A stretch of 64,000 nt of DNA. Source: Candida dubliniensis CD36. Its lineage: Eukaryota; Ascomycota; Pichiomycetes; Serinales; Debaryomycetaceae. The stretch lies in assembly GCF_000026945.1 (NCBI RefSeq), contig NC_012863.1, positions 310,001-374,000 on the forward strand, in the 5' to 3' direction. The notes below the pieces were generated by a model, which was given only the letters and a program-made list of their open reading frames with translations, was not told where the DNA came from and made no database searches. Of this stretch, positions 1 to 64,000 are shown piece by piece; position 1 is the stretch's first letter, and the number at the start of each line of letters is the position of its first letter. A program made the translations under genes and the position numbers.

Positions 1-3
1 TCA

Positions 4-5526
<5,523 letters not shown>

Positions 5527-5673
5527 TGAATTTGATGTAGACTCTGTATTCATGAAATAGCTATAATAATGCAATCATTTTAACAGGTTTAACGAAATCT
5601 TTTGGTGGATAATTCAGAAATGGAATTTAATCTATATATTGATTATAAATACATATTATTTATTTATTTATAC

Positions 5674-6852
5674 TTAACCTAACAAATCATCTAAAAAGTC
5701 CAAATCCTTAACATCATTTCGATTTTGCTTTGCATTAAGGTTGTCAGAATTCAATTTCAATGGATACTGTTGTTCATGTTTAGATGTTTCTTCTTTATCG
5801 TCATTAATAGTTAATTTATTAATAAATGTATCAAAATCACCATCTTGTTGTATATTTGATCCAATTTTATCTCTATCAGACGATATACCTAATAGCAAAT
5901 CAATATCATTATCTAAAGTTGTAGTTTTATTATTATCATCATTTCGTAAAATTCTATTATTCAAATGAGCCAATTGATCAACATCAGTATTATCAAAATT
6001 ATTAATTTCTAATACTTTCCCCAGTTTATTCAGTTTTGACATTGTATTATCATTAAATTTATTTTTGATTTGTCGATAGAAATTCTCTTGTTCAATCAAT
6101 TTTTGTCTTTCAATATCTTTTTGTTTTTCATCATTAGTTAATATTTGAATATTTGATTTCTTGGTACTTTTTGATTTATCAGCCGTAATTGTATCAATTA
6201 TTGATGATTCACCAATAACAAATCCATCTAATTTCTCAATTGGGATATTATTAATGTTGTTTTTAACTAATTCCTTTTGTTTCTTTTCATATATACTATT
6301 ATAATCATCAACGTTTCGATTCAATTCTTGATAGCTTGATAATCCATATTCTTCTAAGAAATTATCTGATATTTTATTATGTAGTAGTTTCCGTTTATTC
6401 TTTTGTGGTTTAACATCAAGATTATTAATGAATTGTTCCAAATCAAATTTTGAATCTTGATTATTGTTATTAGGAGGTTTTAATTCTTTTGTTTTATTGG
6501 CATCTGATCCAAGATATATACCATCTATTTCTTCATCGGCATCATCTTTATCTAGATTGGCTAATATTTGCAGTTTTATCTTTTTCTTTTGTTCAATAGT
6601 TAATTCATCATTCTCAGATAATTGAGGGTAAAAATGATTGATTAATGCATTATCTATATCAGAATCCCATTCATCATCAGAATCATCAAGTATTATTCCA
6701 GTTGTTGTAGTATTATTAATTGATTTCTTCTTTGAACTCCATTTTGCTGAAGGAGTATCATTATCATTACTTTTATTAGTCGGAAGTATGTTATGTTTCT
6801 TCAAATATTTATATTTTGCTTTCTTATCCCATTTAGAATTCTTTAAAACCAT
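5674..6852 (-). CDS. Hypothetical charged protein, 392 aa
   Basis: I do not recognise this family. The N-terminus is strongly basic (WDKKAKYKYLKKH, then KWSSKKKS), which suggests nuclear localisation. An acidic patch DDSDDEWDSDID follows, then a segment HFYPQLSENDELTIEQKKKIKLQILANL that looks structured and may be the conserved core. The middle is Asn/Lys-rich and predicted coiled or disordered. It is divergent with NMT1 across a 249-bp region containing an A/T run of the RRPE type (AAAAAATTTT near 6990), an element often seen at ribosome-biogenesis genes. A nucleolar role is therefore possible but unproven. The frame is long, has a plausible start and shows normal local codon use, so I consider it a real gene. 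Confidence 0.85.
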   Translation of the reverse strand: MVLKNSKWDKKAKYKYLKKHNILPTNKSNDNDTPSAKWSSKKKSINNTTTTGIILDDSDDEWDSDIDNALINHFYPQLSENDELTIEQKKKIKLQILANLDKDDADEEIDGIYLGSDANKTKELKPPNNNNQDSKFDLEQFINNLDVKPQKNKRKLLHNKISDNFLEEYGLSSYQELNRNVDDYNSIYEKKQKELVKNNINNIPIEKLDGFVIGESSIIDTITADKSKSTKKSNIQILTNDEKQKDIERQKLIEQENFYRQIKNKFNDNTMSKLNKLGKVLEINNFDNTDVDQLAHLNNRILRNDDNNKTTTLDNDIDLLLGISSDRDKIGSNIQQDGDFDTFINKLTINDDKEETSKHEQQYPLKLNSDNLNAKQNRNDVKDLDFLDDLLG

Positions 6853-7101
6853 CTTTAGTCTTTAATGTATTGAATGGTGGTGATAACTTGTATTTGATAT
6901 TAGTTCAATAGTTAGTTTTCATTCTAATGTATGAATGATTAGTGTGCGATCATTGTACTGTCACTTTTTTTGTTGGTGGTGGGAATTTAAAAAATTTTCT
7001 TTGTTAGCCACTTCTTTAAATCAAATCAAATACTGTTCAAGACTTTTTTAAATTCTTCCTTCATTTAAAAAATTAAAGATCATTAGAGATTATTAACAAA
7101 T

Positions 7102-8469
7102 ATGTCTGAAGATAATACTGGAAACACTAATAGTAACAAACCCAATTCAGTACCTTCAAAATCAATTGAAGAATTGTTGAAATTGTTGGCTATGGGGCAA
7201 GAATTATCTCCAGCTCAACAAAAGGAAATGAAAGATTATAAATTTTGGAAAACTCAACCAGTACCATCATTAAGTGAGAAAATCACTGAAGAAGGTCCCA
7301 TTGATAAAATTAAAACCCCAGAAGATGTTCCAAATGATCCATTCCCATTAATTACTGATTTTGAATGGAGCACTTTAGATATTGAAGACAATTTACAATT
7401 GGACGAATTATATAAATTATTATATGATAATTATGTTGAAGATCTTGATGCCACATTTAGATTCAAATATAGTCATGAATTTTTCCAATGGGCTTTGAAA
7501 CCACCAGGTTGGAGAAAAGATTGGCATGTTGGTGTAAGAGTGAAATCAACTGGGAAATTAGTAGCTTTTATAGCTGCTACTCCAGTTACATTTAAATTAA
7601 ATAAATCAGGCAAAGTGATTGATTCAGTGGAAATCAACTTTTTATGTATTCACAAAAAATTGAGGAACAAGAGATTAGCCCCAGTTTTAATCAAAGAAAT
7701 CACTCGTAGGGTTAATAAACAGAACATTTGGCAAGCATTGTATACTGGTGGATCTATTTTACCTACACCATTGACAACTTGTCGTTATCAACATCGTCCA
7801 ATCAATTGGTCTAAATTGCATGATGTGGGGTTCAGTCATTTACCTGCAAATCAAACTAAGAGTAGTATGGTTGCAAGTTATACTTTACCTAATAACCCTA
7901 AATTGAAAGGTTTACGTCCAATGACTGACAAAGATGTTTCACCAGTATTGTCTTTATTATATAAATATCAAGAAAGATTTGATATTGTACAACTTTTCAC
8001 CGAAGAAGAATTTAAACATTGGATGTTGGGTAATAATGAGGATTCTGATTCTAATGTGGTTAAAAGTTATGTTGTTGAGAATGAAAATGGTGATATCACA
8101 GATTATTTTTCATATTACTTGTTACCATTCACAGTATTGGACAATGCTCAACATGATGAATTAGGGATTGCTTATTTGTTTTATTATGCTACTGATTCTT
8201 TTGAAAATTCCAATTACAAAAAGAGATTAAATGAATTGATCACTGATGCATTAATTACCAGTAAGAAATTTGACGTTGATGTTTTCAATTGTTTAACTTG
8301 TCAAGATAATACTTATTTCTTAAAAGATTGTAAGTTTGGTAGTGGTGATGGATTTTTAAATTATTATCTTTTCAATTATAGAACATTCCCAATGGATGGA
8401 GGTATCGATAAGAAGACAAAAGAAGTTGTCGAAGATCAAACAAGTGGTATAGGTGTAGTTTTATTATAA
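7102..8469 (+). CDS. NMT1: Glycylpeptide N-tetradecanoyltransferase (N-myristoyltransferase)
   Basis: Transfers myristate from myristoyl-CoA to the N-terminal Gly of target proteins such as Arf GTPases; it is a cytosolic, essential enzyme and antifungal target. The 455-aa protein has both family signatures: EINFLCIHK near residue 177 and KFGSGDG near residue 411. It ends in GIGVVLL, whose terminal carboxylate is the catalytic base in this family. Length fits (C. albicans Nmt1 is about 451 aa). Compared with C. albicans Nmt1 as I remember it, the sequence is nearly identical in the catalytic part but differs at scattered N-terminal positions and carries a few extra residues near residue 8-14, which supports a sister species. 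It is divergent from the upstream hypothetical gene. Confidence 0.98.
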
Positions 8470-8538
8470 TTAGAGTAATTTATATTATACAATGTTTTCA
8501 ATTTTTGTAATACCAATACAGTTATTAATACTGTTGAT

Positions 8539-8556
8539 TGATTGATCGATCAATCA
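8539..8556. repeat. 18-bp perfect palindrome TGATTGATCGATCAATCA
   Basis: A perfect inverted repeat in the 248-bp gap between NMT1 and PWP1. It could form a hairpin in the NMT1 3'-UTR or be a dimeric binding site in the PWP1 promoter. It is partly built from a simple TGAT repeat, so chance is possible. Confidence 0.8.
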
Positions 8557-8619
8557 TCATCGCAATTTCTTTTTCATTCGAAAGAATTTTTTTTTATTTT
8601 TTTTTTTTTTTTTTTCAAA

Positions 8620-8626
8620 AGCTCAT
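8620..8626 (-). promoter_or_regulatory. PAC-like element (GATGAGC on minus strand) in PWP1 promoter
   Basis: GCTCATC on the plus strand is the reverse of the core GATGAGC, close to the polymerase A and C box found at ribosome-biogenesis genes. It lies about 90 bp upstream of the PWP1 start, next to a long T run. The fit with the gene function is good, but the motif is short. Confidence 0.45.
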
Positions 8627-8717
8627 CCCAATTTTATATTTCCATAACTTCAACTATATTCTCTTTAATAACTCGTTCCTTTAAATAAACAAGAAGAAAT
8701 AATAAACAACAGGCATT

Positions 8718-10529
8718 ATGATTTCTTCTAGTACTTGGGTCCCAAGAGGTTTCGCTGCAGAATTCCCAGAAAAATATGAATTAGATGATGAAGAAATGGA
8801 AAGAATCAATGCTATGGCTAATTTAGAAATTAATGATGCCAAAGAGCAATTAGCAGAAATAGAAGCTGAAGCTGAAGCAGAAAAGACTTCAAAGACTTCA
8901 AAATTAGCAGAACAAATTGAACTTGATGATGATTTAAAAGAATATGATTTAGAAAATTATGATAATGATGGAAATGATGATGATAATAATTTACAAGATA
9001 CAAAAATTACCATGTTCCCGGGTTTATCAAATACTGATGCTAAATTATTACAAGATGAAAGCGGAGAAGGTGATAAATATTTATCTTTACCAACTGAACT
9101 AGATGAACAAGAAGAAAAGAAAGAAAATCAAATTTATCCAACTGATAATTTGGTTTTAGCTACAAGAACTGAAGATGATATTTCATGGTTAGACATTTAT
9201 ATTTATGATGATGGTGCTGGTGCTCCAATTGGTGCTGAAGAGGAAGAAGAGGATAAACAAGACGTTGATGTTGCCAATGGTATGATCAGAGAATCAAACT
9301 TGTATGTCCACCATGATATTATGTTACCTGCCTTCCCATTGTGTGTTGAATGGATTAATTATAAACCTGGTCAAGAATCATCCGACAATACTACAAATAT
9401 TGGCAACTTTGCTGCAATTGGTACATTTGACCCTCAAATTGAAGTTTGGAATTTGGATTTTGTTGATAAGGCATTCCCTGATATTATTTTGGGAGAACCA
9501 AATAAGAATTCATTCATTGCTAAAAAAAATAAAAAGTCCAAGAAAAAGAAAGGAACTCAACATATTACTACTCATCATGTTGATGCAGTTTTATCCTTGT
9601 CGCATAATAAAATTCATAGATCAATATTGGCCTCAACATCTGCTGATAAAACTGTGAAATTATGGGATTTGAATAGTGGTACTGCTGTTTGTTCCTTTGA
9701 CAAAATTCATCATAATAAAACTGTTTCTTCTTCTCAATGGCATTCGCAAGAAGCATCTATTTTATTGACTGGTGGGTATGATTCTACTGCTGCTGTCACT
9801 GATGTAAGAATATCTGCATCAGAAAGTTCATCATCAGATTCCTCAAAACATTATTCAGTGGTTGCTGGAGAAGAAGTTGAAAATGTCAGATGGGATCTCT
9901 CAAAACCAGAATTATTTTATGCTGGTACTGATAATGGTAATATCTATAGTTTTGATATCAGACAGGATTCCAAACCATTATGGACTTTACACGCTCATGA
10001 TGCTGGTATTTCTTCATTGGATGTTAATAATTATATTCCCGGGATGTTGATTACCAGTGCCATGGGTGAGAAAGTAGTCAAACTTTGGAAATGTCCCTCT
10101 TCTTCTGACGATAATACCAATAACAAACAAGGACCTTCTATGGTATTATCTAGAGATTTTGGTGTTGGCAACGTGTTAACCACAAGTTATGCTCCTGATA
10201 TTGAAGTTGCTGGTAATGTTGTTATTGGTGGTATAACGGGTGGTTTAAAGATGTGGGATGCATTTAGTAATAGCTCAGTTAGAAATGGGTTTAGAGAAGA
10301 ATTGAAAGTATTACAAAGTAATGCTAGACAAGAGGCAAAGAAAAATGGACGTGCTTCGAGAATTGCTAGAAAATATAACAGCAATAACAATAAAGAAGAA
10401 ATTATGACTGTTGAAGCTGGTGGTTTGAAAGATGAGTCAGACTCTGATAGTGATGAAGGTGAAGATGTACCTATAGAAATGCAAGAAGAAGAAGAAGAAG
10501 ACGATGATATGTCAGACGATGATTTATGA
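8718..10529 (+). CDS. PWP1: Pwp1-type WD40 ribosome-biogenesis protein
   Basis: The N-terminus MISSSTWVPRGFAAEFPEKYELDDEE matches the Pwp1 family, as in S. cerevisiae MISATNWVPRGF. Pwp1 acts in the nucleolus in 60S subunit assembly. WD40 blades are visible: ILASTSADKTVKLWDL (about residue 295), LLTGGYDSTAAVTDVR (about 350), LFYAGTDNGNIYSFDIR (about 395) and LITSAMGEKVVKLWK (about 440). The N-terminal third has an acidic linker, and the C-terminus is a long Asp/Glu run, both typical. At 603 aa it is slightly longer than the yeast protein, through acidic and Ser-rich insertions. It converges with the next gene, with only 67 bp between stops. Confidence 0.96.
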   Translation: MISSSTWVPRGFAAEFPEKYELDDEEMERINAMANLEINDAKEQLAEIEAEAEAEKTSKTSKLAEQIELDDDLKEYDLENYDNDGNDDDNNLQDTKITMFPGLSNTDAKLLQDESGEGDKYLSLPTELDEQEEKKENQIYPTDNLVLATRTEDDISWLDIYIYDDGAGAPIGAEEEEEDKQDVDVANGMIRESNLYVHHDIMLPAFPLCVEWINYKPGQESSDNTTNIGNFAAIGTFDPQIEVWNLDFVDKAFPDIILGEPNKNSFIAKKNKKSKKKKGTQHITTHHVDAVLSLSHNKIHRSILASTSADKTVKLWDLNSGTAVCSFDKIHHNKTVSSSQWHSQEASILLTGGYDSTAAVTDVRISASESSSSDSSKHYSVVAGEEVENVRWDLSKPELFYAGTDNGNIYSFDIRQDSKPLWTLHAHDAGISSLDVNNYIPGMLITSAMGEKVVKLWKCPSSSDDNTNNKQGPSMVLSRDFGVGNVLTTSYAPDIEVAGNVVIGGITGGLKMWDAFSNSSVRNGFREELKVLQSNARQEAKKNGRASRIARKYNSNNNKEEIMTVEAGGLKDESDSDSDEGEDVPIEMQEEEEEDDDMSDDDL

Positions 10530-10596
10530 TGGTAATTAAGTTAAACAACTTTCATATTCCTACTTAATACACACTTATTAAAAGAATCGGTTTTTC

Positions 10597-11265
10597 TTAT
10601 AATTTACTCTCAAATAATTTGACCAAATCGTCTTCGGAGCTACCGCTTGAAACAGAGTCATCGACAATCCCATCAATACTAACAGTGGGGGTAACATGAA
10701 CTCCCACTCCTCTAAGATACTTAGTAAAGTATTTGACGTCAGTTGTAGCTCCATTTCCAGCATTACTTGGAACTTCACTTGGTTTAATAGTCAACTCCTC
10801 CAAGATTTTCTCTTTTGAAACTTTTAATTCCAAACCAGAAGTGACCACATTATAAATCTGTTCATAAATTTGATTTCTTGTCAATTCAATATTTGCTGTA
10901 TCATAAAATTTTTCTTTATTTTCAAATACTGTTTTGGAAAAATCCCAAAAGGCTTTAATTGAATCAATGTCTACTTCTGTTCCTCTTTCACGAAGCAATT
11001 TGGCATAGACTAAGGCAAATTCAGTCAATAAAGTAGAATTGGTATGCCAAGGTTGAATAACATTAACGAAAACAAATTGAAATCTTCCTGGATGGTTCTT
11101 TTCCAAATTGGGGATAACGGTGTTGTACAATTTCAAAAATAATTTAGCACTAAATGGACAATTATAATCTAAATATAAATTGATAATATGAGGGGCAGAT
11201 GCCACTCCAGATAATGTTTTGGCCGATAAATAATAATGAGTAGCAGAATACTTTGGAGAAATCAT
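10597..11265 (-). CDS. Thioredoxin-fold (DsbA-like) protein
   Basis: A 222-aa protein beginning with a short segment followed by INLYLDYNCPFSAKLFLKLY, the strand-CPxS-helix of thioredoxin-fold DsbA/2-hydroxychromene-isomerase-like proteins. The motif is CPFS rather than CxxC, so a dithiol oxidase activity is unlikely as seen; a glutathione- or monothiol-type role is possible. VHVTPTVSIDGIV near the C-terminus supplies the cis-Pro (TP) characteristic of the fold. No signal peptide or membrane segment is visible. It is divergent from HRT3 across 271 bp. The substrate is unknown. Confidence 0.85.
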   Translation of the reverse strand: MISPKYSATHYYLSAKTLSGVASAPHIINLYLDYNCPFSAKLFLKLYNTVIPNLEKNHPGRFQFVFVNVIQPWHTNSTLLTEFALVYAKLLRERGTEVDIDSIKAFWDFSKTVFENKEKFYDTANIELTRNQIYEQIYNVVTSGLELKVSKEKILEELTIKPSEVPSNAGNGATTDVKYFTKYLRGVGVHVTPTVSIDGIVDDSVSSGSSEDDLVKLFESKL

Positions 11266-11536
11266 TATGATTAACTATGTTTGAAGATATTTGGACGGTA
11301 TTAAGGAAGAAAGAAATTAAAATAAAAAAAAGTAATTTGTCACTTTGGAAAGCCACAGTATATATATAAACCCCGTTGATGATTCTTGTGTGAGTATGGA
11401 AAAGCAAGACTCACTCACTCACTCACGCATGGAAATTCAATCTCCTAGAAACAACTTAATTTGTTTCTCTCTTAAACTCAGTCCCCCCAATAATCTAACA
11501 TAGACAATAAGTGTGATTGGAGAATAGCTAGCCAAT

Positions 11537-12874
11537 ATGAGCTCTGTAAGTAACGCAGATGTATCCACTTTACTGAATCCAGCAACAGACAATCTTTCTT
11601 TGCTAGATCAACAAGCAATTTCATTATTTGAAGAAGCAATCAAAAAGGAATCTCAAGGATTGATGTCTGATGCAGTTGATTTATACAGAAAGTCATTTAA
11701 AATAAATGAACAAGTGGATAAAATTTATCGATCCTTCCATTTACCAAATGCTTTACATAAATTACAAAATGAAAGAGGAAAGAATTATATCACTAGAGTT
11801 GATGAACATAAAGTTGCAAAAATCAACGTTGATACCTTACTTGACAGTTTTAAAGATGTTGAAGCAGTTGCCCCAGATCCTATAAATGGAGAACTGGGTG
11901 GAGCTCAAGGTGAAATGACTATAAAATTTGCCAATATGAACATAAATCATGAGATGATAGCCAGTGTCTCGGTATCACCACTAGTTCATTTACCTAATGA
12001 CATTTGGACATATATTTTAGAAATACTTATTCATCATTCCCCAGAATCATGGTTTAAAATGTCAATAACGTGTAAAAAATTTGCATATCTAGGGTTTGGA
12101 CAATCTACAATTTGGCGTGAAATATGTCAACTTATTTACCCTTATCAAAAATATGAAGAAAATCAATTCTATTTACAAAACCCAACTTCGACGGGTCAAA
12201 TAGAAGATGATTCGGAATTGCCAATACCCTTTAATCAATTACAAATATTACCTCAATATAATAATTCTTGGAAATTTATGCTTCATAATAGACCTTTTAT
12301 TAAATTTTTAGGATGTTATATTTCTGTGGTTAATTATTATAGTGAAGGAGGCAAGGCAGAGTTTTCTAATGCATGGTCAAACCCCGTGAAAACAATAACT
12401 TATTATAGATATTTAAGATTTTATCGTGATGGTACAGTTCTTAAAGTTTTATCGGTACTACCGCCAGATCAAGTTGTTCCCTATCTACTGAAACATAATA
12501 AGATTTTGCCAAGTTCAATATCAGAATTGGGAAAACCAATATATTTACACGATGAGAACAAGGAAAGTCACAAGATATATATTGGTAAATGGACTATTTC
12601 TTCATCGGGAGAGGTTCACATTATTATTGAAAATGGATCAGTTGCATATTTGACATTTCATTATTGGTTTCAAGTAAAATCTTTGGGTCATATCAATAAG
12701 CATGCAAAATTAACATGGGTTAGGTACAATTCTGTTAGGAAACCTACACAAACAGTAACCACCGAAGGTGAAGAGACAATTGATGATAGAGTGGGTGAAA
12801 TAATGGAGTTTTCTATTAGAAACGAAAAACCCTTTAAATTTCTGAGAGTTAAAAGTTATACCCACACCAATTGA
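11537..12874 (+). CDS. HRT3: F-box protein of the Hrt3/FBXO9 family
   Basis: Predicted substrate adaptor of an SCF ubiquitin ligase. An N-terminal helical repeat region (SLFEEAIKKESQGLMSDAVDLYRKSFKIN, about residues 29-58) matches the TPR-like part of FBXO9 proteins. The F-box follows: VHLPNDIWTYILEILIHHSPESWFKMSITCKKFAYL (about residues 150-186). The C-terminal half has the family signature FIKFLGCYISVVNYYSEG and YYRYLRFYRDGTVLKVLS. S. cerevisiae Hrt3 has the same order. At 445 aa it appears full length. CTG codons occur here (for example early in the frame) and should be Ser in a CTG-clade species. Confidence 0.9.
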   Translation: MSSVSNADVSTLLNPATDNLSLLDQQAISLFEEAIKKESQGLMSDAVDLYRKSFKINEQVDKIYRSFHLPNALHKLQNERGKNYITRVDEHKVAKINVDTLLDSFKDVEAVAPDPINGELGGAQGEMTIKFANMNINHEMIASVSVSPLVHLPNDIWTYILEILIHHSPESWFKMSITCKKFAYLGFGQSTIWREICQLIYPYQKYEENQFYLQNPTSTGQIEDDSELPIPFNQLQILPQYNNSWKFMLHNRPFIKFLGCYISVVNYYSEGGKAEFSNAWSNPVKTITYYRYLRFYRDGTVLKVLSVLPPDQVVPYLLKHNKILPSSISELGKPIYLHDENKESHKIYIGKWTISSSGEVHIIIENGSVAYLTFHYWFQVKSLGHINKHAKLTWVRYNSVRKPTQTVTTEGEETIDDRVGEIMEFSIRNEKPFKFLRVKSYTHTN

Positions 12875-13010
12875 AATGAAATTTGATGGATAATATTGTA
12901 AATTATATGTAGAATTATATTTATAGATTCTGTTCAATTAAAAAAGTATTATCAAAACAGGATGTGTAGTTGGTGATGGCTGTATAGGAATAAATGGATT
13001 GGCACCACCA

Positions 13011-13027
13011 CCAACCACAGTGGTTGG
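13011..13027. promoter_or_regulatory. Perfect 8-bp inverted repeat CCAACCAC-A-GTGGTTGG upstream of NIP1
   Basis: Two 8-bp arms separated by one base, in the 348-bp gap between HRT3 and NIP1 and about 195 bp upstream of the NIP1 start. It could be a binding site for a dimeric regulator. Apart from this palindrome and T/A runs with AAAAAAATTTTTT near 13100, I see nothing else in the gap. Confidence 0.5.
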
Positions 13028-13222
13028 CCGAATCGATCTTTCCGTAAGGAGAAGTTCGCCAATTGTCCACGACCTGAACTTTTTTCTTTTTTTTTTTAAG
13101 AAAAAAATTTTTTCACCATCGAAGAAGAATCCTTTTTAGAGAGAGAAAATTTTCTATTGGTTTTTTTGATTTCAACAGTAACGAACAACAACCTGACTTA
13201 ACCCATTGCTCCTCCTTAAATT

Positions 13223-15808
13223 ATGTCTCGTTTTTTTGTTTCAGGATATACTTCTGATAGTTCATCTGAAGAGGAAGATTTATTAAGTACTTCTGAAGAA
13301 GAATTATTATCATCTTCAGAAGAATCAGATAGTTCATTTTTTGGTGAAGACGCTGATGAATCAGAAGAATCTAGTTCTGATGATGAAGATGGACGTCCAT
13401 CTGGTCCAGCATATTTTTTGAAAAAATCATTTTTAAAAGGATCTGGTGGAGATGATTCCGATAGTGAAAGTGATGATGAAGGACGTAAAGTTGTTAAATC
13501 AGCTAAAGATAAATTATTAGATGATATGAAATCTTCAATTGAAGTTATAAATTCCAACAAATATAATAACAATTGGAGTATAGTTTTAGGTGAATTTGAT
13601 AAATTTGGTAGATTTTTGATTAGATGTAATCAAACCAATTTGGGTACACCAAAGTTTTATATTAAATTATTGACTAGTTTGGATAATTCAATAACAGAAA
13701 CTAGTAATAATGAAAGAGATGATAAAACATTAAAAGCTGATGAAGCTAGAGCTTTCAATACTTTAAGACAAAGAATCAAAAAGCAAATAAGAGAATTTCA
13801 AGTTTATTATGATTTGTACAAGGAAAATCCAGAAGAATTTGATGAAAATGAAGATGAACCATTAGAATCTGTTCAAGCGGGTCTTAATGATAATGTTAAA
13901 AATGAAGCCGATGGTTCTATCACTGGTGCTCTTGCGTCAAACAGAGTATTAAGTCCTATTTTCCATACTTTGAAAACCATTTCTGAAAGTCGTGGTAAAA
14001 AGAATATTGACAAATTAGAACAAATTGCTACTTTGGAAAAATTATTAGAATCACATGTTTCTAAAGGCTCGCCTTTTGAATTGATTTCTATTTACCAAAT
14101 GTTATTATCAGTTAGATTTGATGCTTCATCCAATCAAGCTTTCATGCCTTTGGAACAATGGCAGAAAAATGAACAAGATTTAGGGAAATTATTGGACTTG
14201 TTGGAAGCCAATGTTGACACTTATCAAGTTTCTGAATTAGGATTGACTACTGATGATATTGATATTGAACCTACAGCCAACTCTAAAGGGGTTAAAGTTA
14301 TTTTCGGATCAATTACTTCTTCAATTGATAGATTGGACGATGAATTGACCAAATCTTTACAACATACTGATCCTCATTCTACTGAGTACGTTGAAAGATT
14401 GAAAGATGAAAGTACCATTTACAATATGATTGTGAGAGGACAAACATATGTTGAATCCATAACTCCAGAAGACATCAAGTACAAATCTGAGCAATTGGCA
14501 AGAATTGTTTTGAGAAGATTGGAACACATTTATTATAAACCAAAACAATTAATCAAAGCTAATGAAGAAGAAGCTTGGCGTAACATTAAATACAGCTCAT
14601 ATATTGTTAGTAAAGACTCCACCGTTGATCAAGTTATTGATCAATTGGCGCAATTTTTACAGAAGCAACAAAACAAAACTTATGGGAAGCATGCTATACT
14701 ATTCTCCATTTATTATTATGCTGTCAATAGTCAATATGAAAAGGCTAAAGAATTATTCTTGGGGTCACAATTTTACAGCAACATCAATTCAGCAGAATCT
14801 TCTTTACAAGTTCAATATAATCGTGCTTTGGTTCAATTAGGTTTAAGTGCCTTTAGAGCTGGTAGTATTGAAGAATCTCATAAAATTTTGAATGAAATTG
14901 TCAATTCTCAAAGATCTAAAGAATTATTGGGTCAAGGGTTTAATTCTAAATTTCCAAATCAAGCTACTGTTTTGGAAAGACAAAAATTGTTACCATTCCA
15001 TCAACATATCAATTTGGAATTATTGGAATGTGTATTTATGACTTGTTCTTTATTAATTGAAATTCCAACTTTGGCTGCTATTGCCAATAATCATAAGGAT
15101 CCAAAACGTAAGAATGCCTCATTAAAATCTTTCAAGAGTAAATTGGATTTCCATGATAGACAATTTTTCACTGGCCCTCCAGAAAGTATCAAAGATCATA
15201 TTGTTCATGCTTCTATTGCTTTACAAAAAGGTGATTGGTTAAAGAGTTACAATTTATTGTCATCAATTAAGATTTGGAAATTATTCCCTGATAATGACAA
15301 ATTATTAGCTATGATGAAGAATCAATTACAAATTGAAGGTTTAAGAACTTATATTTTCACTTATAAATCAGTTTTCAAGAAATTATCGATAGAAAAATTA
15401 CAACAAATTTTTGAACTTTCTAGTACTGAAGTGGTTTCCATATTGGAAAAGATGATTGCTACAGGAAATGTTAGTGGAGAAATCATTGATAATAAGTTTA
15501 TAAGTTTCACTTCAACTACTGAACCACAAAGATCTAAATTACAAGAATTGGCTATTGTATTGAATGAAAAGATTCAATTATTGACTGAAAAGAATGAAAA
15601 GACACAATCAAATGGTTATGGTAAGAAACAACAAAACAAAGATCAACAACAGCAACAACAGCAACAACAAAACCAACAACAAAACCAACAACAACAATCA
15701 TCTACCCAATCGCAACAACAAAATAACATCTTGTCTGAAGAATCTGCCAATAAATTTAGATATGCCAATGTTAATTCTAATAACGATGAATTTCAAGCTA
15801 CTGCTTAG
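13223..15808 (+). CDS. NIP1: Translation initiation factor eIF3 subunit c
   Basis: eIF3c is a core subunit of the eIF3 complex that binds 40S subunits, eIF1 and eIF5. The N-terminus MSRFFVSGYTSDSSSEEEDLLS followed by about 100 residues of Ser/Glu/Asp clusters is characteristic of Nip1, where acidic Ser stretches are CK2 targets. The middle is helical (for example QRIKKQIREFQVYYDLYKENP), and a PCI-type region lies near residues 650-790 (IVHASIALQKGDWLKSYNLL, then a winged-helix-like segment IFELSSTEVVSILEKMI). At 861 aa it is close to the yeast 812 aa. The extra length is largely a C-terminal Gln-rich tail (about residues 800-840), common in Candida proteins. Confidence 0.96.
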   Translation: MSRFFVSGYTSDSSSEEEDLLSTSEEELLSSSEESDSSFFGEDADESEESSSDDEDGRPSGPAYFLKKSFLKGSGGDDSDSESDDEGRKVVKSAKDKLLDDMKSSIEVINSNKYNNNWSIVLGEFDKFGRFLIRCNQTNLGTPKFYIKLLTSLDNSITETSNNERDDKTLKADEARAFNTLRQRIKKQIREFQVYYDLYKENPEEFDENEDEPLESVQAGLNDNVKNEADGSITGALASNRVLSPIFHTLKTISESRGKKNIDKLEQIATLEKLLESHVSKGSPFELISIYQMLLSVRFDASSNQAFMPLEQWQKNEQDLGKLLDLLEANVDTYQVSELGLTTDDIDIEPTANSKGVKVIFGSITSSIDRLDDELTKSLQHTDPHSTEYVERLKDESTIYNMIVRGQTYVESITPEDIKYKSEQLARIVLRRLEHIYYKPKQLIKANEEEAWRNIKYSSYIVSKDSTVDQVIDQLAQFLQKQQNKTYGKHAILFSIYYYAVNSQYEKAKELFLGSQFYSNINSAESSLQVQYNRALVQLGLSAFRAGSIEESHKILNEIVNSQRSKELLGQGFNSKFPNQATVLERQKLLPFHQHINLELLECVFMTCSLLIEIPTLAAIANNHKDPKRKNASLKSFKSKLDFHDRQFFTGPPESIKDHIVHASIALQKGDWLKSYNLLSSIKIWKLFPDNDKLLAMMKNQLQIEGLRTYIFTYKSVFKKLSIEKLQQIFELSSTEVVSILEKMIATGNVSGEIIDNKFISFTSTTEPQRSKLQELAIVLNEKIQLLTEKNEKTQSNGYGKKQQNKDQQQQQQQQQNQQQNQQQQSSTQSQQQNNILSEESANKFRYANVNSNNDEFQATA

Positions 15809-16134
15809 ATAGTTGGAGGTAAAAGAAAAGCAAATATTTAAGTGTATAGACATGCTTTTGGCTTAGCTTATGGTTTTTTTTTGAGGTTTCATACTTCTTT
15901 GTATATTACTTTATTCAATTTCACATAACTTGCATAGTTTTATAAAGAATTTAAAAAGACGTCAAAAAGAAATCGAAAATTGTTTAGATGTAATTGGTAG
16001 CGTGTGCTCATCGATAAAAAAATATTTTTTTTTTTTTTCTTCTTTACGTTTCAATCTTGATGATAAAGAAAAATTTCAAAATCACAAACATCATAATCAC
16101 AAGAACCGAACCGTACAACTAACCTTCCTCAGCT
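15809..16134. other. NIP1-NCS6 intergenic gap
   Basis: 326 bp between tandem genes. It has a T run near 16024-16040 and no other motif I could support. Confidence 0.7.
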
Positions 16135-17289
16135 ATGCCAGAATCTACTAATACCATCTTGAATAATACTCCTTCTAGAAAAATTAAACTAACTGCTCTT
16201 TGTGAATTATGTCATGGTAGAAAAGCTGTGATGAAAAGACCTAAAAATTTGATGAAATTATGTAAAGAGTGTTTTTATAATGTTTTTGAAACTGAGATTC
16301 ATAATACTATTATTTCCAATAAATTATTTCATCGAGGTGAAAAAATAGCTATTGGAGCATCTGGAGGTAAAGATTCCACTGTATTAGCATCGATTCTTAA
16401 AACATTAAATGAAAGATATGATTATGGATTAAAATTAGTATTATTATCTATTGATGAAGGAATTAAGGGATATCGAGATGATTCATTAGCTACGGTTAAA
16501 AGAAATCAAAAACAATATGATATGCCATTAGAAATTGTTTCTTATAAAGATTTATATAATTGGTCAATGGATGAAATAGTTGCTTGTGCTGGGATTCGAT
16601 CAAGTTGTACTTATTGTGGAGTATTACGTCGTCAAGCATTAGATAGAGGAGCAGAGAAATTAGGAATTAATCATGTTGTCACGGGACATAATGCTGATGA
16701 TGTTGCTGAAACTGTATTAATGAATTTATTAAGAGGAGATGTGGCAAGGTTAGAACATTCTACTAATATTATGACTACATCAGCGGGATCACCAATTAAA
16801 CGTTCTAAACCATTTAAATATACTTATCAAAAGGAAATTGTCTTGTATGCTCATTATAAGAAATTGGATTATTTTTCAACTGAATGTACTTATGCTCCAG
16901 AAGCTTTTAGAGGTACTGCTAGAGAATTATTAAAATCTTTAGAAAGTATACGTCCATCTTGTATAATGGATATCATTTATAGTGGTGAACATTTAGTGTT
17001 AGCACCCAAAAAACAGAAACGGAAAACTGTTGCTTATAAAAACAAAAAGAAAACCAATGATGAGCAAGAAGTGAATCCTGATGGATCTATATCATTGAAT
17101 CGAAATGGAATTAAAAAGGATGGTAATACATGTGAAAAATGTGGTTATCTTTCGTCAAACAAAATTTGTAAAGCATGTATGTTGTTAGATGGATTGGAGA
17201 TAAATAGAGCCAAAGTGGCTATAGATAACAATTCTGCTATTGATGGTGCGGCAAAACTTACGAAATCATTAGAACAACTAAGTTTTTAA
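16135..17289 (+). CDS. NCS6: Cytosolic tRNA 2-thiouridine-forming protein (Ncs6/Ctu1)
   Basis: Thiolates wobble uridine 34 of tRNAs for Lys, Glu and Gln, using the Urm1 sulfur-relay pathway together with Ncs2. An N-terminal zinc ribbon CELCHGRK...LCKECF (about residues 22-46) is followed by the PP-loop SGGKDST (about residue 76) that binds [12 protein letters not shown] (about 160) supplies the catalytic Cys, and [19 protein letters not shown] follows. A second zinc site [22 protein letters not shown] lies near the C-terminus. All expected elements are present. At 384 aa it is the usual length, with a short Lys-rich insertion before the last zinc site. Confidence 0.97.
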
Positions 17290-17603
17290 CAATTAAATAT
17301 AGGTTAATTATAATATATATGTTATATCTGTGTTGAATGAGTGTGTGTGTGTTTTGATTGGTTGGTTGGTAGGATAAATCTGATGCCGCCTGATTGTGGC
17401 TTTGCTTTGGTAGCAAATAAATTGAACCGCGCGGTTCCAACAAGACAAGACACGACTTTTCGGCAGTTGCCTTTATCTCCACTTTTCCGAATTCACCTTT
17501 CCAACTACAACAACAATATTTAATCTTGCAATAATAATTCACCCATTGACTTTTTTTTTTTTCTTCTTTTTTTCATTATTAGTTATAAAAACCTTTCATT
17601 ATA
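17290..17603. promoter_or_regulatory. NCS6-dehydrogenase intergenic region with a GC palindrome
   Basis: 314 bp. The notable element is the perfect 14-bp palindrome GAACCGCGCGGTTC at 17424-17437, which is GC-rich in an AT-rich setting. It lies about 165 bp upstream of the dehydrogenase start and could be a binding site for a dimeric (zinc-cluster type) regulator. A T-rich run follows at 17551-17573. Confidence 0.45.
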
Positions 17604-18410
17604 ATGTCATTTGGTAGAAAAGCTGCTGAAAGATTAGCCAATAGATCCATTCTTATCACTGGTGCTTCATCTGGGATTGGTGAAGCATGTGCTAAAGTTT
17701 TCGCTGAAGCATCTAATGGTCAAGTTAAATTAGTTTTAGGAGCAAGAAGAAAAGAACGATTAGTTAAATTATCTGATACTTTAATTAAACAATATCCTAA
17801 TATTAAAATTCATCATGATTTTTTGGATGTTACTATTAAAGATTCAATTTCAAAATTCATTGCTGGAATTCCTCATGAATTTGAACCTGATGTATTAATT
17901 AATAATAGTGGTAAAGCCTTGGGGAAAGAAGAAGTTGGAGAATTGAAAGATGAAGATATTACGGAAATGTTTGATACTAATGTCATTGGAGTCATTCGTA
18001 TGACTCAAGCAGTTTTACCTTTACTTAAAAAAAAACCTTATGCTGATGTGGTTTTCATTGGAAGTATTGCTGGACGTGTTCCTTATAAAAATGGAGGTGG
18101 TTATTGTGCATCTAAAGCTGCTGTTCGTAGTTTCACCGATACATTTAGAAAAGAAACTATTAATACTGGTATTAGAGTCATTGAAGTTGATCCAGGTGCA
18201 GTACTTACTGAATTTAGTGTTGTTCGTTATAAAGGTGACACTGATGCTGCCGATGCTGTTTATACTGGTACTGAACCATTAACACCAGAAGATGTTGCTG
18301 AAGTGGTTGTTTTTGCATCTTCAAGAAAACAAAATACCGTTATTGCTGATACTTTGATTTTCCCAAATCATCAAGCTTCTCCAGATCATGTTTATAGAAA
18401 ACCTAATTAA
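17604..18410 (+). CDS. NADP-dependent short-chain dehydrogenase (YMR226C/TMA29-like 3-hydroxy acid dehydrogenase)
   Basis: A 268-aa classical short-chain dehydrogenase. The N-terminus MSFGRKAAERLANRSILITGASSGIG closely matches S. cerevisiae YMR226C, which oxidises serine and related 3-hydroxy acids and reduces some carbonyls with NADP. It has the Rossmann motif TGASSGIG (about residues 19-26), the NNSG motif (about 97-100) and the catalytic Ser...Tyr-x3-Lys set in GSIAGRVPYKNGGGYCASK (about 153-171). Arg residues after the second strand (GARRKERL) suit NADP binding. The conserved C-terminal RKQNTVIADTLIFP is also present. It is cytosolic; no targeting signal is seen. It converges with RPL20. 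Confidence 0.93.
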   Translation: MSFGRKAAERLANRSILITGASSGIGEACAKVFAEASNGQVKLVLGARRKERLVKLSDTLIKQYPNIKIHHDFLDVTIKDSISKFIAGIPHEFEPDVLINNSGKALGKEEVGELKDEDITEMFDTNVIGVIRMTQAVLPLLKKKPYADVVFIGSIAGRVPYKNGGGYCASKAAVRSFTDTFRKETINTGIRVIEVDPGAVLTEFSVVRYKGDTDAADAVYTGTEPLTPEDVAEVVVFASSRKQNTVIADTLIFPNHQASPDHVYRKPN

Positions 18411-18750
18411 ATGAAATAGAGTTTGTCTGTGTATGTGTGTTTATTTTATAAAATTATTCAAGGCATCTTCTTGTAGTTACGATGATAGTAGGTTCTGTTG
18501 CCAATGGTTTACGGACTACATAGGTTTCTGTCTATTTTCTGTTTTATTAAATGAATTACGTGTATTCTTTATGTTTTCAGAGGTAATAATATGTCTAAGA
18601 AATGTTAAAACCTTATTAAATATACATTCTCTCTGTTATATTTCAACCTTTATTATCTTTCTTAGTAAATAGAACTTTAAATGACAAAAATATTATTTAT
18701 TTTACAAGTTTCCTATCTTCCTATCACATACAACTAAACAAAAAACACAT
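18411..18750. other. Convergent 3' region between the dehydrogenase gene and RPL20
   Basis: 340 bp of AT-rich sequence. A 79-codon open frame is present but resembles no known protein. I see only probable 3'-UTR sequence. Confidence 0.6.
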
Positions 18751-19269
18751 TTAGTAGAAAGTAGTTGGAGCGGTGGCTTGGAACAATTTCTTAGATTTTT
18801 GGACTCTGTGTGGTAATGGGAATTTCAAGTCTTTAGTCAAGAATTGTTTAACGTATTGTCTTTTAACGTCATCAGTCTTTTCTAATTCAACAACTTTCAA
18901 GATATGGATACTTCTAAATCTAGCTCTGTGTCTAGCAGCTAAATCTTGGTACATGGTTTCAACAGCGCCAACTCTAGTGACATCTCTGTATTCTTTGTAC
19001 ATGTTATGAATACCAGATCTAGATTCATATCTTAACCAAATACCAAAAGTCTTGACTTTAGTTGGTTTAGCTTCAGAAATAATGTTAACTGATACAATTT
19101 CACCAGAAGCTTTCTTAACTTTATGCAATTTTTGCAAGAAATACCAATATCTTGATTTGGCAACAACGGTGTTTGGAGCAAAAATTCTCATTCTGAACAA
19201 CTTTGGTTCTGGAACGGATTCAGTTGGTAAATTACGACCAATAACTTGATATTCGTTTAATCTAGACAT
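18751..19269 (-). CDS. RPL20: 60S ribosomal protein eL20 (Rpl20)
   Basis: The 172-aa product starting [33 protein letters not shown] matches yeast Rpl20 (eL20, formerly L18a) along its length and ends in the family signature QATAPTTFY. The frame could be extended upstream to another Met, but that extension overlaps a branch point and 3' splice site (TACTAAC ... TAG), so those bases are intronic. I place the start at 19269, four bases after the splice acceptor. The intron is therefore entirely in the 5'-UTR. In C. albicans two ERG25-type and several single ribosomal-protein genes exist; I believe this locus is called RPL20B there, but I cannot confirm the suffix. Confidence 0.97.
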
Positions 19270-19273
19270 CTTT

Positions 19274-19569
19274 CTATAATTATTGAAAAAAGTTAGTATT
19301 TTCATTCTCAGAACTGAGGGCAGGCACTAAACTTGACAAAAAGGAATACATGGTAAGGTTGAAGTTCTTCTATACGTTGATGGAACCCCCCATTAATTAT
19401 TAATAAAAAAAATTTCACTCTCCCATCTCTGATTCTCTATCGATTCAATATCATATCCCCAATCTTATGACATGCTATGTAACTTTTTCATAAATTCTCA
19501 AATATCTCCATTTCAAGTTTATATCCTTTGTCATGTTATATTATAATATTCTCATGGTGTTTAACATAC
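19274..19569 (-). other. Predicted 5'-UTR intron of RPL20
   Basis: On the minus strand GTATGT starts at 19569, the exact branch point TACTAAC lies at 19298-19292, and the acceptor TTATAG ends at 19274, 17 nt after the branch point. These are the consensus signals for yeast introns. Splicing gives a leader that joins AACCGAAGA to AAAG followed by the start codon. No box C/D snoRNA was convincing inside the 296-nt intron. Confidence 0.82.
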
Positions 19570-19847
19570 TCTTCGGTTGTTGTTGAATACCTTGTAAACT
19601 GAAAATTCTACAAAATGTACAAATTTTTTTTTCTTCGGTATAGTAAAGTTTTCTCACTATTTGTTAGTAAAAGGGTGAAGCTTCTTCTCTCTCTGGCAAT
19701 TTACTGAGTCGCACACACACAATCTCTACTACACAGGCTAAGGGAAAAAAAAAAAAGTTCATGCGACACAGACACAACAGAAAACTCTTAACTAACTGTA
19801 TTAACTACTCAACAGAGAAAAAAACTACTTCCTGTATATAATATTTA

Positions 19848-19873
19848 GTCACATGTTAGGGCTATAGCCCTAA
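19848..19873. promoter_or_regulatory. RPL20 promoter: Cbf1 site next to an inverted pair of Tbf1 sites
   Basis: GTCACATG (19848-19855) matches the Cbf1 motif RTCACRTG. It abuts TTAGGGCTATAGCCCTAA (19856-19873), a perfect 18-bp palindrome made of two AGCCCTAA Tbf1-type sites. In C. albicans, ribosomal-protein promoters are known to use Tbf1 and Cbf1 instead of Rap1. The site is about 280 bp upstream of the predicted first splice donor, as expected if transcription starts shortly before it. Confidence 0.8.
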
Positions 19874-20022
19874 TTTTATTTTGCAACAAAAAAGAGACAA
19901 CCAACCGTAATTGTTTAGACATATTTTAAACTACAACATAGACTACATCTTCACAGTATTTACCTTCTTAATTTATCACATTCTCCAAATCATATATTCA
20001 TAATAATCTCTAAACATAATAT

Positions 20023-20988
20023 CTATAAAGTTTTTTTATGTTTGCTTTCAGCACTAGCTTTACTATTTCTTTCTCTTCTCTTTTTAGCATAAGAACCACA
20101 TTCAGTTTGGAAAAGCCAATCCCAAAGAGTGAAAGAACTAGCGTAATTTCCAATGAAATAATGATGATGTTCATCATGATGAGCAGCACCGGCCCAAAGT
20201 GGGAAAAATTTATTTAATGACCATGGGAAATCATAACCAGAGTGAGAATCAACGGCTTGGAATAATCTTAAAACAATCCAAGTAGTCAAAGTGAATAAAT
20301 GAAGTGGTGGCATATTAGTATAAACCGTAGCTAAATAAGCATATAAGATTGGGAACCCTACTGTACCAACCCCTAAAGCCATAACTTCAACTGGATGAGC
20401 ATATTCTGCTGCTAAACCAAATGGAGCAGCATATTTATGATGAACTTTATGAATATTTTTATAAAACCAACCTTGATGGAATAAACTATGGAATGTAAAA
20501 TGCCAAAAATCTTCACAAATGAAAAAAATTACAATTTGCATAGCTTGAACTTTCCAACCTGGGAATGGAACATCATATGTAATACCCAATTTAGCACATA
20601 ATGGATGGAATAACCAAATTGGTAAAGCTTCAACAAGGAAATGTTGTTTTAAAACGGTTTTAAAACATTCCCATTGTTCTTGATTAGTTGGGATTTTATT
20701 AGGTTGAATTTTATAACGATTAAACCATGGAGTTTTATCAATAATAAACCATGGTAAACATCTACCAAAATACATTAATTCATGAGTAATAAAAAATAAT
20801 AATCCAGTAGCTAAAATATCATTATTCATATAGATATAATATGAAGCCCATAATTTTTCAATATAATTCAAACTATGATGAGCAACATCAACTTCTTTCA
20901 AAATTGAAGAAAATGCAGTAGGATGGGTATTTATCAAACTAGATAAACTTGAAGTGTGATTACTAGTTAATTGATGCAAAACTTCCAT
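20023..20988 (-). CDS. ERG251: C-4 methylsterol oxidase (Erg25 family)
   Basis: Removes C-4 methyl groups of sterol intermediates in ergosterol synthesis, in the ER membrane, as a di-iron enzyme. The three His boxes of the fatty-acid-hydroxylase superfamily are present: HFTFH (about residue 166), HKVHH (about 180) and HHDEHHH (about 270). Hydrophobic helices lie around residues 55-75, 110-125, 145-160 and 215-245. At 321 aa with a basic tail (KKRRERNSK...KHKKTL) it is full length. C. albicans has two such genes, ERG25 and ERG251; from its neighbours (CPA1 and RPL20) I infer this is ERG251. Two TCGTATA elements upstream support sterol regulation. Confidence 0.95.
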
Positions 20989-21103
20989 TTTTGGTGTTAT
21001 TTAATTGGGCTTTGGAGAAAAGGGGAAGAAAAACTGATTAAGAAGAGTTTCTACTCAAATAATGAAAATATATATCTATATATATATATATGTTATAAAA
21101 GTA

Positions 21104-21110
21104 TCGTATA
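21104..21110 (+). promoter_or_regulatory. Sterol response element TCGTATA, proximal
   Basis: Exact match to the fungal Upc2/Ecm22 site, 116 bp upstream of the ERG251 start and just beyond a TA-rich stretch that may serve as TATA box. Confidence 0.65.
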
Positions 21111-21322
21111 GATATTCTTAGTAGTTGTGTTTTATTTTTTTTCATTTTTTGACGCCCTATCTATTAAGAATGAGTGATCTGATGGCTTATTGTTAATATT
21201 ATTATTATGAGCAGTAACATGTCGCAAGAATTTTTTATTAGTTAAAGCTGTTGTTGCTGCAATGTACATCGTATGATTTATTTAGTTTTAGTGATTGTTT
21301 TTAACTGATTGGGTTTTGTTTC

Positions 21323-21324
<2 letters not shown>

Positions 21325-21357
<33 letters not shown>
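21325..21357 (+). repeat. T33 homopolymer tract in ERG251 promoter
   Basis: Thirty-three consecutive T residues, likely nucleosome-excluding, between the two sterol response elements. It is prone to length variation. Confidence 0.95.
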
Positions 21358-21359
<2 letters not shown>

Positions 21360-21500
21360 TTCAATTTCCATTCTGGTAATCGGTACACGACTACACCTTT
21401 ATGTGATTGAATTGGTCGTTCCGCTGTACTTATTTGTTTGTGAAACGGTCGTTTAACTGCATGATGATGGATAATTATTATTATTGTTCTTAATTTATCA

Positions 21501-21507
21501 TCGTATA
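21501..21507 (+). promoter_or_regulatory. Sterol response element TCGTATA, distal
   Basis: A second exact TCGTATA, about 510 bp upstream of the ERG251 start. A near match, TCGTATG, occurs at about 21269. Repeated sites in one promoter make Upc2 control more credible than one site would. Confidence 0.5.
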
Positions 21508-21510
21508 GCT

Positions 21511-22567
21511 TTTATGTCTTGACTTTGCTTAAACTTCTTGATTCCTAAGAAATCACCACTAAGGGTATATAAACGATCAGTGTAAACGATATTGTTGTTG
21601 TAGTTGTTGTTGTTATCATCCTCGTATTTGTTTTAAGGCACCCCCACTGACTGACTGACAAATGCAAAAATCTGATTTGTTTAGGGATTTCTTTGGTCAG
21701 ACCCGACCCAATTTTGCATCGAATAACCGTTAAAAAAAAAATATACGCCGCTTTTCTGGAGATTGAAGGCGATTATGATAATGATGATGACCCTCGAATC
21801 ACAGGTTTCTGCTTTTTTAATTGGCTGGTTTGGTTTGCTTACTTTATATCGGACTTTTCGTCTTCCCTGTTTCTCTATTTTTAATCAAATTTAGGTTAAA
21901 TAATTACGATAAAAAGATTTTGTTATCAACTATGACAATGGAAAACTGCAAATCCTGTAAAATTGACGAGTATCTTTTGTATAGAAAACATAAACAACTT
22001 TAACAAATTAGAAACATATATTAATGTTAGAGTATACTTTCTCCTTTTTCTAAATTAAAATAGGACCACTCAACAGTGTCCTGATTGATTTATATCAAAG
22101 CAATATCATACCTTAATAACTCTTTATATGGCTGATCTTGTTAACCACCAGACAGAACTCATTATGAAATCTGGTGGAGACTAACAGATAATTGTCACAT
22201 CAAACGATGTGCATTCTTTTTAAGGTTTCAAATCTAAGAAGCTTATTACGACTAACGATGTATATATATTATAGCATTGAATTAGAATATACTAAAGCAG
22301 GTGTATATTCATTATTATTTGTATATTTAAGTAATATATTTTAGGAATAGTTTACAATAATTTAAAACGGTAGAATCTAATTAGCTTCTCTGAAAATTAA
22401 GCAACAGTATACTCATTGATTAGATGAAAATACGGGTTTCATAATATTCTCTACAAAAGACCATATGATTCAAGTTAGTTGTAAATTGAAATACTAACTA
22501 TTTAATATTCCTATTAACTTACTAGGTAGTTAGTCAGTTTAAGTTACCTATATATATATATATGTAT
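21511..22567. other. Intergenic remainder between ERG251 promoter and CPA1 3' end
   Basis: About 1 kb without a convincing gene. It holds an inverted repeat CCACCAGA (22145-22152) / TCTGGTGG (22170-22177) with a 17-nt loop, and GTTGTTGTAGTTGTTGTTGTT-type simple sequence near 21592-21615. Open frames at 21693-22003 resemble nothing known. Confidence 0.6.
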
Positions 22568-23833
22568 CTATTCAACTCTTTCTTTTGGTAAAATATCAAC
22601 TAACAAACTGTTTTCAACAACTGGCAAATTTAATCCATTTGTCTTTTTATAGACATCTATATTATCGAAAAATTTATCAAACAAAAATGAAGTGTCTAAT
22701 GGACCACCTTTTGCTTCTGGATGAAATTGAGTAGAAAATATTGGTTGATATTTATGAATCATACCTTCATTACTCAAATCATTCAAATTAGTAAAATAAG
22801 GTTGCCAATTTTCTGATAAAGTATTAGCATCAACTGCATAACCATGATTTTGTGATGTAATATGACATTTACCAGTAATCAAATCTATGGCAGGGATATT
22901 ATGAGCTCTATTACCATATTTTAATTTTATAGTTTTAGCGCCACTAGCTAAAGCCAATAATTGATGACCTAAACATATACCGAAAATTGGTAAATCTTGA
23001 TGATTATTTATAATTTTTTTTAAATTATTAACCGTAGTAGAACAATGAGTTGGATCACCAGGGCCATTAGATATAAATATCCCATCGAATTTATTGGCAA
23101 TTTTATCAATTGGATAATCATATGGGAAAACAGTTAATGAAGCTCCTCTTTCAACAAGACAACGTAAAATATTTTCTTTAGCACCACAATCTAAAACTGC
23201 AATATGAATCCCTTTAGAATACTTTGGAGGACATGCAATATGGAATGGGGCCTTTGTGGTTACTTTATGGACTAAATTGACTGCACCAGGATCTTCAAAA
23301 GCTGCATCTTCATCAGCATCATATTCTTCACCAATAGTGATTCTACCTAAAGAAGAACCTTTATCTCTTAAATAACTCACCAATTGTCTAGTATCAACAC
23401 CAGTTATGGCAGCAACACCAGAACGTTTACACCATTGTTGTAAACTTTCCACTGCTGTCCAATGACTATATTCCAATGCTGCATCAGCAACAACTATACC
23501 AATACATTGGACTTTAGGAGATTCCATATATTTTAATAAATTAAATTGATCTTTAATAGTACTTGAAGGAACACCATAATTACCAATTAATGGTTGAGTA
23601 AAACATAAAATTTGTCCACGATATGATGGATCAGTCATACTTTCAGGATATCCTACTAAAGAAGTGGTGAAAACAGCTTCACCACTAACATTTCTATTGG
23701 CACCAAATGAATATCCATTGAAAACAGGTCCATCTTTTATAGTTAATGTTGCTCTTCCTAATTGTGAAGTGGTGTTGGTAAAACCTTTGTTAGTAGCAGC
23801 AGTGGCTAAATATCTTTTAGTAGCAGAAAGCAT
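22568..23833 (-). CDS. CPA1: Carbamoyl-phosphate synthase (arginine-specific), small subunit
   Basis: The glutaminase subunit supplies ammonia to Cpa2 for carbamoyl phosphate in arginine synthesis. The N-terminal domain has [38 protein letters not shown]. The class I amidotransferase domain has the nucleophile in [15 protein letters not shown] (about residue 283) and the His-Glu pair in [11 protein letters not shown] (about 372). An upstream in-frame Met at 23878 would add [16 protein letters not shown] prefer the second Met, because [17 protein letters not shown] looks like a mitochondrial presequence and aligns better with homologues, but either is possible. The leader contains a Gcn4 site and two uORFs. 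Confidence 0.95.
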
Positions 23834-23950
23834 GGAATTCCCAAATGTAAAAAGTAGTTGAACTAATAATGAAAACAAAAAAAGAAAAAGAAGAACTATA
23901 TAGGGAAGAAAATTTTTCGTCGATGGAGAAAAGGAGTGAGCGAGTGTTAG

Positions 23951-24063
23951 TTATTTATTTATCAAAATAAGTTGAGGGCGCTTAATGGAAAAATTTTCTT
24001 TCAAAATTACCATATTGGGATTTTATCAAATAGTAAAATGAGGCTCATCTTCATCATCATCAT
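23951..24063 (-). promoter_or_regulatory. Two short overlapping uORFs in the CPA1 leader
   Basis: uORF1 starts at 24063 (four consecutive ATG codons) and encodes 18 residues ending ...LLFDKIPIW before TAA at 24007. uORF2 starts at 24013, overlaps uORF1 by 7 nt in another frame, encodes 20 residues and ends at 23951. Many fungal CPA1 leaders carry an arginine attenuator peptide, but neither uORF shows its conserved D-Y-x-S-D-x-x-W core. Whether both lie in the mRNA is not known. Confidence 0.4.
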
Positions 24064-24089
24064 CCACTCAAATCTCAATTTGTTCAAGT

Positions 24090-24096
24090 TGACTCA
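24090..24096. promoter_or_regulatory. Gcn4 site TGACTCA in CPA1 promoter
   Basis: Perfect Gcn4 core about 255 bp upstream of the preferred CPA1 start. It fits general amino-acid control of arginine synthesis. Confidence 0.65.
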
Positions 24097-24156
24097 TCTA
24101 AACATTTTTTTTTACTCAATTTTATTGTATCTGTACACTACACTACACCACATATT

Positions 24157-24162
24157 CACGTG
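24157..24162. promoter_or_regulatory. CACGTG (Cbf1-type E-box) between CPA1 and the BUL1-like gene
   Basis: TTCACGTGCC lies 40 bp downstream of the BUL1-like stop and about 325 bp upstream of CPA1. The motif is exact but short, and the function is inferred. Confidence 0.35.
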
Positions 24163-24201
24163 CCATTAACAATAATAGTCTTATTATCATATCCGCCCTG
24201 C

Positions 24202-26919
24202 TTATCCTACTAATATAGGTACATCTACTTTAACTATATTATCAGCAAATTCATTTTGATCATTATTAGTTCCTTTATAACGGACCATAACTTGTAAACA
24301 ATATAATCTCCCTACAAGACAACTTTGGAAACTTGGTAACAAATTGACATTATTCTTATTCAATATTGTTAATGGAATTGTCAAATCTTTACAATAACGG
24401 AAACCCTTACTATTATTATTCAATTGTTCAACTTTCCAACTTCCTTCATGATTTAATAAATTTGAATCGGTTATTATTTGGAAATAATCTTTAATGGTAT
24501 CTTTTTTAACTCCTAAAGATTTAATTGATTTCAAATATAAAAATGTATCTCGACTTAAAGAAATTTTATTTTCTTTAACAAATGAAATATAATTTGATAC
24601 TTGATCTTTTAAATTTTGTAAATTACTTCTAGTTATTTCCACAGGATCTTTAATATATTCATCTTGATTATTTTCATTAGTATAAAAAAAATCATAACCA
24701 AGTTCAAATGGAATTGGATAATCAGTACTATATGACCAAAATATAATATTGACATCTACTGATTGAATTTCTGGAGCACGAATATTATTATCAGTTGTAA
24801 TAAATTCTAATTTCAATTTTATTGAATCAATAATATCTTCTTTATTTCGATTATATATTTCATCCATATGACTCAAAACCGGTCGAAGTGAATCCAACTC
24901 TTCTTCTTCTTCGTCTTGTGGTTGTTGTTTGCTATTATTATATTTCATTAATAATCTTGGTGATGCATACGGTATGATTTTATCAGGTATTATAACTGAT
25001 AATTTCAGTTCACCAATTTTAACTAAAGATGATAAAATCATTTTTTTCTTTTTACCAAATATTTCTGTAGGTATTTTAGTAATAATGATATTATTCTCTA
25101 TTTCACAAGAAGGTGGTTTAAATTCTTGTCTCAAACTATTATCATTCTTATTATTATTAGTAGTAGTATTTTCATTATTGACATTAATAATTAAATTTTT
25201 ATTTTTCACTTCTTCAGGACTTAATTCCATATGTAACAATTTTTCATCAATTTCTTTTTCAACTTCAAAATTTTGTAATTTAATATCTTTCCAAGTAAGT
25301 TTATTCAAATATTGTTGCATAAATTTCCCACCAATACCATTAACTGGATATCCACCTATTTGGAATCGTTTACAATATTGAACTTGTTCTTTTAAATCAG
25401 GAATAAATCTAAGGAAATATTGAGCATTTTTAGAAATTACATATTCTGCTGCAGTAGCATTATTATTATTAATTTCATCATGAGATATAGGTTCAGTAGA
25501 ATTTAATCTATCAATGAATTTTGCTTCTATTGTATAAGAAATACTCAAATCATCAAAACTATAATCTTTAGTTAACATGGGAGTACCTCGTACATTCAAA
25601 AACCCATATCCTAAAGCTTTATTGAGTTGTATTCCTTCACCACGATTATAAAAACATGTTCTATCTATCCCCATTGAAGGAGGAGGTAATAAATGAGGTA
25701 ATAATGAATTTATACAAGCATTATCTAATAATCTATGAGGAAATTTAAATGTGAAAAATTTCTTATACTTTATATTGGGTTGTAATAATCGATCTGTTGG
25801 TAAACCAATAACTGAACCATCAGATAAATCATGAGAAAATGGTTCATATTCAATCCCAGCACTATTGGGTACTTGAACATATCCATAAGAAGCATTTAAA
25901 TCATACATTTTCAAAAATTTCTTCATTAAAATTTTCAGAAACTTGTTGGTTAATCCAGAAGTAGTAGTGGTTGCATGAGGGTTTCTTTCCACAGATTTTA
26001 TTGTTCCTTCCAAAGAAACAGTAAATAACCCAAATTCCACTGGTTCATGGGATTTATTGATAACAGTTATATATCCATTGACAAAATCACCACTAGTATA
26101 TTCTTTTAATCTTGTTTCTAAATCATTGTTGGCATTTGGTTGTGGGATTTGTTTAGTAACATAGATCTGAATATCTATCGGTGAATGTGGTAACTTATGC
26201 AATTTATCTATGTTATCTAGTGGTGAATGACCATATGTATCGTGAGTCACTTCAATATTTTGATTATGTACATTAGCATTAACAGTTGAACCAACCGGCA
26301 GTAATGTGTTATTATTGTTGTTGTTGTTATGATTATTATGATCATGTTCTTCAAATAAATATTCATCATTATTCATTTCGTCTCTCTCTTGAGCCAAGCC
26401 ATACTCATTTAACCTTTCAATGGCTTCATCTATAGTACGATCTCTTGAATTTGAAGGAGATAATGTGGGAGGAGTTGGCGACGAATTTGTGACATCTCCA
26501 TACCCAGGTGGTAAACTAGATAAATCTTCTTGGAATTGACGATCATCTCGTTTAAGTATACTTTGGAACATTTGAAACGATGGCAAAACATCAAAATATT
26601 CCGTTTGTGAATGACTAGAAACGGTAGAAAGTTCAGCTATGGGACTTCTGCCACCACCCAATAGATTTATTTGTCTTTGTTGTTCAGCAGATGGTTTATA
26701 CGGAACATTCTTTATATTACCAGAAGTTTTCGATCTTGTACTGGAACTAGAAAGTGTTGGGACTCTTGATGCTGAGGAAACAGGGGTCAATGATATCGGC
26801 GATGATACTTGTGAAATTGATTCATTATATGAAGGGGGGTTTCCTGATGGGTTTCTTTTAAAAGCTTTATTAGATGAAGATGATGAGTCCTTTATGTTTA
26901 CTAAATTGGGTAAATGCAT
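24202..26919 (-). CDS. BUL1: Bul1/Bul2-type arrestin-like ubiquitin-ligase adaptor
   Basis: A 905-aa protein of the Bul family, which recruits the ubiquitin ligase Rsp5 to membrane permeases such as amino-acid transporters. Two PY motifs are seen: NPPSY (about residue 27) and LPPGY (about 138). The segment EYFDVLPSFQMFQSILKRDDRQFQEDL (about 108-134) is a Bul signature. The arrestin-like core begins near residue 245 (DIQIYVTKQIPQP), with GYITVINKSHEPVEFGLFTVSLEGT. The C-terminus has GRLYCLQVMVRYKG. Low-complexity Asn and Ser insertions are typical for Candida. Yeast has Bul1 and Bul2; which one this equals cannot be told, so the symbol is approximate. Confidence 0.87.
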   Translation of the reverse strand: MHLPNLVNIKDSSSSSNKAFKRNPSGNPPSYNESISQVSSPISLTPVSSASRVPTLSSSSTRSKTSGNIKNVPYKPSAEQQRQINLLGGGRSPIAELSTVSSHSQTEYFDVLPSFQMFQSILKRDDRQFQEDLSSLPPGYGDVTNSSPTPPTLSPSNSRDRTIDEAIERLNEYGLAQERDEMNNDEYLFEEHDHNNHNNNNNNNTLLPVGSTVNANVHNQNIEVTHDTYGHSPLDNIDKLHKLPHSPIDIQIYVTKQIPQPNANNDLETRLKEYTSGDFVNGYITVINKSHEPVEFGLFTVSLEGTIKSVERNPHATTTTSGLTNKFLKILMKKFLKMYDLNASYGYVQVPNSAGIEYEPFSHDLSDGSVIGLPTDRLLQPNIKYKKFFTFKFPHRLLDNACINSLLPHLLPPPSMGIDRTCFYNRGEGIQLNKALGYGFLNVRGTPMLTKDYSFDDLSISYTIEAKFIDRLNSTEPISHDEINNNNATAAEYVISKNAQYFLRFIPDLKEQVQYCKRFQIGGYPVNGIGGKFMQQYLNKLTWKDIKLQNFEVEKEIDEKLLHMELSPEEVKNKNLIINVNNENTTTNNNKNDNSLRQEFKPPSCEIENNIIITKIPTEIFGKKKKMILSSLVKIGELKLSVIIPDKIIPYASPRLLMKYNNSKQQPQDEEEEELDSLRPVLSHMDEIYNRNKEDIIDSIKLKLEFITTDNNIRAPEIQSVDVNIIFWSYSTDYPIPFELGYDFFYTNENNQDEYIKDPVEITRSNLQNLKDQVSNYISFVKENKISLSRDTFLYLKSIKSLGVKKDTIKDYFQIITDSNLLNHEGSWKVEQLNNNSKGFRYCKDLTIPLTILNKNNVNLLPSFQSCLVGRLYCLQVMVRYKGTNNDQNEFADNIVKVDVPILVG

Positions 26920-27428
26920 AATCTGATATGGACAAAATGAAATCTGGTCTCCACAGTTTTCTTTTATCTGAATTTAAAGAAGGTTTATTTTCTTCGAAAT
27001 TGTTATTATCGCATCTTGTTATACTGTAAAAAAAAAAATTAAAGATTTCCTTGAAAAGGTTATTAAAAAAAAAAATGGACAAGGGGAGGCGGCGGAATTA
27101 TGACTCTGTCTCTCTCTATCTATCTATCTGTTCGCAAATAACTGCCAAGGCAGGATCAACTGGGCCCACCTTTGCAATTCAAACGGCATCAACAAATTTA
27201 TCATACACCAGAGGAGGAGGTTCAATATCTTGTAGTGGTCTCCCATAACCTACACTACATTGAACTACCTGATTAATCTTTATGAACTCTTGTAAAAAGA
27301 TTGCTCTATAGACTTAGCTACAATAGTTACCACAACTTTATGCCGTACGTAAGCAAAGAGGTATAATGCGGCAATAGAATAAGAGATTAATTCTATACAT
27401 TAAAGATACTTTAATTCTATTCTGAGCC
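26920..27428. promoter_or_regulatory. Upstream region of the BUL1-like gene
   Basis: About 500 bp between the BUL1-like start and the last predicted snoRNA-host splice acceptor. It must hold the BUL1-like promoter. I see purine tracts and a CT-rich stretch near 27104-27130, but no motif I can name. Confidence 0.5.
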
Positions 27429-27489
27429 CTATTCAAAAGGTTAGTATTCTATTTTTAATAATTGAAATCTTAGATGTTAATATATATAT

Positions 27490-27595
27490 ATCATAATCAG
27501 ACTGACATGCAAATCGAATTTTAGTGAATTTCTTTTCATGGTTTTTTGGAACTCAATGGAAAGATGAAATTGGTATAGTATCATCAAAATAAATA
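27490..27595 (-). ncRNA. snR72: Box C/D snoRNA, snR72-like
   Basis: C box TTGATGA at 27587-27581 (first base off consensus) and D box CTGA at 27500-27497. The bases directly before the D box, CGATTTGCATGTCAGT, pair with the 25S segment CUGACGUGCAAAUCG (one G-U pair). The fifth base upstream of the D box faces the A that I recall as Am876, the snR72 target. It lies in the intron 27645-27429. The terminal stem is weak, so the exact ends are uncertain. Confidence 0.83.
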
Positions 27596-28049
27596 AATAG
27601 ATATATAACATCAAGTAAAGAATAAAAGTAAATTATATCACATACCCATGGCTTTAATTCATATGTTTATAAACAGTAGGGTAGTTTTCAAAAAGTAAGA
27701 AGAACCAAAATGAAAAAAAAAAAAAAAAAAAAAATTTTCACCACGACCATCAGAAGCATCATTGAAAGTGTTAATAATAAATTGACCCCTTTTACACGAA
27801 ATATATGAGTTCAATTGAATGAACTAAATCATGACATTGATAATATGCAGAAAACAGAAGCAGAAGAAGTTAGATTAATGGAAATACCCCACAAAGGAAA
27901 GAGAAAATAAAGTAATTAGGTTTCAAATGGTTTTGGTTTTGAAGTAGTAAATTACATTATTCTAAAGCAATAGAATGTTTTTGAATTGAAAATATTTTAT
28001 TCAGAACACTATATATACATAATGAAGATAAACATAATATAAAAAATGC

Positions 28050-28175
28050 TTCTATGTTATATCAGGAACCACGGCCGGTCAAGGCCAGATTTATCATCAA
28101 TATTTAGGAATTAACAGTCCCTAAACAACAGTAGACCGTCGTGAAAAATGTGGTGTAATCATCATAAACATAGAA
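28050..28175 (-). ncRNA. snR73: Box C/D snoRNA, snR73-like
   Basis: C box ATGATGA at 28165-28159, D' CTGT at 28131-28128, C' TTGATGA near 28100, D box CTGA at 28065-28062. A perfect 9-bp terminal stem TTCTATGTT/AACATAGAA closes it. The guide before D' (TCACGACGGTCTA) pairs with 25S UAGACCGUCGUGA and places the modification on the C recalled as Cm2959. The 3' half contains an unusually GC-rich segment (GGCC-TTGA-CCGGCC) before box D, of unknown purpose. Confidence 0.92.
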
Positions 28176-28309
28176 CCACTAATTATGTTTCTTTCTTTAT
28201 ATACCTAATACCAATATATGTATATGTATATATATTTTCTTCAAATGAAAACAATTAGAATCGGTTTTTATTGAAAGTCTTCAATATTATCATTCTTTTC
28301 TTTAAAATT

Positions 28310-28393
28310 TCAAAAATCAGACAATACTTTATATCTTCATAAATTCAGACATATGCTTGTCAAAAATTTTGAGGAAAATTTCATCATATTTAA
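28310..28393 (-). ncRNA. snR74: Box C/D snoRNA, snR74-like
   Basis: C box ATGATGA at 28387-28381, D' CTGA at 28348-28345, a C'-like ATGAAGA near 28340, D box CTGA at 28320-28317. The guide GACAAGCATATG before D' is complementary to the 5' end of 18S rRNA (CAUAUGCUUGUC). The fifth base faces A28, the known snR74 site. The flanks are A/T-rich and pair only partly. Confidence 0.92.
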
Positions 28394-28521
28394 AATTTTT
28401 AATAATGACTATTGAAGACCCACTAAAATCCAAAGTTAAGAATCTATTGTTTGCCCCTGTCTGTTATTAAGTTAGTATACAAATTTGATTTCCAAAAAAG
28501 CACAAAGCAAATACAGTTGAC

Positions 28522-28619
28522 TTAGATCAGAAATGCATGAATGGTAATTAAATAAAAGTTTGTCATCAACGGGAAACCCAAGATTCTGACTCGTCATCTA
28601 GTAAAATCATCACATCTAA
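28522..28619 (-). ncRNA. snR75: Box C/D snoRNA, snR75-like
   Basis: C box GTGATGA at 28613-28607, an internal C'-like TTGATGA, D box CTGA at 28530-28527, and a terminal stem TTAGA/TCTAA. The guide CCATTCATGC before D pairs with 25S GCAUGAAUGG. The fifth base faces the first G, recalled as Gm2288. It lies within the predicted intron 28673-28461. Confidence 0.92.
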
Positions 28620-28734
28620 TTTTCATAAATATATATATATATATATGGGAGAACCCACATATGAAATACATACACTTCAAAAAAAACAAGTTAGTACATT
28701 GTCCCAACTATGATATATTGAATTTACAATTAGT

Positions 28735-28840
28735 TTATTGTATAAATCAGTTACGATGGGTTTCTGAGGCCCACCTAAAAATGCATTATCACTCATAAAT
28801 TATTCAGTGCCCAGTGCAATAATTCATCCTAATCCAATAA
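28735..28840 (-). ncRNA. snR76: Box C/D snoRNA, snR76-like
   Basis: A C-like box AGGATGA at 28830-28824 (one deviation from RTGATGA), D' CTGA at 28807-28804, C' GTGATAA near 28790, D CTGA at 28750-28747. The guide TTGCACTGGGCA before D' pairs with 25S UGCCCAGUGC, facing the C recalled as Cm2197. An outer stem TTATTG/CAATAA is present a few bases from the boxes. It lies in the predicted intron 28876-28675. Confidence 0.87.
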
Positions 28841-28982
28841 AAACAAAAAAACAAAAAAAATATATTATTGACATACACTTTTTGAATTGGAATGTTAGTA
28901 AATATATAATTCTAAAATGGAGTTTAATTCAAAAAATTTCCAATTTCTTTGTTTCAACAATTTTAATTTTAATTAATATAAA

Positions 28983-29075
28983 AAAAATCAGGAGCGTATT
29001 GGTGCAAAAACTTTATCAATCATTAGATTTCAGCCAGTAATTCCAGCTTTGTTTTTGTTAAATCATCATTGAAAA
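28983..29075 (-). ncRNA. snR77: Box C/D snoRNA, snR77-like
   Basis: Complete box set: C ATGATGA 29069-29063, D' CTGA 29033-29030, C' ATGATTG near 29020, D CTGA 28991-28988. The guide AGCTGGAATTAC before D' pairs with the universally conserved 18S GGUAAUUCCAGCU, and the fifth base faces the U recalled as Um578. It lies in the predicted intron 29151-28878. A T run precedes the C box, so no clear terminal stem is seen. Confidence 0.92.
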
Positions 29076-29248
29076 AAAAAAAAAAAAATTTCAAAACAAC
29101 AGAAATGAAAGGGTGAATGAAATATTGAATGTAGATAATATTAAAACATACATTAACTGATATTTGAAGTTAAGTTAGTATATATATAATCTTCCATAAA
29201 CCTTGTGAAATTGAAAGCGTTTTTTTTGTAATTAAAACAAAGAAGAAG

Positions 29249-29343
29249 AATTGTCAGAAAGCCATGCATAAAATAATTTTCTGATCATTCCGATTAAAGT
29301 CACAGACTCTAGTTTAAATGATTATTCGTATTCATCCTCAATT
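29249..29343 (-). ncRNA. snR78: Box C/D snoRNA, snR78-like
   Basis: A C-like box AGGATGA at 29338-29332, D' CTGT at 29305-29302, D CTGA at 29257-29254, terminal stem AATTG/CAATT. The guide AAACTAGAGT before D' pairs with 25S ACUCUAGUUU, facing the U recalled as Um2421. The region before box D (ATGCATGGCTT) also matches 18S AAGCCAUGCAU, a possible second target. It is the first snoRNA of the host. Confidence 0.88.
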
Positions 29344-29640
29344 TCATTTCTCTTTGGGTAATAGTGTCAATGTTTCATTTCAATTAATAATAGAAACTAA
29401 ACATACAAGTATATATATATATAATGATTTTTTTTGGTTAATTGATTAAAGAAGAAAAGAAAACATACAAGAAGGGTTTGCAAAAGAGTGAAGGAAATTT
29501 TTATGATTTTATACTAACGAATGAGAAAATTTTTTCTTCTTCTTCTTCTTCTGTTTGATGAGTATGTGTATGTGCGTGTACACATTACAAATTAAACTTC
29601 ATGCTGGGTAATTTCGCACTTTAGTATTTATAGAAACTAG

Positions 29641-29648
29641 TTAGGGCT
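29641..29648 (-). promoter_or_regulatory. Tbf1-type site AGCCCTAA upstream of the snoRNA host
   Basis: TTAGGGCT on the plus strand lies 11 bp past the MPE1 stop and about 170 bp before the first GTATGT of the snoRNA host. Tbf1 is known to mark snoRNA promoters in yeasts, so the site fits. The promoter would overlap the MPE1 3'-UTR. Confidence 0.6.
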
Positions 29649-29659
29649 ATTAGATCTAT

Positions 29660-31114
29660 TTACTGGGGCGGATTACCACCACTATTGTTGTTATTGTTGT
29701 TATTAAATTGTTGTACCTGGGTTGGTGGCATAAAATGTGGAGGTGGTACCATTCCAAATCCAGGAGGAGGGGGAGGAGGAATCTGGACTCCTGGTGGTAA
29801 GGCAAATGGCATTGGTGGCATAACACCAACAGGAAACATTCCTGGTTGGATAGTAGCTGGAGCAATTTTTTGTTTTTTAGCATCAGGTTCCCCTGAATTA
29901 TCATCAGCACTCATTTCCTCTGCTGTACGTTTACTTGGATCTTTTATATTGAGTTCTTTTTCTTTTGATGACACATATTCTTGTAGCTTGTCTTCTAAAT
30001 CCTTATTAGGGATAACTGAATCAAGAAACACATCTGCTTTACCACAATTAGGACAATGGAAATCATTATCAATTAAAACTCTTTCTAATTCAGGTTGGTT
30101 ATAATTGAAGTTTTTCATGCTTTGTAGCTTGGTACTATCTGTACAACATGGGGTCATTACGATTGGTGGTGACAAAACTGTTTTAGTATTGGCCAATGGA
30201 TCCAAAAATTCCAATTTATTATCCTTTTCAATTTCTGTAACCAATTTCAGTTCATATTCCCTCTTTGATTTTAAAGCAGCATTTTGCAATTTTTCTTGAT
30301 AATTTTGCCATGTTTTGGAATCAGCCATGGCGATAGCATAATCACCTTCATCAGTAATTAATATCACATTACCTTCACTATCAACCACATCACCATTATC
30401 ATTTGTAGTTAGCGTATTAGCTTTACTTTCCACTTCTTCTCTTGAAATAGTTTTCAAATAAGATTTTGGAATACCAGTTGTTCTCATAATCTTTTTACCT
30501 TCAAAATTGGGGTCATTATTAGTAGGACAATTTTTGATCCAATGATCTTTTTTCCCACATCGATAACAAATATAACCTGGTGGCGGATGATCATCTTGCT
30601 TATTTGCTGTACTGGCGGCAGTGGGTTTATTAAATACCATTTTATGATGAGCCAAATCTTCTTGTGTTTGTTCCCAAGCATTCGATTGATTCTGAAACAT
30701 TAATTTAATTCTATCTTCTTCAGTTGCATTTTCATCCAATTGTTGTATTGGAACCGAAAGAGATGAATTTGCCGTTTGTCCACTACTAATAGTCGAAGTA
30801 ATTGCCTTTCGATTTATTCTTGGTTTACCAGTTACATATCTCAGAGCATTGTTGTATTTTCCCAGTTTTACAAATGCTGGAGATCGTTTAGCTAGTACAT
30901 AACTTGATCGAGGTATTACATCTTGATCCAATTCATATTCTTGATCTGGTTGTTCAGAATGATATAATCTTAAATTGAAATCTTGTCCTGAACCCAATTG
31001 ATTCTGGGTAATGATCTCTTTCTTCAAATCAAATACACTTATCGATGTTCCATCAAAATGTATAACACTTTTATTCTTTTGATGCAAGAATTTGTAATAT
31101 ACTACAGAGGACAT
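29660..31114 (-). CDS. MPE1: Mpe1, cleavage and polyadenylation factor subunit (RBBP6 family)
   Basis: Acts in pre-mRNA 3'-end cleavage and polyadenylation. Domains appear in the family order: N-terminal DWNN ubiquitin-like domain (SSVVYYKFLHQKNKSVIHFDG..., residues 1-80), zinc knuckle CYRCGKKDHWIKNCP (about 180-195), then a RING/U-box-like region with TPCC, CPNCGKADVFLDSVIPNKDLEDKL (about 310-370). The C-terminus is Pro/Gly/Asn-rich and disordered. At 484 aa it is close to the yeast 441 aa. It is divergent from NUP120 across 253 bp. Confidence 0.95.
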   Translation of the reverse strand: MSSVVYYKFLHQKNKSVIHFDGTSISVFDLKKEIITQNQLGSGQDFNLRLYHSEQPDQEYELDQDVIPRSSYVLAKRSPAFVKLGKYNNALRYVTGKPRINRKAITSTISSGQTANSSLSVPIQQLDENATEEDRIKLMFQNQSNAWEQTQEDLAHHKMVFNKPTAASTANKQDDHPPPGYICYRCGKKDHWIKNCPTNNDPNFEGKKIMRTTGIPKSYLKTISREEVESKANTLTTNDNGDVVDSEGNVILITDEGDYAIAMADSKTWQNYQEKLQNAALKSKREYELKLVTEIEKDNKLEFLDPLANTKTVLSPPIVMTPCCTDSTKLQSMKNFNYNQPELERVLIDNDFHCPNCGKADVFLDSVIPNKDLEDKLQEYVSSKEKELNIKDPSKRTAEEMSADDNSGEPDAKKQKIAPATIQPGMFPVGVMPPMPFALPPGVQIPPPPPPGFGMVPPPHFMPPTQVQQFNNNNNNNSGGNPPQ

Positions 31115-31367
31115 TGTGAGTAGGTGTCAGAATAACTTGATTGAATAGTTGTTAAGGTTTTTTTTGTCTTGTTTTTGATTTAAGAGAACTGTTTATGGGA
31201 AAGAAAAAAATTTTCTAATGGCTTTCCCAAACTTGAAAAGCAAAACAACATTGGCATAGAAAAAAAAAAGGCAAAGACTATTTAGGTACAAATATATTTA
31301 ATCTTCATTGATCCTTGCTTTCTTAGTTAGTTTGTTATTAAAGAGATAGTATTAATTTAGGTATATC

Positions 31368-34300
31368 ATGGATGTATCCTATTCATTTACACCTTTGATA
31401 GGATATAAAGATAGTTTGATTGATCAACATGTAAAATTACCTTTAAATTATCCCATCATTGACAACAACCATATCAAAACGATATCTACAACTCCTAATA
31501 ATGAATTTCATAAGAAAATAGCTACTACAGGTAAGATTATCAAATTATCTAAACAATCTCTTGTTCTGGCGGTATCAATCTCGGTATTCAATGATATGAA
31601 AACAATTGTTTTAACACCAATGGAATTACAACTGAATAGTATTGGTTTCCAATTTCAAAATTTGATTATAGATTTACCTCATTCAATATTTTCTACCAAT
31701 TGTATCACTTTCCATTATAGTAATGATCATATTTTGATTGATTTAGTCGATGAAAATTATTTGTTTATCACTTTGAAAATTGCCATTGATAAATTCATTT
31801 TCGGGCAACAACTCACTTTAGATAATTTTGAAGAATGGGGGTATATTTCTGTTCCTTATTCATTTGAATTGAGATCATCACCATTCTTTGTAAAATGTTT
31901 AGATAATTTGAATTTGATTGTTTCTTTGAAAGATGGTGGATTGCTACATTTCAAAAGAGATGAAGATTTGGGTGAAATTACCGTGTTTAATTTCCAAGAA
32001 CAAGGTACATTAATACCATTCTTGGGATTTTTTGGTGGTGGGAAACGGAAAGAAATTGTTTTAGATGGAGTTTCTTCTAATTCAATCGTTGATGTTTTAC
32101 AGATTGGTGATGTAGTGATTACTTTATCGGTTAATAAAGTGTTGAAACTTTGGAATCTTGGTGGACACCAAAACTTGTCAACATTAGCAATTGCAGATGA
32201 CGATACATGGTTACCCACTATCCCTAGCAAGTATTTAAAGTCGTACAAACAAGAAGATGGGAAAACTATAGTATCACTATTTATCAACACCAAATCAGGC
32301 GATTCTTCAAAGAGTATGTTTGTATTCAAATCATTTGAATTGGAAGGTTCAAATTTAAACGATTTATCAGATCTTTCTTTCCAACCAGAACTCCCCAATT
32401 CAGTATTGTTTTCTTCTGACGTATTTTATCACGAATCAAACTTCCAAAACACTATTTGGTTCATTCAAGATTATGAAATTGAAGTTCAAATCGGGCAATC
32501 TCAGATCAAATATTATATCTTATGGAAATCCAACACTTCTTCAGTTTTAGTAGAGTATACGATAAATCTGATTAATGGTGCAATTTTATCAATTCACATT
32601 TCCCATCCCAATGGCTTTGAAATTGACGAAAATATATCTGCATATCATGACACTGAATATTATATGGATAGAATATTTGATTCCGGGAACTATGATTCTT
32701 TAATTGTTTTGACATCAATTCAAATATTAAGTCAACATTGGGAAATTGATAGTAACAATACTGATATGACAACCCAAACGATTCGACAATTGGCTATAGA
32801 TGCAATTAATTCTAAGGCAGCATCAGATAACACCAAAAGTTATTGGTTTAAATTACAATCTTTATGTGAAGAATTCAAAAATTTGAGTCAAGAAACTTTA
32901 TCATTATCAATTTTCGATAATCAAATTTTGACTTTGAATGTTAATGGTTATGGTATATACCGTAAATCGGCATTTTTTGAATCTTTTGCTAATCAGAAAT
33001 TGAATAGTCCTGATGGGAAATTAATGTTGATTTTCAATAAATTTGAGACCTTTATATCGCGTAAAAGTTATCATAAATTGCATCAAGAGTTGCTCCAATT
33101 TCAAAAAATTTCAGCAAATGACATTACAAATCTTTTCACAAAACATATTGAAGGAAAGATATCTACTACTGAGATACAAACAATCTTAACGGATTTAGAA
33201 CAAATTCCTGGTATTGTTGAAATAGTCAAATCGTTAATTGGAAGTTCTGGGTTTGAGTTAGTTGATGTCTCAATCCCAAGTAAAAGCCTTGGTACTTTTT
33301 ATAAAATAGCTACAGTAATGATATTCAGGAACATTATGGAGACCCATAAGACATTGCTATTAGATTTAGTGGCATTATTTTTTATATGTGAAACTAATGA
33401 TCAAATAGTTGAATTTGTGAACCAAATCCGGTCAAATTTGGTACAGTATAATATCATGGAAGTGGTTTTCGACACCTGTTTAACATCAGGTGTAGTTGAA
33501 ACCAAGAATATGGGTCAAGTGCAGAATTCGATTTTTTGGTCATCCATTGTTGGTACCCATTCTCAATTAAAACGATTAATAGGGTCGTTACAATTAAATG
33601 ATGGATACGAATATTTTTATAACAAAGTGTTATGTGAAGACTATTTAGTTGATGTGATTATTGAATTGATCAACAACAAAGAATATTTCTATTTACGAGA
33701 AAAATTTTTAACAAAGCTTAATCAAGAGAAAATTGTAGAGAAATTTTTGGTTGGTTTAATATATTTATTCAATAATGATGCCAAATCATTCTACGAAATT
33801 TTCCATAATTATTCCAAGTTCCAAAATTTTTCTGAAAATAAAATCAAAAAACATTTGAATAAAGATGAGAATTTACAGAATTTTACAGAGGTTTTATTTT
33901 CTAATCCTTCAAAATCTCAATATTATCATGGATTGTCTAAATTAGTTCAATCACAAATCAAAACTAACACTAGCAACAAATCACAACAAGAAGAACATAG
34001 TTTCATTGAAATTGCTTCAGATTTGGAAACTTTAGCCATTGATAATGAATCTAATATTGTTACAAGGGAAGAATTTTATTTAAATTTATTTGAATTATCT
34101 TTAAGGATTTCAAATTATGATATTACTACGAAATGTTTGAAAAATTTAACTGTTTCAACTAGTTTTAAAAATTTAATGACAAAATTTATTACTAAAATTA
34201 TTTCGCAACTGAAATTAGATATTATATTTCCTGCAACTAATGATGATGATGATGATGATTTTTATCGTCAACATTTTTCATTAATAGATTCAATAATTGA

Positions 34301-34688
34301 TAAAGTTGCCAAAGATTCAAATTTATCACAATCATTGAAAGTTTATCAATATTTATATTCTTGGAGATTATTTGGTTGTGTAGTTGAGAAAAGTCATAAC
34401 ACAGAATTAGGTGATAAAAGAGGAGCAATTGAAGCATTATATGAATTCATTACTAGATTCAGAATAGAAAATCCTAGTGTTGGTGATGTGGGAAGAAAAG
34501 TGAAATTGAAAATACTTGAAATTTATATGATAATTTTGAATTTATTAAAAAGTTTTGAAAATAATCAAGATCAATGGTTTTTGAAAAATACTAAAGAAAT
34601 AAGATCAATTGTTACATTAAATGATTTGAAATTAGAATATTTAGAATGGTTGAAAAATTTAGATGAAGATATATCAATGTTTACATAG
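31368..34688 (+). CDS. NUP120: Nucleoporin Nup120 (Nup160 family, Y-complex)
   Basis: Scaffold subunit of the nuclear pore Y-complex. The N-terminal half reads as a beta-propeller with few exact motifs (VLKLWNLGGHQNL near residue 260; LILWKS-like WKSNTSSVLVEYTI near 385). The second half is helical. The assignment rests mainly on the C-terminus: GAIEALYEFITRFRIEN...IYMIILNLLKSFENNQDQWFL...IVTLNDLKLE, which aligns with yeast Nup120 AAAEVLYQYI...VINVLSSFDSAYDQWIL...VVTLTDLRDEL. At 1106 aa the length fits (yeast 1037). It ends 71 bp from the TAP42 stop. Confidence 0.88.
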   Translation: MDVSYSFTPLIGYKDSLIDQHVKLPLNYPIIDNNHIKTISTTPNNEFHKKIATTGKIIKLSKQSLVLAVSISVFNDMKTIVLTPMELQLNSIGFQFQNLIIDLPHSIFSTNCITFHYSNDHILIDLVDENYLFITLKIAIDKFIFGQQLTLDNFEEWGYISVPYSFELRSSPFFVKCLDNLNLIVSLKDGGLLHFKRDEDLGEITVFNFQEQGTLIPFLGFFGGGKRKEIVLDGVSSNSIVDVLQIGDVVITLSVNKVLKLWNLGGHQNLSTLAIADDDTWLPTIPSKYLKSYKQEDGKTIVSLFINTKSGDSSKSMFVFKSFELEGSNLNDLSDLSFQPELPNSVLFSSDVFYHESNFQNTIWFIQDYEIEVQIGQSQIKYYILWKSNTSSVLVEYTINLINGAILSIHISHPNGFEIDENISAYHDTEYYMDRIFDSGNYDSLIVLTSIQILSQHWEIDSNNTDMTTQTIRQLAIDAINSKAASDNTKSYWFKLQSLCEEFKNLSQETLSLSIFDNQILTLNVNGYGIYRKSAFFESFANQKLNSPDGKLMLIFNKFETFISRKSYHKLHQELLQFQKISANDITNLFTKHIEGKISTTEIQTILTDLEQIPGIVEIVKSLIGSSGFELVDVSIPSKSLGTFYKIATVMIFRNIMETHKTLLLDLVALFFICETNDQIVEFVNQIRSNLVQYNIMEVVFDTCLTSGVVETKNMGQVQNSIFWSSIVGTHSQLKRLIGSLQLNDGYEYFYNKVLCEDYLVDVIIELINNKEYFYLREKFLTKLNQEKIVEKFLVGLIYLFNNDAKSFYEIFHNYSKFQNFSENKIKKHLNKDENLQNFTEVLFSNPSKSQYYHGLSKLVQSQIKTNTSNKSQQEEHSFIEIASDLETLAIDNESNIVTREEFYLNLFELSLRISNYDITTKCLKNLTVSTSFKNLMTKFITKIISQLKLDIIFPATNDDDDDDFYRQHFSLIDSIIDKVAKDSNLSQSLKVYQYLYSWRLFGCVVEKSHNTELGDKRGAIEALYEFITRFRIENPSVGDVGRKVKLKILEIYMIILNLLKSFENNQDQWFLKNTKEIRSIVTLNDLKLEYLEWLKNLDEDISMFT

Positions 34689-34759
34689 GATTAACATAAT
34701 ATAATTATGTATTATAACCTATTCTATTGTAAAAGTTTCCTTTTTTCTTTTTTTTTTTT

Positions 34760-35860
34760 TTAACCAATATTGGCTTTCATATTACCTGAACCTTTAGGAT
34801 TATCATCTTTCCAATCATCCCAACGTCTTTTTTCTTCTTCAACTTCAGAATCTTCTGTATCACTATCATTATCATCATTTTTAGGTTTATCTTTTACTTC
34901 ATTTTTTAACATTTTCCCATTAGCCAATTCATAATCTAAATATTCTTCAACTGTCATAGAAGGTAATACTTGACCAGTTCCAAACACTTTTTCCTTTAGG
35001 TTTTGCTTTTGAGAAGTGATTGTAAATGGTTGTAAAATTTTCCCCAGTTTATTTATTAAATCAGAAACTTGATATGATAATTTCGGTAATGATTCTAATT
35101 TTGTCGTAAACCCATACTCATCATCTTTGTCTTTATCTCTTTTAGAATTGATTTTTGTTTGTAACCTTGAATCATTAATTTCTAAATTAGTAGATGAATT
35201 GAAATTTTTAAGAGGACGATTCTTTAATACTTGTAACTCCATATTTATAGATTCTAATAAATTAAATGATTTTAAAATGAAAAATTTCAATTGATCTAAA
35301 TAAATCGTCCTTATAATTTCTTCATCAAATTTATTTATATCATCATCTTTCAGATTAAGAATAGATAATTTTTTCAATAATTCTTGTTCCTTTTTGAAAT
35401 TATCAATTTTTTCTTGACGTTTATTCATAGCACTTAATTCATATGATTGTCCTTTACGTAAAATGGTAAATTTTTTAGATTGTTCCAAAGTTAATATATC
35501 GTAATTGGTTAAATTTTCTAAATATGTAAATATAAATTGTTTGGCAGTTTGTAAATTTTCTGATTTATAATCCAAATCAATAATTCCTTCTTTGTTCATT
35601 AACAATTTAGTATATAATTCCCCAATATAATACCACAAATTTAAAAATGGAATATAATTAGTAGATATTTCTTCTATTCGTTCATTATCACTAAATAATG
35701 ATAATTGTTCCACAAGTTTTAGAACTAATTGAAATTCAGAAAGAATTTTCGTTAAACGATTTTGATATGATACTGAGTCTTGTCTTTCAGATATATTCTG
35801 TAAATTTTCATATTGTTGTATGGCCAATTTATATCTCTCTGCTACTGTCAATTGTTCCAT
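34760..35860 (-). CDS. TAP42: Tap42, regulatory protein of PP2A-type phosphatases in TOR signalling
   Basis: Binds PP2A-like catalytic subunits (Pph21/22, Sit4) under TORC1 control. The 366-aa protein is helical through about residue 240, as expected of the 14-3-3-like domain of the alpha4/Tap42 family. The C-terminal signatures TVEEYLDYELANGKML (about 300) and RRWDDWKDDNPKGSGN...ANIG are present and close to yeast. It is divergent from TOA2, with a TA repeat (35901-35918) in the 346-bp shared region. Confidence 0.95.
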   Translation of the reverse strand: MEQLTVAERYKLAIQQYENLQNISERQDSVSYQNRLTKILSEFQLVLKLVEQLSLFSDNERIEEISTNYIPFLNLWYYIGELYTKLLMNKEGIIDLDYKSENLQTAKQFIFTYLENLTNYDILTLEQSKKFTILRKGQSYELSAMNKRQEKIDNFKKEQELLKKLSILNLKDDDINKFDEEIIRTIYLDQLKFFILKSFNLLESINMELQVLKNRPLKNFNSSTNLEINDSRLQTKINSKRDKDKDDEYGFTTKLESLPKLSYQVSDLINKLGKILQPFTITSQKQNLKEKVFGTGQVLPSMTVEEYLDYELANGKMLKNEVKDKPKNDDNDSDTEDSEVEEEKRRWDDWKDDNPKGSGNMKANIG

Positions 35861-36206
35861 AATTATTATAGGTTATTGATAATCTATCAGAATGGATAAA
35901 TATATATATATATATATGCTAGGAGGTAAATGGATGAAGGCAAAAATTGATATAAATGAATGGAAAATCTTCTCCGTAAAATCAAATAAATATGTGGTCG
36001 TGTGAGTATCAATATTTCCAGTAATTGTTTAGTGATGATAAAAAGTCAAACCCACAAACCAAAAAATAATCAAAGAAGTAATAATCTTTTCTACTTTGAT
36101 CAGTTTAACTTATTTTAAATATCTCTTTCTAGTTACTCCCTTAACAATTATTTCCTCCCCTGGTTCTTTTTTTTTTTGTTTTATAGTTTTAATATTTCAA
36201 TCAAAC
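35861..36206. promoter_or_regulatory. Divergent TAP42-TOA2 promoter region
   Basis: 346 bp. It contains an AT-dinucleotide run at about 35901-35918 and a T run at 36170-36178. No other motif I can support. Confidence 0.5.
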
Positions 36207-36596
36207 ATGTCAGCACCAGCTTATTATGAGTTATATAGAAGATCAACTATAGGAGTAACTTTAATGGATGCATTAGATACATTAATTTCTGATGAAAAAA
36301 TTCAACCTCAATTAGCTAATAGAATTTTAATTAATTTTGATCGAATTATAGCTGAAAATTTGAAAAATGAAAATATTGTTGGTAAATCTAAATTAATTTT
36401 TAAAGGTGATTTAGATACTTATCGATTTTGTGATGATGTTTGGACATTTATTATTAAAAATGTCATTATTAAATTGAATGATGTATCAAAAGATAATAAT
36501 AATAATAGTAATGATAAAGATAGTGGTGATTTAGAATTAAATGTTGATAAATTCAAAATTGTTGCTTGTAATTCTAGAAAAGCTGGTGAGATGTAA
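36207..36596 (+). CDS. TOA2: TFIIA small subunit
   Basis: The 129-aa product from MSAPAYYELYRRSTIGVTLMDALDTLISD matches TFIIA gamma, the general factor that stabilises TBP on TATA DNA. The N-terminal helical bundle includes QPQLANRILINFDRIIAENL. The C-terminal beta part has YRFCDDVWTFIIKNV and ends in FKIVACNSRKAGEM. An in-frame extension to 36096 gives a hydrophobic leader unlike any TFIIA, so I reject it. An Asn/Asp-rich insert (about residues 95-108) separates the last strands. Confidence 0.94.
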   Translation: MSAPAYYELYRRSTIGVTLMDALDTLISDEKIQPQLANRILINFDRIIAENLKNENIVGKSKLIFKGDLDTYRFCDDVWTFIIKNVIIKLNDVSKDNNNNSNDKDSGDLELNVDKFKIVACNSRKAGEM

Positions 36597-36682
36597 ATGT
36601 TTGAACAAAAAGGAAAATAATCTATTTTATCTCTACTATAACATAGGTTTATGTATATATGTATATGTGTATATGTGTGTGT

Positions 36683-38044
36683 CTATTTATTGAATGAAAT
36701 AACGGCCCATTTACCAGAACTACTCCAAAGTTGACCATTTTCATTACCCATATTTTCATATTCTTTGATCAATTTCTCATTAATTCCTTCAGGTAATCCA
36801 ACAACAACATCTGCTTTACAAGTACGTAATGATAAAACTGGTAAATTTGAAGTAGCCAATTCTTGTATTGAAGTTTTAAATGGAGTAGTTTTAAGCCATT
36901 GTAAATCACCAGTTAATTTACGATAATTCAAATCACCTTTGAAAATAATCAAGTTGGATTTTTGAAGTTCCAAATATAAAGATTCAAATTTAGGAATATA
37001 CCAATAATTATAATCCAAAGTCCAAAACGGATCATGATTAATAATAAGAGCATGGTTATCATAATAATGTTTAATCTTATCATGAACTAATTTGATGGAA
37101 CTAGGTTCATCTGAATGTATCTTTGGATAAAATTTAGGATCAGCCAATTGTTTAAGCAAATCTTGGAAATCTTTAGGCATGGTATCACTTACAAACCAAG
37201 GAATTTCTTTGCAATGTAAATGAACTTCTTGAACAAGATTGGAATCCAATAAAAACAAAGTTAAAATCAAATCGGCAAATAATTCAAATCCAGAATTATC
37301 TAATACAATATCTACTCGTTTGGATCCATTACCATTGCTAGCATTTTGCAATTGATTCCAAGCTTGAGATAAATCATTGACTAATATTTTTTCTTCATTC
37401 TTTTTACGAACTTCTGCTCCTTGAACGGATTTAATATCTTCTAAAGTGACATTTCCTGCTAATAAAGATAAATCAGTGGCATTACCCCATAAGGAAATAT
37501 CAATAAATTCTTTAAATAATAAATGTAATACTTCTTCATTAGCTTGATCTAATTGTTTTGATAATATTTCATAACGTTTACATAATTCCAAAACTCCCAA
37601 TTCTGATTGTTTAAAAGTTTTATCCTTTAATTTTTGGAAAACATCATAATTTGTCCAAAATTTATTAGTATTATCAACAATGAAAAAATTATTAATATAT
37701 TGGTATAAATAACATTCTAAATATAACCAAGGACCAGTTTGCCAAGTAACTGGTTTAATTTTATTAAAAATTTCCAATGATTCATTATAATGTTTCAAAT
37801 GAGGATTTACTTTTAATTCTTCATCAGTGAATGGTCTAACAATAGCATCATTGGCAAAATCTTCTTTGATGTTCAATAATTGTTGAATGATTTTATGACC
37901 TAATGATGCTTCTTCTTGATGAATTTCAATGGTTTGTTGGACATCCTCAATGGCTCCATCAATAATGGTTGGCCAACGCTTGCGAACAGTAGGATATGCA
38001 AATGAGTTTTTATCGTCGTTGTAATATGGTGGAGGTAATGACAT
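36683..38044 (-). CDS. HRT2: DUF89/ARMT1-family metal-dependent damage-control phosphatase (Hrt2-like)
   Basis: The 453-aa protein matches the yeast YMR027W/Hrt2 group, whose members hydrolyse sugar phosphates such as fructose 1-phosphate with a bound divalent metal. Signatures include MSLPPPYYNDDKNSFAYPTVRKRWPTII at the start and RVDIVLDNSGFELFADLILTLFLL (about residue 245), which carries the Asp-Asn metal ligands. NLIIFKGDLNYRKLTGD lies near 375. VLSLRTCKADVVVGLPEG follows near the C-terminus. Length fits (yeast 470 aa). No targeting signal is visible. Confidence 0.92.
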   Translation of the reverse strand: MSLPPPYYNDDKNSFAYPTVRKRWPTIIDGAIEDVQQTIEIHQEEASLGHKIIQQLLNIKEDFANDAIVRPFTDEELKVNPHLKHYNESLEIFNKIKPVTWQTGPWLYLECYLYQYINNFFIVDNTNKFWTNYDVFQKLKDKTFKQSELGVLELCKRYEILSKQLDQANEEVLHLLFKEFIDISLWGNATDLSLLAGNVTLEDIKSVQGAEVRKKNEEKILVNDLSQAWNQLQNASNGNGSKRVDIVLDNSGFELFADLILTLFLLDSNLVQEVHLHCKEIPWFVSDTMPKDFQDLLKQLADPKFYPKIHSDEPSSIKLVHDKIKHYYDNHALIINHDPFWTLDYNYWYIPKFESLYLELQKSNLIIFKGDLNYRKLTGDLQWLKTTPFKTSIQELATSNLPVLSLRTCKADVVVGLPEGINEKLIKEYENMGNENGQLWSSSGKWAVISFNK

Positions 38045-38895
38045 CCTGTTGTTGTCTTGTATGATGTAGTAAAAATATTCACTTTGTAGAAATATACTGT
38101 CAATAATCCTAAGTCAAATCTATTTTGAACAATTCACCTGCTGACGGGTTTTATGATGCCGGATTATCTGAGGTTTTGGTAAAATGTGCACGTACTTGTT
38201 GTTACACATAAGGAGATATTATAGATTGCGGCCGAGGCCAAACAAGTTGTGGTATAACCACTATCAAAAGTGGTAGCGTGATGATAATTGAAAATGATAT
38301 TATGTCTTTGAATCCAATTAACAATAAAAGATGGTTGCAGAGCTGATCAAATATTCTTAACTTGCTGTTGTTGTTGTTGTTGTGTTTGATTTTATTAATA
38401 AATTCTTCTATATCAAAAAATGCATGTTATTTAGAAATGAAGAATTGTAGTAATTTTTTTGCAAAATTTTTACAAAACTGTCAAGTGTTTGCAACATTGA
38501 AAACAAAACTCTCAATGTCTGCAACGATAATGATGATATAGCTCAAAACACTTGTTGCATCAGAGTAGAGCCACTTATTACATCAAAAACTTTAATTCGA
38601 TAAAATACAAAACAATATATTCAAATAATACTAATAGATAAAAAAAAAAAACAAGAGTCTTGCTTGGACATCAAATATCCATCAATTAAAAATAAAGATC
38701 GATACTAAAACATCTGGGCAAAGAAAACTGTGTAAACTAAAGTGAAACAATAAGAAAACAAAATAATAATTCAATAAAAGATAATCAAAGAAAAGGAATA
38801 AGGGAAAATCAATAATATACAACAATAACTTTCAATTAAGCAAAATTTCAATTTCAATTCAATTCAATACTCTTCTTAATTTAAACCTATTGAAC
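38045..38895. other. HRT2 upstream region / NHP6A 3' region
   Basis: 851 bp. The part at 38150-38300 is richer in GC and in inverted repeats: GCGGCCGAGGCC (about 38229), GTGGT-ATA-ACCAC (about 38252-38264) and ACCACT...AGTGGT (about 38260-38277). The rest is AT-rich with A runs. A structured RNA is possible, but I cannot name one. Confidence 0.4.
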
Positions 38896-39174
38896 TTAGA
38901 TGGAGTTCTTTTTAGCATATTCAGCCTTTTCTTTTTCATATCTCTTTTTATCAGCTTCAGCTTTGTTTTCATATGGTAACTTATCTTCACTGTTCAAAGC
39001 CTTCCATTTTTCACCCAATAATTTACCAACTTGACCGAATGAAATACCTGGGTTTTCAGCTCTAACAATGTCTCTGTTTTCGTTAGCAAAAAACATGTAA
39101 GCGGATAAAGATCTTTTTGGAGCATCTGGGTCCTTCTTCTTTCTAGAGGACTTCTTTCTTTCACCTGGAGCCAT
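38896..39174 (-). CDS. NHP6A: HMG-box chromatin protein Nhp6
   Basis: A 92-aa protein with a basic N-terminal arm ([20 protein letters not shown]) followed by one HMG box, [38 protein letters not shown] (residues 22-60), through about residue 88. It bends DNA non-specifically and assists FACT and transcription initiation. The length and arm are as in yeast Nhp6A (93 aa). It is preceded by more than 2 kb without a gene. A TACTAAC with a following AAG just upstream of the start suggests a 5'-UTR intron. Confidence 0.96.
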
Positions 39175-39183
39175 TGTAATAAA

Positions 39184-40097
39184 CTTTTTTTATTAATAGT
39201 TAGTAAGTTAAAAAAATAAAAAATAAAAAAATAAAAAAAATAAAAGAAAGTAAAAGAAAGACAAAAAAAAACAAAAAAATGAAAAAAACAAGAATACCAG
39301 CCAACTGATATATACTTGAGTTTTTCTTTTTCTGTTCTTCAAGTGTAAACTTGAGTCCATTAAAATATAAACAAACCAACAACAACAAAAAAACAACGGA
39401 TTACGCGTTTTCCTGTATATAATCCACCAATTGCTCGTTCTCACTGAAATTCTCCCATACAAAAAACGCCTAAAATGTGGAAACTTGGTCGTGTAAACCA
39501 GCAGAAAAAATGGTTAACAAATTTTAAGTGTGTGTCCGTGTGTGTGTGTTGAGGTTTCTCTCTTGTCATTTATTTCTCGTTCTCTCTCTTTCTTTTTCTC
39601 TCTCTCTCTCATTCTCTTCTCCCACCCGTTCACTAAAAAAAAAATTTCTCTTAATAGGGGGGAAGGGAGGAGGAGGAGGCAAAATTTCTGTGAATTTGTT
39701 GAAAATCCAATGAAATTCATTTCACCAAAATCCCAATTGACCCCATCCAATCAATCCAAAATTAATCAATCAATTCACTGTAGTTTAACTGTTAACCAAA
39801 TGAAGTTTTGGAAATTTTTTTTTTTTTGCAACCCATTGTTTTCTCTCTCTCACTCTCACACTGGTTGACACTCTGTATGGCTAGGCTATAAAGCATGGGA
39901 GTCAGGTTTTGAAGTTGACCATCGTTGTTTCCCCAAAAAAAATTTCCTCCCGACAATCTGTTCAAGCAATTGGATTATATACTCTTATATCCCTTGTATC
40001 ATTGAAGTATAATTTTGTTTGTCTTGTTGTTGTTTGTAAAAATTTTCAGTTTTCTCACTTTCTTTTTGGTTGTTAATAAATTAATCTATTTACATAC
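39184..40097 (-). other. Candidate 5'-UTR intron of NHP6A
   Basis: TACTAAC on the minus strand at 39205-39199 is followed by AAG ending at 39184, 9 nt before the start codon. The only upstream GTATGT begins at 40097, giving a 914-nt intron. A GTATGG near 39459 would give a shorter one. The branch point is exact, the donor choice is not settled. Confidence 0.4.
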
Positions 40098-41354
40098 TTT
40101 AATAATAATATGTGGGTTTGTTTAGTATGGGAAGAATATACTATTGGTAAGGAAAAAAAAAAAAAGTATGAGAAGAAGATACAAAAAAAAAATTGTATGG
40201 TGGGAAGTACTTTAGTACCTATAAATAATTAACTAGGTGAGGGATTTTAATATGGACAACCAACAAACAACAACCAACAGAGAAAAAAAAAGATTTACCA
40301 GCACAATAAAATTGCTATATCGTGGATTTCTGCACAAAATTGTGCATATTTACACTACAACAACAACACAGCCAAACGATATAGTTTTTATATTGTCCTA
40401 ATTAGTTAATTCTCTCCCCAGCACCAACATCATTCACACATTCTATCTTTCTACTTCTATTGTTAATTATTGCACAACAAAAAAAATTGAACTAAACGCC
40501 ACGACCACCAAAAGAAGTTCAAACATATCATTTTTGTTACATTTTGACTTGTTTGCCACCTTATCTCACTCTAATCACGTGCCTTAACATTCTACAACTC
40601 CTCTATCAAAATACCATTGAGAGAATCAAGATTATATAGCCATGAAGTAGTACGAGGATGTAAATAGAAGGACAGTGGCCACAACAGGAGAAATGATAGA
40701 TGATTTGAAATAACCCAAAATCAAATCACTTTATTCTCTACTTCCCCGTTTTCCAAGAGCCATCTTGATCTTGATCTAATCAAGAATACGATTATTTTTT
40801 TTATATAAATTGAACCAAATAGGTATAATTTGGCAATTTCTGCCTAATCTATGCAGATTTCAAAACTGTTACCATGTCGTTGTTGTTGTGTACCTGCCTA
40901 ATTGTTTTTTTTTTTTTTTTTGGAATTATTGTTGTCACTTCAAATACACAAGTTGCAAAACTACTATTGATTATCAATTTCCTCTTAAGATTAAGTTAAT
41001 ATTGTCTAGGATTATACCCATCTCTCTTTACCAAACCTACCCACTGATTACACATTAGATATTTTGCAACAATATCACTACCACCACCACCAACACTCTG
41101 TTCATATTTTACACACTCTTCATATCACCCATTGACCAATATCTACAAAAAAAAAAATTCATATTTATGTTTCTTTTAACTTAACAAAAACACAAATGAT
41201 ACCACAATTGTTAAATTTAAATACACACAATTATAAAATATAAGAACAAATAATATTTACCTTTTTTTTTTTCTTTTCACTCTTATTTTCTTACAAAATA
41301 AAAACGTCCAACATAACAACATCTATTCAATCTCAACTCAACAGACCTTTGAGA
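40098..41354. promoter_or_regulatory. Long NHP6A upstream region
   Basis: About 1.25 kb without a gene. It contains a CACGTG E-box at 40576-40581 (ATCACGTGCC, Cbf1 type), A and T runs (for example 40904-40921), and the probable 3'-UTR of DEF1 at its far end. Open frames present resemble nothing known. Confidence 0.45.
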
Positions 41355-43583
41355 TTAGTACCAGCCACCACGGTACTGATTGGAATCTTGGTACCCATAT
41401 TGAGGGTATTGTTGATAAGCTCCGTATTGTGGCATCATATGCTGTTGAGGAACAGGTTGTGCATGCTGTTGTTGTTGCAGTTGATGTTGTTGAGATGATT
41501 GTCCTTGTTGTTGTGAGGTTTGTTGACCATCAGAAGCACCATCAGATGCAGTTTGAGTTCCTTGTTGTGATTGACCCGAAGTATGTTGAGATGCTTGTTG
41601 ACCTTGTTGTTGAGGAGGATAAGAATAACCAGGATATCTGCTATTAAATTGATTAGGATTGTAGTATTGTTGTTGAGCACCAAAACTATTACTTGAAACA
41701 GATCCTTGTTGGCTGGCAGAAGAAACTGGTTGTTGTCCACCTTGTTGAGATGGCTGTTGTTGCTGTTGTTGTTGTTGAGCTCCTTGTTGAGTTCCTTGTT
41801 GAGGAGCACTAAATCCAGTTGAGCCTAAACCACCAGCATTAAAATATGGATTGTTGTAATAATAATTGTAGTATGCAGGATAACCAAATGGAGTAGGCAA
41901 TTGTTGTTGCTGTTGTTGAGCAGCCAATACAGCAGCTTGTTGTTGTTGTAATGTAGATTGATTGACAATTGGACTTTGAGTAGAATCAGCAGAATTGCCT
42001 TGTTGAGCATATTGATTGTAACCTCCTACACCACCACCAATTGTAGCAACATGACTAGCAGCTGGAGAGGCAGTAGCAGCAGCAGCAAAGGCTTGTTGGT
42101 TGTACGCATTGTAATCGAATCCTGGATAACCAGCAAATTGAGCACCTGGTTGAGCTGTTTGTTGAGGATATTGTTGTTGTTGATATTGACCATAGTAGTC
42201 GTATTGTTGCTGTTGCTGTTGTTGTGTTGGCTGACTTGCTTGTGGCTGTTGTTGTTGTTGCTTAGAGTATTGACTCTGTTGTTGATAATTATTTTGTTGG
42301 TATCTTTGTTGTGCTGGTTGTTGATTGTATAATCCATAACGTTGTTGTTCTTGCAATGGCTGTTGTTGTTGTTGTTGTTGTTGCTGTTGTTGTTCTGGTT
42401 GAACTTGGTCAGGAATAACCTCATCTCGTGTGACTTCTGTTGCTTCTTTTGGTTCACCTGCATCAACTGACAATGATCCGAATGAAATACCCACAGAATC
42501 AACTTGTTGTTGTGTAGTTGGCAATACAACTTGTGGTTGTTGATCTATAATTGAAGAAGCAGTAGGTTCAGAAAATGAAACATCGGCAACAGCAGCAACA
42601 GTAGAGGTAGTTGGTGCTTCCACTGGTTCATCAGTTGTTGGTTGAATAGTTTGAACAGCTTCAACTGCAGTTTCCTCTAAAACATCTTCAACTGGCTTAG
42701 ATTCTTCTTGGACTGGAACATGTTCTTCCGGTTTGGATTCCTCTGGTTGTTGTGGCACAGGCTTACTAACAGCTTTAGGCTTTGGCTTAGTTTTTGGTGC
42801 AATGGCTGACGCCCAAGATCCTTGTTTTGGTTCGGGAATTGCTGCCTGTTTCAAAACTGGTTTTGTGTGTTCTATTTCTGATTGTTCTGGGACAGACTCG
42901 ACTCGTTCCTGAACAACATTTTCCGATTCTTGTTGTGATGTTTCTAATTCACCAGAAGGTTCACCAGAAGGTTCACCAGAAGGTTCATCTGCTTCTGGCA
43001 CAACACCATCTTTGCTGCTTGGTATGCTTTCAGATACTTCGGATTTTGTTTCTTGTCTCTTTGGTTTATCATTAGATAAAGCTGCTGCCCATGAATTTGA
43101 AGGTGGGGCCGATTCCTTGGTTACCGAACTAGTTGCACTTGTAGCAGAGGCGGAGGAAACCTTTTGTCTTTCTGTCTTTTCATTCTTCTTATGAGCTGCA
43201 TTAGGATGTTGTCTCTTAGGAGGTCTCGAGGACGACGAAGTTTTAGCTTTATTGTTGAGCCTTCTATCTCCTGTGGCTATAGTAGAATTTGATGCACCAT
43301 TGGCGTTGCCAGTCACTGAATCAGTTGTGTCGTCCTTATGTTCTTTCTTCTTATGTTTTTCCTTCTTAATTGGTTCCCATTTGGATACCTTGTTATTAAC
43401 TATCAAGTCAATCACAATTTCTAAAGAGTTATCATTCTCCGACAACAAACCTTGTAATTCGTCTGCTTCCCAGTCTGGGAACATTTCGACCAAATTTGTC
43501 AATTCAGTAGATGTGCTATTACTATTGTTACCATTATTGAATCGTTTCAGTTGATTCTTATATGTTTTTCGATACGTTGACAT
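41355..43583 (-). CDS. DEF1: Def1-type RNA polymerase II degradation factor
   Basis: Def1 promotes ubiquitylation and degradation of stalled RNA polymerase II. The N-terminal CUE domain reads LTNLVEMFPDWEADELQGLLSENDNSLEIVIDLIVNNKVSKWEPI (about residues 26-70), which aligns with yeast Def1 including the following SKWEPIKKEKHKKK. SWAAAL and GSWASAI repeats (about 165 and 255) also match. The C-terminal half is a very long Gln-rich region with Tyr/Asn/Gly, as in yeast, where it is cleaved to activate the protein. I start at 43583; an upstream Met at 43652 adds residues with no similarity. A triple GEPS repeat (EPSGEPSGEPSGE) occurs near residue 205. Confidence 0.85.
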   Translation of the reverse strand: MSTYRKTYKNQLKRFNNGNNSNSTSTELTNLVEMFPDWEADELQGLLSENDNSLEIVIDLIVNNKVSKWEPIKKEKHKKKEHKDDTTDSVTGNANGASNSTIATGDRRLNNKAKTSSSSRPPKRQHPNAAHKKNEKTERQKVSSASATSATSSVTKESAPPSNSWAAALSNDKPKRQETKSEVSESIPSSKDGVVPEADEPSGEPSGEPSGELETSQQESENVVQERVESVPEQSEIEHTKPVLKQAAIPEPKQGSWASAIAPKTKPKPKAVSKPVPQQPEESKPEEHVPVQEESKPVEDVLEETAVEAVQTIQPTTDEPVEAPTTSTVAAVADVSFSEPTASSIIDQQPQVVLPTTQQQVDSVGISFGSLSVDAGEPKEATEVTRDEVIPDQVQPEQQQQQQQQQQQPLQEQQRYGLYNQQPAQQRYQQNNYQQQSQYSKQQQQQPQASQPTQQQQQQQYDYYGQYQQQQYPQQTAQPGAQFAGYPGFDYNAYNQQAFAAAATASPAASHVATIGGGVGGYNQYAQQGNSADSTQSPIVNQSTLQQQQAAVLAAQQQQQQLPTPFGYPAYYNYYYNNPYFNAGGLGSTGFSAPQQGTQQGAQQQQQQQQPSQQGGQQPVSSASQQGSVSSNSFGAQQQYYNPNQFNSRYPGYSYPPQQQGQQASQHTSGQSQQGTQTASDGASDGQQTSQQQGQSSQQHQLQQQQHAQPVPQQHMMPQYGAYQQYPQYGYQDSNQYRGGWY

Positions 43584-44330
43584 GGTTTCTTGATTATATT
43601 TATATATGTGTGTGTATGAAATGTGATCCTTGGATTTGTTTTTTCTTTGCAAGTTGTTCCTAACTCTTATTTCCTAATTATATCACCTTCTTTTGTATAT
43701 ACACAATAAACGCAGTTTCAACTCCAAGTGAAATGTTCGATTGATTGATTGATTGAGATTATTCGTAGATAAGTTTCAAAAGTGGAAGTAGGTAGAATAT
43801 ATACTTTTACGAGAGCAAGTCAAGAAATGTGGTATGCAATTTTTTTTTTTTCTTCGATGAAATTTTGTTGGAAGCAGTGACGTTCAACGGATGGTAGAAA
43901 GAAAATTTTTTCTTCTCTCTTTCTTTCATTTCAGTAGTTCTGAAGGTTGAGATTTATGTCATACAATTTTTTGTTTTTTGTATTCTCTTTTTTTCGGCTT
44001 TGTTCACAGCTTTACCTTGTTGTAAAGAAAAAGAACAATAAAAGAGAATATCCACACGATTCATCTTGGTTTGTAAGATCTGATATATAGCTTCTTTTGG
44101 AGAATATTTTGTAATTTCATATATTCCTATACTATATATACGCTGTTTATCCCCCCACCTGTATTGGACGTTTCTATATGAACCACAGTTGTTGACTCAA
44201 ATCTGGTTTCGCTGGAAATGATTCTTTTTTCTTTTCTATTGTTAAAGAACTTAAGAGTCGTGTGCACTTGAACAATGCTAACTTACAATAGACTAGTTTT
44301 TCCTTTTTATTAGATCTAACTTAAACGTAT
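43584..44330. promoter_or_regulatory. DEF1 upstream / PBY1 3' region
   Basis: 747 bp. A GATT repeat at 43739-43755 and T runs near 43838 are seen. No gene and no motif I can assign. Confidence 0.5.
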
Positions 44331-46430
44331 CTATAAAACTTCTATCAAGTTACTCTCTCCATCTTTCACAGGTACAACATTTCCATTTATTATTGGATCA
44401 ATTAATTCAGTGGCCACTCTTTCAAATAATTCATAAATAATCTCCTTCAAATCATCTCCTGTTTGTTTAAAATCAGGGTATGAATTAACTTCTAATAAGT
44501 TGACTGAAAAATCACTATTCACTAAGAAATCTATTCCAAATATTTCTATGGCATTGTTAATTGGTTGAAAATTCATCTTATCCACACTTGTAGCTGCTTT
44601 AAATAATTCTCGTGTAATATCACAAATTTGATCAAACACAATGTTTTTATCACTCTCATCAAAACCTTGCAATTTCCAAAATGGTACTACCAACGGATTC
44701 TCATTTTCTTGCAAACAAGTATTGGTTAAATGACCTGCTAACGATATTTCCTCTTCATCCACGTCAACAGGTAACTGAAATGGTTCACCAGCAAACAAGG
44801 TCAAAATATTCTTGTAAACAAAGACTTTCAAATCACCAACACAGACAACATAAGTACGTAAATGGAATTTTTTCTTGTCATAACCAGAAAGCAACAAGGG
44901 ATCACTTTTATATTCTTGGACAATAAAATGACGAAGTTGAGACAAAATAATACCGTTATCTTCTTCTTCTTTTTCATCTTCTTCATCATTTTCTTCAAAT
45001 GAATTGAAAATTTCCTGCAATTGATCAAGGGTTTTGAAAATTCTGATACCTTGACCTTTATCACTCATACTGGGTTTTAAAATCCATAATTTCTCCCCTT
45101 GGTTCACTTCATCTCTCAATTCATAAGAATCATCCAATGCATCATCCAAAAATTCAGCATAATCAACTTCTAATTGATAACTTTCCGGTACAGCAACTTT
45201 CAAAATTGATTGAGGATTCTTGGTAACATAATGATGAACTGTATTGGCAAGATAATGTTTACGAATAAGTGCTTTACGATAAATATACGATGGAATGAAA
45301 TAGTGACTATCACCAACAAAATCCAATTCAATATCTTCGTACTCACCATAATGGAAAATTGGTATACCCGAACCAATAACACTTTTATCAGAAGTGATTT
45401 TATATCCTAATTTTTTGAATGGCTCCACTATAGGATTGTAAATGTATGATTCTTTTGGTATTGTAATTAAAAGAGTATTGTCATTGATTTTCTGTTCTTC
45501 CTCCTGGTTTTCTTCTTCCTCGGTCAATTTTATTTCACCTTTTAATGGATCAACAACTCGAAACGCCGCTTGTAAAGGAGTAACACTGATTCCTTCTTCC
45601 AATAAAACTCGACTATCTGTATGGTTCTTATCAGCTAATCCATCTTTATACACTTTTTTAAAATCTGGAGTCCATGAAAACTGTAATTGTCCTTTTTCAT
45701 TAGTTTCCAATAATGGAGTATAAATTGATTCCCAATGATTTTGTAAAATAGGAGCATAATAAATTTTAGTAGATTCCAAATTTAAAGAATCAACTAATGG
45801 AATATTAATAGAAAATAAATCAATATTTGATGAGCTTTGTAATTGTTGATATAATTTTTTAATCAATTTAACCGAAATTTTCGCCGCTTCTTTTAAAATA
45901 TAATAATCATGATCTAAATTATTAAAAGCATAACTTAAAGCAATTGATTTAACTCCATGAGTAACTGCTTCCATGGCCGCACCTACGGTTCCACTAGCTA
46001 ATATATATAAATTGCTTGAATTCTTACCAAAATTGGGTCCACTAATAACCAAATCAACCGGTTTATTTTTAGAATGGGCATATAAATGATGAATACCAAT
46101 ATCAGCACATGCTGCCGGAGTACTATTTATTAAACACCATTCTTGATATTCATTATCATTATGAAATTTGGGTTCAGGTCTAGAGAAAGGACCTTCAAAT
46201 GTATTTATTTTATCATTTGGTTCTAATGTAGACACTTTGGTGTAAATATAACTTGCTGATAATGTTTTCCCAGCAAAATGAGCTTTACCAATCCATGATC
46301 GTTGTTGATCGGGTACTACTATTGAGAGATCCCAATCAGTAGTAGTGATAATTTCATCAACAAGATACTTAAAATAAGGACACAGTTTATCGTTCAATGG
46401 ACCATCATCATTAGTTAATAGCACATGCAT
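44331..46430 (-). CDS. PBY1: Pby1-type fusion of SurE phosphatase and tubulin-tyrosine-ligase-like domains
   Basis: The 699-aa protein begins MHVLLTNDDGPLNDK, the metal-binding NDDG motif of SurE nucleotidases; SGPNFGKNSSNLYILASGTVGAAMEAV (about 135-160) is the second SurE motif. From about residue 370 the sequence is ATP-grasp/TTL-like: LWILKPSMSDKGQGIRIF (about 450), KKFHLRTYVVCVGDLKVF (about 520), LAGHLTNTCLQ and FGIDFLVNSDFSVNLLEVNSYPDF (about 645). Yeast Pby1 has the same two-domain order and is linked to P-bodies and decapping. Both active sites look intact by motif. It is divergent from TIM12. Confidence 0.93.
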   Translation of the reverse strand: MHVLLTNDDGPLNDKLCPYFKYLVDEIITTTDWDLSIVVPDQQRSWIGKAHFAGKTLSASYIYTKVSTLEPNDKINTFEGPFSRPEPKFHNDNEYQEWCLINSTPAACADIGIHHLYAHSKNKPVDLVISGPNFGKNSSNLYILASGTVGAAMEAVTHGVKSIALSYAFNNLDHDYYILKEAAKISVKLIKKLYQQLQSSSNIDLFSINIPLVDSLNLESTKIYYAPILQNHWESIYTPLLETNEKGQLQFSWTPDFKKVYKDGLADKNHTDSRVLLEEGISVTPLQAAFRVVDPLKGEIKLTEEEENQEEEQKINDNTLLITIPKESYIYNPIVEPFKKLGYKITSDKSVIGSGIPIFHYGEYEDIELDFVGDSHYFIPSYIYRKALIRKHYLANTVHHYVTKNPQSILKVAVPESYQLEVDYAEFLDDALDDSYELRDEVNQGEKLWILKPSMSDKGQGIRIFKTLDQLQEIFNSFEENDEEDEKEEEDNGIILSQLRHFIVQEYKSDPLLLSGYDKKKFHLRTYVVCVGDLKVFVYKNILTLFAGEPFQLPVDVDEEEISLAGHLTNTCLQENENPLVVPFWKLQGFDESDKNIVFDQICDITRELFKAATSVDKMNFQPINNAIEIFGIDFLVNSDFSVNLLEVNSYPDFKQTGDDLKEIIYELFERVATELIDPIINGNVVPVKDGESNLIEVL

Positions 46431-46764
46431 TGTTAAGAGGATACAAATATAATCAACAAAAACAAAAAATAAAAATCAAGATGACAATTATTCAACTATT
46501 GCTTGTCCATATATTGATGTAGTTATAAGTAAAAGGAAATTAAATGATTCACGGTTATGTTATGTTGTGGTCTGTGGATATAGAGTTCGAAATAGAAATG
46601 AGGTTTTTCCTCTTCCTCAAAAATTTGTTCAAGGAGAAAAGAACAAAAAAAAAATATCTAGAGAATGAAAAATTCTACCAAAGATTCTTCAATCACATTA
46701 GTTCATTTCATTCATAACACATACCTATATATTATTTTCATTTTACAATAGATATATAAAAACA
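46431..46764. promoter_or_regulatory. Divergent PBY1-TIM12 promoter region
   Basis: 334 bp of AT-rich sequence with an A run near 46645. No assignable motif. Confidence 0.45.
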
Positions 46765-47094
46765 ATGTCAGTATTTTTGGGAAGTTCAGCACAATTTTCA
46801 CAAGCCACAGTAGATCCAGAAAAGATAAAATTGGCCGATATACAATTTCTGGCTATGGCGTTTACATTTAATAAATTATTACAAAGATGTGAATCAAAAT
46901 GTTTATTACATGAATATGGTGAAAGTGAATTAACTAAAGGTGAACAAGAATGTATAGATCGATGTGTATCGAAATATATCAAAGCTAATGTAATTATTGG
47001 TGAACATTTACAAAAACAAAGAATGGATCCTTATAATGCTATGCCCGAATATCGAAAAGTTCAAGATATTTTGGCTTCTTCGGTAAAGTCGTGA
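46765..47094 (+). CDS. TIM12: Small Tim protein, Tim12-like
   Basis: A 109-aa intermembrane-space chaperone of the mitochondrial TIM22 import complex. The twin CX3C motif is present: CESKC (about residues 38-42) and CIDRC (about 63-67). The intervening GESELTKGEQECIDRCVSKYIKANVIIGEHL matches yeast Tim12 GEPDLTKGEQCCIDRCVAKMHYSNRLIGG better than Tim10 or Tim9. The extra C-terminal tail also fits Tim12. Tim10 is the main alternative. Confidence 0.85.
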   Translation: MSVFLGSSAQFSQATVDPEKIKLADIQFLAMAFTFNKLLQRCESKCLLHEYGESELTKGEQECIDRCVSKYIKANVIIGEHLQKQRMDPYNAMPEYRKVQDILASSVKS

Positions 47095-47300
47095 TAAAGT
47101 TTGTCATTTTTCATGTATCACATATTTGTATATAGTAAATAACAGCTTAATAAACATTACTACACCGGGCATCGGCCCATTTTATTCAGTTCTCAATAGA
47201 GACTTCTTTTAAAACTTCATTACCATTTATTACTATTATTATATATTTTTTTTCCCCTTTTCTATACATTTAACATGAAAAAAAAGCTATACAAACAAAA

Positions 47301-48380
47301 TTACAATTGTCCTTTAGTGTGGAAGATATCCAAAGCTTCAGAAATTCTCTTGGACATGGTCTTTTCACCTTCTCTAACCCAGACTCTTGGGTCAAAGAAT
47401 TTCTTGTTTGGTTTGTCAGCACCATCTGGGTTACCAACTGGAGCTTTCAAGTATTCAATCTTGTTGACAACGTAATCTCTGATACCAGTCAAGTAAGCGT
47501 ATTGACAATCAGTATCCAAGTTAACTTTAACAACACCATTCTTGATAGCGGTGTTGAATTCTTCTTGAGTAGAACCAGAACCACCATGGAAGACCAAGTA
47601 CAATGGGTGTTTAGCATCAGTACCAATTTGTTTCTTGGCGTAAACTTGGTGATCACCCAAGATTTCTGGTCTCAATTGCACATTACCTGGTTTGTAAACA
47701 CCATGGACGTTACCGAAAGCAGCAGCAATAGAAAAGTTTGGAGAAATCTTGTGTAAAGCTTCGTAGACAGCAAAGACGGTTTCTGGGGAAGTGTATAAAG
47801 CATCTTTTTCAACGTGTTCATTGTTGACACCATCTTCTTCACCACCAGTGATACCAATTTCCATTTCTAACCATTGACCCATTTTAGCCATTCTTTCGAA
47901 ATATTTGGCACAAGTAGCAATGTTTTCATCATCAGTTTCTTCAGATAAATCCAACATATGGGATGAAAACAATGGAATACCGTTTTTGGCAAAGAATTCT
48001 TCATCAGCCTTTAACATACCATCAAACCATGGCAATAATTTTTTGGCACAGTGATCAGTGTGTAAAACAACTGGAATACCATAAGTTGGAGCAATTGATC
48101 TGATGTAATGAGCAGCAGCAATTGAACCAGCAATGGAAGCAGCTTGATCTTTGTTGTCGACACCTTTACCGGCAAAGTAAGCAGCACCACCTTGAGAAGT
48201 TTGCAAGATGATTGGAGCTTTGTTGTCTCTGGCAGCTTCTAAAGCAGCAACAACAGTTGAAGATGAGGTGACATTGATAGCTGGAATGGCGAAACCTTTT
48301 TCTTGAGCATAGTCAAACAAGTCTTTGACATCTTTACCGTAGATAACACCGGATTTACTTAAAACTGCTGGAGGAGCCAT
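47301..48380 (-). CDS. FBA1: Fructose-1,6-bisphosphate aldolase, class II
   Basis: Glycolytic/gluconeogenic enzyme cleaving fructose 1,6-bisphosphate, zinc-dependent. The 359-aa product begins MAPPAVLSKSGVIYGKDVKDLF, as in yeast Fba1. Zinc and catalytic residues are seen in VVLHTDHCAKK (about residues 105-115), HGGSGSTQEEF (about 265) and KVNLDTDCQYAYLTGIRDYV (about 285). An in-frame extension to 48494 is hydrophobic and Phe-rich and belongs to the leader. Codon use is strongly biased (no rare codons in long stretches), as expected for a highly expressed gene. It is known as an abundant and also surface-detected protein in Candida. Confidence 0.98.
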   Translation of the reverse strand: MAPPAVLSKSGVIYGKDVKDLFDYAQEKGFAIPAINVTSSSTVVAALEAARDNKAPIILQTSQGGAAYFAGKGVDNKDQAASIAGSIAAAHYIRSIAPTYGIPVVLHTDHCAKKLLPWFDGMLKADEEFFAKNGIPLFSSHMLDLSEETDDENIATCAKYFERMAKMGQWLEMEIGITGGEEDGVNNEHVEKDALYTSPETVFAVYEALHKISPNFSIAAAFGNVHGVYKPGNVQLRPEILGDHQVYAKKQIGTDAKHPLYLVFHGGSGSTQEEFNTAIKNGVVKVNLDTDCQYAYLTGIRDYVVNKIEYLKAPVGNPDGADKPNKKFFDPRVWVREGEKTMSKRISEALDIFHTKGQL

Positions 48381-49483
48381 TGTTAATTGATTATTGATTG
48401 ATACTAATTGATTAAAAATACAATTGTGTAGAACAAAAGAATAAACAAACAAGAAAAGGAAAAGAGAAAAGGGGTTGAAAAATTTTTGGATCAAACGAGA
48501 GGGAAGATTGGGTTTTATTTATAATATTTTCAGAAATTTTGTTTTAATTTATTGAGAATCGGGGCAATTCCCACTTTCTCTTAAACTATGCATAGTGGTG
48601 GTGTTCTCGCCTTGCTAGGATTTCATTTTTTCTTTGGTGCTAGTCAAACCACCACCACCACCACCATCACTCTCAATCTCACTCTCACTATAAACACACC
48701 ACTCACTCACATAGGACTCACCTTCTGATGCAAAAAAAAAAATGAATGAATAATCAATGCGCAAAAAAATTTCAGTATGGATTTCGTTGCTCCGAGAATA
48801 GTTTACGTCATGCTACTGCTAATTATCCATTGAAATTGCTTTATAGAATGGTAATTATTTGGTATTCAGTCAAGAACAAATCAAATGTACAGCCATCAAC
48901 TTGACCAATTCTAACAATTCTTCAAAATAAATATTTGTTGCTTTGAAGAATTAATTAGAAAAAAGTCGGGGTAGAATAAATGTCCACCCCCCATGTGTCC
49001 GTTCCGTTAACTTATACTTAAATTCCGTACAACCCCGGGAATTTTTGTCGATCCTGTGAAATCAGGTCTATATGTGCCTCAACTTTTACTCATTACAACA
49101 CACAAAGCTCTTTCTAAATTATAATACTTTGGTTCATATATATATACATTTATTTGATCAAACGCAACCTTCATGTATAAAATGTTGAAACAAGAATTTC
49201 CTATACATTCTGTAAAACTATGGGTTACGGATGAAAACACACACAAATGGCTCAATTAACACCACAAAATAAGAAAAAAGAAAAGCCAGTGTGACAAGAG
49301 AAAAAAAAAAGAAAAAAAAAATCAATTTTAGGACTCATCAGGAGACTACTTGGATTATTATCATTGACTAATTAGATTTCACTTAATCGTCATCATCACC
49401 ATCGTCATCATCATACACAGAGTATATACAAATCTGGTCTTCAACTGGAGTGCTAGTGTTTCTTTTTTTTTTTTTTTTTCGAG
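48381..49483. promoter_or_regulatory. Divergent FBA1-MAK3 region
   Basis: 1.1 kb. An ACC/ATC repeat and CTCACT repeats lie at 48649-48720. A GC-rich patch with CCACCCCCC and CCCCGGG lies at 48985-49045. A TCATCGTCATCATC-type simple sequence lies at 49388-49412. No gene is seen. Confidence 0.5.
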
Positions 49484-50056
49484 ATGAGTCTAATAACAAC
49501 TATCAATGGATTACCATACCATCAATTTGACATCAATAATCAGGATGAGTTCAAACAGATATCGGATTTGATTTCCCTACATTTGTCAGAACCTTATTCT
49601 ATCTATGTATATTGGTATTTTTTAAACAACTGGCCACAATATTGTTATACTGTTAAAGAACCTGAAACTTTGAAAATAATTGGGGTCATTATATCTAAAA
49701 TCGAGCCTCATAGAAATGTTCGAATGAGAGGATATATTGGTATGTTAGTGATAGATCCTAAATATCGGAAACAACGATTGGCTTCCAATTTGGTCAAATT
49801 AACCATTGAAAATATGAAATCTATAGATAAAGTTGATGAAATAATGTTGGAAACCGAGGTGATTAATCAAGGAGCATTGAATTTATATGAAAGTTTTGGA
49901 TTTTTAAGAACTAAAAGATTATATCGTTATTATTTGAATACTCATGATGCATATAGATTGATTTTACCATTAGGTGAAAAATCTCGAACAAGAATTGCCT
50001 TTTTACCACCACTTGAAAAAGGGGTAGAAAAGCTGGACCAAACTGTTCTGCTTTAA
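49484..50056 (+). CDS. MAK3: NatC catalytic subunit, N-alpha-acetyltransferase Mak3/Naa30
   Basis: A 190-aa GNAT protein that acetylates N-terminal Met followed by hydrophobic residues. The YIVYWYFLNNWPQ region (about residues 37-52) fits EPYSIYVYRYFL in Naa30. The acetyl-CoA loop is in GYIGMLVIDPKYRKQRLASNLV (about 83-104; R-x-x-R-L-A in place of the usual RxxGxG/A). ETEVINQGALNLYESFGFLRTKRLYRYYLNTHDAYRLIL (about 125-163) is the strongest family match. CTG codons in the last residues should be Ser in this clade. It lies 388 bp upstream of POL30 in the same direction. Confidence 0.93.
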   Translation: MSLITTINGLPYHQFDINNQDEFKQISDLISLHLSEPYSIYVYWYFLNNWPQYCYTVKEPETLKIIGVIISKIEPHRNVRMRGYIGMLVIDPKYRKQRLASNLVKLTIENMKSIDKVDEIMLETEVINQGALNLYESFGFLRTKRLYRYYLNTHDAYRLILPLGEKSRTRIAFLPPLEKGVEKLDQTVLL

Positions 50057-50255
50057 AGATATCAAATCAGATCAGAGATTTATCGGGTAGAGAAATGCCT
50101 GTAATAAACACAGGGTAAAGTATAAGACTTTGTTATAAGCTCTTAGTACGCCCTTAGTCAGACGTAGAAACCTCTTCAACATTGTTTGTGATTGTGATAC
50201 AAATTTCCATTTATTTAGGCCATATATATTTTTTTGTATATAAATTCAATACCAA

Positions 50256-50271
50256 ACGCGTATGGGCGCGT
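50256..50271. promoter_or_regulatory. MCB elements in the POL30 promoter
   Basis: ACGCGT at 50256-50261 is an exact MluI cell-cycle box, followed by GCGCGT at 50266-50271. They lie 174-189 bp upstream of POL30. MCB boxes bound by MBF drive G1/S expression of replication genes, so the site fits PCNA. Confidence 0.7.
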
Positions 50272-50444
50272 CTCCAACAATTTTTTTTTATCATTGCAGG
50301 GAAAACGAAAAAAAAAAAAAAGAAAGCAAGTATTTATATATTTTCTTCTTTTTCCTTCTTTCTTTTCCTTTTCCTTTCCACCTTTCTCCATCTATTTTTA
50401 TTTTATATTCAATTGATACTCAAAAAAAAAGAACCACATTAATC

Positions 50445-51224
50445 ATGTTAGAAGGTAAATTCGAAGAAGCCGCTTTATTGAAAAAAGTTGTTGAAGCTAT
50501 TAAAGATTGTGTTAAAAAATGTAATTTCAATTGTTCAGAACACGGAATTACTGTACAAGCCGTGGATGATTCTCGTGTATTATTAGTTTCATTATTGATT
50601 GGTCAAACTTCTTTTAGTGAATATAGATGTGACAGAGATGTTACATTAGGTATTGATTTGGAAAGTTTTAGTAAGATTATCAAATCAGCTAATAATGATG
50701 ATTTCTTGACTCTTTTAGCAGAAGATTCACCAGATCAAATAATGGCAATTCTTGAAGAAAAACAAAAGGAAAAAATCAGTGAATATTCTTTAAAATTAAT
50801 GGATATTGATTCAGAATTCTTACAAATTGATGATATGGAATATGATGCTGTTGTGAATATGCCCAGTAGTGATTTTGCTAAACTTGTGAGGGATTTGAAA
50901 AATTTAAGTGAATCTTTACGTGTTGTTGTTACTAAAGATTCCGTCAAATTCACTTCTGAAGGTGATTCCGGTTCTGGAAGTGTTATCTTGAAACCTTACA
51001 CCAATATGAATAATGAGAGAGAAAGTGTTACTATTAGTTTAGATGACCCAGTCGATTTGACTTTTGGTTTGAAATATTTGAATGATATTGTCAAGGCATC
51101 TACATTATCAGATGTCATTACCATCAAATTGGCAGATAAAACCCCGGCATTATTTGAATTCAAAATGCAATCAGGAGGTTACTTAAGATACTACTTGGCA
51201 CCAAAATTTGATGACGATGAGTAG
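50445..51224 (+). CDS. POL30: Proliferating cell nuclear antigen (PCNA sliding clamp)
   Basis: The 259-aa product MLEGKFEEAALLKKVVEAIKDCVKKCNF is PCNA, the trimeric clamp for DNA polymerases delta and epsilon. Family motifs are clear: CSEHGITVQAVDDSRVLLVSLLI (about 30-52), YRCDRDVTLGIDLESFSKI (about 62-80), LMDIDSEFLQIDDMEYDAVVNMPSSDFAKLVRDL (about 120-153, including the interdomain connector) and the end GGYLRYYLAPKFDDDE. The frame could extend to 50262, but that part is Phe/Lys-rich leader overlapping the MCB element, so I start at 50445. Confidence 0.98.
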   Translation: MLEGKFEEAALLKKVVEAIKDCVKKCNFNCSEHGITVQAVDDSRVLLVSLLIGQTSFSEYRCDRDVTLGIDLESFSKIIKSANNDDFLTLLAEDSPDQIMAILEEKQKEKISEYSLKLMDIDSEFLQIDDMEYDAVVNMPSSDFAKLVRDLKNLSESLRVVVTKDSVKFTSEGDSGSGSVILKPYTNMNNERESVTISLDDPVDLTFGLKYLNDIVKASTLSDVITIKLADKTPALFEFKMQSGGYLRYYLAPKFDDDE

Positions 51225-51334
51225 GTTCTATAACAAGAAAAAGAAAAAAATGTATTATAGTTCTTTCCATTCTAAATACTCTTATTGAATTGTTAATTTC
51301 ATGATTTACTTAAATATTATATTACAATTTGTAT

Positions 51335-52285
51335 TTAGCTACTCTTTTTTTCGTACATTTCTTTACCCCATTTGTACAAATCCTTCTTTAGTCTATCAGC
51401 TCTAACCAAACCATTTCTCAACAGAATCAAATTCTTAATATATTCATGTTGGCGTTGAATACTTACTTGAAGATAATTTATAAGTTCTTCTTTAAGTGGA
51501 TCATTAGATTCCAAGTTTTGTTGATAAGTTTCATATCGTTTTAATGCAGTTGGTAAGGCGAAAAACGGATCAGCTTTATTTTCTTCTTCATCTTCAAACT
51601 CATCAACAATCTTATTATTATTGTTGTTGTTGTCTTTGTTATTTTCCTTCTCCTCAAGTATTTTCTTCTTTTCTTCATCTAATCCATGATCATAATCTTT
51701 TAACCCTAAATTCTCTTCTAACAAATAAAACCAATCTTCACCATTCAAAACTTGCAATAATTTGTTCAACCAATTCAAATTAGTTTGTTCCAATTCAATC
51801 AAATCAATCAATTCACTTGCAAGTTTCGATAATGTTTGCAGTTTATAGGTTTTTGAGATTGCTGGATGAGATATTATTTCTGAAGGATGATTTAAAGGTG
51901 ATAATAATTCAATAATTCGAGATTTCTTCAATGGATGTTCTTCTTTATCTTCTTCAAACTCTAATTCCAATTCTAATTCCTCATCATCTTGAGCTTGTTG
52001 ATCACCATATATTTCATTCCATTTTCTTTTACTATGCAAATTGTCTATTTCAATACTTTCATTAGATAAAACAGAATATTTTTTACCTCCATATTCTGTG
52101 ATTTTGGATCTCAATGTATTTAATGAAGGTTGGATTGTTTTCAGTAATTTAAGTCCTCGATTATAAACTGGTAAATTCTCATTTTCTTCATTTATAATTT
52201 TGGAATCACGATCAGCATCTACTTTCTGAGCCAGTAGAGCTTCTTTAAAACGGGATATAACTTCAAGAGAAATACTGTCTAACAT
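51335..52285 (-). CDS. RXT2: Rxt2-like subunit of the Rpd3L histone deacetylase complex
   Basis: A 316-aa protein. NRGLKLLKTIQPSLN (about residues 37-51) and especially RIIELLSPLNHPSEIISHPAISKTYKLQTLSKLASELIDLIELEQTNLNWLNKLLQVLNGED (about 115-177) match the RXT2 N-terminal domain, whose consensus has LaPLxHPsdlxtHPalSxxYts and a LLxxLxGD end. The following part has Asp/Glu/Asn-rich insertions and a C-terminal helical segment. I start at 52285; the extension to 52444 crosses a poly-Lys stretch with no similarity. It converges with POL30 (110 bp between stops). Confidence 0.82.
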   Translation of the reverse strand: MLDSISLEVISRFKEALLAQKVDADRDSKIINEENENLPVYNRGLKLLKTIQPSLNTLRSKITEYGGKKYSVLSNESIEIDNLHSKRKWNEIYGDQQAQDDEELELELEFEEDKEEHPLKKSRIIELLSPLNHPSEIISHPAISKTYKLQTLSKLASELIDLIELEQTNLNWLNKLLQVLNGEDWFYLLEENLGLKDYDHGLDEEKKKILEEKENNKDNNNNNNKIVDEFEDEEENKADPFFALPTALKRYETYQQNLESNDPLKEELINYLQVSIQRQHEYIKNLILLRNGLVRADRLKKDLYKWGKEMYEKKSS

Positions 52286-53461
52286 GTTCTTATGATATTC
52301 ACTTCTACTTCTTCTCCTGCTGTTGCTGCTGTTATAAAAGAAACAACAGAATGCCCACAAATCCGGTTTTTTGTAATCTTTTTTTTTTTTTTTTTGCTCT
52401 TTTTTATTGTTTTGATTTTCTTGCACTACCAACCAACCAACCAACCCGATAACCCATGTATGTCCTCATCTGCTCGTTAAAGTACACGATTCTCTTTTTT
52501 GGTCTTCTGTCTTAAGCATAAAGTAAGTATTTAAACAGCAACAACACATCTCCATTTTTCGAAATAATATACATATTAAACGATACAACCAACTTAATTG
52601 GTTATACAATTGTTTTTGCAAATTTAGTTGGGATCTTGTATAATTCTGTAACCAATAAACAAGTTACCTTAATCGACTGTTGCTACCAACTGAACTCTTT
52701 GACATTATTTTTCTTCTTTTTTGACTGCAATTTACAACCTAAACAGAGGAACATAAATAATAGGAAGGTGAAGTACACTAAAAAAACACTCTACAATTCA
52801 GGATTAGCCTGTATCTACAAAGATACTTTGATAACGTCCCAATGTGTTACCATATTAAGACCGTTGGTTGCATAGCGCATTTGACAGTCATAGCAAATAT
52901 TGGGTAAACTTCATTTGTAGTAACATGGTTTAATACAACAATCCATGTTCAGGCTCAAGTAAAAATGTACATCCTAACAAATAGGTTATTAGTTAATAAA
53001 AGGATTAGTCTATGAAAACTTCAACTTTTGTTGCCTTTTTGGTTTATATTCAAAGAGGTATATAAACAATGGAGTACTTTTATTATCCAAAAGATTATAA
53101 ATCTGGTGAGAGAGACGAGAAAGCCAAAAAAAAAAAAATTCCAGGTCTCCGATAATATCAGAAACTAACTTTTTTTTTTTGGGTTGCTTATAGAGGTTTA
53201 TCTTTGCTTATAAATTCAACGATATCATCTCATATCTAAATCTATATTGAGATATTTTTTAAAAGTATAAAGAAGCAGAAGTCATCTTTACACTGGTCAT
53301 TGTTTAATTAGTCCAAGATTTGAAAAGGACAAAAAGAAAAAAATCATTCATAACGCCTCACTAATTTGCCATTTCCCCTGAATTCTGAGTTGTGGATTTC
53401 ATTTTATTTTAATTTGATTGGAAAACTAATTACCCATTACAATTGATTTTTTATTATTAGC
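52286..53461. promoter_or_regulatory. Divergent RXT2-ATG11 region
   Basis: 1.18 kb. There is a broken inverted repeat TTGGTTA...TAACCAA (52598-52655) and T/A runs at 52381-52395 and 53170-53180. Six-bp ends TGTTAC (52845) and GTAACA (52920) bracket a short stretch, but no duplicated target site is seen. No gene. Confidence 0.45.
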
Positions 53462-56400
53462 ATGTCTGAGATATCGTATTTGAGCATAAATAATGCTCAT
53501 AATGGAGTAATAATCAAAATCCCCAAACCCGTACGATTTCACACTTTATCAGAATTCAAAAAGTACATTCAACAATCATATCTGATAGATAGTGTTGACA
53601 ATATATTTCTATTGACTACGTTTGGAATTAAACTCAATTACAATTTAATCAATGAAATTAGTGAAGTGTTTGTTTACGACAAGAGATTATTTACAAATAT
53701 AGTGGATCATTCATTAATCGATCAATATACACAATTAACTTTCCGTGTTAATGAACCCACACACTCACCATTGCTTAAAAATAATGTTGGCTTTTTGAAA
53801 CACAATCTATCCAGCAATTTAAAGATCAATCAAGGATGGGCAAGAATTATTGCTCAAGATGGTGAATTAATGGATCAATACTGTCGAGAACTCATTCAAC
53901 AAATAAATGTCATTTTCAAATGTTTAAATACAATATTTCAATTTGCCACAAATTTCACTAATGAAATTGAGAAAAACTTCACCAATTTTTTCAACTATGT
54001 TAAGTTGATCAACTATAAAACTTTACATAAATCATGGACAGCAAACTATAAGAACTTGAAAACATTCCCCACTTTCAAAATTGACAACAAAAGTATCAAA
54101 TTAAGTGATTTCTTAGAAGTTGATAGGCTACAGTCGTTTGCTGATTATATTGGGAAATTTTTGCCATTGATTGTGAGTAAATTAAATGAATTAAAGCAAG
54201 TTATAGAAACTGTCAACGAAGAGAAATTGACTGTGGACAAGTTTATTGAGACCTCCCGCAACGACTCTATAAGCAAGTTTAAACATGTCAATATTCTGAA
54301 CATGTTGCATCAATTACAAGCGGGTTTACAACAATTGACTGATGATATTGATAATCTACAGTATAGAAATACCGATGAAATATATCGGTTGCATCGAGAT
54401 AAGCTTTCTGTTTCAATTTATGATAGTGCTAAAGATATTTACAAAAACTTGAATGACTTGCAACAATTCAAAACCAAACTTACTAAAACTAGTTTAAAGG
54501 CATTTAATACTATTGCCAATTTGCAAATGAAAATGGTAGGTGTTAAAACTGAGATGAGGAAAATAACAACTGAAGATGAAGCTGCCACTGGAACTGAAAA
54601 TTCAAAGGGAGATGTAACGTATAAAACAATTAGTAATGTCAAAAAGTATGAAGACTATTTGTCCTTGACTATTGATTTGCCTTTGATATTTGGGTTTTCC
54701 CTTATAGAAGAAAGACGACAGTTTGAATGGTACGATTTTTACTCAAAAGGAGTTGTAAACAATGTCAGTGAACAACTATCAACAATTATAGAGCATGAAA
54801 AAGTGTTTCGTGGGATTTGGTATAAAAAATTTGGTACCTTGTTGTCACTAATTAATGATGAACCTTTAACTCCTCCTTCTCTCCCCAACATTGATGTCAC
54901 ACTTGTTGGTAATAGACAGAATAATTTCAGTATACTTTATGATGATTTAAAAATTGAAAGGGATGATATTATCAATTACATTTCTTTGATTGAAACAACC
55001 AATACACCCAGAAACTTTGTCACTTTGTTAAATAAGAACTTTAAAGATTTGATAGCATCTACTAATAATATGAAAAAAGTCACTAAAGTTATATCATCCC
55101 TCAGCACATATACCACGAATTCAGCTGATGATAAACTGAAATCATTACACGAAGAAGGAACTGATGAAGAAATTGATTTTGATTTGAACTTGATAAAAGG
55201 ATTGAAGTCAAGAATAAAGAAATTAGAGAATTTGTTACACCAGCAACAATTCAAGAATTTAAACAATTGGCCAGTTATTAGAAATGTATCCAGCATGACT
55301 AACGATAACAGACAAAGCACAATTATTCAACCAAGAGTAGTATCACCAGCCAAAACAAACCCTACACAATTATTGCTGCGGAATCCATCAACTAAGGAAA
55401 ATACAAACACCACCACCAATATTCATAATAATCATCATCAACAGCAATCTGAAGTATTGGATTCGTCTGTAATTGACAAACATCTCGATAATATTAGATT
55501 GAAGAAGTTGAATAATGAATTGCAGACGAAAAATACCGAGCTTGAAAACCAGATCAACCAAAAGAATGAAACCATTATGCAACAACGAAAAGAGATAGAA
55601 GATATAAAATTGGCGAATGACAAAAAAGTTGATGAATTAATGAAAAAGTTACAGGAGAAAGATGAGGAATATCAGCTGCTTAAACTGGAAAATAAATTAA
55701 TAAGTAATGAAGTCGACAGCCTCACCAACAAGCTTGAACTAAGTAATAACCGGAATAATGAATTGGAAACAAAGATATCTGAATACAATCAGACAGTTGC
55801 AGCAACTAGTAAAGAAGTTGCTGATTTGAACAAGAATGTGTCGAATTTGCGTTCTGAGCTAGGTGACGCTATGCATATGAAAAATGATCTTTTATCAAAT
55901 CTATCTTCCAAAGAAGCCGAATTTACTAAAGAACGCAATCAATTTAATAATGATTTGAAAACTCTACAATTGAAATTGGATGAAGTCAATGAAGATTATG
56001 AAAATCTTATGGAATTGACTCAAGCAAAGCAAAAGAAGCATGATTTGATAATAAATGATTTGAATAATGTGATCATTAATCTTATGAATGATATCAAGAA
56101 AACATTATTGAGTGTTTTTGAATATTTTTTGGAATATTGTTTGGTTTTAGAATCTATGGGGTTGTTATTGGTTAAAGAAGATAAAATTTACAAAATCAAA
56201 CGTGTCAAGGGGTTAAAATCCAAAAAAACAATTGGTGATGGTGATATGCTGATAATTTCCAATGGTACTCCAAGTTCCAAAGTTATCGAAGAGATTGAAC
56301 ATGAAATAAGCATTGTTAATAATATACCACCTATAAGCTCTATTCTCCCAGATAGTTATTCATCTGGAACTGAGAGTGATTCCGTTGTTGATAGATATAA

Positions 56401-56977
56401 TGACCAATCGATGAAATTAATTTCCACATTCAACCAGTTGTTTAAGTTTAACAACGAGAATGAAAATGAAAATAGAATTGATCATATTTTAAATATATTG
56501 GCATTTAAAAATAATGTTCAATTACAAGAGGATAGTATCAATGATACACGATTCTTTTTAAACGCTATATCGAAAAGATTTAGAGACGTTGAAGGATTTG
56601 CTAAGCGTCAAGCTAAAGATAATAAATTAAAGGAACAAGAGCAGAGAAAGTTGATCCACCGATTAAATAGTAAAATCAGTGTTAATGGATTTCAGGAAAA
56701 AGATTTAGTGTTATTTTTGCCAACCAGAATAGACCGACCAAATGGTGAAAATACCCCTAGTAATGAAAAAATTCAACCTTGGGCTGCATTTAATATTGGC
56801 GCACCACACTATTTTTTGAAAACTGAACAAACCAAGAATAAAGAATGGATCATAGGACGTGTCAAGAAGATTACTGAACATAAGGTTACTGAAGAGAATT
56901 TACAATCTTTGGAGTCTAATCCATTCCAATTGAGTGTGAATGTCACTTGGTATTTGGTTGAAGCTGACGAAGAGTAA
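53462..56977 (+). CDS. ATG11: Atg11, selective-autophagy scaffold
   Basis: The 1171-aa protein starts MSEISYLSINNAHNGVIIKIPKPVRFHTLSEFKKYIQQSYLI, matching the ubiquitin-like N-terminal region of the Atg11/FIP200 family. The middle (about residues 110-600) is helical (Atg17-like). Long coiled coils follow at about 680-880 (KNTELENQINQKNETIMQQRKEIEDIKL...). The C-terminal Claw domain includes DLVLFLPTRIDRPNGENT and QPWAAFNIGAPHYFLKTE (about 1085-1120). It links cargo receptors to the core machinery in Cvt, pexophagy and mitophagy pathways. Length is close to the yeast 1178 aa. Confidence 0.95.
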   Translation: MSEISYLSINNAHNGVIIKIPKPVRFHTLSEFKKYIQQSYLIDSVDNIFLLTTFGIKLNYNLINEISEVFVYDKRLFTNIVDHSLIDQYTQLTFRVNEPTHSPLLKNNVGFLKHNLSSNLKINQGWARIIAQDGELMDQYCRELIQQINVIFKCLNTIFQFATNFTNEIEKNFTNFFNYVKLINYKTLHKSWTANYKNLKTFPTFKIDNKSIKLSDFLEVDRLQSFADYIGKFLPLIVSKLNELKQVIETVNEEKLTVDKFIETSRNDSISKFKHVNILNMLHQLQAGLQQLTDDIDNLQYRNTDEIYRLHRDKLSVSIYDSAKDIYKNLNDLQQFKTKLTKTSLKAFNTIANLQMKMVGVKTEMRKITTEDEAATGTENSKGDVTYKTISNVKKYEDYLSLTIDLPLIFGFSLIEERRQFEWYDFYSKGVVNNVSEQLSTIIEHEKVFRGIWYKKFGTLLSLINDEPLTPPSLPNIDVTLVGNRQNNFSILYDDLKIERDDIINYISLIETTNTPRNFVTLLNKNFKDLIASTNNMKKVTKVISSLSTYTTNSADDKLKSLHEEGTDEEIDFDLNLIKGLKSRIKKLENLLHQQQFKNLNNWPVIRNVSSMTNDNRQSTIIQPRVVSPAKTNPTQLLLRNPSTKENTNTTTNIHNNHHQQQSEVLDSSVIDKHLDNIRLKKLNNELQTKNTELENQINQKNETIMQQRKEIEDIKLANDKKVDELMKKLQEKDEEYQLLKLENKLISNEVDSLTNKLELSNNRNNELETKISEYNQTVAATSKEVADLNKNVSNLRSELGDAMHMKNDLLSNLSSKEAEFTKERNQFNNDLKTLQLKLDEVNEDYENLMELTQAKQKKHDLIINDLNNVIINLMNDIKKTLLSVFEYFLEYCLVLESMGLLLVKEDKIYKIKRVKGLKSKKTIGDGDMLIISNGTPSSKVIEEIEHEISIVNNIPPISSILPDSYSSGTESDSVVDRYNDQSMKLISTFNQLFKFNNENENENRIDHILNILAFKNNVQLQEDSINDTRFFLNAISKRFRDVEGFAKRQAKDNKLKEQEQRKLIHRLNSKISVNGFQEKDLVLFLPTRIDRPNGENTPSNEKIQPWAAFNIGAPHYFLKTEQTKNKEWIIGRVKKITEHKVTEENLQSLESNPFQLSVNVTWYLVEADEE

Positions 56978-57966
56978 GCAACCATCTTTACAAGGTTAGA
57001 AAATTTTGCCATGAATGTATTGTACGCATTCGGTTAATACTATCCTAAGTATGGTCTAATTGATGAACCTTTTGAATATCTGAGTAATTACCATCTAGTA
57101 TAGAAGGAATAAATATGTCAGGATAAATAAATATCTACCACATTTTTGTGTAGCATATTTTTAGTTCAGACATGAATATACAAGATCAAATTGCTGCATA
57201 TTACTCAATATTCGATGAAATAAACGTCTATACAAGTGAAGAAATCAAATAATAAAATTGCTCGTATCGTAAAACAGAAACAGAGAGAACATGTGCAAGA
57301 TAGAAGGCAGGATAAGTGAGTAACTTGAATCCAAAGTAAGATTGTTGAATCTTTATCTGCAATTGTTGATGATTCTGTTTATGGGAGAAATTCTTACCGA
57401 CTTTCGTTTTCTGTCAAATTTTGATGCATGATGATCATCTATCTGTGTAAATGAGGCGTACATCATCGTAAATGATTTCTGCCGTTTACAAAAGACTACA
57501 TTTTTTAACCAAAATGATAATAGTTTTCTCCTCAATTCTGGTACTATATACTACCAGTCACTTATATTCGTCTAGTGCTTTCCAACATAATCCATTTAAG
57601 CCTCTGACAGAATTCAATACAAACTGGAAAAATTGAAAAATTAGCCACGTTGATAAAGTTGAATCATCTATCACATCAACTAAACCTTTTTATTGCCGTT
57701 TTATACCGCCGCCTACCATTATTACTTATTGTGGGCGTAATTACAATACAAGGCTTTGAGATTGATTGTTTGTTTGTTTTTTTAAACACCATTATCACAC
57801 CACAATTTTCCAACAAACCACCACCCACGGCGGCATTATATGAAAAAAAGGAAATTTTTACGGAGATATGTTTCGTATATAAAAGTATGAATTTTTCCTT
57901 CTTTTAACAATTATAGCTGCAATTTTCTACTAATAATAATTGTGATTTAAGTTCTCCTCATTAAAT
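56978..57966. promoter_or_regulatory. ATG11 3' region and promoter of the first dienelactone hydrolase gene
   Basis: 989 bp. CCGCCGCC (57707) and CGGCGG (57830) are GC patches in inverted arrangement upstream of the hydrolase gene and could be zinc-cluster sites. C-box-like TGATGA sequences occur near 57059 and 57366, but without a matching box set or rRNA guide. No gene. Confidence 0.45.
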
Positions 57967-58698
57967 ATGGCTTCTAATCCCCCAAGAGCTTGTTGTGCCC
58001 AAACCAATTTCCACGAAGGCACTCCATTAGGTACACATCTGGAGATTTGTGGTATAGATACTTATATTGTTGGAGAATCTAGTAACATCTTAGTTATCTT
58101 AACTGACATCTTTGGTCATAAATACAACAATGTTATGTTAGTTGCAGATGCCATTGCCAAAACAGGTTACAAAGTTTTAATTCCTGATATTCTCAATGAT
58201 GATCCACTTAAACCAGGTGATGATTTCCGACCATGGTTACCTAAACACACACCTGATATTACTGCTCCTATAGTTGATAATTTCTTAAAACGAGTCAAAG
58301 AAGAATTGAAACCAACTTTTTTTGGTGGAATTGGTTATTGTTTTGGAGCAAAATTTGCTATTCAGAATTTATCTACTACTGGGTATTTAGATGCTGCAGC
58401 CGTTGCACATCCATCATTTGTTTCAATTGAAGAAGTGAAAGCGATCAAACGTCCAATTATCATTTCAGCAGCTGAAACCGACGAAGTCTTTGCTCCAGAA
58501 TTGAGACATCAAACCGAAGATGAATTGGCTAAATTAGAAGGCGTCAGATATCAGGTTGATTTATTCAGTGGTGTTACACATGGATTTGCTGTTCGAGGTG
58601 ACATCAAAAACCCAATTGTCAAGTATGCTAAAGAAAAGGTTTTGGCTGATCAATTGGCGTTTTTCAATAGTGTTATAGCCTTGAGAGATCAATTCTAG
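57967..58698 (+). CDS. Dienelactone hydrolase family protein (copy 1)
   Basis: A 243-aa alpha/beta-hydrolase of the dienelactone hydrolase family (yeast Aim2-like). The Cys nucleophile is in GGIGYCFGAKF (about residue 124), the Asp in SAAETDEVFAPE (about 170) and the His in FSGVTHGFAVRG (about 203). The natural substrate in yeast is unknown. MASNPPRACCAQTNFHEGTPLG is shared with the paralogue at 62233-62964. The two proteins are similar throughout, and share an identical 47-residue segment near the C-terminus. No signal peptide is visible. Confidence 0.94.
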   Translation: MASNPPRACCAQTNFHEGTPLGTHLEICGIDTYIVGESSNILVILTDIFGHKYNNVMLVADAIAKTGYKVLIPDILNDDPLKPGDDFRPWLPKHTPDITAPIVDNFLKRVKEELKPTFFGGIGYCFGAKFAIQNLSTTGYLDAAAVAHPSFVSIEEVKAIKRPIIISAAETDEVFAPELRHQTEDELAKLEGVRYQVDLFSGVTHGFAVRGDIKNPIVKYAKEKVLADQLAFFNSVIALRDQF

Positions 58699-58948
58699 AA
58701 TTGTTTATGTTGAGGAGGGTGTAGAATATTTTATAAAGAAATTTTAAATAATTATACTTGATCCTAACAAGTATGGAAGAATTTTTATACTCATTTGAAA
58801 ATAATCTTATGATTGTAATCACGCCAAATACTTTCATTAATGTGAAAAATTATAAGTAAGTAACTCTCCATATAAAGGTAATTAATCAATAGAAAACAGA
58901 CATGTGCACTCTGACTTGAATAACTCTATACATATACACGGCCAATAT

Positions 58949-59923
58949 CTATTCTGGCACATTATTAAACAAGTAACTAACACTTTCACCATTATGCAAC
59001 CTTCTGATTGCTTCAGCCAACGTAGAACTTATATCCAACATTTCAATTTTGTTGCATCTGTTTAACTTATCTTGTACTGGCAACGAATTTGTGCAAACAA
59101 CTTTTTCTAGTTTAGAATTGTTCAAGCGTTCAATGGCATTCCCAGAGAATATCCCATGTGTAATCATACAAACAACTTTCCTGGCTTTACTCTCCAATAA
59201 CACATCTGCTGCTTTACACAAGGTCCCACAAGTATCGGCCATATCGTCAATCAAAAGACAAATCTTGTCTGTAACATCACCAACCAAAACCATCTTTGAG
59301 ACTTCATTTGCCTTTTGTCTCTCTTTATGAATTAAGGCAAATTGGACATCCAATTTATCAGCCAAAGAAGCCACTCTTTTCGCACCTCCAGCATCAGGAG
59401 ATACCATTATTATATCTGATTGTTTATAATTCTCTTTGATGTATCTTAATACAGATGGCTCAGCATAAAGGTTGTCTACTGGAACTCTGAAGAACCCCTG
59501 AATCTGAGATGCATGTAAATCCATAGTTATCACATGATCACATCCAGCTGTTTGTAACAAGTTTGCAACTAGCTTGGCAGTTATTGGGGCTCTACTTTTG
59601 TCCTTCTTATCTTGTCTTGCGTAAGGGAAACTTGGAATGACTGCAGTAATTCTTCTCGCACTGGCAACACGGCAAGCATTTATAATCATAAGCAATTCCA
59701 TTAGAAAGTCATTGATTTGTTCTTCCCCACATCCTGTTTGTATAATATAAACATCTTCATCACGGACAGATTCTCCAATTGCCACAGCTGTTTCTTGATT
59801 AGTATACTGAAAGGCACCAATTTTGGCAATAGATAAACTCAACCTTTGTGCTATTGACTCGCAAAGCTCAGGATGTGAATTACCAGCAATTAATTTAATT
59901 GAATTTTGTGTGCGTTCATGCAT
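58949..59923 (-). CDS. Ribose-phosphate pyrophosphokinase (Prs2/Prs4 type)
   Basis: Makes PRPP from ribose 5-phosphate and ATP for nucleotide, His and Trp synthesis. The 324-aa protein has [35 protein letters not shown] (about 88-125), the signature [22 protein letters not shown] (about 131-152), and the PRPP loop [13 protein letters not shown] (about 217-229). [15 protein letters not shown] and [21 protein letters not shown] align better with yeast Prs2/Prs4 than with Prs3. The large insert of Prs1/Prs5 is absent. Which of PRS2 or PRS4 it equals cannot be told. Confidence 0.95.
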
Positions 59924-60056
59924 TGGAGTTCTGCGATGATGATCAACTATTCAAATTAAAGAGAGATGAAGTATGTAATTTTTTTTTTTTTCTGTTATAG
60001 TTCACTAGATAATTCCTAAAAAATTGTAGATTTCTTTTTTTTTTTTTCTTAATCGC

Positions 60057-60069
60057 TGAGTCGGACTCA
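60057..60069. promoter_or_regulatory. Palindrome TGAGTC-G-GACTCA upstream of the PRS gene
   Basis: A perfect 6-bp inverted repeat with one spacer base, about 135 bp upstream of the ribose-phosphate pyrophosphokinase start. It resembles two Gcn4/Bas1-type half sites, though spaced differently from the TGASTCA consensus. Confidence 0.45.
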
Positions 60070-60135
60070 CGCACACATGGGGTAAGACATTTCTCAAACT
60101 GGAAAGACTTTTTTTAGAAACACGCTACCAATCGT

Positions 60136-61929
60136 CTAAGGTTCAAATAATTTGTCATCTTTGCCATCTACCAACTGTAAGTAATAATAATAAAAAGCAA
60201 TAATATGGAAATGTCCTTCAAAGTCCAATTTTTCATCAATTGAATGTATATTGCTATTTTTTGTAGCAATGCTTGGTTGGTATCGATATATGTTCCTTGT
60301 CAAGTCCCAATATGACTTTGTATCTGTATTACCCGTGGAGAGAAACGGGGCAACAATAAAAGTATCATTTAAATCTGGGAAAATCAATTCTTCATACAAG
60401 TATCTTAATGATCCACCAAATACATTCCAACTTTCACCATTTATAGGAGACACAGGAGCAGGTTCCAATCTTTCTATCAAGGAATAGTTAAAATATCCAT
60501 GGACTGTTGGCTCAATAATTTCTTGATTATCAATTATTAGACCTAAATCAAATTTATCTGCAATTGTCAAAATATCTGCTTTCAATTTCGACACTACAGT
60601 GTCCACATTTTCTTCCACTGCAATTCTGGAATTCACAACCACGGAAACGTGTTCTGGCAAAGCATTAGACTTGACCCCACCTTCAATTATATCGACAGCT
60701 TGAGAAGTGGTGATCAAGTATTTAGTCTCTGCATCTTTGCTCAAATACTCAACAACTTGCTGATTGGCATTTTCATCTATTTGAGCCTTCAAAATGCTCG
60801 TTTTAATTGATTTATTCAATATTGTTGAGTGTTCTGCAAGACAATACAATTGACCTAAGACCGGATTATTGTTTGTTAATATTGGGCTAAATTCTTTATC
60901 CTCTATCTTGTTGATCAATTGTGACATTATTCCGATTGATGTATGTCTTGGTGGCACTGACAGGTGGCCACCAGGCGTAAACAAATCAATAACTGAGTTC
61001 AAGTGACCTTTTTCTCCAGTAGCAGGCAATACAAGTTTTAGACCTTCGACTTCTTGATATCCCTCGTCGCCTTCGTCAATAATTTGTAGTATTGAATCGG
61101 AACCATATTTGTCAATCAAGTATTCGGATATCTCCTCTGCACCTTTACCTGCTGCTTCCTCATCGTATCCAAAAGCTAAAATAATGGTTCTTTGAGGCTT
61201 GAATTTGTTTTCTTCCAATAAAAGTTCGATAGTGCCCATCAATGCAATCAACAAGTTCTTACAATCACTCACACCTCTACCATAAAGATACTTGCCATCA
61301 AACCCTCCTTCAAAAGGTGGGAAGGTCCATTGATCAATAGTTTCATGGGGGACAGGTACCACATCCTGATGGGCAGTCAACATTATTGGCTTTTTAGTGT
61401 CATCTTTACCTTTCCATGTATACACTAATCCAAATTTGTTAACTTTTTTCAATTTCAAATGCTTATGGACCAACGGGTAAGCTTTCTCTAAGAAATCATG
61501 AAACTTTTCGAACAGTTTCCATCTGGGGTCCAATTCGTATAACTCCTTCAAAGATTTCACTGATTTAGGATTTTTCATGCCATCAAATATCTCTGTCGGG
61601 ATCTTTACTGCATTCATCAACTTCTTTCTTACAGAAGTATGAAAATTTGTATCTGAAAGAATATAGTTTAGTGTATCTGGGTTGTGGAGAATACCGGATG
61701 GATCTACCTTGGGGACAATGGGACAAAGGGAATTTGGTTCATGAGGCTCTTGTATGAAGGTTTTGAATACCTCAATTGGGGTTTTAATAGTTTTGCTATC
61801 ATATGAACGGTAAAAGAAAAGTGTACATAAAACTAAAATGAAATTAATCCCAATAAACAATGGATACACTTTCTTCCGCGATGAACTTTCCCCTTTGAAA
61901 TGTAATGGCAATTCCAGTTTCTCAGTCAT
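60136..61929 (-). CDS. CPS1: Vacuolar Gly-X carboxypeptidase S-like metallopeptidase (M20)
   Basis: A 597-aa M20 zinc carboxypeptidase. An N-terminal membrane anchor, VYPLFIGINFILVLCTLFFYR (about residues 20-40), precedes the luminal enzyme, as in yeast carboxypeptidase S, which reaches the vacuole through the MVB pathway. Zinc and catalytic residues are seen: MLTAHQDVVPV (about 180), GRGVSDCKNLLIALMG (about 215), GYDEEAAGKGAEEI (about 250). The later His-bearing region includes FGGSLRYLYEE and HSIDEKL. Cytosolic Lys residues near the N-terminus could be ubiquitylation sites. Length fits (yeast 576 aa). Confidence 0.95.
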   Translation of the reverse strand: MTEKLELPLHFKGESSSRKKVYPLFIGINFILVLCTLFFYRSYDSKTIKTPIEVFKTFIQEPHEPNSLCPIVPKVDPSGILHNPDTLNYILSDTNFHTSVRKKLMNAVKIPTEIFDGMKNPKSVKSLKELYELDPRWKLFEKFHDFLEKAYPLVHKHLKLKKVNKFGLVYTWKGKDDTKKPIMLTAHQDVVPVPHETIDQWTFPPFEGGFDGKYLYGRGVSDCKNLLIALMGTIELLLEENKFKPQRTIILAFGYDEEAAGKGAEEISEYLIDKYGSDSILQIIDEGDEGYQEVEGLKLVLPATGEKGHLNSVIDLFTPGGHLSVPPRHTSIGIMSQLINKIEDKEFSPILTNNNPVLGQLYCLAEHSTILNKSIKTSILKAQIDENANQQVVEYLSKDAETKYLITTSQAVDIIEGGVKSNALPEHVSVVVNSRIAVEENVDTVVSKLKADILTIADKFDLGLIIDNQEIIEPTVHGYFNYSLIERLEPAPVSPINGESWNVFGGSLRYLYEELIFPDLNDTFIVAPFLSTGNTDTKSYWDLTRNIYRYQPSIATKNSNIHSIDEKLDFEGHFHIIAFYYYYLQLVDGKDDKLFEP

Positions 61930-62232
61930 AGTAAAGGTGTATCGACAAGCAACAGTAAAATGTCCAAAAAAAAAAAAACCAACTAAAAAAAAGAAAGAAC
62001 CTAATAGATAAATTCAAAATCTGGGAACAAATGTGGTGAGGCATTCAAAGATAAGAGAGGCGGCAAATTTTTGGTGCTCAAATGGATCTAAAACCTGGAC
62101 ACCAGTGCAATTTATTGCTGTTTCATAACTAACAGCTTACTCACACAAAACCCATACAACAAAACAATGCTTATTTTAGATTATTCTATGATATTTATCT
62201 TCTATTCTAAATAATTGTCACACTATTTAACC
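61930..62232. other. CPS1 upstream region / hydrolase copy 2 3' region
   Basis: 303 bp, AT-rich with an A run near 61970. No motif I can support. Confidence 0.5.
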
Positions 62233-62964
62233 TTACAAATAAGATTTCAAGACTTGAACACTATCGAAGAAAGTCAATTGATCAAGCAAAGCTTTCTCTT
62301 TGGCGTACTTGACAATTGGGTTTTTGATGTCACCTCTAACAGCGAATCCATGTGTAACACCACTGAATAAATCAACCTGATATCTGACGCCTTCTAATTT
62401 AGCCAATTCATCTTCGGTTTGATGTCTCAATTCAGCTGGGAAAATTGAATCAGTTTCTGCAGCAGAAATAATAAGCGGACGTTTGATTTGTTTGACTTCT
62501 TCAATTGAGACGAATGATGGATGTGCAACTGCTCCAGCATCCAAAAATCCGGATGAAGATAAATTCTGAATAACGTATTTTGCACCGTAACAATAACCAA
62601 TACTACCCAAGAATGTTGGTTTCAATTCTTCTTTGACTTTTTTCAAGAAACCGTTAACAATTGGAGCGGTGATTTCAGGTGTATGTCTAGGCAACCAAGC
62701 TTGCAACTCGTCAAACGAAACAACCGGTTCACCCTTTAAAATATCAGGAATCAAAACTTTATAACCTTCCTTAGAAATAGCATCAGCAACTAATAAAACA
62801 TTGTTGTATTTGTGGCCATAAATGTCAGTTAAGATAACTACAACTTTGGAAGACTCTCCGACAGTATAAGTATCTAAACCAAAGATTTCTTTGTGGGCTC
62901 CCAATGGGGTACCTTCGTGGAAATTGGTTTGAGTGCAGCAAGCACCTGGTGGATTGGAAGCCAT
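62233..62964 (-). CDS. Dienelactone hydrolase family protein (copy 2)
   Basis: A 243-aa paralogue of the gene at 57967-58698, in opposite orientation. Catalytic residues are in GSIGYCYGAKY (Cys about 124), SAAETDSIFPAE (Asp about 170) and FSGVTHGFAVRG (His about 203). The N-terminal half differs from copy 1 at many positions (for example LKGEPVVSFDELQAWLPRHTPE against LNDDPLKPGDDFRPWLPKHTPD). An 89-bp DNA segment near the C-terminus is identical to copy 1, which suggests gene conversion. The substrate is unknown. Confidence 0.94.
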   Translation of the reverse strand: MASNPPGACCTQTNFHEGTPLGAHKEIFGLDTYTVGESSKVVVILTDIYGHKYNNVLLVADAISKEGYKVLIPDILKGEPVVSFDELQAWLPRHTPEITAPIVNGFLKKVKEELKPTFLGSIGYCYGAKYVIQNLSSSGFLDAGAVAHPSFVSIEEVKQIKRPLIISAAETDSIFPAELRHQTEDELAKLEGVRYQVDLFSGVTHGFAVRGDIKNPIVKYAKEKALLDQLTFFDSVQVLKSYL

Positions 62965-63426
62965 TGTTAATTGTATGAAAGTATACTGGGAACTTAAATA
63001 AAAAAAGAAAAGTTAGATAATAAATCAATATTTTTTTTTTTTTTTTTCGTTCATCGGTTTTATATGACATTTGCTGTGTCAGCTCAGCACTGGTACTATT
63101 GTGGCGCCTCGGATTTAGAGTCAAACGGGAGGTTTTTATCCGTCAAACATGCGCACTAGTAATCCCCGTCTACTAGTTCTCGGCGATAAATTGTGGGGTG
63201 GACAAAGAAAATGGTGGGGGTACCAATTAATAAAACCATTAGTTCTTTCATTTGAATACTAAAGTTGATTAATCGCCCCAAAATTTGCCACATAAACATT
63301 TCTACTTGAGATAAAGAATATCATAATGAAATTGTGAATTTAACAACTAGCAAATATTATATAAAAAAAGACGACAACAAAAGCGATTGTATGAAGCTAA
63401 CAAATCACATCTTAAGCAACAATAAA
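62965..63426. promoter_or_regulatory. Upstream region of hydrolase copy 2 / pyruvate decarboxylase 3' region
   Basis: 462 bp. It has a T run near 63031-63047 and a locally GC-richer stretch (63100-63210) with no motif I can name. Confidence 0.45.
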
Positions 63427-64000
63427 TTAAAGGACATTTCCTCGATTGACATCAGCAGCAGCCTTAGCCTGTTGAACCAACGCCTTTGGTGCATCTAAGG
63501 GACTAAACATAAGCTCAATTAATCTGATTTTATTATTTACACCAAAATCTTTACTCCGGAATAAATCATCAGCCTCACCAACTGTGCTGATTTTAACAGA
63601 TTGATTATCCTTAGCATTAAACAACAGCAAAATCTGTAAGTGATTCCAAGGTTGAATATTATTGTACTTGGCGTTTAATCCATGAATTAATTTTTCAATT
63701 GTGTAGCCACAATTGTTCACAACAAAAATGTAAGGATTAACCCCATTTTTTATCATGGTTGATATTTCTTGCATTGTCAACTGTAAGGAACCATCACCAA
63801 CAAATAAAATGACTCTCTTCTTAGGATCAACTTCCTTGGCAGCTACACTAGCACCAAGTGTTGCACCAACAGAGTACCCAATTGAGCCCCATAAGATCTG
63901 TGAAATCCCCACCACATTGTTTGGAAATCTTGCTTCGAGAATCCCATGAGCAGCTGTTCCGCTTTCAGTGATAATGATATCCTCTTCTTTAAACCAGGAG
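63427..64000 (-). CDS. Pyruvate decarboxylase family protein, C-terminal part (continues beyond window)
   Basis: A partial gene. The frame stays open to the window edge, where SWFKEEDIIITESGTAAHG leads into the first in-frame GTG-coded Val, so the true start lies beyond base 64000. The thiamine-diphosphate motif GDGS...NN is visible (VGDGSLQLTMQEISTMIKNGVNPYIFVVNNCGYTIEKLIHG). It aligns with the C-terminal domain of yeast Pdc1 but is more divergent (for example NNCGY for NNDGY, and HLQILLLFNAKDNQ for HLSLLPTFGAKDYE). A minor isoform such as C. albicans PDC12 is therefore more likely than the main glycolytic enzyme. The neighbourhood agrees with that, by memory only. Confidence 0.9.
   Translation of the reverse strand, partial: SWFKEEDIIITESGTAAHGILEARFPNNVVGISQILWGSIGYSVGATLGASVAAKEVDPKKRVILFVGDGSLQLTMQEISTMIKNGVNPYIFVVNNCGYTIEKLIHGLNAKYNNIQPWNHLQILLLFNAKDNQSVKISTVGEADDLFRSKDFGVNNKIRLIELMFSPLDAPKALVQQAKAAADVNRGNVL

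Follow-up and report, generated by a model that had tools for sequence, protein, structure and literature searches.

Analysis of a 64 kb window (the whole stretch of DNA that was analysed) revealed on its minus strand a cluster of seven box C/D snoRNAs that we assign, with a probability of roughly 90%, to fungal snoRNA cluster I, five of its members lying in apparent introns and two, snR74 and snR73, in an exon. Both the cluster and its arrangement are already known as the 'cluster I' of Candida. Earlier Candida work on this snoRNA cluster, by Mitrovich in 2010, reportedly formed the basis for the later studies of Luo and of Donovan. Cluster I is described in Luo 2013 (PMC3596301) and in Donovan 2016 (PMC5033589), the latter citing Mitrovich 2010 for C. 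albicans. According to passages of these papers, cluster I has five intronic snoRNAs in Candida, the exonic two being left unnamed in the text (PMC5033589), splicing of C. albicans cluster I has previously been confirmed (PMC3596301), the internal exons are small or absent in the Candida clade (PMC3596301), and the mechanisms of snoRNA processing in Candida call for further analysis (PMC5033589).

Genomic context of the cluster

The snoRNAs are located in a gap of 2740 bases (26920-29659; A+T content of approximately 73%), flanked on one side by an orthologue of MPE1 and on the other by a BUL1 family gene. The MPE1 orthologue matches the PDB MPE1 chain (E 9.8e-85), contains the Pfam DWNN and zinc knuckle domains, and shows, among the best 120 of its 573 matches, three top ones at 100%, 99% and 88% as well as those from C. 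viswanathii at 82% and from C. maltosa at 77%, while the BUL1 family gene is defined by the Pfam domains Bul1_N and Bul1_C. The first-pass annotation had described a 2.7-kb gap with no protein gene; no ATG-started ORF of at least 100 amino acids was present in 26920-29659 in the ORF list. Its further claim, that the cluster accounts for the entire gap, went too far, as positions 29468-27429 cover 2040 of the 2740 bases and leave 191 bases upstream and 509 bases downstream.

In the part of the gap that separates the cluster from the BUL1 family gene, the minus strand carries, at 27149-27160, the sequence GTTGATCCTGCC, which resembles the 5' end of 18S rRNA. An inverted repeat at 27215-27270, with arms of 21 nt (76% complementary) and a spacer of 14 nt, likewise lies upstream of the BUL1 family gene. 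No tRNA was found anywhere in the 64 kb window, and CTG made up 52 of the 1265 CTN and TTR codons counted in 22 of the 36 listed ORFs. The window is probably from a close Candida relative of C. albicans.

Identity and predicted targets of the seven snoRNAs

All seven minus-strand guides that had been claimed, in the order snR78-77-76-75-74-73-72, were recovered by the combination of Rfam matches, boxes and guide pairing. The Rfam check on the cluster bore out four of the seven at gathering score, namely snR77, snR76, snR75 and snR73, which were also the only matches at this score in the whole window; snR78, snR74 and snR72 fell below it. With lowered thresholds, snR78 was retrieved by its own family (RF01176, 26.3 bits against a gathering score of 48, E 0.46), snR74 as SNORD27 (RF00086, 34.1 bits against 52) and snR72 as snoZ122 (26.0 bits against 38, E 0.083), together with weak, chance-looking matches, such as those to two microRNA families. 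Because these three snoRNAs remained below the Rfam cut-offs, guide pairing was tested directly, and their putative identity rests on boxes and guide pairing.

The limits of all snoRNAs are given from the C box to the D box, all are on the minus strand, and their target sites were taken from a site table in PMC8307265. On this basis, snR78 (29254-29337; guide TTAAACTAGAGTC, D' GTGA) is predicted to target 25S Um2421; snR77 (28988-29068; guide AGCTGGAATTACTG; RF01181, 77.7 bits), 18S Um578; snR76 (28747-28829; guide GCACTGGGCA; RF01209, 77.9 bits), 25S Cm2197; snR75 (28527-28612; guide CCATTCATGC; RF01185, 78.1 bits), 25S Gm2288; the exonic, SNORD27-type snR74 (28317-28386; guide GACAAGCATATG), 18S Am28; the exonic snR73 (28062-28164; guide TTTCACGACGGTCTA, D' CTGT; RF01207, 60.7 bits), 25S Cm2959; and snR72 (27497-27586; guide TCGATTTGCATGTCAG), 25S Am876.

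In the pairing test, each snoRNA was compared with a short piece of S. cerevisiae rRNA around the site listed in PMC8307265, using a CTGA box for five of the seven, GTGA for snR78 and CTGT for snR73, the last two from a short list of spellings of our own choosing. Against these pieces the expected type of base, as distinct from a numbered position, was found at D/D'+5 for all seven guides, and their longest pairings extended over 10-16 nt. Shuffled snoRNAs paired as well or better in 0 of 200 cases for five members, in 1 of 200 for snR76 and in 2 of 200 for snR75. The search for related snoRNA or rRNA DNA returned 0 and 0 loci in genome contigs and 0, 0 and 2 loci in viral contigs; neither of the two viral-contig loci (L001 and L002) had an Rfam match at gathering score, and they were dropped as presumed chance matches.

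Splice signals and apparent introns

The minus strand of the gap contains five exact TACTAAC motifs, at positions 29180, 28900, 28696, 28477 and 27446, and six exact GTATGT motifs, compared with one TACTAAC, two GTATGT and no donor-branch pair on the opposite strand. When the 2740 bases of the gap were dinucleotide-shuffled 3000 times, TACTAAC occurred 0.16 times on average and four times at most, and no shuffle reached five TACTAAC, six GTATGT, six donor-branch pairs or three branch-AG-donor seams. The claimed excess of five exact branch points over chance is thus confirmed, the expectation by shuffling being 0.16 in place of the approximately 0.3 given initially. Flanking of the cluster by splice signals, claimed for all members, was found for snR78, snR77, snR76, snR75 and snR72 and not for snR74 and snR73.

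Each of these five members is the single snoRNA of an apparent minus-strand intron marked by GTATGT, TACTAAC and a terminal AG. The intron with snR78 (29157-29406) measures 250 nt from the donor at 29406, has its TACTAAC at 29180 and ends with CAG at 29157; an alternative GTATGT donor at 29468 would lengthen it to 312 nt. It is followed, across a branch-AG-donor seam with an internal exon of 5 nt, TTAAT (29152-29156, minus strand), by the intron with snR77 (28878-29151; 274 nt; TACTAAC at 28900, AAG end at 28878). Two further seams of the same type, each with a 1 nt minus-strand internal exon, T, at 28877 and 28674, respectively, delimit the intron with snR76 (28675-28876; 202 nt; TACTAAC at 28696, AAG end at 28675), the second leading into the intron with snR75 (28461-28673; TACTAAC at 28477), which is 213 nt long to its first CAG, a second CAG ending at 28457. 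The intron with snR72 (27429-27645; 217 nt) has TACTAAC at 27446 and a TAG end at 27429. The distance from the D box to the branch A was 55-56 nt in three of the five introns and 79 and 93 nt in the remaining two. Among the five apparent introns, those with snR77 and snR76, which end in AAG at 28878 and 28675 on the minus strand, differ in this respect from the C. parapsilosis group, for which the text of PMC5033589 gives TAG or CAG ends in cluster I.

From these signals, taken together with the published Candida work, we infer that the five introns are spliced. Exons of 1 nt would imply either an ordered removal of neighbouring introns or exon skipping, and skipping has been described for cluster I of C. 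parapsilosis, where it yields minor products (PMC5033589, in part).

The exonic pair snR74 and snR73 and its predicted stems

A long minus-strand exon (27646-28460) carries both snR74 and snR73. The motif scan of 28456-27646 found no exact TACTAAC or GTATGT; with one mismatch allowed, it yielded one branch-like site, at 27776, and seven donor-like sites, the branch-like site being downstream of both snoRNAs. A wholly intronic cluster was rejected, because snR74 and snR73 share this exon devoid of exact splice signals. Excision of all seven by splicing, which would require snR74 and snR73 to lie in introns whose signals are weak or unrecognised, would find a precedent in Euascomycetes, where every cluster member is reported as intronic (PMC3596301, in part), and could draw on the seven donor-like sites and the branch-like site at one mismatch; it is nevertheless very unlikely, given that the exact signals are missing from 28456-27646, that the lone branch-like site is 3' of both snoRNAs, and that the text of PMC5033589 counts five intronic members for Candida.

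Both exonic snoRNAs are bracketed by predicted minus-strand stems. The arms of the snR74 stem lie at 28401-28421 (5' arm, GGGTCTTCAATAGTCATTATT) and 28275-28295 (3' arm, GAATGATAATATTGAAGACTT), and those of the interrupted snR73 stem, with approximate limits, at 28166-28204 (5' arm) and 28015-28059 (3' arm), part of the latter stem having also been found as an inverted repeat. When 45 bases on either side of each snoRNA were paired and the energy was computed, snR74 and snR73 each gave -22.4 kcal/mol and the other five between -6.9 and -13.3 kcal/mol. Among 4000 random placements, chosen with overlap allowed from positions covered by neither the listed ORFs nor the gap, 16 reached -22.4 kcal/mol, the mean being -9.5 and the lowest value -29.6 kcal/mol. 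Mononucleotide shuffles of the snoRNAs' own flanks were as good in 0 of 500 cases for snR74, 0 of 500 for snR73, 2 of 500 for snR77 and 7 of 500 for snR72, and random placements were as good as the flanks of snR77 and snR72 in 674 and 1002 of 4000 cases, respectively. Since the flanks of snR77 and snR72 also outperform most of their own shuffles, the contrast in stems is one of degree. Still, a stable bracketing stem of the kind looked for in RNase III precursors was predicted for snR74 and snR73 only. The fold of 28460-28059 had a z-score of -2.86, with 0 of 100 shuffles as low, compared with an unremarkable -0.36 (34 of 100 shuffles) for 28059-27646. No mention of these stems was found in the text sections consulted from PMC3596301 and PMC5033589.

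The claim that the cluster is processed by splicing is therefore retained for the five members bracketed by splice signals; for snR74 and snR73 the stems suggest endonucleolytic release. The opposite extreme is that, as in S. cerevisiae, where Rnt1p cleaves an exonic cluster (PMC5033589, in part), endonucleases cut all seven free and exonucleases trim them, the splice-like signals persisting as relics in decay. This reading might appeal to the mild pairing of the snR77 and snR72 flanks relative to their own shuffles. It is extremely improbable, as decay would not leave exact motifs, five of TACTAAC and six of GTATGT, in correct order, the five intronic snoRNAs have no stems above the random-placement background, and splicing of cluster I is reported for C. 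albicans (PMC3596301) and C. parapsilosis (PMC5033589) in the passages cited. A more serious, although still unlikely, alternative accepts the cluster as described and takes the stems of snR74 and snR73 for chance pairing in AT-rich DNA, with release by exonucleases or an unrelated cleavage. The base composition of the gap would favour such pairing, as would the 98 weak inverted repeats, with the outer snR74 arms not among the 25 of the 98 that were listed, and the -29.6 kcal/mol attained by the lowest random placement. Against it, only 16 of 4000 placements match each stem, and both stems fall on the snoRNAs that have no splice signals.

Proposed processing of the host transcript

The layout of five intronic and two exonic members would be read out from a single non-coding minus-strand host transcript carrying all seven snoRNAs. 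For snR78, snR77, snR76, snR75 and snR72, splicing would be followed by debranching and exonuclease trimming, and snR74 and snR73 would remain in a retained exon until cleavage of their bracketing stems by an RNase III-type (Dcr1/Rnt1-like) enzyme. Each mature snoRNA would then direct 2'-O-methylation at one rRNA site. Since C. albicans Dcr1 is described as an enzyme with Rnt1 activity that processes rRNA and snoRNA (PMC11047096, in part), RNase III cleavage would be the likeliest route for the exonic pair, and we consider such a release by way of the predicted stems rather probable.

More tentatively, at somewhat less than even odds, the two routes within one transcript may be complementary in origin, such that a stem is unnecessary for the members still housed in an intron, and snR74 and snR73 exchanged a lost intron for an RNase III stem. 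If so, the locus would represent a surviving intermediate between an all-intronic ancestor and the all-endonucleolytic cluster of S. cerevisiae, and the contrast in stems, if real, would tie the loss of introns to the gain of endonuclease signals in a single transcript. That the introns of the host are its functional product in Candida, while its exons shrink, here down to 1 base, agrees with the published biology.

Tbf1-like sequences and a ribosomal protein gene

A Tbf1-like half site, AGCCCTAA, occurs on the minus strand at 29641-29648, approximately 12 bases beyond the stop codon of MPE1 and near the presumed promoter of the cluster. Tbf1 has been located at six C. albicans snoRNA promoters, whose names the passage does not give (PMC2926782), and in this species it is stated to require the palindrome TTAGGGN6CCCTAA (PMC2834713, in part). 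Control by Tbf1 through the full C. albicans palindrome was rejected, as the cluster has a half site only; the 13 matches to TTAGGGN6CCCTAA with at most three mismatches in the window include none near the cluster.

Elsewhere in the window, a perfect TTAGGGN6CCCTAA palindrome, TTAGGGCTATAGCCCTAA, was observed at 19856-19873, upstream of a minus-strand gene for a ribosomal protein of the L18A/L20 family (18751-19569). This gene has an apparent 5' UTR intron, with GTATGT at 19569, TACTAAC at 19298 and TAG four bases before the ATG. By its position, it also corresponds to the seventh of the seven minus-strand donor-branch pairs of the window, the other six being in the snoRNA gap.

Comparison with known snoRNA clusters and hosts

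The cluster agrees with the Candida cluster I, as presented in the published text, in its members, their order, the number of five intronic snoRNAs, the non-coding host and the small or absent internal exons, and no difference was found in that text, the published exon sizes standing in figures. Within snR78, the text of PMC5033589 contrasts GTCTGT in C. albicans with GTATGT in the C. parapsilosis group; the snR78 described here contains GTCTGT and so matches C. albicans at this position. Unlike in C. parapsilosis, snR72 is located inside the cluster. The snR72-78 polycistron of S. cerevisiae comprises the same seven snoRNAs in identical order, although there all are exonic and released by Rnt1p and exonucleases (PMC5033589, in part), whereas here five lie in apparent introns. 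Mammalian hosts of the UHG/gas5 type are likewise non-coding and carry functional RNAs in their introns (PMC2780460, in part), but the present cluster is distinguished from them by three internal exons of 1-5 nt and by its two exonic snoRNAs.
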